The notes under the pieces are model-generated. The model made no database searches. It was not told where the DNA came from and was given only the letters and a program-made list of their open reading frames with translations. 38,596 nt of DNA from Clostridiales bacterium (GTDB lineage: Bacteria > Bacillota_A > Clostridia > Christensenellales > Aristaeellaceae): NCBI GenBank assembly GCA_024684665.1, contig JAIKWN010000016.1, positions 1 to 38,596 of the forward strand, read 5' to 3'. Position 1 is the first letter of the stretch. Each line of letters starts with the position of its first letter. The position numbers and the translations under genes are program-made. Below are positions 1-38,596 of the stretch, piece by piece.

Positions 1-94
1 CTACGTCATGCAGACGGGCGAGATCGTGATCCACGACACCTGCGAGGCACTTGCGAACAACGAGGACGTGAAGCGCGTCTATCTGGGCGGCTGA
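1..94 (+). CDS. livF: LivF-type branched-chain amino acid ABC transporter ATPase, C-terminal end (partial)
   Basis: Only the last 30 codons lie in the window; the frame begins at base 2 and ends with TGA at 92-94. The residues read YVMQTGEIVIHDTC, then ALANNEDVKRVYLGG. This matches the end of the LivF/LivG ATPase family, where 'Y-V-L-x-x-G-x-I' is followed by 'L-x-x-x-x-x-V-x-x-x-Y-L-G'. In known systems LivF is one of two cytoplasmic ATPases powering branched-chain amino acid or related amide uptake. The ending LGG with no extension favours LivF over LivG. The rest of the transporter must lie upstream. It could be a LivF homologue with another substrate. Confidence 0.72.
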   Translation, partial: YVMQTGEIVIHDTCEALANNEDVKRVYLGG

Positions 95-127
95 TGACCG
101 GCTGACTGCCTTACCTGAAGACATAAG

Positions 128-158
128 AATCCCCCGGATCATGGTGATCCGGGGGATT
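128..158. terminator. Bidirectional terminator hairpin between livF and the convergent dehydrogenase gene
   Basis: A perfect 13-bp inverted repeat, AATCCCCCGGATC at 128-140 and GATCCGGGGGATT at 146-158, with a 5-base loop. It lies between two convergent genes. The T-run is short on both sides, so efficiency is uncertain, but stem strength and position make a terminator the simplest reading. Confidence 0.75.
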
Positions 159-175
159 CCTGCCTGATGGGAGAT

Positions 176-1210
176 TTATTCCGCGCCGTCGAAGAGGATG
201 ACCGTTTTCTTGACCGCGGGATCGGGATGGACGATGTTCTTAAAGACCTTTTCGATCTCGCTGAACTTCACGAAGGTGGTGGCGAGGCCATCCATGTGAT
301 AAATGCCGTCAGCCATGCGCTTCGCGGTCGGGATCCACTGGTTCAGGCTCATGCGGGTGCCGATGATGTCCAGCTCGCGTCCGTTGATCATCTGCTGCGT
401 GATCTTCTCCGGAACGGTGCAGAAACCCATGGGAACAACACGGCCCGCGTTGCAGACGATGCCGGGCTGCATGATCAGGGTGAGGCTGCCGGGGAAGCAG
501 GCGGAATCGAAGGCCACGGTGCAGCCGTGCCCGTCCGTGATGCGCTTCACTTCTTCTACGATGTCCTGCGTCTTCGAATTAATGGTGTAGTCCGCGCCGA
601 AGGACTTCGCGCGCTCCAGACTGGAATCGCTGATGTCGCAGCAGATGACCGTCTTTGCGCCCTTCAGCTTGCAGGCCTGAGCGATGATGGTGCCGATGGT
701 GCCAGTACCAAGGATGAAGACCGTATCGTCTTGGCAGACTCGGCCGCGGGTGGTGCTGTGCTCGCCGATGGTCAGCGGCTCGATGAGGGCGGCATCCCGC
801 CAGGGGATCGAATCCTCGATTTTATAGACGTAGGATTCTTCCACGCACCAGTATTCGCGCCAGCCACCGTCCGTGCCGCTACCGCGCACCAGTACATGCT
901 CGCAGACGTTGCCGCGCCCATGGGTGCACTGGTAGCAGGTCCCGCAACGCATGACGTAGTCGATGACCACGTGGTCGCCGACCCGGATAGTCTTGCAGTC
1001 CTTGCCGACCTTTGTCACGATGCCCACGTTTTCATGACCGGGGATCAGCGGATAACGGGAATTTGGGTTTTCTCCTTTGAAGATATGAATGTCGCTGCCG
1101 CAGACGCCCGCGGCCATCATTTTGATCTGCACCTCTCCGTCCTTCGGTTCCGGTACCGGGACCTCACGGATCTCGTAATGCAGGGGGGCGGTTACCACAC
1201 AGGATTTCAT
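176..1210 (-). CDS. Zinc-dependent medium-chain dehydrogenase, RspB / L-gulonate (L-idonate) 5-dehydrogenase-like
   Basis: 344 residues, the usual length for zinc-dependent MDR alcohol dehydrogenases. Visible are the catalytic zinc ligands C37 (GVCGSD), H59-E60 (PGHE) and E144 (LIEP), the four structural zinc cysteines C89, C92, C95 and C103, and a Rossmann GTGTIG near 167. The N-terminus, MKSCVVTAPLHYEIREVPVP, resembles RspB, L-threonine and sorbitol dehydrogenases. SD GGAGGTG lies 7 bases before ATG. It is divergent from the SDR and mannonate dehydratase genes. With an RspA-type dehydratase next door, the likely role is NAD(P)-linked oxidation of a hexonate such as L-gulonate to D-fructuronate. 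That substrate is inferred from context; the enzyme class is seen in the sequence. Confidence 0.85.
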   Translation of the reverse strand: MKSCVVTAPLHYEIREVPVPEPKDGEVQIKMMAAGVCGSDIHIFKGENPNSRYPLIPGHENVGIVTKVGKDCKTIRVGDHVVIDYVMRCGTCYQCTHGRGNVCEHVLVRGSGTDGGWREYWCVEESYVYKIEDSIPWRDAALIEPLTIGEHSTTRGRVCQDDTVFILGTGTIGTIIAQACKLKGAKTVICCDISDSSLERAKSFGADYTINSKTQDIVEEVKRITDGHGCTVAFDSACFPGSLTLIMQPGIVCNAGRVVPMGFCTVPEKITQQMINGRELDIIGTRMSLNQWIPTAKRMADGIYHMDGLATTFVKFSEIEKVFKNIVHPDPAVKKTVILFDGAE

Positions 1211-1243
1211 AGAGCAGCACCTCCGGATTGATCGTATTGATTG

Positions 1244-1259
1244 CTTGTATTAATACAAG
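1244..1259. promoter_or_regulatory. 16-bp perfect palindrome, probable operator of the sugar-acid regulator
   Basis: CTTGTATTAATACAAG is a perfect palindrome just downstream of the leftward -10 box (1270-1275), where a bound repressor would block the dehydrogenase promoter. The half-site ATACAAG recurs at 1362-1368, close to the predicted start of the rightward transcript. The GntR/FCD regulator encoded at 3577 is the obvious candidate ligand-responsive protein. This is inference from position. Confidence 0.6.
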
Positions 1260-1269
1260 TTCGCACTCT

Positions 1270-1298
1270 ATTATACTCATGATCTGAAGAAAAACAAG
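1270..1298 (-). promoter_or_regulatory. Promoter of the RspB-like dehydrogenase gene
   Basis: On the minus strand a perfect TATAAT (1270-1275) is preceded, at 16-17 bases, by TTGTTT/CTTGTT as a partial -35. The predicted start falls at about 1263, immediately before the 1244-1259 palindrome. Confidence 0.6.
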
Positions 1299-1319
1299 AG
1301 ATTTCAGAAAATTTAATCA

Positions 1320-1342
1320 TTTTATCTTGACAGAAGATAAAA
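1320..1342. promoter_or_regulatory. Inverted repeat over the -35 box of the SDR-mannonate dehydratase promoter
   Basis: Perfect 9-bp arms TTTTATCTT (1320-1328) and AAGATAAAA (1334-1342) flank GACAG. The repeat covers the TTGACA box at 1327-1332. Its sequence differs from the 1244-1259 palindrome, so a second regulator may act here, or a single one with relaxed specificity. Confidence 0.45.
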
Positions 1343-1355
1343 TACATGTTTTAAT
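1327..1355 (+). promoter_or_regulatory. Sigma-A type promoter for the SDR-mannonate dehydratase operon
   Basis: TTGACA at 1327-1332, a 17-base spacer, then TTTAAT at 1350-1355. The leader to the ATG at 1442 is about 80 bases. Confidence 0.72.
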
Positions 1356-1441
1356 ACGAGCATACAAGAGCGTTCCGGATCCGGGCAGGGCGCCCTTCCG
1401 ATTCGGCCCGGGGCGAAAAAGCGAAAAAGGAGTATCAGATC

Positions 1442-2206
1442 ATGGCAGCACTTTCGAAGTTTGATATCACCGGCAAGCACGCCCTCGTGACAGGGGGTAC
1501 CCGCGGTCTTGGCAAGGGCATGGCGGAAGGGCTTCTCGAGGCCGGATGCAAGGTCGTCATCGTCGCCAGTTCAGACAAGGTGTTCGATACGGCGGCTGAA
1601 TTCCGCGCCAGGGGCTTTGACTGCACTGGCGTGAAGGCGAACCTCGGCGACCGGGCGGAACTGGACCGCATGTTCTCCGAAGCGATGCAGATCCTGGGGG
1701 GCCGGCTGGATGTGCTGATTCCCGCTGCGGGGATCCAGCGCCGCTATCTCCCCGAGGAGTTCCCGGAGGAGGAGTGGGACAATGTCCTGAACGTGAACCT
1801 GAACCACGTCTGGTTTACTATCCAGAAAGCCCTGAAGGTCATGCTGAAGCAGCCCACGGGCGGCAAGATCATCACGATTGGCTCCATGGTTACCTGGTTC
1901 GGCGGCACCACCGTTCCGGCGTACACTGCCTCCAAAGGCGCGGTCAGCCAGCTGACGAAGAGCCTGGCGGTCGACTGCGCTGGCCGCGGGATCAACATCA
2001 ACGCCATCTGCCCCGGCTATATGGATACGGAAATGTGCGCCAATATGTCTCAGGAGCGCAAGGATGAATGCACGAAGCGCATCCCGCAGGGGCGCTGGGG
2101 CACGCCGGAAGACCTCAAAGGCCCGGTTGTTTTCTTGGCCTCTTCCGCTTCCGACTATCTGAACGGCGCGGTCATCCCGGTGGATGGCGCGTACCTTTGC
2201 AAGTAA
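1442..2206 (+). CDS. SDR oxidoreductase, KduD-like (2-dehydro-3-deoxy-D-gluconate 5-dehydrogenase or fructuronate reductase type)
   Basis: 254 residues, classical short-chain dehydrogenase length. Cofactor motif TGGTRGLG begins near residue 17; AAGIQRR at 95-101 is characteristic of KduD-like enzymes; the catalytic set is S148, Y161 and K165 in YTASK; the PG motif follows in ICPGYMDTEM. The ATG has an upstream AAAGGAG. The gene is first in an operon with the dehydratase 44 bases downstream. In this context it could reduce D-fructuronate to D-mannonate, the substrate of the next enzyme, or act as KduD on a deoxy-keto acid. Sequence alone does not separate these, so no symbol is given. Confidence 0.82.
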   Translation: MAALSKFDITGKHALVTGGTRGLGKGMAEGLLEAGCKVVIVASSDKVFDTAAEFRARGFDCTGVKANLGDRAELDRMFSEAMQILGGRLDVLIPAAGIQRRYLPEEFPEEEWDNVLNVNLNHVWFTIQKALKVMLKQPTGGKIITIGSMVTWFGGTTVPAYTASKGAVSQLTKSLAVDCAGRGININAICPGYMDTEMCANMSQERKDECTKRIPQGRWGTPEDLKGPVVFLASSASDYLNGAVIPVDGAYLCK

Positions 2207-2250
2207 GAACCGGCTGCTAAGAACCGAAGAGAAGCTTTGGAGAGAAGACT

Positions 2251-3501
2251 ATGGCAGTAACCATTCGCGATATCCGCGTGATCGCCACTGCGCCGGAGGG
2301 CATCAACCTCCTGGTGGTAAAGGTAGAAACCTCGGAACCGGGTCTCTACGGCCTCGGCTGCGCGACCTTTGCCTATCGCCACCTGACGGTGCAGCATCTC
2401 ATCGAGACCTATCTGCGTCCGCTACTGATCGGCAGGGACGTGCGGAACATCACGGAGCTCTGGCAGCTCATGCACCAGAACGCTTACTGGCGCTGCGGCC
2501 CTGTGGTGAACAACGCCATATCCGGCGTCGACATGGCCCTCTGGGACATCAAGGGCAAAATGGCGAACATGCCCGTGTACGACCTCTTCGGTGGGAAGAT
2601 GCGCGCCGGCGTTCCGGTCTACCGGCATGTGGACGGCGCGGACGTCGACGAGATCGTGGATAACATTGAAAAGTACCGCGCGATCGGCGTCCGGCACATC
2701 CGCTGCCAGTGCGGCGGATACGGCGGGGGCGGCTACGGCGAGGCACCGGAATGGGCCGCAAAGGGCGGCGAGTCGGGTATCTACCTGGACAGCAAAAAGT
2801 ACATGCGCGATACGCTGAAACTCTTTGAGGGCATCCGCAGCCGCGTCGGCTTTGAACTGGATCTAGTCCATGACGTGCACGAGCGCATCCATCCGACGGA
2901 GTCTGTGACGTTTGTGAAGGAGATGGAGCCTTACAAGCTATTCTTCATGGAAGACGTCGTACCGCTCGAGCAGGTGGAGTGGCTGGACCGGATCAAGCAG
3001 ACCAGCGTGACTCCGCTCTCCCAGGGCGAGCTTTTCAACAATCCCGCAGAATATCGGAAGCTGATCGAGAACCGCAGCATCGACTACATGCGCGTGCACC
3101 TCAGCCAGGTGGGCGGCATTACGCCGGCCCGCAGGCTGCAGCAGTACTGTGCGCAGTATGGTGTGCGCATCTGCTGGCACGGCCCGGGCGACATGAGCCC
3201 GCTCGCCCATGCTGCGAACATCCACATCGACCTGGCTGCGGAAAACCTGGGGCTGCAGGAGTGGAGCGGCATCGAACCGCCGAACTTCGTCATCCAGAAG
3301 CTGAACGGCGTCCGCGGCGCCCTGCTGGACGTGTTCCCAGGCATGCCGGAGTACGGCAACGACGGATTTGTCTACGCGAACGAAAAGCCAGGCCTTGGCG
3401 TGGATCTCGACGAGAAGGAAGCGGCGAAGTATCCCTGTGAGAACACCGTGACCACGTGGACGCAGACCCGCAATCGGGACGGCAGCCTCCAGACCCCCTG
3501 A
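2251..3501 (+). CDS. Mannonate dehydratase of the RspA/ManD branch of the enolase superfamily
   Basis: 416 residues, near the roughly 400 usual for RspA/ManD. The capping domain carries the family block WRCGPVVNNAISGVDMALWD (80-99). The barrel supplies the expected magnesium ligands D208 (VHDVHER), E234 (FMEDVV) and E260 (SQGELF); H210 matches the catalytic histidine of characterised ManD proteins. CWHGPGDMSP near 308-317 completes the site. The family dehydrates D-mannonate, and in some members D-gluconate, to 2-keto-3-deoxygluconate, with very variable efficiency. SD GGAGAG precedes ATG. It sits in an operon with the SDR gene and is followed by a terminator. The exact physiological acid is inferred, not visible. 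Confidence 0.88.
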   Translation: MAVTIRDIRVIATAPEGINLLVVKVETSEPGLYGLGCATFAYRHLTVQHLIETYLRPLLIGRDVRNITELWQLMHQNAYWRCGPVVNNAISGVDMALWDIKGKMANMPVYDLFGGKMRAGVPVYRHVDGADVDEIVDNIEKYRAIGVRHIRCQCGGYGGGGYGEAPEWAAKGGESGIYLDSKKYMRDTLKLFEGIRSRVGFELDLVHDVHERIHPTESVTFVKEMEPYKLFFMEDVVPLEQVEWLDRIKQTSVTPLSQGELFNNPAEYRKLIENRSIDYMRVHLSQVGGITPARRLQQYCAQYGVRICWHGPGDMSPLAHAANIHIDLAAENLGLQEWSGIEPPNFVIQKLNGVRGALLDVFPGMPEYGNDGFVYANEKPGLGVDLDEKEAAKYPCENTVTTWTQTRNRDGSLQTP

Positions 3502-3515
3502 ACGCATTACCATGC

Positions 3516-3549
3516 GGCGGCCTCCCCGGACGGGGGAAGCCGCCTTTTT
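3516..3549 (+). terminator. Intrinsic terminator after the mannonate dehydratase gene
   Basis: GGCGGCCTCCCC (3516-3527) pairs with GGGGAAGCCGCC (3533-3544), one mismatch, followed by TTTTT (3545-3549). It separates the catabolic operon from the regulator gene. Confidence 0.85.
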
Positions 3550-3576
3550 GAAAACCAGAAAATGAGGAGGATCAGG

Positions 3577-4272
3577 ATGGCAGGGCAGGGAAAGGTGACC
3601 GCCGGCGTCGTGCGGTATATCCGGAAAAACATCGAAGAGGGCGCCTGGCACGTGGGGGAGCGGATACCCAGCGAAAACGAGCTTTGCGCGCTTCTCGGCG
3701 TCAGCCGCGTGTCCGTACGCAGCGCCATCCGGCAGATGGCAGCCCTGGGCGTCGTTGAAAGCATTCATGGAAAGGGAACTTATCTGCGGTCGACAGATCT
3801 CTCTGCCTTTGGCGAGGCGCATACCCGGATGGCGGACGTCCCCGACGACGCGCGGTCGGAGATGCGCCAGATCCTGGAATTTCGGCTGTTTCTGGAACCT
3901 CCGGTCTGCGAAGCTGCGGCGAACCGCATCCCGAAAGAAGATGTGGAACGCCTAGAGGAGCTTCTCGGGAACATGCGGGAGGCCATCGGGGAAAGAGGGG
4001 CGTTTGTCGCCGCCGACATGGCTTTTCACCTCACGATCGCTAAAAGCGTCGGGAATCCGATCCTCGATAAAACGCTGTCCGATCTTCTGGCGCAGAAGAT
4101 GGAAGCGCATGCGCGGCTCAATCGGGCGGTGGGCTACTATGGCGGCATGTACTATCACGCCCTGATCCTGGACGCACTCCGCAGGCATGACGCGAAGCAT
4201 GCCGGAGCCCTCATGGAAGAGCATCTGCGCCACAGCCTGGACGAGATCGCGGAGCCGGTGCAGGCGGTATAA
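3577..4272 (+). CDS. GntR-family transcriptional regulator, FadR/FCD subfamily
   Basis: 231 residues. The N-terminal winged helix-turn-helix (about 5-75) includes GERIPSENELCALLGVSR and IHGKGTYL. The C-terminal half (about 90-215) looks like an all-helical FCD ligand domain with EMRQILEFRLFLEPPV and a late H-x-x-x-L pattern. I chose the ATG at 3577 because AGGAGG (3565-3570) is six bases before it; the in-frame ATG at 3562 has no SD. FCD regulators commonly bind sugar acids or other carboxylates, which fits control of the adjacent hexonate genes, possibly through the 1244-1259 palindrome. The link is inference. Confidence 0.88.
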   Translation: MAGQGKVTAGVVRYIRKNIEEGAWHVGERIPSENELCALLGVSRVSVRSAIRQMAALGVVESIHGKGTYLRSTDLSAFGEAHTRMADVPDDARSEMRQILEFRLFLEPPVCEAAANRIPKEDVERLEELLGNMREAIGERGAFVAADMAFHLTIAKSVGNPILDKTLSDLLAQKMEAHARLNRAVGYYGGMYYHALILDALRRHDAKHAGALMEEHLRHSLDEIAEPVQAV

Positions 4273-4324
4273 CAGGAACAGGCTTTCCTTTGATCGGTAT
4301 TCTTGCGACGGGAAGGGATTCTTC

Positions 4325-5458
4325 ATGAAACAAAACTTTTGGCTAAAACCGGTATGCCTCATCCTGCTGGCGGCTGTCCTTGCGGCAGGCGGTTTTTTCG
4401 CCGGGAAGAACACCGGGAAAAACGAGGCGCAGGCAAGCTTCGAGGCGGCACGCGAGTATGATGTCCTGCTCCACAGGAGCGATCTGGATGGGCTGGGGAA
4501 GATTGATGGCCCTGTTTACGTCACCGGCCACAGGAGCCCGGACAGCGATACTGTCGGCAGTTCCATCGCCTGCGCTGCGCTTCTGACACAGCTGGGGTAT
4601 GACGCGCATGCGGTCGTGCTGGGGAAGATTAACCACGAGACCGCCTATGTTCTGAAAGAAGCCGGCCTGGAAGAGCCTCCGCTCCTCACGGACGCGACAG
4701 GGAAAAACATGATCCTCGTGGATCACAGCGAGTATATGCAGTCTGCAGACGGTCTGCGGGATGCAAATATCATCGGCATCATCGACCACCACGGCGATGG
4801 ATCCGTCACGACCGGAAACCAGCTGATTTACGATGCGCGGCCCTTGGGTTCCACGGCGACGATCCTGTGGATCCGTTACCTGGATTACGGACTTGAGCCG
4901 GATAATAAGACAGCAACGGCTATGCTTGGGTCCATCCTCTCTGATACCAAAAACCTGCAGCCCGGGACTTCGACTTTCGCGGACGCGGAAGCCGTACGGG
5001 TCCTGTCCGGGATCGCCGGGATTACGGACGTGAACGCTTTCTGGCAGAAGATGTTTGAAGAGTCGTTGTCCTACGAGGGGATGAGCGACGAGGAAATCTT
5101 TTTTAGCGATTACAAAGAATACGAAAGCGGCGTAATGAAATACGCAATCGGCTGTGTGGAGGCTTACGACGAGGCGAAGGCCGCGGAACTGGCGGGGCGG
5201 ATGCGCGCGGTCATGCCCGGAACGCTTACACCCGCCGGCATGGATACGGCGTTTGCAATGGTAAGCGTATTCCACGACGGCCTGAGCGTCTCTTACCTCG
5301 TCCCCGCGGATGAGGCAGCTGCAGAGATTATCACGATGGCTTTCGGCGACCGGGCTGTGTTCGACGGGACTTCGTACGTACTGAGTCCCGGTATCTCCCG
5401 AAAGCGGGATATGGTTCCCGCTATTACGGACGTGCTTTCCATGCACCCGGGGGAATAA
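4325..5458 (+). CDS. Membrane-anchored family II (DHH-DHHA2) manganese-dependent inorganic pyrophosphatase
   Basis: 377 residues, about 65 longer than cytosolic PpaC because of an N-terminal hydrophobic segment (about 9-27) and linker. The ligand set of family II enzymes is present: H69, D73 and D75 (GHRSPDSD), D133 (LVDHSE), H155 in the DHH motif 154-156, and D207 (ILSDTKN). The DHHA2 signature SRKRDMVP is near the C-terminus. Cytosolic PpaC hydrolyses PPi. Here the positive N-terminus followed by a single hydrophobic stretch predicts an anchored enzyme with its active site outside the membrane. ATG 4325 is preceded by GGGAAGGG; a longer frame from 4187 would overlap the GntR gene and bury the hydrophobic segment. 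It may be co-transcribed with the regulator, 52 bases upstream. Confidence 0.83.
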   Translation: MKQNFWLKPVCLILLAAVLAAGGFFAGKNTGKNEAQASFEAAREYDVLLHRSDLDGLGKIDGPVYVTGHRSPDSDTVGSSIACAALLTQLGYDAHAVVLGKINHETAYVLKEAGLEEPPLLTDATGKNMILVDHSEYMQSADGLRDANIIGIIDHHGDGSVTTGNQLIYDARPLGSTATILWIRYLDYGLEPDNKTATAMLGSILSDTKNLQPGTSTFADAEAVRVLSGIAGITDVNAFWQKMFEESLSYEGMSDEEIFFSDYKEYESGVMKYAIGCVEAYDEAKAAELAGRMRAVMPGTLTPAGMDTAFAMVSVFHDGLSVSYLVPADEAAAEIITMAFGDRAVFDGTSYVLSPGISRKRDMVPAITDVLSMHPGE

Positions 5459-5530
5459 GGACGGGCGGAACCGACAAAAAAGCGGGCGTGCTCTCCCTTA
5501 TGCCCTCCTTTACAGAAAGAAGCTGCATTC

Positions 5531-5570
5531 CATAAAAAAAGCGGTTCGCGACCTTTTTCGCGAACCGCTT
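5531..5570 (-). terminator. Strong intrinsic terminator of the VTC/DUF4956/CotH operon
   Basis: Perfect 12-bp stem AAGCGGTTCGCG (5539-5550) / CGCGAACCGCTT (5559-5570) with an 8-base loop. Read on the minus strand it is followed by a run of seven T. On the plus strand it may also slow transcripts from the pyrophosphatase gene. Confidence 0.9.
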
Positions 5571-5591
5571 CTGTGCATCATAAGCAGCTGG

Positions 5592-6299
5592 TTAATACTC
5601 CCTGTTTTCATACCGTCGGCACCAGACGTACTTGCTGACGGCGCTGCGCTGCGCAGTGATGCCGCCCAGAACCGCCTGCAGGTAGGAAGGCAGGAATTCG
5701 TCGTACTTTACTTCCAGGATTTCCACGGGGGTATCGAAGACTGGATAGGTGGGGAGCTCCGCATTGAACATGTCGGAAGAAAAGAGACCGGTGCGCAGTT
5801 GCTTGTCAAAGGTGATGCGTACTTCCTCTGCTTCGTGGATGTAGGCTTCCCGCACATAGTCCACGATGACTGCGGGATGCAGGAGCCGGGTTTTCATCTC
5901 CCGGTAAACCTCCTGAAGCAGGGGATGCTTCATTCTCTGCAGGCCTTCCGGGTCGCAGGCGATCAGCTGCTCGGCCAGATCCCGGGGGATGGAAACGCTC
6001 TGCTTCGAGATGAGGTCGCCCAGCTTGTGCTTGCACTCCAGCTTAATTACCCGGTCGCTGAAGTTGTAGATGCGGATGCGGTACTTTTTGCGCATGCCGA
6101 CGCCAGCGATCTTCTCTTCGAGCGCCTGATCATCGTAGGTATCGAAATACAGCGAGCGGATGAAGTATTCGTTGTTCGTATCTCCGTTGGGATCCGGCCT
6201 GAGCAGCGGCCGCAGGATCCCCCGAAGGACGGTCAGCTCCGCCGGAGTGATGTTGTATTTCAGCTCATGCCGGAGGGGCATGCTGCGGATGGTCGGCAT
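5592..6299 (-). CDS. VTC-domain polyphosphate polymerase
   Basis: 235 residues, essentially one VTC domain. Visible hallmarks are RHELKY at the start, SLYFDT around residue 50, the basic strand RKKYRIRIYN, KLECKHK, and YVREAYI in the second half, all lining the triphosphate tunnel in the family. The VTC core of yeast Vtc4 makes polyphosphate from ATP; bacterial single-domain proteins are usually annotated the same way. ATG 6299 has GAGGGA seven bases upstream, whereas the longer in-frame start (6338) would overlap the DUF4956 gene and lacks a site. It is the last gene before the 5531-5570 terminator and lies 10 bases after the DUF4956 stop. Activity is inferred. Confidence 0.87.
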   Translation of the reverse strand: MPTIRSMPLRHELKYNITPAELTVLRGILRPLLRPDPNGDTNNEYFIRSLYFDTYDDQALEEKIAGVGMRKKYRIRIYNFSDRVIKLECKHKLGDLISKQSVSIPRDLAEQLIACDPEGLQRMKHPLLQEVYREMKTRLLHPAVIVDYVREAYIHEAEEVRITFDKQLRTGLFSSDMFNAELPTYPVFDTPVEILEVKYDEFLPSYLQAVLGGITAQRSAVSKYVWCRRYENREY

Positions 6300-6309
6300 A
6301 GGCGATCCC

Positions 6310-6984
6310 TCAGTTTCCGGCTTCGGACTGGCAGGCAATCAGCGTTGCGCTGTGCACACCTTCGGTTTTCTGCAGGTTGTTCACGATGTCTAGTCGGTTC
6401 GAAAGCTGCAGTTCCACCGTCAGCTCCACACCGCCGGGGGTCACGGCTTTGCTGCGCAAGCGCTGTACCTTGATGCGGCGGATGTGCTCCATTACCTCGT
6501 CCTCCGCCTCCTCCGCGTAGTGCACGACGAGCAGGAAGGTATTGGGCGAGCGCAGGCGGAAGAAGGCGAGAAGAAGCATGACCAGCGAGATGCCGGCAAC
6601 CACCACGAGAGCGATGGAATAGAGCTCCGCTCCCAGGAGGATGCCCATGGTCAGCGACCAGAACATGTAGGCAGTGTCCAGCGGATCCTTGACGGCTGTC
6701 CGAAAACGGACAATGGACAGCGCGCCGACCATGCCCATGGACAGGGCAATGTTGGATTTGATGCACATGACCACCGGCGTAGTGACAAGGCAGAGCATGA
6801 TGAGCGTGGTGGCGAAAGAGGGGGAATAAAGCACGCCGCGGAAGGTTTTGCGGTAAACCAGGGCGATGATGAAGCCTACCAGGAAGCCCATGGCGAGGGC
6901 GAGGATCATCTTCATGGGGGTGAGGCTTGCCATCTGTTGGCCAAACCATTCGGTGACGCTGACGTCGTTGATCATGCTTTTCAT
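6310..6984 (-). CDS. DUF4956 family membrane protein
   Basis: 224 residues. Hydrophobic segments lie at about 25-44, 52-75 and 105-140, with the conserved cytoplasmic block GALSIVRFRTAVKDPLDTAY between them, diagnostic of DUF4956. A soluble C-terminal domain (about 150-220) resembles small ferredoxin-like folds (VELTVELQLSNR, LQKTEGVHSATLI). SD AGGAGG precedes ATG. Its function is not established; genomes repeatedly pair it with VTC polymerases and CotH proteins, as here, so it may be a membrane partner of the polymerase, such as a channel or regulator. That role is inference. Confidence 0.85.
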   Translation of the reverse strand: MKSMINDVSVTEWFGQQMASLTPMKMILALAMGFLVGFIIALVYRKTFRGVLYSPSFATTLIMLCLVTTPVVMCIKSNIALSMGMVGALSIVRFRTAVKDPLDTAYMFWSLTMGILLGAELYSIALVVVAGISLVMLLLAFFRLRSPNTFLLVVHYAEEAEDEVMEHIRRIKVQRLRSKAVTPGGVELTVELQLSNRLDIVNNLQKTEGVHSATLIACQSEAGN

Positions 6985-7016
6985 GGGGCGCTTCCTCCTG
7001 TGATGATAGTTTTCTG

Positions 7017-10000
7017 TTATTCTGCGAGCTTTTCGGGGCAGGGACCGCAGTAGGCGATCATTTCCTCCTCCGAAAGCTTAAAATAGGATTTGATTTCCTG
7101 CCACATATACCACGGTCGGCGGGTAAAGATACGGGTCAGAGTCCGCTCGCAGCGGGTGACCCAGTAGTTGTAGCCGCCCTCTGGATTCTTTGGTTGGTCG
7201 AAGCTGATCTTGGGATGCACTTCGGCGGCCCAGCGCTGCATATGCATCTGCATTTCCGGGCGGATCTCCGCCACCATGCTGTTGAACAGGTTCGACAGGT
7301 ATTCCGTGGTGAAGACGGTCTGGAAGAACTCACCGTAGCGTTTCAGGAACTTGTTCTGCACCTCAGGTACTTTGATGAGGTGACGGATGAGCACGTTGCT
7401 CTTGATCTTCTGTGCGCCCATGCCCTTCTCGTTCAATACGTAGGCGACACCGCCGGAGAGTTTATCACGACCGGTGGTTACGTTGAAGAAGCCCCAGTCG
7501 GAGTCGTAGAAGAGATAGCGCCATTTTCCGTCGCCGGATTTTGCGTTGCGGTAGAATCGGATGTTGCCGGGGTCGGTGTTGCCGAAGAAGGATTCGAAAA
7601 TGAAGTAGTCCAGCATGTTGTCCACGTCCACTTGGGAACAGACGTATTCGTACGCCTCCCGGTCGTTTACAAGGTCGTGGCTTTCCACGTATTCGACCAG
7701 CTTCTTGTACTCCCGGTTTGTGCCCTGATTCACCTGGGACGAGCTTGTGCCACTGGCTTCCAGCATGTCGATGTCGCCGGGGTTCAGCCAGCCTTCGTGT
7801 TGCGCCACCATTTTGACGCCGGCACGCTCCCGCAGGTTGTAATGCCCCCAGTATTCGCCGTTGATGTAGACGATGACAGGACGCCAGGCCTGATGGGCGA
7901 GGGTGGAATCGGTGGCGTCGATAATGCGGGACTGCATACCGTCTATCACCCGGGTGTAGAGCCCGTCTTGGCCGCCGTTGCGCAGGACGAAGGAGGCATA
8001 GCTGGTATAAGGGCGATCGGGGAACATCGCGTAGTTGAACCGGTCCACGCCGTACTGGCCGTCCGCCTTTACGTAGAGGCTCTTCTGGGGCATATCCAGG
8101 GAGAACTGCCCCATGACGCGGAAGGTCATGCCCTGGCTGAACTGCTGCACGCGGTTTTCATCGTAGTATTCGACCCAGCCGCCAAACCAGTTCTTCTGCC
8201 AGTAGGTGGCGTTTTTCCAGGGGGTCTTCTGCGCTTCCCGGTCGAGATTCGGTCCGTCGGCGAACATGCCGTTCTGCTCGTTCCAGAGGTGATCCGGATC
8301 CGTCGAGATGCATACGACAGGCATGGTATGGTAGACGGAAACGAGATACGTCTGGGAGACCACCTGGGAGGGCTCTACGCCGTCCCGCCAGGTGCGGGCT
8401 CGCACGACGGTGTTGGTATAGATCTCAATGGGTTCTTCGTAGAGAGGGGAGGCGAGCGTGGGATCCGTCCCGTCCAGGGTATAGCGGACGGTGCTGTTCG
8501 CTGGGACCTCCAACCGGACCCCCTCTTTGCCTTCAAGCGGGCGTTCGTACAGGCCGCCGGGGACGAGGAAGGCGGGAGTGTCCGCAAAACCGGTGAAGCC
8601 CTGTCCGTTCGCATAGCCGGGTGTGGGAACGCTGTAATAGAAAAGACCGGCCTGTCCCAGGGTGCGTCCATAGGAGTGGTCGTCATACAGCTGGGGAACG
8701 ACGATCTTGTCGAGGATATTCCCCGCAGGATCGGCGAGGCAGACGGTTTCGCCGGATTGTTTCAGGTTGAAAGTGGTAAACGTATAGGCGCCTTTTTTCG
8801 AGGTCTGCGTCTTATCGCAGTAGATGACGCTGTATCCTCCGTCTTCGATCGTGAGGTCGGGGAAGCGCCATTTCCGCGGTTTCTTCAAGTTGTCCGACAG
8901 GCCGTAACCTTTAAGGTTTACGGCCTGCCCGCTCATGTTGTAGATCTCGATATAGTCGTAGAAATAGTTTACGCCGGGGCCGTGGGTCTTCGTGTTTCCA
9001 GTCATGACCTCCGTGATGTACAGCCCGCTCGTATTGGCGAGGCAGAGCCGCGTGTCCATTGCGATCTCGCTCTCGTGGGTGTTGGACATGCCGGGGGTCG
9101 GCTGGGTGAAGAGCTTCCAGGCTTCTTCATTGTTGGTCTCATCCCGCCCCCAGGATTCGTCCGCGCCCAGGAGATCGTAGGTGACGAGATCCACCATGCG
9201 CCCTTGGATGTCCGAGAGGATTACTGTCTCCCCGTTGCTGCGGAGGCGGAAACTGGCGTGCGGCCAGCTCCCTTCCGCTGCTACCCGGTCCTTTCCGGAG
9301 GCGAAGACCACGTAGTAGCCACCGGCCTCCAGGGTCGTTCCCTGGGGGAAGCGCCATTTGAGGGGAGATTCCGGGTTGTCGCTGAGGGCATAATTGGAAA
9401 GGTCGATGGGGATGCCGCTTCGGTTATGGATCTCGATCCAGTCAGGGTAAAGTCCGTCCTCATCCCGGAGGGTGGTGAGGGAGCTGGCGCAGACCTCATT
9501 CAGGACGAGGCTGCCCATCGTCAGCCGGGTGGAAGCGCGGTATTCCGCGTATCCCTCCTGTGTGTTTCCATAACCGGGTGTGTATTGCCCTGTGATGATG
9601 TAGCTTTCGCCACCGATCCAGGCGTAGCTCATGTCCCGCTCTACAGCGGGGATGGAGAGCTTCTGATATGCGACGCCGTCGGTGCCGAAGAGATACAGTG
9701 TGTCGCCAGCGGAAGAGATCTTGAAGTTTGCGTGAAATGCCTTTCCCGCTTCGTTTTTCGTTTCGTCGGAGGCGAAGACGATGATTCGGTCTCCCGCAGG
9801 CAGCGTCATCTCCGGGAAGACGAACAGGATTTTGTCATCCCTGTCGGACAGGCCGTAGCCGCCGATGGGAAGCGGGACAGTGGAAGTGTTCGTCAGCTCG
9901 ATCCAGTCGGGGAAGGCGCCGTTCTCGTCCGGATACGCGGAACGATTCGAGGCCATGACCTCAGTGATTCGGAAGGCGCGGTTTCCGGTGGAACTGTCCG

Positions 10001-10199
10001 CGTCTTTCCCGCCTTCTTCCTGGATCAGGGGTGTAACGGCGGGAGTCTGCCGGACGGGAGGCGCCAGGAAAACCAGTACCACGAGAAACGCGAGGCAGAC
10101 GAGCAGCAGAAGCAGCGTATTCTTTTTCGGCCTTTCACGCACTAGACGCCGCTTTTTCTTCCGTACGGGCGTCGCCTTGCGCATGCGTCTGTTTTGCAT
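7017..10199 (-). CDS. Membrane-anchored protein with three lamin-tail domains, a chitobiase-C-like domain and a CotH kinase domain
   Basis: 1060 residues. A very basic N-terminus (RKKKRRLVRERPKK) precedes one transmembrane segment (about 29-48), predicting an outside-facing ectodomain. Three lamin-tail repeats follow (about 75-210, 225-370, 385-525), each with EVM/EVC, DWIEL/DYIEI, GLSD/ALSD and a FP-x(n)-G block. A chitobiase/hexosaminidase C-like module (TLDGTDP) sits near 570-625. The C-terminal 400 residues are CotH: INGEYWGHYNLRER, DMLEA, DYFIFESFFGNTD and FYDSDWGF, where the D/E residues match the atypical kinase metal and ATP sites. CotH of Bacillus phosphorylates spore coat proteins. 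Here a surface protein kinase or adhesion platform is plausible. AGGAGT precedes ATG. Confidence 0.87.
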   Translation of the reverse strand: MQNRRMRKATPVRKKKRRLVRERPKKNTLLLLLVCLAFLVVLVFLAPPVRQTPAVTPLIQEEGGKDADSSTGNRAFRITEVMASNRSAYPDENGAFPDWIELTNTSTVPLPIGGYGLSDRDDKILFVFPEMTLPAGDRIIVFASDETKNEAGKAFHANFKISSAGDTLYLFGTDGVAYQKLSIPAVERDMSYAWIGGESYIITGQYTPGYGNTQEGYAEYRASTRLTMGSLVLNEVCASSLTTLRDEDGLYPDWIEIHNRSGIPIDLSNYALSDNPESPLKWRFPQGTTLEAGGYYVVFASGKDRVAAEGSWPHASFRLRSNGETVILSDIQGRMVDLVTYDLLGADESWGRDETNNEEAWKLFTQPTPGMSNTHESEIAMDTRLCLANTSGLYITEVMTGNTKTHGPGVNYFYDYIEIYNMSGQAVNLKGYGLSDNLKKPRKWRFPDLTIEDGGYSVIYCDKTQTSKKGAYTFTTFNLKQSGETVCLADPAGNILDKIVVPQLYDDHSYGRTLGQAGLFYYSVPTPGYANGQGFTGFADTPAFLVPGGLYERPLEGKEGVRLEVPANSTVRYTLDGTDPTLASPLYEEPIEIYTNTVVRARTWRDGVEPSQVVSQTYLVSVYHTMPVVCISTDPDHLWNEQNGMFADGPNLDREAQKTPWKNATYWQKNWFGGWVEYYDENRVQQFSQGMTFRVMGQFSLDMPQKSLYVKADGQYGVDRFNYAMFPDRPYTSYASFVLRNGGQDGLYTRVIDGMQSRIIDATDSTLAHQAWRPVIVYINGEYWGHYNLRERAGVKMVAQHEGWLNPGDIDMLEASGTSSSQVNQGTNREYKKLVEYVESHDLVNDREAYEYVCSQVDVDNMLDYFIFESFFGNTDPGNIRFYRNAKSGDGKWRYLFYDSDWGFFNVTTGRDKLSGGVAYVLNEKGMGAQKIKSNVLIRHLIKVPEVQNKFLKRYGEFFQTVFTTEYLSNLFNSMVAEIRPEMQMHMQRWAAEVHPKISFDQPKNPEGGYNYWVTRCERTLTRIFTRRPWYMWQEIKSYFKLSEEEMIAYCGPCPEKLAE

Positions 10200-10261
10200 G
10201 GGTGACTCCTGAATAAGATGGTGATGGGATGGGCGCGGCGCTGCGGCCGCTTCCCCCCGCG

Positions 10262-10290
10262 CAGGGGATTATAGCACAGATTCTTTCATT
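10262..10290 (-). promoter_or_regulatory. Possible extended -10 promoter for the CotH-DUF4956-VTC operon
   Basis: On the minus strand TGC-TATAAT occurs (TATAAT at 10268-10273), an extended -10 with a poor -35. It lies in the 86-base gap between the caspase-like and CotH genes and would allow separate expression of the latter. Confidence 0.5.
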
Positions 10291-11446
10291 GGGAAAGATG
10301 AAAGTGCGAAGAAACCGAAACGCGCGGCGTTTCTGCGTTATCAGGCGGAACAGGCTCTCCACCGGCGTCCGCGGGATCCAAGATTGAGACTGTGAAAAGG
10401 CGGGAGGCGCAGAGGGAAAAGCGCCCGTCTTCGAGCGCATACACCTGCAGCGCGAAGACATCCCCCGGTTTTGCACCCCGGAGGCGCAGGGAATGGGAAA
10501 GGCGGCCGGTTTGTGCCTGCTGGGGCGCGAGAAAGGTTGCGGCCTGCCAGTCCCATTCCCCGTCCCGGCGCTCCACGAACCTGTACTGTATGGAAACGCT
10601 TCGGCGCACGGTACAGGAGAGGAAGACCGTCGGGTCGTCCGGGGAAAGGAGACGGGAGCCGAAAGAAAAATCGGTCAGCGCCCGCTCCGACAGCGGGACC
10701 GGTACGGTCGGAAGCGCGAACATGGGATCTGCCCCGCGGGACAGCTGCGGTGTGGAAACGACGCAGGCTTCCGAAAGAAACGAAAACAATTCGGAGAGGC
10801 GGACGGTTCCGTCTCCGTCCGTATCCGCTTCCGCCCCTCCGTGAAGCCCAAGTCCTTCGCAAAGCGTGTTCACGAAATAGGAAAGCGTGCCGGAGGTGAG
10901 CGCTTCACCGGCGGAATACCAGGAGCGCTCCCCGGCGGAGCAGGAGGTCAGGACGGCGATTTCCGGGTTTGCTTTGAAGGGACTTCCTTCACTTTCCAGA
11001 AAGGCTCCGCTGAAGCAGGCGTCCAGGATGACCAGTTTTTTCCCGGGCAGGGAAGAGAGCAGGCGGGAAAGTGCCTGCGGGGTCAGTATGCTTTCCTCCT
11101 CTCCGTCCGAGAGTAGGAGATAAGGATCGGGGAACCCGTGAGTGCAGAGGTAGAGCAGTGAAATGTCCGCGCCCGCAGCGCCTGAGAAATGTTCATGCGC
11201 GGCCTCTGCGAGGGCAACCGGGGAGGAGACGGTTCCGTCTTCCAGACGAAGCCGGGCTCCGTCTACGCCAGCAAGGGTCAGGCAGGCTGCGAGGGTCTGC
11301 AGATTGGCGGATGAATCATAGCCGAGAGAGGGAGCGGTGAGAAATGACCGACAGGCCACGAGAAGGGCGCGTACCTCCCCACGCACCGGGGCGGGCGCAG
11401 CCAGGAAGAAGGATAACGCGAAAAGGAGCGCTGAGAGACGCCGCAT
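10286..11446 (-). CDS. Secreted caspase-like (peptidase C14 / metacaspase) protein with embedded EF-hand motif
   Basis: 386 residues. A signal peptide spans about 1-23 (hydrophobic run, then APAPVRG-EV). The caspase-hemoglobinase fold follows, with the catalytic histidine H103 in LLYLCTHGF and cysteine C144 in LVILDACFSGAF, and VLTSCSAGERS downstream as in bacterial C14 proteins. An EF-hand-like loop, DTDGDGTVRLSEL (208-220), lies inside the domain, suggesting calcium dependence. The last 120 residues look like a beta-rich domain (SVSIQYRFVERRDGEW, GDVFALQVYALEDG). GGAGGGG precedes ATG. It is transcribed toward the CotH gene 86 bases away. Metacaspases usually cleave after K or R and are cytosolic; an exported one is less common. 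Targets are unknown. Confidence 0.85.
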   Translation of the reverse strand: MRRLSALLFALSFFLAAPAPVRGEVRALLVACRSFLTAPSLGYDSSANLQTLAACLTLAGVDGARLRLEDGTVSSPVALAEAAHEHFSGAAGADISLLYLCTHGFPDPYLLLSDGEEESILTPQALSRLLSSLPGKKLVILDACFSGAFLESEGSPFKANPEIAVLTSCSAGERSWYSAGEALTSGTLSYFVNTLCEGLGLHGGAEADTDGDGTVRLSELFSFLSEACVVSTPQLSRGADPMFALPTVPVPLSERALTDFSFGSRLLSPDDPTVFLSCTVRRSVSIQYRFVERRDGEWDWQAATFLAPQQAQTGRLSHSLRLRGAKPGDVFALQVYALEDGRFSLCASRLFTVSILDPADAGGEPVPPDNAETPRVSVSSHFHLSQ

Positions 11447-11515
11447 GTGCTGTTCCCCTCCTTCCTGAAAAACGATGTAGCATAATTAAATGCTCAGCTT
11501 CGATCCCACTTGTAA

Positions 11516-11542
11516 GAAGAAAGCCGACGGAGATCCGTCGGC
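11516..11542 (-). terminator. Intrinsic terminator of the TetR gene
   Basis: GCCGACGG (11523-11530) and CCGTCGGC (11535-11542) form a perfect 8-bp stem with a 4-base loop. On the minus strand it is followed by the T-rich TTTCTTCTT. Confidence 0.75.
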
Positions 11543-11564
11543 ATACGTATACCCGGAATGTCGG

Positions 11565-12125
11565 TTATTCGTCGCGCTCTTGGACGAGAACAGTATACAG
11601 CGCCTTCGTGCCTTCCGCAAGCGCTTCGGGACTTGCCTCATTGCTGCCCTGAGCCAGAAGGGTCGCCGTGCCGTGGGCATAAACGCAGAGTTCACGCTGT
11701 AGGCGCAGTGCCGCCTCTTCTCCGATGTGATGACGATCCATTTCGGCCGTCAGGACCTCCTTCGGAAGGGCGAACAGAAGATCGCAGGCGTTTTCTTCGC
11801 GGTTGCGGGGGTCGTTGCCGGTGAGGAAGAGGAAAACCTGGGGGAACGCCGCCGCGAACTGTTCGTAAGCCAGGCAGCGGGACAGGATGGAAGGTTCAGC
11901 GGCTTCTGCTTCCGCCAGCCGGACGGAAAAATCCTCGTACGCCCGGTCAACCAGCGCAGACCGAAGCCCGCTCATGTCGGGAAAATAGCTGAAAATCGGT
12001 TGGGTAGAACAATGGAGCGCTTTCGAGACGGAGCGCGCGTTTACTATATCCATACCGCCGGTGAGGAACATCTCATAGGCTTTATCCAGGATGAGCTTGT
12101 GGTTGAATCTCTGCTTGGGGGGCAT
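11565..12125 (-). CDS. TetR/AcrR-family transcriptional regulator
   Basis: 186 residues. The N-terminal helix-turn-helix reads AYEMFLTGGMDIVNARSVSKALHCSTQPIFSYFPDM (written here only to locate it at about residues 17-52) with the typical F-x-YF of TetR helix 3-4. The C-terminal ligand domain is helical and includes CVYAHGTATLLAQG. I start at ATG 12125, where AAGGAG lies eight bases upstream and MPPKQRFNH fits the family; the frame runs on to 12281 without a site. No neighbour is an obvious target, since the next gene on that side has its own terminator and promoter. Target unknown. Confidence 0.85.
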   Translation of the reverse strand: MPPKQRFNHKLILDKAYEMFLTGGMDIVNARSVSKALHCSTQPIFSYFPDMSGLRSALVDRAYEDFSVRLAEAEAAEPSILSRCLAYEQFAAAFPQVFLFLTGNDPRNREENACDLLFALPKEVLTAEMDRHHIGEEAALRLQRELCVYAHGTATLLAQGSNEASPEALAEGTKALYTVLVQERDE

Positions 12126-12194
12126 TATATCACTCCTTCTTGCTGTCTCCGCCCGTTCATGCTGGGCAGAGATCATCTCACTATTCGCCGATTG

Positions 12195-12223
12195 ATTATA
12201 TCTCTTCAAATTCTGAAAATCAA
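12195..12223 (-). promoter_or_regulatory. Promoter of the TetR gene
   Basis: Minus-strand TTGATT (12218-12223), 17-base spacer, perfect TATAAT (12195-12200). This AT-rich stretch upstream of ATG 12125 gives a leader of about 65 bases. Confidence 0.65.
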
Positions 12224-12336
12224 CCGCTTTCCAAGCGTTCCGGAGCAATTTAATAAAGTGCCTTATATATACGGCAATCATATCCGATTTACAGCAAAAT
12301 ATGCAATATATAACAAGCTAAGAATCGGCGCATATG

Positions 12337-12366
12337 AAAAAACCCCGCACCAGGAAGGCAGCGGGG
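12337..12366 (-). terminator. Intrinsic terminator of the XRE-membrane peptide operon
   Basis: CCCCGC (12343-12348) and GCGGGG (12361-12366) form a stem around a 12-base loop. On the minus strand it is followed by TTTTTT (12337-12342). Confidence 0.78.
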
Positions 12367-12382
12367 CAAGAACGGAGATCCT

Positions 12383-12568
12383 TTACGCGGCGGGGCCGGA
12401 ATGAAGCAGGTATGCTTTCAGTTTTTTCAGGAAAGCCATTGCGCAGATCACAGCAAGCCCGCCGGAGAGGACCAGTTCGGTTTCCAGTGGATGATCCTGT
12501 CTGAGGTGGTTCAAAAGCGGCTCAACGAAGCCGGAAGCTCCGGTCAGATGGGGATTCCAATTATCCAT
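12383..12568 (-). CDS. Small membrane protein of 61 residues, unrecognised
   Basis: 61 residues with one likely transmembrane segment at about 32-50 (LVLSGGLAVICAMAFLKKL) after an amphipathic N-terminal part. ATG 12568 overlaps the stop of the upstream XRE gene (ATGGATAA) and has GGAGGAAG upstream, so translation is probably coupled. The coupling and the following terminator support a genuine gene rather than a chance frame. I do not recognise the family. It could be a partner that senses or tethers the regulator at the membrane, or a small toxin-like or holin-like peptide. Neither is shown by the sequence. Confidence 0.62.
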   Translation of the reverse strand: MDNWNPHLTGASGFVEPLLNHLRQDHPLETELVLSGGLAVICAMAFLKKLKAYLLHSGPAA

Positions 12569-12989
12569 TCTCTTCCTCCTTCCCTGCACCGCGCAGAAGA
12601 ACGCTTCCCGCCAAGGCGATGCCGGCGGCTACCAGGATGGCTTTCCATGCGGTGGAGATGGTCTTTTTCTCTTCCGGTTTCTTCATGATGGAAGGCGCGA
12701 TGAGGCGCGCGTTTTTGATGATTTCCCGCCGCTCCGGCTCGGTGTAGGCTTCCGGGTGATCGACGACCGCATCCAGCACGCTTGAAAGCATTTCGTTCCC
12801 GCGGCGCTCTTGTTCAAATACTTGGCGGATAGCGAGGAACTGCATTTGGGAAAGCCGGCTGCCATGCCGCTCGAAGGCGCTGACTGTCTGCCGGCTGACG
12901 CCGAGCCGACCGGCAAAATCCTGCGAAGTAAACCCCGCGCACATTCGCAGGAGTACGAGATTCTCCTGCAGCCTGTCCCGAATGTCCAT
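12561..12989 (-). CDS. XRE-type helix-turn-helix regulator with a C-terminal membrane anchor
   Basis: 142 residues. The N-terminal 60 are a Cro/C1-type HTH (ENLVLLRMCAGFTSQDFAGRL then GVSRQTVSAFERHGSRL), a linker region follows, and a single hydrophobic segment at about 116-134 (AWKAILVAAGIALAGSVLL) precedes a charged tail. ATG 12989 has GGAGGT seven bases upstream; the longer frame to 13037 has none. This architecture places DNA-binding on the inner membrane face. It overlaps the 61-residue membrane gene. The promoter carries palindromic elements suitable for autoregulation. What it senses is unknown. Confidence 0.85.
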   Translation of the reverse strand: MDIRDRLQENLVLLRMCAGFTSQDFAGRLGVSRQTVSAFERHGSRLSQMQFLAIRQVFEQERRGNEMLSSVLDAVVDHPEAYTEPERREIIKNARLIAPSIMKKPEEKKTISTAWKAILVAAGIALAGSVLLRGAGKEEENG

Positions 12990-13008
12990 TGTCATCACCT
13001 CCAACAAC

Positions 13009-13037
13009 AGTATAATACTATACGACGTCGATGTCAA
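13009..13037 (-). promoter_or_regulatory. Near-consensus promoter of the XRE operon with embedded palindromes
   Basis: Minus-strand TTGACA (13032-13037), 17-base spacer, TATACT (13009-13014). The spacer holds the palindrome CGACGTCG (13023-13030) and the -10 region holds AGTATAATACT (13009-13019). These are good candidates for an autoregulatory XRE operator. Confidence 0.75.
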
Positions 13038-13091
13038 GATAATTTACATAATCGTAAGCGTTATGATAATCATGCATCCGGGCAAAAACAC

Positions 13092-13120
13092 TTGACAAAA
13101 GTTTCTGGGTGTGATTTAAT
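13092..13120 (+). promoter_or_regulatory. Promoter of the DtxR-family gene
   Basis: TTGACA (13092-13097), exactly 17 bases, TTTAAT (13115-13120). It is back to back with the XRE promoter, 55 bases away. Confidence 0.8.
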
Positions 13121-13121
13121 C

Positions 13122-13137
13122 GTTAGGAAACACTAAC
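13122..13137. promoter_or_regulatory. Probable DtxR-type operator at the transcription start
   Basis: GTTAG-N6-CTAAC is an inverted repeat directly after the -10 box. The TTAG/CTAA half-sites and 16-bp span resemble metal-repressor (DtxR/IdeR/FeoA-box) operators, which would make the gene autoregulated by metal. Confidence 0.6.
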
Positions 13138-13161
13138 CTTTTCCCGGAAGGAGGAAGCGCT

Positions 13162-13530
13162 TTGGAACTTCATGAGTCGGCAGAGGATTATCTGGAGGCA
13201 ATATTGATGCTCCGGGAGGAAAAAGGGATGGCTCGTTCCGTGGACGTGGCTGAGAAGCTCGGTGTATCGAAGCCGTCCGTCAGCGTGGCTATGAAAAAGC
13301 TGCGGGAGAACGGCTATCTTATGCCGGAGGATGGCATGGGGCTGAACCTGACGCAGGAGGGACTGGCAGTGGCTTCCCGCGTTTACGAGCGGCACAGAGT
13401 TCTGACGGAGTACCTCATGGAACTGGGCGTGGACGGGAAGATCGCGAGGGCGGACGCCTGCAAGATGGAGCACGACCTTTCCGAGGAAACCTATCAGGCG
13501 ATCAAGCGCCAGGTACAAAAGCGCGTATGA
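13162..13530 (+). CDS. DtxR/MntR-family metal-dependent transcriptional regulator
   Basis: 122 residues, the short form with DNA-binding and dimerisation domains and no SH3-like C-terminal domain. The start is ELHESAEDYLEAILML, typical of the family; the winged helix spans about 20-65 (SVDVAEKLGVSKPSVSVAMKKL). Candidate metal ligands sit in ERHRVLTEYL, DACKMEHDLSEE (C and the E/H of the primary site). The start codon is TTG at 13162, eight bases after GGAAGGAGG; the next in-frame ATG would remove the first helix. Flanked by its own promoter and terminator, it is monocistronic. No iron or manganese transporter lies nearby, so the regulon is elsewhere. Confidence 0.9.
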   Translation: MELHESAEDYLEAILMLREEKGMARSVDVAEKLGVSKPSVSVAMKKLRENGYLMPEDGMGLNLTQEGLAVASRVYERHRVLTEYLMELGVDGKIARADACKMEHDLSEETYQAIKRQVQKRV

Positions 13531-13533
13531 ACC

Positions 13534-13559
13534 GGCGGGGAAACCCGCCATTTTTCTTT
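13534..13559 (+). terminator. Intrinsic terminator of the DtxR-family gene
   Basis: GGCGGG (13534-13539), GAAA tetraloop, CCCGCC (13544-13549), then ATTTTTCTTT. Confidence 0.87.
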
Positions 13560-13912
13560 GCGTGTCCGGGTTGAGATAAATCCTTCGACAAGGGTAAAAC
13601 AGAAGGACAGAATCGTCCGGATCAGGACCGTTTTGACAAACCGTGAAGGTATTCCGGGGACAAAAGAAGGCGGCTGCCGGCATATTAAAAATGAGATTCA
13701 GAATTGACACTGGAACAAACTATATGTTATATTATTAATAGTGTTATCAAATAAAAGGAAGCGCTTGATCGAGTTTACCGTTTCTACAGCACTGGATATC
13801 TGTGCGATACGGAATCTGATTAAGACAGAGCAGAAACGCTGAACGGACAGGAAATCGTGATCTGGCCGGAACCTGTATCGGATTTATTTGCAATTTGAAG
13901 GAGGCGAACGAG
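13560..13912. other. Intergenic stretch with one promoter and no recognised gene
   Basis: Between the DtxR terminator and the gene at 13913 I find no convincing reading frame with a ribosome site. The only features seen are the promoter at 13704-13732 and an AT-rich stretch (13720-13760). The leader from that promoter to ATG 13913 is about 170 bases, long enough for a regulatory RNA, but I see no known riboswitch. Confidence 0.5.
13704..13733 (+). promoter_or_regulatory. Promoter upstream of the unrecognised gene at 13913
   Basis: TTGACA (13704-13709), 17- or 18-base spacer, TTATAT/TATATT (13727-13733). Confidence 0.65.
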
Positions 13913-14884
13913 ATGTCAGAGTTTGATCCCAAAGCTGTTCTTCCGGGCGAAGGAGAAGCGCCGCAGGTTGCCTCTGCGGGGAATGTTGACGACAAAGCCG
14001 AACTGAAAAAGAACCTTCTTGCGCAGGCGAAGAAAATGGCGCCGATCATTTTCGGCTTGTCCCCAAATAACCCGAACGTCTGGAAAGAACAGATTCTTGA
14101 TCAGGTTAAAAGGCTGGTAAAAAACCCGGGCCAGTATTCCGTTGATTTTTGGGATTCCCTTTTCGGTACCGGAGCAGATGGTATTTCCAAAGAGAATGAT
14201 GCCGAAAAGCAGGGAAAGATTGAATTTGCGATGGAGCTTCCGGCGCCAGTTAGGATGCCTGACGCATACTCAGTAGCTTATCACCACCATGATGACAAGA
14301 AAAAGGAAGTCGTAACGCTGCTTGAGAGAGATGAAGGAGGAAATATTCACTATCTTAACGGTGGAGAGGAGGCTGTTTTTGTCAGGGTGGAAGGGGGCTT
14401 CCGCAAGTATCCGGTTCTGGCAGAACAGAAGGGTTTCGGCAGCTGGGACGGCGTTTTGCTGAGCGCCAGGAGCGTACGAGAGTCAACCAGTTCTTTCTGG
14501 AACTGTGCGGACCAGACTTTCCTCAAATGGCTTGGCGTGGAACTCACGGGAAAAACAGAGTATCTTGATAGGCTCTGCGGTCTGTACCACGCTCAGCCGG
14601 GCACCATTACTTTCACGTATCAATGTAATATGGTCATCGACGATGAAACCGGGATATGCCTCTGCTATACAGCCAACGAACTTCTGAAAGGCGCGGTTTT
14701 CGACATAACAGAGGATGACAGAATCCGCATCAGCATCGATGATTACAGCATTGGTGGCGATGAAATGGATTTCTACTGCACGAAATTCGAGATAGAAAAC
14801 ATTTCCTTTGATCTTCCTGACGTGATGGATACCGAACCCGCTCCGGCCCTGACAGAAGCGGCAGACGGGAACCGCGAACCTTAA
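13913..14884 (+). CDS. Unrecognised soluble protein, 323 residues
   Basis: No signal peptide or transmembrane segment. The N-terminus is acidic and proline-rich (PGEGEAPQVAS); a helical part with NNPNVWKEQILDQVKRLVKNP follows, then a mainly beta C-terminal half with repeated strand-like segments (FTYQCNMVIDDETGICLCY, DRIRISIDDYS, EFEIENISFDL-like). The C-terminal 20 residues are again acidic and proline-rich. ATG 13913 has AAGGAGG eight bases upstream. It is followed 33 bases later by the 138-residue gene, probably in the same transcript. Base composition looks more AT-rich than the flanking genes. No family was recognised and no function is offered. Confidence 0.72.
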   Translation: MSEFDPKAVLPGEGEAPQVASAGNVDDKAELKKNLLAQAKKMAPIIFGLSPNNPNVWKEQILDQVKRLVKNPGQYSVDFWDSLFGTGADGISKENDAEKQGKIEFAMELPAPVRMPDAYSVAYHHHDDKKKEVVTLLERDEGGNIHYLNGGEEAVFVRVEGGFRKYPVLAEQKGFGSWDGVLLSARSVRESTSSFWNCADQTFLKWLGVELTGKTEYLDRLCGLYHAQPGTITFTYQCNMVIDDETGICLCYTANELLKGAVFDITEDDRIRISIDDYSIGGDEMDFYCTKFEIENISFDLPDVMDTEPAPALTEAADGNREP

Positions 14885-14917
14885 GAGACTTTTTGTCGAA
14901 AGAAAGGAGACAATTCT

Positions 14918-15334
14918 ATGGCATTTGGATTCATGAAAAGAATTAGTCCGGAGTACGTTGTCGAGCATGCGATCATGGATATGAGGACCGCGGGGCTCGA
15001 AGGCCTGAAACCTTATCTCACCGATAACGCGGAGAAGAACGTGGAGACGATCATATCAGTCTCAAACGGAGTTGGCCTTCTGACGGGGGGCAACAAGGTT
15101 TCTTTCCTTTTCGACAGGCTTGCCGACTTTGACTGGACCGTCGACGAGATTCTGAAAGGGTCGGAGAGTGCGAAAGCGATTCTTAGATTCTCAATCGAGA
15201 ATGGCACGGAAGAGATCGAAGGAACTCTCCAGCTTACTTTGATCAAGGAAGATAAGGAATGGAGAATCGACGGCGTTGATATGCCTAAGTTTACGAAGTT
15301 TACAGTTTCGAGTTCGGAGGATTCTCAATTGTAA
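14918..15334 (+). CDS. Unrecognised small protein with an NTF2/cystatin-like pattern
   Basis: 138 residues. An N-terminal helix pair (PEYVVEHAIMDMRTAGLEGLKPYLT) precedes an alternating strand region ending TLQLTLIKEDKEWRIDGVDMP. This order resembles DUF4878/lumazine-binding-like proteins of the NTF2 superfamily, whose sheet usually ends with 'x-x-x-W-K-I-x-x-I/V'. No signal peptide, which differs from many DUF4878 lipoproteins. AAAGGAG precedes ATG. It lies 33 bases after the 323-residue gene, with no terminator between. Assignment rests on pattern only. Confidence 0.7.
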   Translation: MAFGFMKRISPEYVVEHAIMDMRTAGLEGLKPYLTDNAEKNVETIISVSNGVGLLTGGNKVSFLFDRLADFDWTVDEILKGSESAKAILRFSIENGTEEIEGTLQLTLIKEDKEWRIDGVDMPKFTKFTVSSSEDSQL

Positions 15335-15506
15335 GACCAAGACCAGGTAACTTCCGCACCTAGAATCCTGAACCCTGGCTTGTACCGGAAAGGTTGAGAG
15401 ACAGTTGCGGGAAGAGCAGTACCTGCTACGGAAGACAATTCCGGATTTGCTTTCATTTTTCCTGACTTTTCGCAGACGATTGCCTTGGCGGGATTTGGTT
15501 TTCCTC

Positions 15507-15535
15507 TTGCGCTGGACTCCAAAATGACATATAAT
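15507..15535 (+). promoter_or_regulatory. Promoter of yajC
   Basis: TTGCGC (15507-15512), 17 bases, perfect TATAAT (15530-15535). The start of transcription would lie about 40 bases before ATG 15582. Confidence 0.6.
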
Positions 15536-15581
15536 ACGCCATTGCAGTTTGCATGCGAAAAAGAAAGGATGTGTTCCCTCA

Positions 15582-15989
15582 ATGAACGAACTCTTGCTCC
15601 GCCTCTCCGGCGCTGCCATTGCCCTGGCGGAAGAAGCGGCTCCGGCCGCCGCCGCGGAAGAAGTCCCTGCCGGCAACGCGGCGCTTGCGATGGTGATCCA
15701 GCTTCTGCCGATGATCCTCATCTTCGTGGTCTTCTATTTCATGCTGATCCGTCCGCAGCGCAAGAAGGACAAAGAAGCCAAGGAAATGCTGAACAACCTG
15801 AAGGTGGGCGATCACATCACCACCATCGGCGGCTTCAACGCGACCATCACTGCGATCAAGGATCAAACGCTGACCATCGAGCTTGGCGCTCCGGGCAGCC
15901 AGACTAAGACCACCGCGACCATCGAACGTTGGGGCGTGCGCAACGTCAACCAGCTGACCATCGAGAACGACGCGGAGCAGCTCATCTGA
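15582..15989 (+). CDS. yajC: Preprotein translocase subunit YajC
   Basis: 135 residues, slightly longer than the usual 85-115 owing to an alanine/glutamate-rich N-terminal part. One transmembrane segment (about 41-61, LPMILIFVVFYFMLIRP) is followed by the hallmark RPQRKKDKEAKEMLNNLKVGDHITTIGGF, split here by position at 60-87. The cytoplasmic SH3-like part continues to TIERWGVRNV. YajC associates with SecDF and the SecYEG channel. Start ATG 15582 follows a weak AAAGGA 12 bases upstream; the earlier frame start at 15549 lacks a site. It is monocistronic here, away from tgt-queA and secDF. Confidence 0.93.
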   Translation: MNELLLRLSGAAIALAEEAAPAAAAEEVPAGNAALAMVIQLLPMILIFVVFYFMLIRPQRKKDKEAKEMLNNLKVGDHITTIGGFNATITAIKDQTLTIELGAPGSQTKTTATIERWGVRNVNQLTIENDAEQLI

Positions 15990-16077
15990 TTCGCACCGAA
16001 AAGGAAAAAGCTATCCGGCAAGGAATGGTCGACAGAGTTTTTCCCTTAAGCTTTCATACCGTTTGCTCGGGATCTGC

Positions 16078-16112
16078 GGCTGCCCCACCGGGAAGGTGGA
16101 GCAGCCTTATTT
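16078..16112 (+). terminator. Intrinsic terminator after yajC
   Basis: GGCTGCCCCACC (16078-16089) and GGTGGAGCAGCC (16095-16106), 11 of 12 pairs, then TTATTT. Confidence 0.82.
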
Positions 16113-16269
16113 CGTGAAAAAGACCATTATGCTGGCGAACCCAAAAACAATTGAACGAATGAACAGATCATGAGGAATCGAGTACTCTTGACAATTATGC
16201 CATCGAACCGTTCGAAAAACGGGGAGATATCGGAGCGGGTTACTATGAAACAAGCGTACGGAGGCTGAA

Positions 16270-16800
16270 ATGAGTCTTGACAGTTACTTTGTGCACGGTT
16301 TCAGGTATTTCTTGATTTTGGCGGTAGTATCGACAGCTGTCGGCTGGATTATCTGGCTGTCCGTAGAAAAGAAAATCGAAAGATACAACCAGAATCATCC
16401 GGAGCATGCGGTATCCATCCATTTTGTGGCTGCGGCGGTGCGCTTCGCAGATTTTCTCTTTTGGTTCCTGACTGTCGCACGTCAAGTGAATCCTCTTAAA
16501 CCGGCGGTGGACATGATACTCAGCGCCGGAGGCGTATTGGCACTCTGCAGCACGCTTGCCGCAAAGGATTCTTTGAATAACTATATCTCTGGATTTCTGC
16601 TTTCCATTCACAAGCCGTTCCTGATTGGTGACAGGATCATGATCAGCATGATCGGACAGAGAATTATTGGAACGGTGGAGGATATTACATTCCGCCATAC
16701 TGTGATCCGGACGAAGAACGGAAGCACCGTGACGGTCCCCAATTCCGTAATGAATTCCACTTCCATAGAAAACCTGCAGGACGCGGAAAAGGCAATCTGA
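16270..16800 (+). CDS. Short MscS-family mechanosensitive channel-like protein
   Basis: 176 residues against about 280 or more for full MscS. Two N-terminal hydrophobic segments (about 10-32, 50-68) and a pore-like helix (about 78-112) are followed by the MscS signature LAAKDSLNNYISGFLLSIHKPF and the beta-domain block IGDRIMISMIGQRIIGTVEDI ... TVTVPNSVMNS. The protein stops right after this block, so the C-terminal alpha/beta cage is missing. MscS channels release solutes on hypo-osmotic shock. GGAGG precedes ATG. No frameshift is apparent: the stop is followed by a terminator, so this may be a natural mini form. Confidence 0.86.
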   Translation: MSLDSYFVHGFRYFLILAVVSTAVGWIIWLSVEKKIERYNQNHPEHAVSIHFVAAAVRFADFLFWFLTVARQVNPLKPAVDMILSAGGVLALCSTLAAKDSLNNYISGFLLSIHKPFLIGDRIMISMIGQRIIGTVEDITFRHTVIRTKNGSTVTVPNSVMNSTSIENLQDAEKAI

Positions 16801-16852
16801 GATGCGGCCCGGAAACGTCTGAGCGGCAAAGCCTGGTTTACGGAACCGTAAA

Positions 16853-16898
16853 CGTGGCCGCCTCCGGTGATCTTTTGGATCATCCTGAGGCGGCCACG
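16853..16898. terminator. Bidirectional terminator between the MscS-like and pepT genes
   Basis: CGTGGCCGCCTC (16853-16864) pairs perfectly with GAGGCGGCCACG (16887-16898). An inner TGATC/GATCA helix extends the stem around TTTTG. It sits between convergent genes. Confidence 0.85.
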
Positions 16899-16920
16899 CT
16901 GTTTTCTGCGAAGTTTTTCG

Positions 16921-18135
<1,215 letters not shown>

Positions 18136-18162
18136 GTCAAATCCCTCCTGTTTTCTGATCCG

Positions 18163-18191
18163 ATTGTACCGGGAATGGCGCGTGGTGTCAA
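18163..18191 (-). promoter_or_regulatory. Promoter of pepT
   Basis: Minus-strand TTGACA (18186-18191), 17-base spacer, TACAAT (18163-18168), placed between the TetR stop and the pepT start. Confidence 0.78.
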
Positions 18192-18202
18192 GGAAGGCTG
18201 CG

Positions 18203-18790
18203 TTATGCGCCAGCGAATACCGGATTCCGGAATCCGTCGATTCCCCTGCAGATCAGGCAGTTGCTCAGCCGGATGACCTCCTCAATGGGGGTCTTTTTTC
18301 CGTCGGCGACCCATTGCTTGTACAGCTCCACGATGGTGAACTGAACGTAGACGATCAGCATATGCCGCTGCCATTCTGGGATGTTGTTGAACCAGGCGCT
18401 TTTGTGCCAGGTCGCATCATTCACCCGGGCGATCATCTTGTTGCGGATGGACACATAGCTGGATGCGCAGGTGATCTTCTCGTAGACCTCGCCCCTGCTG
18501 ACGGAATAGCGAAAGAAGGTCTCGTTTACTTTGCTTAACTCCTCCGGCAGGCGGTAATGCGAAATCTGCTCGATGTATCCGGAGGAGATCTCCATTTGCA
18601 GCTCGAGCAGCAGGTCGTCCATGGTGGGATAATACCGGTAGAAAGTCTTCTTGTTGATCTTCGCCCGTTCGCAAAGTTCTTTCACCGTCATCTCGTGATA
18701 GTCCTTCTCACAGATCATCTGCCCAAAGACGGAGCGGATTGCTTCGATGGTCTTCTGCACGCGTAGATCTTCGGTTCCCGTCAGCTTCAT
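18203..18790 (-). CDS. TetR/AcrR-family regulator divergent from the redox operon
   Basis: 195 residues. HTH at about 10-55 (ICEKDYHEMTVKELCERAKI, then NKKTFYRYYPTMDDL) and a helical C-terminal domain with QFTIVELYKQWVADGKKTPIEEV, as in the TetR_C subgroup seen beside oxidoreductase operons. ATG 18790 follows GGGAGGG; the frame extends to 18835 without a site. It is transcribed away from the flavodoxin gene across a 148-base region with repeated CATAA/TTATG motifs, so it most likely controls that operon and itself. The ligand is unknown. Confidence 0.87.
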   Translation of the reverse strand: MKLTGTEDLRVQKTIEAIRSVFGQMICEKDYHEMTVKELCERAKINKKTFYRYYPTMDDLLLELQMEISSGYIEQISHYRLPEELSKVNETFFRYSVSRGEVYEKITCASSYVSIRNKMIARVNDATWHKSAWFNNIPEWQRHMLIVYVQFTIVELYKQWVADGKKTPIEEVIRLSNCLICRGIDGFRNPVFAGA

Positions 18791-18804
18791 AGACCCTCCC
18801 GATT

Positions 18805-18838
18805 TTATGCAACCATTTTCATAAAAGGGTGGCATAAG
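18805..18838. promoter_or_regulatory. Candidate TetR operator
   Basis: TTATG-N10-CATAA (about 18805-18824), with a further CATAA about ten bases on and another near 18897, beside the flavodoxin start. These repeats lie where a divergent TetR regulator would act. Tentative. Confidence 0.4.
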
Positions 18839-18862
18839 TGTTCTTATCTGAAAAAGTGACCA

Positions 18863-18891
18863 TTGTTTCTGTTTCCATAGCTCATTATAAT
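18863..18891 (+). promoter_or_regulatory. Promoter of the flavodoxin/aldo-keto reductase operon
   Basis: TTGTTT (18863-18868), 17 bases, perfect TATAAT (18886-18891), 47 bases before the flavodoxin ATG. Confidence 0.68.
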
Positions 18892-18938
18892 CCGTTCATA
18901 AGAATTAAGCAACTCGGGTTGCATGGGAGGAGGACATT

Positions 18939-19451
18939 ATGTCAAACCTGATCCTGTATTACTCGCGCAAGGGTGAAAACTATGTGAACGGCAGCATTCA
19001 GAATCTCGGCAAGGGCAATACCGAACGAGTGGCGGAGTTTATCCGGAAAGCCGTGGGCGGCGATCTGTTTGAGATCGAGCCTGTGCGGGAATACTCCGCC
19101 TCCTATATGACCTGCATCAAGGAAGCGCAGGCGGAGCAGCGCGGCAACGAACGGCCTGCCGTCAAGAAGCTGCCGGAAAGCCTGGACGGCTATGATACGA
19201 TCTTCATTGGCTATCCGAACTGGTGGGGCACGATGCCCATGTTCCTGTTCACGGTGCTGGACGCCTTTGACTGGAAGGGCAGGAAGATCGTTCCCTTCTG
19301 CACGAACGAAGGCAGCGGACTGGGTTCAAGCGAGCGTGACATCAAAGCTTCCTGCCCCGGCGCGACCGTGAAGCCCGGCCTGTCCATCCATGGCGGCAGC
19401 GCAGCCTCTTCCGAAAAACAGGTTGCAGAGTGGGCAAGGAAAAGCGTTTGA
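18939..19451 (+). CDS. Flavodoxin family protein
   Basis: 170 residues, cytoplasmic. It begins NLILYYSRKGENY, the phosphate-loop region of the flavodoxin_4/'flavodoxin-like' family, then LGKGNTERVAEFI, and carries FIGYPNWWGTMPMFLFTVLD in the isoalloxazine-binding middle with FCTNEGSGLGSSERDIK later. Such proteins bind FMN and shuttle electrons or reduce quinone-like compounds. GGAGGAGG precedes ATG. First gene of a five-gene operon; the aldo/keto reductase starts 18 bases after its stop. It has a signal-less paralogue relationship to the exported protein at 21255. Confidence 0.9.
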   Translation: MSNLILYYSRKGENYVNGSIQNLGKGNTERVAEFIRKAVGGDLFEIEPVREYSASYMTCIKEAQAEQRGNERPAVKKLPESLDGYDTIFIGYPNWWGTMPMFLFTVLDAFDWKGRKIVPFCTNEGSGLGSSERDIKASCPGATVKPGLSIHGGSAASSEKQVAEWARKSV

Positions 19452-19469
19452 GTGGGAGAAAATGGGAGT

Positions 19470-20381
19470 ATGAAAAAGAGGATACTTGCTGTGATCGGAA
19501 TGCTTCAGTGCCTGTTCCTGGCTGGCGCTGCGCTGGCGGAGGGGTATCCGGTGTTTGATATTGAGAAGAAGGCCTTGACACTTAACAGCGGCTACGAGAT
19601 GCCCATCCTGGGCCTTGGCATGTTCAGCCTTTCGGACAGTCAGGCGGAGAACTCCACCTACCGGGCGCTGAAAGCTGGCTTTCGCCTGATCGACACCGCC
19701 CGAATTTACGGCAATGAAGCGGCTGTAGGCCGGGGTCTGCGCCGCGCCATTGCAGAGGGTATCGTCACTCGGGAAGAGGTTTTCATTACCACAAAGATGT
19801 GGACGAGCGATTTCAGCAATGGTGACGCGGCTGTCAACGCATCCCTTGAGCGCCTTGGCGTGGATTATATCGACCTGATGATCCTTCATCATTCCCAGCC
19901 CCGCAACGATGTGGAAGCCTATCAGGCAATGGAGCGGGCAGTGGCTGATGGCAAATTGCGCTCAATCGGGCTGTCCAACTACTACGAACCGGAGGATTTC
20001 GACCGGCTGGTGAACGCGACGACCATCCGGCCAGCCCTGCTGCAGAATGAAACCCACCCGTACCATCAAAGCGGAGAGATGAAAAGCCATATCGCGCAGT
20101 ACGGCACCGTGCTGGAGAGCTGGTTCCCGCTGGGCGGCCGGGGCAACACAAAGATTCTGTTCAATGATCCAGTGATTTCGAGCATCGCGCAGGCTCACGG
20201 TGTGTCCTCCGCACAGATCATCATCCGCTGGCACCTGCAGGCTGGGAACATCTGTATCCCCGGCTCCTCAAACGAGCAGCACATCATCGAAGACTACGAC
20301 GTATGGGATTTTGAACTGACTGAAGACGAGATGGCGCAGATGACCGCGCTGGAGCGAGGCGAGCGCTTCGCGGACTATTGA
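19470..20381 (+). CDS. Aldo/keto reductase with an apparent Sec signal peptide
   Basis: 303 residues. The first 23 form a canonical signal peptide (KKR, hydrophobic core, then AALA before EG). The mature part is a standard AKR: catalytic D and Y in LIDTARIYGNE, K in FITTKMW, H in LMILHHSQ, and the NADPH-binding end CIPGSSNEQHI. AKRs reduce carbonyls with cytoplasmic NADPH, so export is unexpected. ATG 19470 has only a distant GTGGGAG; a GTG at 19452 would just add six residues before the same hydrophobic stretch. The signal may be real, a membrane anchor, or a chance N-terminal extension. Confidence 0.88.
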   Translation: MKKRILAVIGMLQCLFLAGAALAEGYPVFDIEKKALTLNSGYEMPILGLGMFSLSDSQAENSTYRALKAGFRLIDTARIYGNEAAVGRGLRRAIAEGIVTREEVFITTKMWTSDFSNGDAAVNASLERLGVDYIDLMILHHSQPRNDVEAYQAMERAVADGKLRSIGLSNYYEPEDFDRLVNATTIRPALLQNETHPYHQSGEMKSHIAQYGTVLESWFPLGGRGNTKILFNDPVISSIAQAHGVSSAQIIIRWHLQAGNICIPGSSNEQHIIEDYDVWDFELTEDEMAQMTALERGERFADY

Positions 20382-20395
20382 GGGAGGACAGTATC

Positions 20396-21244
20396 GTGAT
20401 CTTTGACCGTAATGAACACAAACCCGTCGTCGCTCTGCTTGGAGCGGGCAGCATGGGTACTGCCATCGTACGCCGCATTGCCGCCGGAAAGAGAATCCTG
20501 CTGGGCGATATCAGTGAAACAAATCTGGAACGCGTATCCCACGATTTCCGATATGGCGGCTATGACGCAGAAACCATGATCGTCAACGCCCTGGATAAAG
20601 CCAGCGTGGAAGCCTTCGCCAAGAAGGCTGCTTCGCTTGGAGCGGTGATGGTTTTCATCGATACCGCCGGAGCCTCGCCTAATCAGGCCAAACCGGAACA
20701 CATCCTGAAACTGGATATGGTGGGCACTGGGTACGCCATAGATGCCTTTGGTAAGGTCATGGCTCCCGGGGGCGCGGGGCTGGTCATATCCAGCCAGACC
20801 GGCTATATGTACAATATGCCGCATGAAACCGAGCAGGAGATCCTGAACACCCCGACGGAAGACCTGATGGATTTGCCCTTTATCAGAGACGTCGCTATGC
20901 AGAATTCCGGATGGGCCTACATGATCGCCAAACGGGTGAACCACCTGCAGACCATGAAAGCCGCAGCCACGTCATGGAAGGCCCGCCGTGCGCGGATCAA
21001 CACCGTGAGCCCCGGCGTGATCGTGACGCCTCTTGCGTATGACGAGTTCTCCGCTGCGGGAGAAGGCTACCAGCGGATGATCGACGCCTCTGCCGCTGAA
21101 CGCACAGGCACCTCCGACGAGATCGCGGAGGCGGGTGCTTTCCTGCTGAGTGAGCATGCCGGATTCATTACTGGCACCGACCTTCTGATCGACGGAGGGA
21201 CCATCGCAGCGATCCGCACCGGCCAATACAAACTGGGACGATAA
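20396..21244 (+). CDS. SDR-family oxidoreductase, divergent
   Basis: 282 residues. The Rossmann start is LLGAGSMG instead of the usual TGxxxGxG, followed by GDIS as cofactor acid. Catalytic residues appear as SSQTGYM and YMIAK, but about 35 residues separate the serine from the tyrosine, against roughly 12 in classical SDRs; an inserted substrate lid is likely, as in the 3-alpha-hydroxysteroid dehydrogenase/carbonyl reductase group. The C-terminus has ITGTDLLIDGG. I use GTG 20396, seven bases after GGGAGGA; the TTG at 20378 overlaps the upstream stop. It has no signal peptide, unlike its neighbours. Substrate unknown. Confidence 0.85.
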   Translation: MIFDRNEHKPVVALLGAGSMGTAIVRRIAAGKRILLGDISETNLERVSHDFRYGGYDAETMIVNALDKASVEAFAKKAASLGAVMVFIDTAGASPNQAKPEHILKLDMVGTGYAIDAFGKVMAPGGAGLVISSQTGYMYNMPHETEQEILNTPTEDLMDLPFIRDVAMQNSGWAYMIAKRVNHLQTMKAAATSWKARRARINTVSPGVIVTPLAYDEFSAAGEGYQRMIDASAAERTGTSDEIAEAGAFLLSEHAGFITGTDLLIDGGTIAAIRTGQYKLGR

Positions 21245-21254
21245 GGAGAAAAAC

Positions 21255-22244
21255 ATGACAAAGAAGCGGTTTATTGTTTTCCTGTTACTTACACTGCTGC
21301 TCACGGCTGCCATCGCGGAAGGAGATTCGCCCCGCGTCCTTGTCGCCTTCCTGTCCCGTGCCGGGGAGAACTACAACGTCGGTGTAGCCCGGGAGGGTTC
21401 TGCCAGTGCCGCTTACGCTGGTTACATCGAGAAGGGCAACACGGCGATCGTGGCGGCCGCAATCGCGGAAGCTGCCAGCGGCGATCTGTTTGAGATCCGG
21501 ACGGTGATACCCTATCCAGAGGATTACGATTCCATGCTTAAGGTGGCGCAGGAAGAGATCGACGCCGATGCCCGGCCAGAGCTGGCTGCGCATGTGGAGA
21601 ATATGGCGGATTACAATGTTGTTTTCATTGGCTATCCCATCTGGCATGGCCGGATGCCGCAGGCCATCTTCTCCTTTATCGAGGAATACGAGATGGCTGG
21701 CAAGATCGTGATTCCCTTCAATACCCACGAGGGCAGCGGGCAGAGCGGCACCCAGCGGGTCATTGAAGATGCTTTGCCGGGCTGCACCGTGCTGCAGGGC
21801 CTTGCGATCCAGGGCAAAGTCGCCCAGGAAGACCCGCAGCGCACACGGACGCTGATCGACGAATGGCTGGAGGGGATGAACATGAAGAAGTCGGCCGCGG
21901 GCGCAGAAGCGGAAGTGCTGGCTACCTATGAGGCGATCCAGCAGGCCATGATCGACAAGGACATCAGGACCCTGGACCGGCTGTACCAGGACGGCACGAT
22001 GTTTACCCATATGTCCGGCAAAAAGCAGACAAAGGCGGAGTTCTTCGACGAGATCGCCGACGGGACGCTGAACTATTTCGCTTATCGCATCGAGAACCCG
22101 AGGATCAGGGTGGATGGTGATGAAGCTGCGCTGACCGCCTCCGTGACCCTGACCGCGAAGGTTTACGGCACTTCGGGCAGCTGGACGCTTCCGGTGAACG
22201 CTCATTTCACGAAGACTGACGGGCAGTGGATCGTCCACAACTGA
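21255..22244 (+). CDS. Exported flavodoxin fused to an NTF2/SnoaL-like domain
   Basis: 329 residues. Signal peptide about 1-21 (TKKR, leucine-rich core, TAAIA before EG). The flavodoxin part (about 25-205) has VLVAFLSRAGENYNVG, IEKGNTAIVA, FIGYPIWHGRMPQAIFSF and FNTHEGSGQSG. After a linker (KKSAAGAEAEV) an NTF2/SnoaL-like domain (about 215-329) includes IQQAMIDKDIRTLDRLYQDG and HMSGKKQTKAEF. AAGGAG precedes ATG, 10 bases after the SDR stop. It is probably an extracytoplasmic FMN protein with a small-molecule or docking domain. Orientation outside the cell is inferred from the signal. Confidence 0.9.
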   Translation: MTKKRFIVFLLLTLLLTAAIAEGDSPRVLVAFLSRAGENYNVGVAREGSASAAYAGYIEKGNTAIVAAAIAEAASGDLFEIRTVIPYPEDYDSMLKVAQEEIDADARPELAAHVENMADYNVVFIGYPIWHGRMPQAIFSFIEEYEMAGKIVIPFNTHEGSGQSGTQRVIEDALPGCTVLQGLAIQGKVAQEDPQRTRTLIDEWLEGMNMKKSAAGAEAEVLATYEAIQQAMIDKDIRTLDRLYQDGTMFTHMSGKKQTKAEFFDEIADGTLNYFAYRIENPRIRVDGDEAALTASVTLTAKVYGTSGSWTLPVNAHFTKTDGQWIVHN

Positions 22245-22258
22245 AGGAGGACAGGATT

Positions 22259-23101
22259 ATGGAGAGTATCAGACTGAATAACGGCCTGACCTGCCCGGTG
22301 ATCGGCATCGGCACTTTCATGTTGGCGCCCGCAGACGCGCAGAGGAGCGTGCGTGAAGCCGTCAAAATGGGCTATCGCCTGATTGATACCGCGAATGCTT
22401 ATGTGAATGAGCGCGCTGTTGGCCGCGGTATGCGGGAGAGCGGCGTGACCCGTGGAGAGGTCTTCCTGTCCACCAAGCTGTGGCCCTCTGAGTATGAGAA
22501 TCCGAACGCGGTCGATGAAACCCTGGCCCGGCTTGGGGTAGAGTATGTGGATCTACTGTACATCCATCAGCCCGCCGGGAACTGGCTGGCAGGGTATCGC
22601 CAGCTGGAGAAGGCATACCGCGAGGGCAAGGCGAAAGCCATCGGTATTTCCAACTTTGAAGGGAAGTATCTGGAAGAACTCCAGAATCGGTGGGAGATCG
22701 TGCCACAGTTCATGCAGGCGGAGGCGCACCCCTACTTTGCGCAGGATGAGCTGTGTAGAACGCTGGATGAATACGGTATCCGCTTGATGAGCTGGTATCC
22801 GCTGGGCCACGGCGACAGAAGCCTGATCGAGGAGCCGGTCTTCAGGACAATCGCAGAAAAGTATGGAAAGACTCCTGCGCAGGTGATACTCCGCTGGCAC
22901 ATCCAGATGGGCTTCGTGGTGATCCCTGGCAGCAGGAACGTGGACCATATCCGGGACAATCTTGATGTTCTGGACTTCGCACTGACCGGCGATGAAATGG
23001 CGGAAATCGCGAGGCTGAACAAGGGCAGGCGCTACTATATCCGCACGGACGAAGCGCTCGCGGGATTTGCCGGCTGGCAGCCCGCCTATGAAGCGGAATA
23101 A
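22259..23101 (+). CDS. Cytoplasmic aldo/keto reductase
   Basis: 280 residues, no signal. The tetrad is visible: D and Y in LIDTANAYVNERAVG, K in FLSTKLW, H in LLYIHQP; note A-N-A-Y with V-N following, as in 2,5-diketo-gluconate-reductase-like AKR5 members. The end VVIPGSRNVDHI binds the NADPH phosphate. GAAGGAGG precedes ATG at good spacing, 14 bases after the flavodoxin stop. It is the last gene before the terminator. It is a clear paralogue of the exported AKR at 19470; the substrate is not visible. Confidence 0.92.
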   Translation: MESIRLNNGLTCPVIGIGTFMLAPADAQRSVREAVKMGYRLIDTANAYVNERAVGRGMRESGVTRGEVFLSTKLWPSEYENPNAVDETLARLGVEYVDLLYIHQPAGNWLAGYRQLEKAYREGKAKAIGISNFEGKYLEELQNRWEIVPQFMQAEAHPYFAQDELCRTLDEYGIRLMSWYPLGHGDRSLIEEPVFRTIAEKYGKTPAQVILRWHIQMGFVVIPGSRNVDHIRDNLDVLDFALTGDEMAEIARLNKGRRYYIRTDEALAGFAGWQPAYEAE

Positions 23102-23127
23102 TCACACATTCCGCAGGAAGAAAAAAC

Positions 23128-23196
23128 AAAACCGGATATCCGTCAGGGAGAAGCCCGCAGCGTATGCGCTGTGAGCCGACAGACATCCGGTTTTTT
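23128..23196. terminator. Bidirectional terminator after the redox operon
   Basis: AAAACCGGAT (23128-23137) pairs with ATCCGGTTTT (23185-23194), and pairing continues inward (CGTC/GACAG) with two mismatches. T-run on the right, A-run on the left, so it can serve both the AKR gene and the convergent trkA-type gene. Confidence 0.85.
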
Positions 23197-23218
23197 ATGC
23201 TATTAAAGCAGACTGTTT

Positions 23219-23866
23219 TCAGAATCGCAGGAACTTCTGAACGTCTTTGTCGCTCCCGAGCAGAACGATGCGGTCGTCCGGCCTGAATTCATAAGAGGGA
23301 CCGGGCATCGGCTCCACGACGTCGTTATGCCGGATGGCAAGGATGTTCAGACGGTACCGCTGGCGTACTCCCAAATCAACCACGGTGTGGCCGATCCAGC
23401 TGTCCGGGATCTCCGTTTCATAAATGGCGTGGTCCGGCGACAGGCGGATATAATCATAAATATGGTCGCCAGTGTACCGGACGGCAGCCCAGTCTGCCAT
23501 CTGTCTTTCCGGATAAATGACCTCGTCTGCGCCGCAGGACAGGAGGAACTGGGCATGCGCGTCTCGGGAAACGCGGACCAGAACGAACGGCGCGCCCTTC
23601 TTCTTCAGCAGCGCCGTGATCTCCAGAGAAGCCTGCAGGTCATGGCTCATGGTCACCACGCACAGATCAAAATCCGAAACGCCCAGCGCGTCGATCAGGG
23701 CGGGGTCGGTCGCGTCCCCGATCTCCGCGCTGGTTGCGTATTGCATGGCTTCCTGAACTTTGTGCTCGTTTTTGTCGATGACCAGCACCTGATGATGAAG
23801 ATCGGAGAGTTTCTGGGCCATATGACGCCCGAAGCGTCCCAGGCCGATCAGCAGGACGTTTTTCAT
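23219..23866 (-). CDS. KtrA/TrkA-type potassium channel gating subunit
   Basis: 215 residues, the length of a single RCK unit. RCK_N Rossmann start VLLIGLGRFGRHMA with acid loop VIDKNEHKV, then GDATDPALIDALGV; RCK_C about 135-215 ends DDRIVLLGSDKDVQKFL. These proteins form an octameric ring that gates KtrB/TrkH and bind nucleotides (and in KtrA/KtrC relatives, c-di-AMP through RCK_C). GGGAGG lies six bases before ATG. It is divergent from kdpD-kdpE-ktrB, whose last gene encodes the matching channel. Symbol withheld because Ktr and Trk naming is ambiguous. Confidence 0.92.
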   Translation of the reverse strand: MKNVLLIGLGRFGRHMAQKLSDLHHQVLVIDKNEHKVQEAMQYATSAEIGDATDPALIDALGVSDFDLCVVTMSHDLQASLEITALLKKKGAPFVLVRVSRDAHAQFLLSCGADEVIYPERQMADWAAVRYTGDHIYDYIRLSPDHAIYETEIPDSWIGHTVVDLGVRQRYRLNILAIRHNDVVEPMPGPSYEFRPDDRIVLLGSDKDVQKFLRF

Positions 23867-23889
23867 AACAGCCTCCCGGATGATCAGAA

Positions 23890-23967
23890 TTAAGCGTGTT
23901 CAGTTTATCATGCCTCCCGTCAATGCGGCGTTAAGCATTTTTCCCGGGCGTTAAAGCTGTGTTAAGC
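23890..23967. promoter_or_regulatory. TTAAGC direct repeats in the potassium divergent region
   Basis: TTAAGC occurs at 23890, 23931 and 23962, and TTAAAGC at 23951; the last three share a G(C/T)GTTAA core with 20- and 11-base spacing. Tandem same-strand repeats fit an OmpR/KdpE-type response-regulator site. Assignment is inference. Confidence 0.45.
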
Positions 23968-24024
23968 CATGAGGCCGTATCTTTATGTTTTTTTAATGCC
24001 GGCAGGGAACCTTTGTTTTTCTCT

Positions 24025-24045
24025 TTATGCGGAATGCGTTATAAT
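24025..24045 (+). promoter_or_regulatory. Promoter of the kdpDE-ktrB operon, weak -35
   Basis: Perfect TATAAT at 24040-24045 without a recognisable -35, suggesting activator dependence. The TTAAGC repeats lie some 75-150 bases upstream. Confidence 0.55.
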
Positions 24046-24081
24046 ACAGGCTGAGAAGGACCGGAAAGGAAGGTGAAGCAT

Positions 24082-26052
24082 ATGCCGGGGCAGGGTATGG
24101 AAAGGGAGCGCATCCTGGTATGCGTTTCTGCCTCGCCGACCAGCCGGGACGTGATCCGCAGGGCGGCACGGCTCTCCGGTTCCATCGGCGCAGACCTGAT
24201 CGCGCTGTATGTGGAAGATCCGGAGATCCGGGATGACGCGCAGGAAGAAGCGGTCCACGAGCATCTGAGCCTGGCTGAACGCCAGGGCGCGGTCATTACG
24301 ACCATCTACGGAAATGATCCGGCGACGGCCATTGCGCAATACGCCCGCGTCAGCGGGATCACGAAGATCGTACTGGGGAAGAGCCCGGGCAGCCGCAGCC
24401 TCTTTGCACGAAAGGAAACGCTGATGTCGCGGCTGAACGAGCTGGCGCCCGACGTTGAAATCATCATTGTTCCCAATCGCCTTCCCGAGGACCGCCGGCG
24501 GTTCAGCCTGATGGGGCAACTGCAGAAGGAAAAGCTCGCTCCCGACGATCTTATAAAGACCATCCTGATCCTCGCTTTATGCACCGGCATCGGCTTCCTG
24601 CTTTCGCTCGGCGGCCTGGCCATTACCAACGTGGTGCTGATCTATATCCTTGGGGTGCTTGCGGTCGCCCTGTTCACGACGGGGTATACCTGCAGCCTGC
24701 TGTCCTCGCTGCTGTCGGTGCTGACTTTTAACTTCTTTTTCACGGAGCCGTATTATTCCCTGCAGTCCAGTCCCGATTATCTCGCGACCTTCGCCGTGAT
24801 GTTTGCCGCGGCGATCCTCTCCAGCTCGCTTACAAGCCGTATCAAGACGCAGTCGGTCCAGACGGCGAACAAGGCCTATCAGACGGAAGTGCTGCTCTCC
24901 ACGAGCCAGCTGCTTCTGAAGGCGGAGGACAGGGAAGAAATCCTGAACGTCGTCCTGCAGCAATTGAGCCGTCTCCTGGAACACAGCGTGCTGTATTACG
25001 ACTGGGACGGCGTTCCCACCGGGGAACCGGTCCTCAACGAGATCGAAAGCGATCAGGGGTTCGGCCAGGTGGATCTTGCGGCGGAGCGGGAGGCTGTAGA
25101 ATGGGTGGGCCGCAACGGGAAACACGCGGGCCGCTCCACGCGTAAATGGTCCCAGGCAAAGTGCTTGTATATGGCGATCCGCAGCGAAAACCGGGTCTGG
25201 GCGGTGGTCGGGATTCGCGCGGACAACGCGCCGTCTATCGACGAATACCGGAAGAACCTGATGATTTCGATCCTCGACGAATGTGCGCTGGCGATCGAAA
25301 AGGACCATATCACGCGGGAGAACCAGCGGATCGAGGAAAGCGCTCGGCAGGAAGCACTGCGCGCGAACCTGCTGCGGGCGATCTCCCACGATCTGCGTAC
25401 GCCGCTGACCAGCATCTCCGGGAACGCCGCGGTTCTTCTTGAAAACATGGGGGACCTTGATGAGACGCGTAAAGAGGAACTGTACGCTTCGATCTACGAC
25501 GACGCCATATGGCTGAATGGACTGGTCGAAAACCTTCTGACCATCACACGCACCGAAAACGGGGCCGTTACGCTGAGCCTCCAGCCTGAAATGGTCTCGG
25601 ACGCGATCGAGGAAGCGGTCCGGCATCTGGACCGGAACGCCGCGAAGCGGAAGATCGTGACGGACCTGCTGGACGATCTCCTGATGGCCCGGATGGATTC
25701 TGCGCTGATCGTGCAGGTGCTGATCAACCTGATCAACAACGCCGTCATGTATACCCCGGAAAACGCTGAGATCCGGATCGGTGCAAAAGCAGAAGACGGC
25801 ATGGCAGTGCTGTGGGTGGAGGACGAGGGGCAGGGTGTCCCCGCAGGAGAGGAAGACAAGGTGTTTGAAATGTTCTATACGGGCGTCAAACGCTCCCCGG
25901 ACAGCCGGAGGGGCATCGGGCTCGGGCTGGCGCTCTGCCGCTCCATCGTGCAGGCTCACGGCGGAGAGATCGGAGTGAAGAACGTTCGCCCGCATGGCGC
26001 GAGATTCTGGTTTACTCTTCCGATCGCGGAGGTGGAAGAATATGGGGAATAA
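24082..26052 (+). CDS. KdpD-type sensor histidine kinase lacking the N-terminal KdpD domain
   Basis: 656 residues against about 890 for E. coli KdpD. It begins directly with the universal-stress-protein domain (about 8-132, ILVCVSASPTSRD); the preceding Walker-A-containing KdpD domain is absent. Four DUF4118 transmembrane helices (about 155-260) follow, then a GAF-like region, HisKA with the phospho-acceptor H436 (AISHDLRTPLTS), and HATPase with NLINNAVMYTP, DEGQGVP and GIGLGLALC. ATG 24082 follows GGAAAGGAAGG. It overlaps kdpE by 11 bases. It probably senses potassium or turgor and phosphorylates the next gene product. Confidence 0.92.
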   Translation: MPGQGMERERILVCVSASPTSRDVIRRAARLSGSIGADLIALYVEDPEIRDDAQEEAVHEHLSLAERQGAVITTIYGNDPATAIAQYARVSGITKIVLGKSPGSRSLFARKETLMSRLNELAPDVEIIIVPNRLPEDRRRFSLMGQLQKEKLAPDDLIKTILILALCTGIGFLLSLGGLAITNVVLIYILGVLAVALFTTGYTCSLLSSLLSVLTFNFFFTEPYYSLQSSPDYLATFAVMFAAAILSSSLTSRIKTQSVQTANKAYQTEVLLSTSQLLLKAEDREEILNVVLQQLSRLLEHSVLYYDWDGVPTGEPVLNEIESDQGFGQVDLAAEREAVEWVGRNGKHAGRSTRKWSQAKCLYMAIRSENRVWAVVGIRADNAPSIDEYRKNLMISILDECALAIEKDHITRENQRIEESARQEALRANLLRAISHDLRTPLTSISGNAAVLLENMGDLDETRKEELYASIYDDAIWLNGLVENLLTITRTENGAVTLSLQPEMVSDAIEEAVRHLDRNAAKRKIVTDLLDDLLMARMDSALIVQVLINLINNAVMYTPENAEIRIGAKAEDGMAVLWVEDEGQGVPAGEEDKVFEMFYTGVKRSPDSRRGIGLGLALCRSIVQAHGGEIGVKNVRPHGARFWFTLPIAEVEEYGE

Positions 26053-26767
26053 ATCGCTGATCCTTGTGGTGGAAGACGACGCGGCGGTGCGCAACCTGAT
26101 GGCTGTGACGCTGGAGACCCGGGGTTATCGCTATCACCTGGCCGGGAACGGGACGGAGGCGCTGATCGAGACGACGACGCATCAGCCGGACGTGATGCTC
26201 CTGGATCTGGGACTGCCGGACATGGACGGCGTGGAGATCATCCGCAAGGTACGGGGCTGGTCCAATATGCCCATCATCGTGATCTCCGCCCGCAGCGAGG
26301 ACGCCGACAAGGTGGAGGCGCTGGACGCAGGCGCGGACGATTATTTGACCAAACCGTTTTCCGTGGATGAAATGCTTGCCCGCCTCCGCGTGGCGCTTCG
26401 GCGGATCAGCACGGACCAGCAGCCGGCTGCCCGCGAAAGCGCCGTCTATGAAAACGGAAACCTGCACATCGACTATGCGGCGGGCTGCGCATATATCGGA
26501 GACCGCGAGATCCATCTGACCCCCATCGAGTATAAGCTCCTCAGCCTGCTGGCGAAAAATACCGGAAAGGTGCTGACCCATAACTATATCTTGAAGGAGA
26601 TCTGGGGCAGCTATTCCGCCTCGGAGGTCGGCTCCCTGCGGGTGTTCATGGCTATGCTCCGCAAAAAGCTGCAGACCGGCGGGGATGCCCAGCCCTATAT
26701 TCAGACCCATATCGGCATCGGATACCGTATGCTCCGGCAGGAGAAGAATCCGGAGGAAACGGTATGA
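26042..26767 (+). CDS. KdpE-type OmpR-family response regulator
   Basis: 241 residues. Receiver domain 1-120 with acidic pair VEDDA, phospho-acceptor D55 (VMLLDLGLPDMDG), T/S in VISAR, and K in YLTKPF; winged helix 140-235 (HLTPIEYKLLSLLAKNTGKVLTH and IQTHIGIGYRML, with SYSASEVGSLRVFM as in KdpE). ATG 26042 lies inside the end of the kinase gene, after GGAGG. Overlap by 4 bases with ktrB (ATGA) shows coupled translation. It presumably activates its own operon. Confidence 0.93.
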   Translation: MGNKSLILVVEDDAAVRNLMAVTLETRGYRYHLAGNGTEALIETTTHQPDVMLLDLGLPDMDGVEIIRKVRGWSNMPIIVISARSEDADKVEALDAGADDYLTKPFSVDEMLARLRVALRRISTDQQPAARESAVYENGNLHIDYAAGCAYIGDREIHLTPIEYKLLSLLAKNTGKVLTHNYILKEIWGSYSASEVGSLRVFMAMLRKKLQTGGDAQPYIQTHIGIGYRMLRQEKNPEETV

Positions 26768-28131
26768 TCTTCCCAGGAAAAGAAAAAGGACAGGCTGGCT
26801 TCCGGCATGCCGAGAGCATCCTGGCACTCGGTTTCCTCGCGGTGATCCTTCTTGGCACCGTTTTGCTGGCACTGCCCGCGGCCGCCGGGGACGGGAAGAG
26901 CATCGGCCTGTTTGACAGCCTGTTCACGTCGACGTCTGCCGTATGCGTGACCGGCCTCGTCGCGGTCGATACGGGGACGGCGTTCTCGCTGTTCGGGCAG
27001 ATCGTCCTGCTGGCGCTGATCCAGGTGGGCGGGCTTGGTTTCATGGTGTTTGCCACAGTGCTCCTCGTCATGCTCGGCCGAAAGATCTCCATCAAGGGGC
27101 GGATGCTGATCCGGGAATCCATGAATTCGGCCTCTCTGTCGGATCTTGGAAGCCTGACGAGGCTGTATTTGCTGCTGTCCCTGGCCATTGAGCTCGCCGG
27201 AACGATCCTGCTGTCTTACCGTTTTGTTCCGCTGTATGGATGGAAGCGCGGCCTCTGGATGGCGCTGTTCCATGCCGTAAGCGCTTTCTGCAACGCCGGT
27301 TTCGATCTGTTCGGCGGATACGCAAGCCTGACCGCCTTTGCCGGAGATCCGTTGGTGCTGCTGACCGTCGCGGGGCTGATCATTTCGGGAGGACTGGGTT
27401 TTTCCGTGATCCTGGAAACGATCCGGAACCGCCAGGGTTTCCGCAGCCTGTCCCTGCACACGCGGATCGTGCTCCTGACCACATTTGCGCTACTCGTCGC
27501 GGGCACATCGTTTTACTGGCTTGCCGAACGGACGAACGCGGGTACACTTGCCGGTTACGGGGAAGGGGAGAGGCTGCTGAACGCGTTTTTTCAGTCCGTC
27601 ACCATGCGGACGGCCGGCTTCAATTCCTTTGATCTCTCCCGTTTCCGGGACGGCTCTAAGCTCTTCAGCTGCTTTCTAATGAGCGTCGGTGCTTCTCCCG
27701 CCTCTACGGGCGGCGGGATCAAGACCACGACCGCGGCCGCACTTGCGCTGCTGATGCTGAGCGTCGTCCGGGGCGAAAGTGAAGTGAACGTCGCAAAGCG
27801 CAGGCTGCCGGAGGAGATCACCCGGCGGGCGCTGGCCGTGGCCGTGCTGTTTCTGATCACCCTGCTTGCAGGCACGCTGATCATTTCCCTGATTGAAGAC
27901 GGTCGTTTTCCGTTGGCGGATATTCTTTTCGAAGCCTCGAGCGCCATGGGAACGGTCGGCGTGTCGGCGATCGGGACGCCGAATCTTTCTCCTGAGGGCC
28001 GGGCCGTCCTGCTGCCGATGATGTTCCTGGGGCGCGTCGGGCCGCTGACCCTGGCTGTCGCGCTCGCAAAAAGGCAGGGCAGGATGCGATCCGTACTGAA
28101 GTATCCGGAAGAAAAAATCATGATCGGATAA
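26764..28131 (+). CDS. KtrB/TrkH-family potassium uptake channel subunit
   Basis: 455 residues, KtrB-like length with eight or more hydrophobic segments. The four filter loops carry the family glycines: SAVCVTGLVAVDTG, AFCNAGFDLFGG, MRTAGFNSFDL and TVGVSAIGTP; the cytoplasmic gate loop is ASPASTGGGIKTTT. It imports K+, probably coupled to Na+, and pairs with the gate encoded at 23219. Start overlaps the kdpE stop. No terminator is visible after it. Confidence 0.93.
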   Translation: MIFPGKEKGQAGFRHAESILALGFLAVILLGTVLLALPAAAGDGKSIGLFDSLFTSTSAVCVTGLVAVDTGTAFSLFGQIVLLALIQVGGLGFMVFATVLLVMLGRKISIKGRMLIRESMNSASLSDLGSLTRLYLLLSLAIELAGTILLSYRFVPLYGWKRGLWMALFHAVSAFCNAGFDLFGGYASLTAFAGDPLVLLTVAGLIISGGLGFSVILETIRNRQGFRSLSLHTRIVLLTTFALLVAGTSFYWLAERTNAGTLAGYGEGERLLNAFFQSVTMRTAGFNSFDLSRFRDGSKLFSCFLMSVGASPASTGGGIKTTTAAALALLMLSVVRGESEVNVAKRRLPEEITRRALAVAVLFLITLLAGTLIISLIEDGRFPLADILFEASSAMGTVGVSAIGTPNLSPEGRAVLLPMMFLGRVGPLTLAVALAKRQGRMRSVLKYPEEKIMIG

Positions 28132-28245
28132 AGAAGGACCGGACTTCCCGGATGCGCGCCTGAGTTCGGCGAAATCGCCGTGCTGTGGCTGGAGTACCGC
28201 GGCCGTAGGGCGGCGGGTAATGGGCGGAAAGAAAGCAAAAAATGC

Positions 28246-28274
28246 TTTACAAATCCGGCCTTTTCCGGTATGAT
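28246..28274 (+). promoter_or_regulatory. Promoter of ileS
   Basis: TTTACA (28246-28251), exactly 17 bases, TATGAT (28269-28274). It starts the leader that holds the T-box. Confidence 0.75.
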
Positions 28275-28280
28275 GGGGCG

Positions 28281-28513
28281 CGAACATGAAACGCATCGAC
28301 GCGGGACGCCCGCCGATCCCCGTAAAGAGAGCCGGAGCTGCTGCGATTCCGGCCGGGGAGGAGCATAAGGCCATCGCCCGCAAAGCGGCTCCGCCGAGTC
28401 CTAACCGGAGGTAAGCGGAGACGGACGCGCCGTTACCGCGAGAGAGGACGCCTTTGGGCGTCAATTTGGGTGGCACCGCGGCATTCCCGTCCCATATGGG
28501 GCGGTTTTTTATT
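28281..28513 (+). promoter_or_regulatory. T-box riboswitch leader of ileS
   Basis: The T-box sequence AATTTGGGTGGCACCGCGG (28463-28481) is diagnostic. Upstream are AGAGAG (28326-28331) and GCTGCTGCGA of the Stem I apical part, flanked by CCGGA/TCCGG, and a Stem III GACGCC-TTTG-GGCGTC (28447-28462). The terminator is CCGTCCC-ATAT-GGGGCGG (28487-28504) followed by TTTTTT. Uncharged tRNA is expected to stabilise the antiterminator. A possible specifier is ATC at 28373-28375, but I could not fold Stem I with certainty. The acceptor-pairing bulge is TGGC rather than the TGGT expected for an A discriminator. Confidence 0.92.
28487..28510 (+). terminator. T-box regulated terminator of ileS
   Basis: CCGTCCC, ATAT loop, GGGGCGG (one G-U pair), then TTTTTT. 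Mutually exclusive with the antiterminator formed by the T-box bulge. Confidence 0.88.
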
Positions 28514-28570
28514 GCACTGTGCCGGACGAAAAAACAGATAACGCCCGCTTCGGGCGCGAGGAGGATGGAT

Positions 28571-31500
28571 ATGTATCAGAAGGTACCGACAGACATGAAC
28601 TTCGCGAAACGCGAAGAGGAAGTGCTGGATTTCTGGCGGAAGGAAGACGTCTTCCGCAAGATGATGCACCTGCGCGACGGCGCACCGGCCTTTACGTTCT
28701 ACGACGGTCCGCCCACCGCGAATGGAAGGCCCCACATTGGGCATGTGCTGACCCGCTCCATCAAGGACGTGATCCCGCGCTACCGCACCATGAAGGGCTA
28801 TGACGTGCTGCGCAAGGCGGGCTGGGATACTCACGGCCTTCCGGTGGAGCTGGAGGTCGAAAAGCAGTTGGGCCTGGACGGCAAGCCCCAGATCGAGGAA
28901 TACGGCATCGAACCCTTCATCAAGGAGTGCAAGAAGTCCGTTTGGAAGTATAAACACGAGTGGGAAGAGATGAGCGACCGCGTCGGCTTCTGGGCCGACA
29001 TGGAGCATCCCTATATCACCTACGAGGACACCTACATCGAATCCGAATGGTGGTCCCTGAAGCAGATCTTCGAAAAGGGCCTGCTGTACAAGGGTCACAA
29101 GATCGTGCCGTACTGTCCCCGCTGCGGTACCGCTCTCTCAAGCCACGAGGTGGCCCAGGGCTATAAGAACGTGAAGGAAACCAGCGCGACAGTGCGCTTT
29201 CCGGTAAAGGGTGAGGAGAAGACCTGCCTGTTGGCCTGGACGACTACGCCCTGGACGCTTCCTTCCAACCTTGCGCTCTGCGTCAACGCGCATGAGACCT
29301 ATGCGAAGTTCTGCGCAGAAGACGGCTGGACCTATATCATGGCCAAGGCTCTGATCCCCTCCGCCTTTGGCGAGCAGAAGGTTGAGATCCTTGCGGAAAT
29401 GCCCGGCGCAGATCTCGTGGGCATGGAATACGAGCCGGTGTTCGACTTCGGCAGGAAGGTCCTGAAGGCAAACGAGCATGCCTGGTACGTCGTGGCGGAC
29501 GATTACGTCACCACCGACGATGGCACGGGCATTGTGCACATCGCGCCGGCCTTCGGTGAGGACGACTACCGGGTCTGCATGAAAAACGGCCTGCCCTTCG
29601 TGAACTTCGTGGATGCGCAGGGCTGCATGACGGCGGATACGAAGTGGCCCGGCGTCTTCGTGAAGGACGTGGACAAACTCGTCCTTGCCGATCTGAAGGA
29701 GCGGGACCTGCTCTTCGCCGCGCTGCCCTTCGCGCATGATTATCCCTTCTGCTGGCGCTGCGATACGCCGCTCATCTACTACGCAAGGCAGAGCTGGTTT
29801 ATCCGCATGACCGCGGTGCGCGAGCAGCTGATGCGCAACAACCGATCCATCAACTGGATGCCGGACAACATCAAGGAAGGTCGTATGGGCAATTTCCTTG
29901 AGAACGTCATCGACTGGGGTCTCTCCCGCGAACGCTACTGGGGCACGCCCCTGCCCGTCTGGATCTGTAAGGGCTGCGGGAAGGTGCACGTCGTGGGCAG
30001 CCGGGAAGAGCTCTGCCGCATGGGGCATGACGTGGACCCGAAGATCGAGCTGCACCGCCCCTACATCGACCAGGTCGTGCTGACCTGCCCGGACTGCGGC
30101 GGGGACATGATCCGCGAAAAGGAAGTCATCGACTGCTGGTACGATTCCGGCTCCATGCCCTTCGCCCAGTGGCATTATCCCTTCGAAAACGAGAAAGTCT
30201 TTGAGCGCCGCTTCCCGGCGGACTTCATCTCCGAGGCGATCGACCAGACTCGCGGATGGTTCTATACGCTGCTTGCCATCTCCACCTGCCTCTTCGACCA
30301 GAGCCCCTTCAAGAACTGCATCGTCATGGGTCATGTCCAGGATAAGGACGGACAGAAGATGAGCAAGCACAAGGGGAACGTCGTTGATCCCTGGACGGTG
30401 CTGAACGCGCAGGGCGCGGATGCTGTGCGCTGGTTCTTCTACAACAACGCGGCGCCTTGGCTCCCGAACCGCTTCTATCCGGAAGCGGTCGCGGAGACGC
30501 AGCGCAAGTACATGGGCACCCTCTGGAACACCTATGCTTTCTTCGTGCTCTACGCGGAGATCGACCAGTTCGATCCCAAGGCGCATCCGCTCGAAAAAGC
30601 GGAGCTCTCCCTCATGGACCGCTGGATCCTCTCCCGGCTGAACTCCCTCGTGAAGGCGGTCGACGATCACCTCATGAACTACCGCATCACCGAGGCCAGC
30701 CGCGCGATGGCGGACTTCGTAGACGACCTGTCCAACTGGTACGTGCGGAGGAGCCGCGAGCGCTTCTGGGGCAAGGGCATGGCCGGGGACAAGGAAGCGG
30801 CCTTCGCGACGCTGTATCACATCCTCGTCACCATGGCGGGACTCACCGCGCCATTTACGCCTTTCATGGCGGAAAGCATGTACCGCAACCTCGTCTGTTC
30901 CGTGGATCCCGCAGCGCCCATCTCCGTGCACCTGACCGATTATCCTGCGGCGGACGAGACGCGCATCGATCCGGAACTGGAAGCGCATATGCGCGACCTG
31001 CTGTCCGTCGTGGTGCTGGGCCGCGCCTGCCGGAACGAATCTGGTATGAAGGTGCGCCAGCCCCTCTCTAGGATGATCGTCTGCGGCGTCGGACTGCCCG
31101 CGGAATTCTGCGCCTTGGCGGAGGACGAACTGAACGTGAAGGACGTCATCTTCACCGATGACACGACTGCCTTCATGACCTGGCAGCTGAAGCCGCAGAT
31201 GCGGACGCTCGGAAAGAAGTATGGCAAGCTCCTGCGCTCGATCGGCGAACACCTCTCGACGCTGGACGGCAACGAAGTCGTGGCGGCGTTCGAGGCGGGA
31301 AAGAACCTGCTCTTCGATCTTGGCGGCACGGCGATCGAGCTGCTGAAGGAAGACGTCCTGACGGCGCCCATGAAGAAGCTCGGCTATGTCGTCGCCCAGG
31401 ACAAGGGCGTGACCGTGGCGCTCGATACCAACCTGACGGAGGACCTGATCCGCGAGGGCTATGCCCGCGAGATCATCTCGAAGCTCCAGACCATGCGCAA

Positions 31501-31708
31501 GGAAGCAGGGCTGGAAGTCACCGACCGCATCCATGTCTACGCGGAGACGGCGGACGAAACGCTCGCTTCCGTCATCGAAGAGAGCAAAGACGCCCTCTGC
31601 AAGGGCGTCCTGGCAGTCTCCGTCGTGACGGGCATCCCGGAGGGCGCGTACCGGAAGGACTGGAGTATCAACGGCATCGACGCGGCGCTGGGGCTCGCGA
31701 AGGCTTAA
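28571..31708 (+). CDS. ileS: Isoleucyl-tRNA synthetase, IleS2-like (eukaryotic-type)
   Basis: 1045 residues, longer than the roughly 930 of typical IleS1. HIGH motif at 55-58 (GRPHIGHVL) and KMSKH at 596-600. GWDTHGLPVELEVEK, YCPRCGTALSSHEVAQGY and the KMSKHKGN form fit the IleS2 branch, which is generally insensitive to mupirocin. The editing domain is seen with TTTPWTLPSN and DGTGIVHIAPAFGEDD. I start at ATG 28571, six bases after GAGGAGG; ATG 28565 is abutted to it. Control is by the T-box leader. The mupirocin trait is inference from the branch. Confidence 0.95.
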   Translation: MYQKVPTDMNFAKREEEVLDFWRKEDVFRKMMHLRDGAPAFTFYDGPPTANGRPHIGHVLTRSIKDVIPRYRTMKGYDVLRKAGWDTHGLPVELEVEKQLGLDGKPQIEEYGIEPFIKECKKSVWKYKHEWEEMSDRVGFWADMEHPYITYEDTYIESEWWSLKQIFEKGLLYKGHKIVPYCPRCGTALSSHEVAQGYKNVKETSATVRFPVKGEEKTCLLAWTTTPWTLPSNLALCVNAHETYAKFCAEDGWTYIMAKALIPSAFGEQKVEILAEMPGADLVGMEYEPVFDFGRKVLKANEHAWYVVADDYVTTDDGTGIVHIAPAFGEDDYRVCMKNGLPFVNFVDAQGCMTADTKWPGVFVKDVDKLVLADLKERDLLFAALPFAHDYPFCWRCDTPLIYYARQSWFIRMTAVREQLMRNNRSINWMPDNIKEGRMGNFLENVIDWGLSRERYWGTPLPVWICKGCGKVHVVGSREELCRMGHDVDPKIELHRPYIDQVVLTCPDCGGDMIREKEVIDCWYDSGSMPFAQWHYPFENEKVFERRFPADFISEAIDQTRGWFYTLLAISTCLFDQSPFKNCIVMGHVQDKDGQKMSKHKGNVVDPWTVLNAQGADAVRWFFYNNAAPWLPNRFYPEAVAETQRKYMGTLWNTYAFFVLYAEIDQFDPKAHPLEKAELSLMDRWILSRLNSLVKAVDDHLMNYRITEASRAMADFVDDLSNWYVRRSRERFWGKGMAGDKEAAFATLYHILVTMAGLTAPFTPFMAESMYRNLVCSVDPAAPISVHLTDYPAADETRIDPELEAHMRDLLSVVVLGRACRNESGMKVRQPLSRMIVCGVGLPAEFCALAEDELNVKDVIFTDDTTAFMTWQLKPQMRTLGKKYGKLLRSIGEHLSTLDGNEVVAAFEAGKNLLFDLGGTAIELLKEDVLTAPMKKLGYVVAQDKGVTVALDTNLTEDLIREGYAREIISKLQTMRKEAGLEVTDRIHVYAETADETLASVIEESKDALCKGVLAVSVVTGIPEGAYRKDWSINGIDAALGLAKA

Positions 31709-31729
31709 TTACAAAACCGAAATAACTGC

Positions 31730-31757
31730 GGGGCGGGCAGGAATCCCTGTCCGCCCC
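31730..31757 (+). terminator. Hairpin after ileS, just before the GH4-like gene
   Basis: GGGGCGGGCAGG (31730-31741) and CCTGTCCGCCCC (31746-31757), 12 pairs with one G-U, AATC loop. The T-tract is missing, so it could be a weak terminator or a stem shielding the 3' end. It ends only 13 bases before ATG 31770. Confidence 0.55.
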
Positions 31758-31769
31758 ATTAAGAATCAT

Positions 31770-33089
31770 ATGAAAAAAATCGTAATCGCGGGGGCCTGCG
31801 CGTATCATTTCCAGCCGGCGATTCTGGAGGACCTACTGATCCGCCGGAAGGAACCCTGCCGACTCTGGCTGGTGGACGCGGACACGAAAACCCTGGAGCT
31901 GACCGCCAGGGCAGCGGGGAAGTTGGCGGCTTTTTCCGGCTGCCGCGCGGAGATCTATTATACGGCCGTCTGGGAAAAGGCGCTCCCGGGCGCGGACGCC
32001 GTGATCGTTTGCTCCGATTTCCTGGACGAGGCTGCCTGGAAGAAGGACGTGGAGATGCTTGCGGAAGTCGGCCTCGGCAAGCAGGCACGGCTTGCGGGCG
32101 GCCTGGGCGGGGCGATGCAGACCATGCGGGCTGTGGGCTGGGTGTCCGACCTCGCGGAGGAAATGGCACGGGTCTCGTCGGAAGGTGCGCCGCTGATCCT
32201 CTGCGACAGCGGATTCGGCGGGCTGCCGCTTGCGCGCGCCTGCGAGGCGGCGCAGCGGGTTCTCGGCGTGCGGACGCTTGGCGTCAGCGCCGTGACCGAG
32301 CAGACCCGGCGCAGGCTTGCGCTCTATCTGGACGTGCCGGAACCGTCCCTCGACCTCGTCTGCGCGGGACTGAACGGGTTTTCCTGGGTGACCCGGCTAG
32401 CGGACCGGAGAGACGGAAGCAACCTCATCCCGCGCTGTATGAAAGAGATGGAGGAGGACTCCCGGGAACGGCTCTCCGCCCAGTACATCGACTGGTACGG
32501 TGCGATCCCCGCGGGGCATCAGCCGATGCAGTACGAGCTCCTGACCGATACCCCGGAGAGCCCGAACCGGACGGTGATCTTTTCCGGCGTGGGCCTTGCG
32601 GATTCGGAGATCCGGAAGCGTGACCTGGCGAAACTCGCGGTCTACGGGCCGGAAGCGGAGCAGGGAAAGGAAGCCTGGGAGCACATCAGGCGTACCGGCT
32701 TTTCGCAGGCGCGGCCCGCGCGGCTGCTCTCCGCGCTTTGGGGCGGGGAGCCCTGTGAGGTCCCAAGCCTCACGATGCCCTGCGACGGAGCGGTGCCCGG
32801 CGTGCCCGTCGGGAGATTCGTCGAAGGCCCGGCGCGGGTGGACGGGGAAGGCGCGCGCGGGCTTGCCGCGCCGCTGCCGATCGAGCTGGAAGACGTGCTC
32901 TCACAGCTGTCGCTCGTGAATCTCCTGTACGCGGAGGCGGCGGCCACGGGCAACCGGGACGCACTGCGCGAGGCTCTCGAAATCGATCCGGCGCTTTCCG
33001 GCGTGGACCTCCTGTATGCGGAAGACCTGCTGGAGCGCATGATGGAAGGGCAGAAAGAAAAACTGCACCGGTTTTACGGGGAGGAGTAA
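31770..33089 (+). CDS. Glycoside hydrolase family 4-like protein, metal-site residues replaced
   Basis: 439 residues, GH4 length. N-terminal Rossmann MKKIVIAGACAYHFQPAIL with VDAD acid loop; GLGGAMQTMRAVGWVSDLAEEM, VCAGLNGFSWV and QPMQYEL follow the family order. In active GH4 enzymes the block 'N-P', then 'L-C-(H/N)' and 'G-L-N-H' supply substrate and Mn2+ contacts; here they read CDSGF, GVSAVTE and GLNGF, so the cysteine and histidine are gone. GH4 enzymes use NAD+ and Mn2+ to cleave glucosides or galactosides. This one may bind without cleaving or use other chemistry. No clear SD before ATG. The methyltransferase gene follows at once. Confidence 0.75.
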   Translation: MKKIVIAGACAYHFQPAILEDLLIRRKEPCRLWLVDADTKTLELTARAAGKLAAFSGCRAEIYYTAVWEKALPGADAVIVCSDFLDEAAWKKDVEMLAEVGLGKQARLAGGLGGAMQTMRAVGWVSDLAEEMARVSSEGAPLILCDSGFGGLPLARACEAAQRVLGVRTLGVSAVTEQTRRRLALYLDVPEPSLDLVCAGLNGFSWVTRLADRRDGSNLIPRCMKEMEEDSRERLSAQYIDWYGAIPAGHQPMQYELLTDTPESPNRTVIFSGVGLADSEIRKRDLAKLAVYGPEAEQGKEAWEHIRRTGFSQARPARLLSALWGGEPCEVPSLTMPCDGAVPGVPVGRFVEGPARVDGEGARGLAAPLPIELEDVLSQLSLVNLLYAEAAATGNRDALREALEIDPALSGVDLLYAEDLLERMMEGQKEKLHRFYGEE

Positions 33090-33091
33090 CC

Positions 33092-33970
33092 ATGTTTCTG
33101 GCAAACGGCTGGCGGGATTACGAAGTGCTGGACTGCGGCGACGGGGAGAAGCTGGAGCGCTGGGGGAACTGTATCCTGCGGAGGCCGGATCCCCAGGTCA
33201 TCTGGCCCGCGAGGGCGCCGGAGGAATGGAAGCGGGTCCAGGCCTGGTATCACCGCAGCGAGCGGGGCGGCGGCTCCTGGGAATTCTTTGAGAAACTGCC
33301 GGAACGTTGGCAGGTTTCCTACGGGAATCTCCGTTTCTGGGTGCGCCCCACGGGTTTCAAACACACGGGACTCTTCCCGGAGCAGGCTGCGAACTGGGAC
33401 TGGATGGCGGAACTCATAAGGAAGCGGCGCGGGCAGGGAAAGCCCGTGCGCGTTCTCAACCTCTTCGGCTATACCGGCGGGGCGAGCGCGGCCTGCGCGG
33501 CTGCTGGCGCGGAGGTCTGCCATGTGGACGCGGCGAAAGGCATGGTCCAGTGGGCGAAAGAGAACCGGGAGCTTTGCGGCATACCGGAGGAGCGCACCCG
33601 CTGGATCGTGGATGACGCGTTGAAATTCGTCGCGCGGGAGGCGCGGCGCGGGCGCTTTTACGAGGGCGTGCTCATGGATCCGCCCTCTTACGGGCGCGGC
33701 CCCGGAGGCGAGGTCTGGCATCTGGAGGATGAGCTGTACGCCCTCGTTTCCGCCGCATCCGGCGCATTGTCGGAAGAACCGCTCTTCTTCCTGCTGAACG
33801 GCTATACTACGGGCTTCCAGGCCAGCGTGCTTTCAAACCTAATCGACCAGACGGTGGTTCCGAAACATGGCGGAACGGTCCGCGCGGAAGAGCTCTGTCT
33901 GCCGGTGACCGCCGGGGGCGTTCTGCCCTGCGGATGCAGCGGAAGATGGCAGAGGGAGGAAGAAACGTGA
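33092..33970 (+). CDS. Class I SAM-dependent methyltransferase, RlmI-like (23S rRNA m5C type)
   Basis: 292 residues. Rossmann motif I is VLNLFGYTGGAS (121-132), the acidic end of strand 2 is CHVDAAKGMVQWA (D146), and the catalytic-type block is MDPPSYGRG (195-203). The N-terminal part (about 1-80) lacks an evident PUA domain; RlmI itself is longer (about 390). SD GGAGGAG overlaps the GH4-like stop. The downstream pseudouridine synthase overlaps by GTGA, supporting an RNA-modification role. Substrate is inferred. Confidence 0.88.
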   Translation: MFLANGWRDYEVLDCGDGEKLERWGNCILRRPDPQVIWPARAPEEWKRVQAWYHRSERGGGSWEFFEKLPERWQVSYGNLRFWVRPTGFKHTGLFPEQAANWDWMAELIRKRRGQGKPVRVLNLFGYTGGASAACAAAGAEVCHVDAAKGMVQWAKENRELCGIPEERTRWIVDDALKFVAREARRGRFYEGVLMDPPSYGRGPGGEVWHLEDELYALVSAASGALSEEPLFFLLNGYTTGFQASVLSNLIDQTVVPKHGGTVRAEELCLPVTAGGVLPCGCSGRWQREEET

Positions 33971-34671
33971 AAACCCCTGACGTGGTCTATGAGGACAATC
34001 ACCTTCTCATCGCCTGCAAGCCTCCCAACATGCCTACGCAGGGGGATCCTACGGGGGATCCGGATCTCCTCTCGGTAATGAAGGACTACCTGAAGGAGAA
34101 GCATGGGAAGCCCGGCGAGGCCTATCTGGGGCTTGTGCACAGGCTGGACCGGCCCGTGGGCGGCCTCGTCGCGCTTGCAAAAACCAGCAAGGCGGCCGCA
34201 CGCCTCTCGGAGCAGGTGCGCACGAAAACTATGGACCGCCAGTATCTGACTGTCGTCCGCGGGGAGACGCCGGAGGAGGGGGAGCTGACCGACTGGCTTC
34301 TTAAATACGCGGGCACGAACACGGTGCACGTGGTCCCGGCCGGGAGAAGGGGCGCGAAAGAGGCGCGGCTGTCCTTCCGGCAGCTCGCGACGCGGGAAGG
34401 AATGAGCCTCCTGCTCGTGAAGCTCTACACCGGCCGTTCCCATCAGATCCGGGTGCAGCTGACCCATGCCGGCTTTCCGCTCTGGGGAGACGGAAGATAC
34501 GGCGGGGGAAAGCCGGGACAGCAGATCGCCCTCTGGGGCGCTTTTCTCTCGCTGACGCACCCGACGAAGAAGACGCGCCTGCATTTTTCAACGCTTCCTC
34601 CTGCGGAGGCGGAACCCTGGAACCTCTTCCAGGAGGAGATCGCGGGAGCCGTACCGGACTGGAATCCGTGA
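33967..34671 (+). CDS. RluA-family pseudouridine synthase
   Basis: 234 residues. Catalytic block VHRLDRPVGGLV with D61 as nucleophile; DRQYLTVVRG and LYTGRSHQIRVQL are the other family signatures. No S4 domain. The GTG at 33967 overlaps the methyltransferase stop (GTGA) and lies about eight bases after GGGAGG; ATG codons at 33934 and 33946 are inside the previous gene without sites. It isomerises uridines in rRNA or tRNA. The exact RluA/C/D branch cannot be set by eye. Confidence 0.93.
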   Translation: MKTPDVVYEDNHLLIACKPPNMPTQGDPTGDPDLLSVMKDYLKEKHGKPGEAYLGLVHRLDRPVGGLVALAKTSKAAARLSEQVRTKTMDRQYLTVVRGETPEEGELTDWLLKYAGTNTVHVVPAGRRGAKEARLSFRQLATREGMSLLLVKLYTGRSHQIRVQLTHAGFPLWGDGRYGGGKPGQQIALWGAFLSLTHPTKKTRLHFSTLPPAEAEPWNLFQEEIAGAVPDWNP

Positions 34672-34672
34672 A

Positions 34673-34701
34673 TTGACAGAACAGCCGCCCCGTCGTATAA
34701 T
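34673..34701 (+). promoter_or_regulatory. Consensus promoter of the DUF1385 gene
   Basis: TTGACA (34673-34678), 17 bases, TATAAT (34696-34701), both perfect. It starts just after the pseudouridine synthase stop. Confidence 0.9.
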
Positions 34702-34707
34702 AGCCGG

Positions 34708-34778
34708 AACGGCAAAATGCCGCGGTCGCACGATTCACCGCAACCACCGGGGAGCTTCCCCGGAAAGCGAGGGTATAT
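34708..34778 (+). other. Structured 5' leader of the DUF1385 mRNA
   Basis: About 70 bases that can form three hairpins: CGGC-AAAAT-GCCG, GCGGT...ACCGC (short), and CCGGGGA-GCT-TCCCCGG (34748-34764). The ribosome site AGCGAGGG follows. I do not match it to a known riboswitch. Confidence 0.5.
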
Positions 34779-35822
34779 ATGGCAAAACAGGCGCACGTCT
34801 ATAAGGACATCGGCGGTCAGGCCGTCATGGAAGGCGTAATGATGCAGAGCCCGGGGGATGAGTCGATGGCCATCGCCGTCCGCCGCCCGGACGGGAAGAT
34901 TTACGTCACCTGCGAACACCGGGAACCCCTTTCCAAAAAGCATCGCTGGATGGGCATCCCCTTTATCCGGGGCTGCGTCAACATGGTGGTCATGCTCAGC
35001 ATGGGCATGAAGACGCTGGACAAGGGGACCCGCATGCTGGGCATCCTGGACGAGGAGCCTACAAAGTTCGAAAAATGGCTGGCAAAGAAATTCGGGGCAA
35101 ACATCGACAAGGTGGTAATGTCCGTGGCCATGGTGGCCGCGGTGGCCCTTTCCCTCTTCCTTTTCGTAGCGATCCCCTCCTTTGGGGCGACGCTGCTCTC
35201 CCGCGCGGTGGAAAGCCGCCTCGTGGTCAACCTCTGCGCCGGCGTTCTCCGCATCGCCATCCTGATTGGGTACATGTTGGCCATTTCAAAAGTGCCGGAT
35301 ATCGAACGGGTCTTTCAGTATCACGGTGCGGAGCATAAAACGGTTTATTGCAACGAGGCGGGCATGCCACTGACACCGGAGAACGCGCGGAAGTTTTCCC
35401 GCCTGCATCCGAGATGCGGAACGGCCTTCCTGTTCCTCGTCATGTTCATTTCCATCCTCGTGGGTTCCGTGGCGGATCAGCTGCTGTATCTTGCCTTCGG
35501 CATCGCGAAACTGACCTTCTTCGGCCGCCTTCTGCGCAGCCTGCTCATCCTGCCCGTCATCGCCGGCATATCCTATGAAGTGCTGAAAGGGCTGGCGCAC
35601 GCGGGAGACGCGCTCATCGTGCGCATCCTGCGCTGGCCCGGGCTCATGATGCAGTATCTCACCACCCGGGAACCGGACGACTCCATGCTGGAGGTGGCCA
35701 TTGCTTCCATGAAAGCGGCCAAGGCCGGGCCCGAGCGGTATGCCGCGGAAACCGATCCCGGCGTCGTCGTCTGGGAGGAGACGGAGGGGACGACGACCGC
35801 CACAGCGACGGCGGCGGACTGA
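34779..35822 (+). CDS. DUF1385 membrane protein (YqhQ-like)
   Basis: 347 residues. Family blocks GGQAVMEGVMM (12-22), YHGAEHKTV and HPRCGTAFLF are clear, with hydrophobic segments at about 108-130, 145-170, 215-235 and 245-260. The histidine/cysteine-rich loop may bind a metal. Function is not established; in Bacillus YqhQ is an uncharacterised membrane protein. It starts at ATG after AGCGAGGG with its own consensus promoter. An intrinsic terminator follows. Confidence 0.92.
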   Translation: MAKQAHVYKDIGGQAVMEGVMMQSPGDESMAIAVRRPDGKIYVTCEHREPLSKKHRWMGIPFIRGCVNMVVMLSMGMKTLDKGTRMLGILDEEPTKFEKWLAKKFGANIDKVVMSVAMVAAVALSLFLFVAIPSFGATLLSRAVESRLVVNLCAGVLRIAILIGYMLAISKVPDIERVFQYHGAEHKTVYCNEAGMPLTPENARKFSRLHPRCGTAFLFLVMFISILVGSVADQLLYLAFGIAKLTFFGRLLRSLLILPVIAGISYEVLKGLAHAGDALIVRILRWPGLMMQYLTTREPDDSMLEVAIASMKAAKAGPERYAAETDPGVVVWEETEGTTTATATAAD

Positions 35823-35839
35823 CAGAACACGCATTCATC

Positions 35840-35861
35840 GACGCCTTCGGGCGTCTTTTCT
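35840..35861 (+). terminator. UUCG-loop intrinsic terminator after the DUF1385 gene
   Basis: GACGCC-TTCG-GGCGTC followed by TTTTCTT. Confidence 0.88.
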
Positions 35862-35896
35862 TGCCCCGGGAGAAAACAGGCGAAAGGGGGATGCCC

Positions 35897-37435
35897 ATGG
35901 GAAAGCCGGACCGGATCCGCTATGCGGCGCTGGCGGGAGGAGCCCTGTACGCTCTGCTCGCGGCCTTCGGATTTCAGGCGGAGCACTACGGCGAAAGCTT
36001 TCCGCTCCCCGCGTTGCTGGCTGCCTCGCTGCTTTTCCCCCTGTTCGCGCTGCTCCTTGATCGCCTCTTCCGCCGGGAAGAGGATCGGGCTCTGTCTGTG
36101 GGCGGGAAACCCTTTTCTGCGAGACGGGTTTTTCTTCTCATCTTCCTCTGCCGTCTTCCCGCGTTCGCCGTTCTCTATCCCGGGTCTTTCGCTTACGACG
36201 TGCCGTTTCAGCTGGAACAGATCGCGACGGGAGCATACAGCACCCATCATCCCCTCGTCCATACGCTGCTGCTTGGCAGCTGCGTGCAGCTGGGACGCCT
36301 GTTCGGGAACGTGAACCTGGGTGCGGCGCTGTATACGGTCTTGCAGGTGCTGCTGCTGAGCCTTTTGAACGCGCTCTGCTGCGGGAGCCTCTTCCGGCAG
36401 GCCGGGAGCCGTGCGGCGAGGGGCGCTGCGCTGTTCTTCGCACTGTATCCCGTGCATCTGCTGATGGCGGTCAACGCCACGAAGGACGTGCTGTTTTCCG
36501 GGTGTTTCGCCCTTGCGCTCACGCTGCTGCGGGAATGGCTCTGCGGCGGTGCGCTGCCCGAGAAGCGCAGGGCGCTGCTCTTTATTGCGACGGCTGGCGC
36601 GGTGCTTTTGCGCAACAACATGGCGTATGCGCTTTTTGCATTCCTCCTCTGCCTGCTCGCCGCGAAGCGGCGGCGTGTCGCGGCGTTTATGGCCTGCGCC
36701 CTCGCCGCCGGGTTCTTGTTCTCGCAGGGGCTGGCAGCATTTTTGCATGCCGTCCCCGGAGATCTGCGGGAGACGCTTTCCTGGCCAATTCAGCAGCTGG
36801 CCCGGATTTCCGTTCGGGAACGGGAGAAGCTGACGGAGGAAGAGAAGGGGCTGATCGACGGCATCCTTCCGCAGATGGCGTGGAAGAATTACGATCCCAC
36901 GGTGTCCGATCCGGTGAAGTTCGAGTTCCGGACGGAGAAGTTCAAAGAGGATCCAGGGAAATACGCGAAGCTCTGCCTGGGGCTTCTGGCCAGGTGCCCG
37001 AAGTGCAGCCTGGATGCCGTGCTCATGCTGACCCACGCCTACCTGTATCCTTACAGGACGTACGGCGTATCCGGACGCTACCTGCAGACGGGCGTCACGG
37101 ATGTGATCTATACCGGCTGGAAGGAAGAGGAAACCATTACGGACGAAAGTCCCTTCCCGGCGCTCCGGAATGCGATCGATTGGCGCTTCGGCGCGCAGGG
37201 GGCGATGCAGATCCCGGTGGTCGGATGGTTTTTCAACCTGGGACTGCTCATGTGGCTGACGGTCTACGCCGTGCTGCGCGCTTTCGCCGTCGGAAAGCCG
37301 GGAGAGGGGCTCGCGGGGCTCTGGCCGCTGCTTCTGCTTGGGAGTTTCCTGCCGGGCCCTGTGATGGCCGGCCGGTACGCCTACGCTTTTTTCTCCGCGC
37401 TGCCGGTGCTGCTTGCGCGGGTGCGGAACAGATGA
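35897..37435 (+). CDS. Polytopic membrane protein, DUF6020-like
   Basis: 512 residues with about ten or more hydrophobic segments. A large outside loop (roughly 295-400) holds ETLSWPIQQLARIS and DGILPQMAWKNYDPTVSDPVKF. The N-terminal third includes FLCRLPAFAVLYPGSFAYDVPFQ, then AYSTHHPLVHTLLLG, the typical block of DUF6020 proteins, which resemble GT-C glycosyltransferase or polymer-ligase membrane proteins. ATG 35897 follows AGGGGG at six bases; ATG 35891 abuts it. It is followed closely by rqcP and ispDF. Function is unknown; polysaccharide assembly is a guess. Confidence 0.75.
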   Translation: MGKPDRIRYAALAGGALYALLAAFGFQAEHYGESFPLPALLAASLLFPLFALLLDRLFRREEDRALSVGGKPFSARRVFLLIFLCRLPAFAVLYPGSFAYDVPFQLEQIATGAYSTHHPLVHTLLLGSCVQLGRLFGNVNLGAALYTVLQVLLLSLLNALCCGSLFRQAGSRAARGAALFFALYPVHLLMAVNATKDVLFSGCFALALTLLREWLCGGALPEKRRALLFIATAGAVLLRNNMAYALFAFLLCLLAAKRRRVAAFMACALAAGFLFSQGLAAFLHAVPGDLRETLSWPIQQLARISVREREKLTEEEKGLIDGILPQMAWKNYDPTVSDPVKFEFRTEKFKEDPGKYAKLCLGLLARCPKCSLDAVLMLTHAYLYPYRTYGVSGRYLQTGVTDVIYTGWKEEETITDESPFPALRNAIDWRFGAQGAMQIPVVGWFFNLGLLMWLTVYAVLRAFAVGKPGEGLAGLWPLLLLGSFLPGPVMAGRYAYAFFSALPVLLARVRNR

Positions 37436-37466
37436 ATCTGGAAAGAAACGATTTGGAGGATCAAAC

Positions 37467-37721
37467 ATGCGTCTTGACAAGTATCTCAAGGTCTCCCGCA
37501 TCATCAAGCGGCGGACCGTAGCGAAGGAAGCGGGCGAGGGCGGCCGCGTCAGCGTGAACGGTAAGGTGGCGAAGCCTGCCCAGGACGTGAAGCCAGGGGA
37601 CATCCTGGAGATCCGCTTCGGCGAGCGGATCTCAAAATACCGCGTGCTTTCCGTGGCGGAGACCGTCCGGAAAAACGATGCGGCCGCCATGTACGAACTC
37701 CTTTCGGGAGAAGAGCTGTGA
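37467..37721 (+). CDS. rqcP: S4-domain RNA-binding protein RqcP (YabO)
   Basis: 84 residues, almost one S4 domain: [53 protein letters not shown]. RqcP binds the 50S ribosomal subunit with RqcH and helps add alanine tails to stalled chains. ATG 37467 follows GGAGG; the longer frame from 37413 overlaps the membrane gene. It overlaps the next gene by GTGA, so they are translationally coupled. Confidence 0.93.
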
Positions 37722-38596
37722 ACGGAAGCGCCGGGAACGCCGCCGTGATCGTGGCGGCGGGGAAGGGGACCCGCATGGGAGCGGGCCGCAACAAGGTCTT
37801 TCTGCCCCTTGCAGGGGAGCCGATCCTCCTGCGGACGCTGCGCGCCTTTGCGGAGAGCGGCCTCTATGACCGGCTCGTCGTGGTGACGGGGGAAGAGGAC
37901 CGGGCGGAAGCGGAATGCTTGCTGTCCGCCGCCGGCATCCCCGCGCTTGTCTACGCGGGCGGGGCCGACAGGCAGGAAAGCGTCCGCCTGGGGCTTGCGA
38001 GTCTCCCGGATTGGGACGGACTGGTTTCGATCCACGACGGGGCGCGGCCGCTGGTGACGCGGGAGATCCTCGAGGCCTCTCTGGAATCCGCCGGGCGGAC
38101 GGGAAGCGGCGTGGCCGCCGTCCCCGTCAAGGATACGATCCGCCGCCTCCGGGAGGACGGAACCCTTGAGACGCCGCCCCGGGAGGAACTGCGGGCCATG
38201 CAGACGCCGCAGACTTTCCGACTTCTGGAGATCCGCACGCTGCACGAGCGCTGCCGGAAGAAAACCCGCAGGGTCACGGACGACGCGGAACTGCTCCTTC
38301 GAGAAGGACTCCCGGTGACGCTATCTCCGGGGAGCCCCGAGAACATCAAAGTGACCACCCGGGAGGACCTGCTCCTCGCCGGGGAGATCTTGCGGCGGCG
38401 GGAATGCGCGGCCAGAGAAGAGGAGGAAGAAGGAATGCGCGTCGGACAGGGATATGACGTCCACCGCCTGGTGCCGGGGAGGAAGCTGATCCTCTGCGGG
38501 GTTGAGGTGCCTTATGAGAAGGGGCTCCTCGGCCACAGCGACGCGGACGTCGCCCTGCATGCCCTGATGGACGCTATGCTGGGCGCGGCCGCCATG
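37718..38596 (+). CDS. ispDF: IspD-IspF fusion of the MEP isoprenoid pathway (partial at window end)
   Basis: Starts at GTG 37718 overlapping the rqcP stop. IspD part (about 1-235): [16 protein letters not shown] with K26, [13 protein letters not shown] and TDDAELL. IspD makes CDP-ME from MEP and CTP. After the charged linker REEEEEG the frame continues uninterrupted into IspF at residue 240 (ATG 38435): GYDVHRL with D247 and H249, and H281 as third metal ligand; IspF makes the cyclic diphosphate. I translated the whole stretch and found no stop. An SD-like GAGGAGG stands before ATG 38435, so a separate IspF may also be made. The gene runs past base 38596. Confidence 0.88.

Follow-up and report, generated by a model that had tools for sequence, protein, structure and literature searches.

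The genes for a CotH-like kinase, a poly-phosphate polymerase, DUF4956 and DUF4832 adjoin pelDEADAFG in Gram-positive Pel loci, and the first three form a trio contiguous with these pel genes in streptococci, clostridia and bifidobacteria (PMC7112168). In Streptococcus intermedius, deletion of the CotH-like and DUF4956-like genes (SIR_1592 and SIR_1594 are reported) changes the level of Pel or aggregation, and the accessible text of this 2025 paper gives no phenotype for deletion of the polymerase gene SIR_1593 (PMC12345266). Its authors, in the same text, fail to find synteny of the trio outside Pel loci (PMC12345266). SIR_1592 possesses an MgtC-type membrane part and an ACT domain; we equated it with DUF4956, a name absent from the accessible text of PMC12345266. 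A locus of C. perfringens likewise contains VTC and CotH genes (PMC2879425). Literature searches that paired CotH with lamin tail domains, with polyphosphate polymerases or with secreted kinases returned nothing on the unit described below by title or abstract.

We analyzed a stretch of 38,596 nucleotides from a Clostridiales bacterium (hereafter the window), in which the same three families are encoded contiguously on one strand, with an exported CotH as in the SIR_1592-1594 set (PMC7112168, PMC12345266). Read upstream from a terminator, the order is VTC, DUF4956, CotH and then a caspase-like gene, all on the minus strand and separated by gaps of 10, 32 and 86 bp, respectively:

5592..6299, minus strand: VTC-type (triphosphate tunnel) polyphosphate polymerase; PF09359 E 1.8e-35; 235 aa, predicted soluble
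6310..6984, minus strand: DUF4956 membrane protein; PF16316 E 1.6e-12; MgtC-like, with several predicted TM helices followed by an ACT-like domain
7017..10199, minus strand: CotH-family kinase; CotH 3.3e-40, Fn3_assoc 9e-15, LTD 4.8e-50 (three stretches)
10286..11446, minus strand: secreted caspase-like (clan CD) protein, a neighbor; PF00656 E 2.3e-5, 24.6 bits (cut-off 21.4)
about 5533..5572, minus strand: intrinsic terminator 3' of VTC; 15-bp stem, 6-nt loop, T run
10268..10295, minus strand: extended -10 promoter-like site of CotH; TTCCCA, 16 nt, TGCTATAAT
11523..11542, minus strand: terminator-like site separating the TetR and caspase genes; 8-bp stem, 7 G-C pairs, T-rich tail; consensus match only

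The four same-strand genes and their domains, as assigned by an earlier sequence-only reading, were all confirmed by coordinates and by Pfam and NCBIfam matches. An alternative, longer VTC start (TTG at 6338) overlaps DUF4956. An exported-looking Mn-dependent pyrophosphatase is encoded convergently with the putative trio operon. In contrast to the Pel-locus set, the window trio has no pel genes among the scanned proteins and a recurrent promoter-like site of its own; its CotH carries three lamin-tail domains and a membrane segment, and its order is CotH-DUF4956-VTC.

We measured how widely the trio is kept. At E up to 0.001, DUF4956 was matched in 74 of 200 order-level genomes and in 238 of 250 from the family. 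VTC adjoined DUF4956 in all 30 of the best order-level loci (L026-L055), with CotH inside the 1.5-kb flank in 24, while 28 further family-level loci (L056-L083) had CotH in 28 and VTC in 26, bearing out the earlier claim that VTC, DUF4956 and CotH co-occur in other genomes. Two orders were found, CotH-DUF4956-VTC and, in more distant genomes, CotH-VTC-DUF4956. The flanks varied between lineages, and no neighboring gene was common to every lineage sampled (21 loci). Of 150 family genomes, 8 had PelG above its cut-off and two others a weak match; a Pfam scan of 17 window proteins detected no Pel family, placing the window trio outside any contiguity with pelDEADAFG, and genome G002 carries the trio (L002) with no PelG match. 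The window and G002 thus contradict the statement, as it stands in the accessible text of PMC12345266, that synteny could not be found beyond Pel loci, as do the respective frequencies of DUF4956 and PelG. The window trio most likely represents a stand-alone version of a gene set already known. The claim that these functions are rarely discussed together calls for correction, the trio having been described for Pel loci (PMC7112168, PMC12345266).

The trio appears to have its own transcription signals. In the window, the -35 of the CotH site (10295-10290) overlaps the caspase stop codon, and the -10 lies at 10273-10268. Among loci offering 120 bp or more of upstream sequence, a TG-extended -10 site preceded CotH in 31 of 42, compared to 1.1 expected from dinucleotide shuffles, and was not seen in the other 11. 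The same search upstream of other genes gave 1/45 for DUF4956, 0/44 for VTC, 3/40 for the caspase and 1/20 for a patatin-like gene. Since the site recurs before CotH and hardly ever before DUF4956 or VTC, CotH, DUF4956 and VTC are best read as one putative operon. The strong terminator proposed 3' of VTC proved sound (-25.1 kcal/mol, z -6.34, no shuffle equally good), although it was missing from a simple scan and was recovered by a second scan of our own; a comparable terminator followed VTC in 11 of 44 loci (0.1 expected), and none was detected in the remaining 33.

Searching the PDB with single proteins by phmmer gave no match to Vtc4, CotH or a caspase, so profiles were needed for this comparison. 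A profile of 16 VTC proteins matched yeast Vtc4 (3g3q, E 1.5e-15), and its PDB matches were exclusively Vtc4, Vtc2 and Vtc3 chains (10 of 10). Fifteen charged positions were identical in all 16 aligned proteins. In hydrolase-type tunnel enzymes four glutamates occupy places where Vtc4p has basic residues, and Lys-458 is catalytic in Vtc4p (PMC4641920). Applying this distinction with positions that we matched ourselves, partly via a block aligned at only 2 bits, we found basic residues (R10, K99 and K198) at three of the four glutamate places and a lysine at that of Lys-458; all four were kept in 16 of 16 proteins, as was a glutamate at position 12 (E12), a hydrolase-type feature by the account in PMC4641920. 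By its sequence, the window protein appears to retain most Vtc4-type residues and is likely a polyphosphate-making enzyme. It resembles the yeast VTC complex (Vtc4; 3g3q, 7ytj, 8i6v) in its tunnel-type polymerase domain with matching charged residues and in the membrane protein encoded beside it. It differs in that PF09359 was its sole Pfam match, with no SPX, and in that the membrane partner resembles MgtC instead; hydropathy gave no membrane segment in VTC itself. PPK1 was present in 80 of 120 genomes, so that polyphosphate may come from elsewhere, and the idea that the trio replaces PPK1 was rejected on the same count.

The DUF4956 protein, above the PF16316 cut-off, combines a transmembrane part with an ACT-like domain. 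Its structural model was of moderate quality (pLDDT 73, pTM 0.52), and its best PDB fold match was the C-terminal domain of MgtC (2lqj, E 2.6e-3), made via the ACT-like half; the MgtC Pfam model scored 17.8 bits, below the cut-off of 31.4. Residues R93, R95, K99 and D103 were kept in 62 of 62 proteins. As modeled, the protein resembles an MgtC-like membrane protein with an ACT domain. Among the 50 matches listed, the membrane half found no channel, and kinship with the membrane part of VTC was rejected for lack of any such match among them. We also sought a VTC–DUF4956 fusion as proof of contact in ten long-frame regions; nine held separate frames and the tenth (L159) held DUF4956 only, and the candidate was dropped.

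CotH carries a single membrane segment by hydropathy (residues 28-46), three lamin-tail domains and Fn3_assoc, a predicted topology that would place the kinase domain outside the membrane. A nine-protein profile matched B. cereus CotH (5jd9, E 4.2e-22), and aspartates D858, D876 and D899 were invariant in all nine. The window protein therefore shares with the Bacillus spore-coat kinase the kinase domain and conserved aspartates, but differs in its membrane segment, its lamin-tail domains and its sigma-70-type promoter-like site. A further difference is that DUF4956 matches extend to Spo0A-negative draft genomes: Spo0A was found in 66 of 120 genomes, and among the 54 negative ones all 20 listed had a DUF4956 match. 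A spore-coat role of the trio was rejected, given that Spo0A occurred in only 66 of 120 genomes.

The fourth gene encodes a protein with one N-terminal hydrophobic segment by hydropathy. PF00656, the alignment and Foldseek agreed on a caspase fold with a His-Cys pair: the AF2 model (pLDDT 84) matched MALT1, legumain and caspases, and His103, Asp142, Cys144, Glu173, Asp208 and Glu219 were kept in all 24 aligned homologues, window included. Across the loci, the catalytic His was present in 40 of 40 readable proteins (two were cut by contig ends) and the Cys in 42 of 42. Residues 208-219 form an EF-hand-like loop, and the caspase profile matched calcium-binding EF-hands and FlgD. The window protein is 386 aa long with a shorter C-terminus, compared to 450-581 aa in 23 of 23 other homologues among the matches listed; for 10 of those homologues an FlgD-like Ig domain (PF13860) is precomputed. 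Four sequences from five contigs fall in the 90% cluster of the window protein, and this membership, lengths aside, speaks against an assembly fault. An Asp two residues before the Cys goes with Arg or Lys at P1 in MALT1 and metacaspases, and by analogy it suggests the same specificity here. The protein is thus predicted to be a secreted, possibly calcium-binding protease. It shares the fold, the His-Cys pair and this Asp with clan CD proteases (caspase, legumain, MALT1, metacaspase), while these caspase-like proteins differ by an export segment, the EF-hand-like loop after the catalytic Cys and, often, the C-terminal FlgD-like domain. The match to the NCBIfam family of EACC1-associated caspases (caspase_w_EACC1), which belongs to a conflict system, had an E of 1.1e-11 but reached 44.6 bits against a cut-off of 140, leaving the protein outside that family. 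A defense system was discarded as a candidate after a PADLOC scan of five proteins yielded no match, and the literature searched yielded nothing on a secreted bacterial caspase in Clostridia.

The sequence-only reading had raised the possibility of a cell-surface phosphorylation or polyphosphate system with a proteolytic partner, while allowing that the caspase may be only a neighbor. In its fullest form the four-gene proposal gives the exported caspase the task of processing or releasing either the CotH kinase or that kinase's substrate, under regulation shared with the polyphosphate genes. The shared strand and 86-bp gap fit such a system, and our own terminator scan detected no terminator between caspase and CotH in the window, so that read-through from caspase to CotH is possible. 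Scanning genome contigs with the caspase alignment gave 25 loci, 24 of them in metagenome-assembled genomes of Clostridia, Clostridiales or Candidatus Ventricola, many from animal gut, and one in Sedimentisphaerales; 40 wider regions around loci were taken for comparison of gene order. That caspase and CotH adjoined in 23 loci, window included, also favors the proposal. Against it, CotH has its own promoter-like site, and an opposite-strand patatin-like gene lay between the two in 19 of the 23 (CotH is cut by a contig end in L003), with nothing between them only in the window, L018, L114 and L115. No CotH match was found in the 6 kb after the caspase in L017 (G017), and caspase and trio genes were apart in G250 and G444, whereas the wider regions added caspase–trio links in G411, G323 and G245 (L114, L115 and L119). 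Among the genomes listed, a caspase lay within 15 kb of DUF4956 in 9 of 17 family genomes with a DUF4956 identity of at least 80%, in 3 of 5 at 69-79% and in 0 of 128 at lower identity (99 had it on another contig and 29 had no listed caspase, a class of 34 genomes in all); because these are drafts with contig breaks, some linkage may be hidden. None of 16 trio loci from more distant genomes (L138-L153) had a caspase match. G404 and G434 likewise had none, and their contigs end at CotH.

Divergence and co-occurrence were also compared. A supported branch of the caspase tree split the 23 neighboring copies and six others from 34 unlinked copies; L007, L010 and L011 were labeled unlinked, a label to be taken with caution given that their contigs end at or near the caspase or patatin-like gene. 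Median pairwise identity in 20 linked loci was 39% for the caspase, 70% for CotH, 82% for VTC and 87% for DUF4956, and 49% for the patatin-like protein (16 loci), a disparity between caspase and trio that speaks against one system. In five close pairs dN/dS was 0.16-0.34 for the caspase, 0.19-0.41 for the patatin-like gene, 0.08-0.31 for CotH, 0.04-0.19 for VTC and 0-0.09 for DUF4956; all five genes look to be under purifying selection, and the caspase, although the most divergent, overlaps CotH in dN/dS. Across 250 draft family genomes, with thresholds of our own (caspase E <1e-70, trio-type DUF4956 E <1e-66), 156 had both caspase and trio-type DUF4956 and 65 neither, compared to 15 with DUF4956 alone and 14 with the caspase alone (Fisher p 2.6e-31), counts that would favor a linked system. 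However, in a RecA tree 30 of 36 'neither' rows fell in one clade, indicating that the co-occurrence is mostly one event, and we rejected the raw profile as a link. This is a one-gene tree with many weak forks, for which 90 loci were entered and 87 of the 250 genomes gave RecA (38 of 156 both, 36 of 65 neither, 9 of 15 DUF4956-alone and 4 of 14 caspase-alone); the 'neither' rows G296, G363 and G420 had only 10-12% of columns, and G334, G309 and G418 lay outside the clade. A four-gene operon was rejected on the promoter-like site, the intervening gene and the 0 of 128, and we regard the four-gene system as very doubtful, the lower caspase identity and the 15 and 14 single-gene genomes weighing against it as well. 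The gene-order comparison suggested at the outset thus supported recurrence of the trio but not of the caspase beside it in the more distant draft genomes. The caspase is probably a separately controlled and transcribed neighbor, as the earlier caution had it, and its placement beside the trio would be a feature of one clade; next door to the operon, it would act as a separately transcribed secreted protease.

What the trio does can be read in several ways. Given its gene content and order, a promoter-like site confined to CotH, the terminator in the window, a unit kept while its flanks change, and predicted catalytic residues, we give even odds to a three-gene operon, CotH–DUF4956–VTC, with its own promoter and working as a polyphosphate-linked cell-surface kinase module. 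In such a module VTC would make polyphosphate from ATP in the cytoplasm, DUF4956, MgtC-like with an ACT-type domain, would couple its synthesis to the membrane, and CotH, anchored outside, would phosphorylate a surface acceptor. Points against it are E12, the Lys block at 2 bits, the moderate DUF4956 model with no channel match, PPK1 elsewhere, possible read-through from the caspase, the 11 loci in which the promoter-like site was not seen, the terminator found after VTC in 11 of 44 loci and the overlap of CotH and caspase in dN/dS, and the lack of a SIR_1593 phenotype in the accessible text of PMC12345266 speaks against strict VTC–CotH coupling. The trio might instead be a regulatory appendix of exopolysaccharide synthesis, a role already put forward for Pel loci, with CotH phosphorylating part of the polysaccharide machinery and DUF4956 and VTC tuning it. 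Contiguity with pelDEADAFG (PMC7112168) and the effect of two trio genes on Pel amount (PMC12345266) argue for this, and the target may still be a polysaccharide whose genes are unlinked; the rarity of PelG in the family, the Pel-free window and the lack of a constant neighbor gene make it unlikely.

An improbable alternative is that VTC hydrolyzes tripolyphosphate or another triphosphate and that the trio removes polyphosphate rather than making it. The invariant E12 (PMC4641920) and the convergent pyrophosphatase are consistent with hydrolysis, but by our matching the other three places carry basic residues like Vtc4p, the profile finds Vtc chains only, and 64 other loci showed no match to the pyrophosphatase. 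A more speculative extension of the kinase module, which we hold to be a long shot, is that exported polyphosphate serves as phosphoryl donor for CotH, or is attached to surface proteins, where ATP is scarce; VTC would polymerize at the inner face and DUF4956, with its invariant R93, R95 and K99, would conduct the polymer or hand it across. Such a donor would explain why the trio is tightly linked behind a single promoter, both with and without Spo0A in the genome and outside Pel loci.

Overall, the domains, strand, terminator, extended -10, trio co-occurrence and caution about the neighbor stood from the earlier interpretation, whereas the four-gene system and the claim of functions rarely discussed together did not. 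In our judgment the ordinary part is a neighbor relation over-read as a system, and the valuable part is a stand-alone operon, conserved together with its promoter, that combines VTC, an MgtC-like membrane protein and a surface kinase. The trio bears on the supply of phosphoryl donors to kinases outside the bacterial membrane and on the role of bacterial VTC proteins, and in its Pel-free form it offers a three-gene unit for study apart from Pel.

In more distant genomes, the trio of genes encoding the CotH kinase, the DUF4956 membrane protein and the VTC-type polyphosphate polymerase adopts a second order, CotH-VTC-DUF4956; this order was found at loci L041, L043, L044 and L149-L153, as well as at others among L039-L055. 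Some DUF4956 proteins carry a second annotated domain, PF01757 in P0107 and PF07907 in P0140-P0142, and these four proteins are possibly fusions. Other features of the window include:

4187-5458, + strand, protein resembling family II Mn-dependent pyrophosphatases, with DHH and DHHA2 domains, convergent with the operon
23219-28131, set of genes for potassium uptake, with Pfam matches to TrkA and TrkH

Since its N-terminal stretch, judged by eye, is hydrophobic, the pyrophosphatase-like protein is perhaps exported; it found no match across 64 other loci. Within the potassium uptake set, a KdpD-like sensor kinase and a response regulator were recognized by eye between TrkA and TrkH.

Compared with its relatives, the window caspase (10286-11446) is missing a C-terminal part; its branch in the caspase tree is long, and its stop codon overlaps the promoter-like site of CotH. 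Where the caspase lies apart from the trio (L127-L129, L131 and L132), its surroundings are partly common to these genomes, and by eye include a solute-binding protein, a peptidoglycan-type peptidase and a glycosyltransferase. At 21 loci (L001-L006, L008, L009, L011-L016, L019, L020, L119, L121-L123 and L133), a patatin-like protein is encoded on the strand opposite to the caspase, for example:

L019:11420-12262, - strand, patatin-like protein

Pfam Patatin scored above cut-off for 2 of the 3 patatin-like proteins scanned. Because none of the 21 retains Ser at the GxSxG nucleophile position, yet dN/dS across five pairs is 0.19-0.41, the patatin-like protein is likely a conserved pseudoenzyme.
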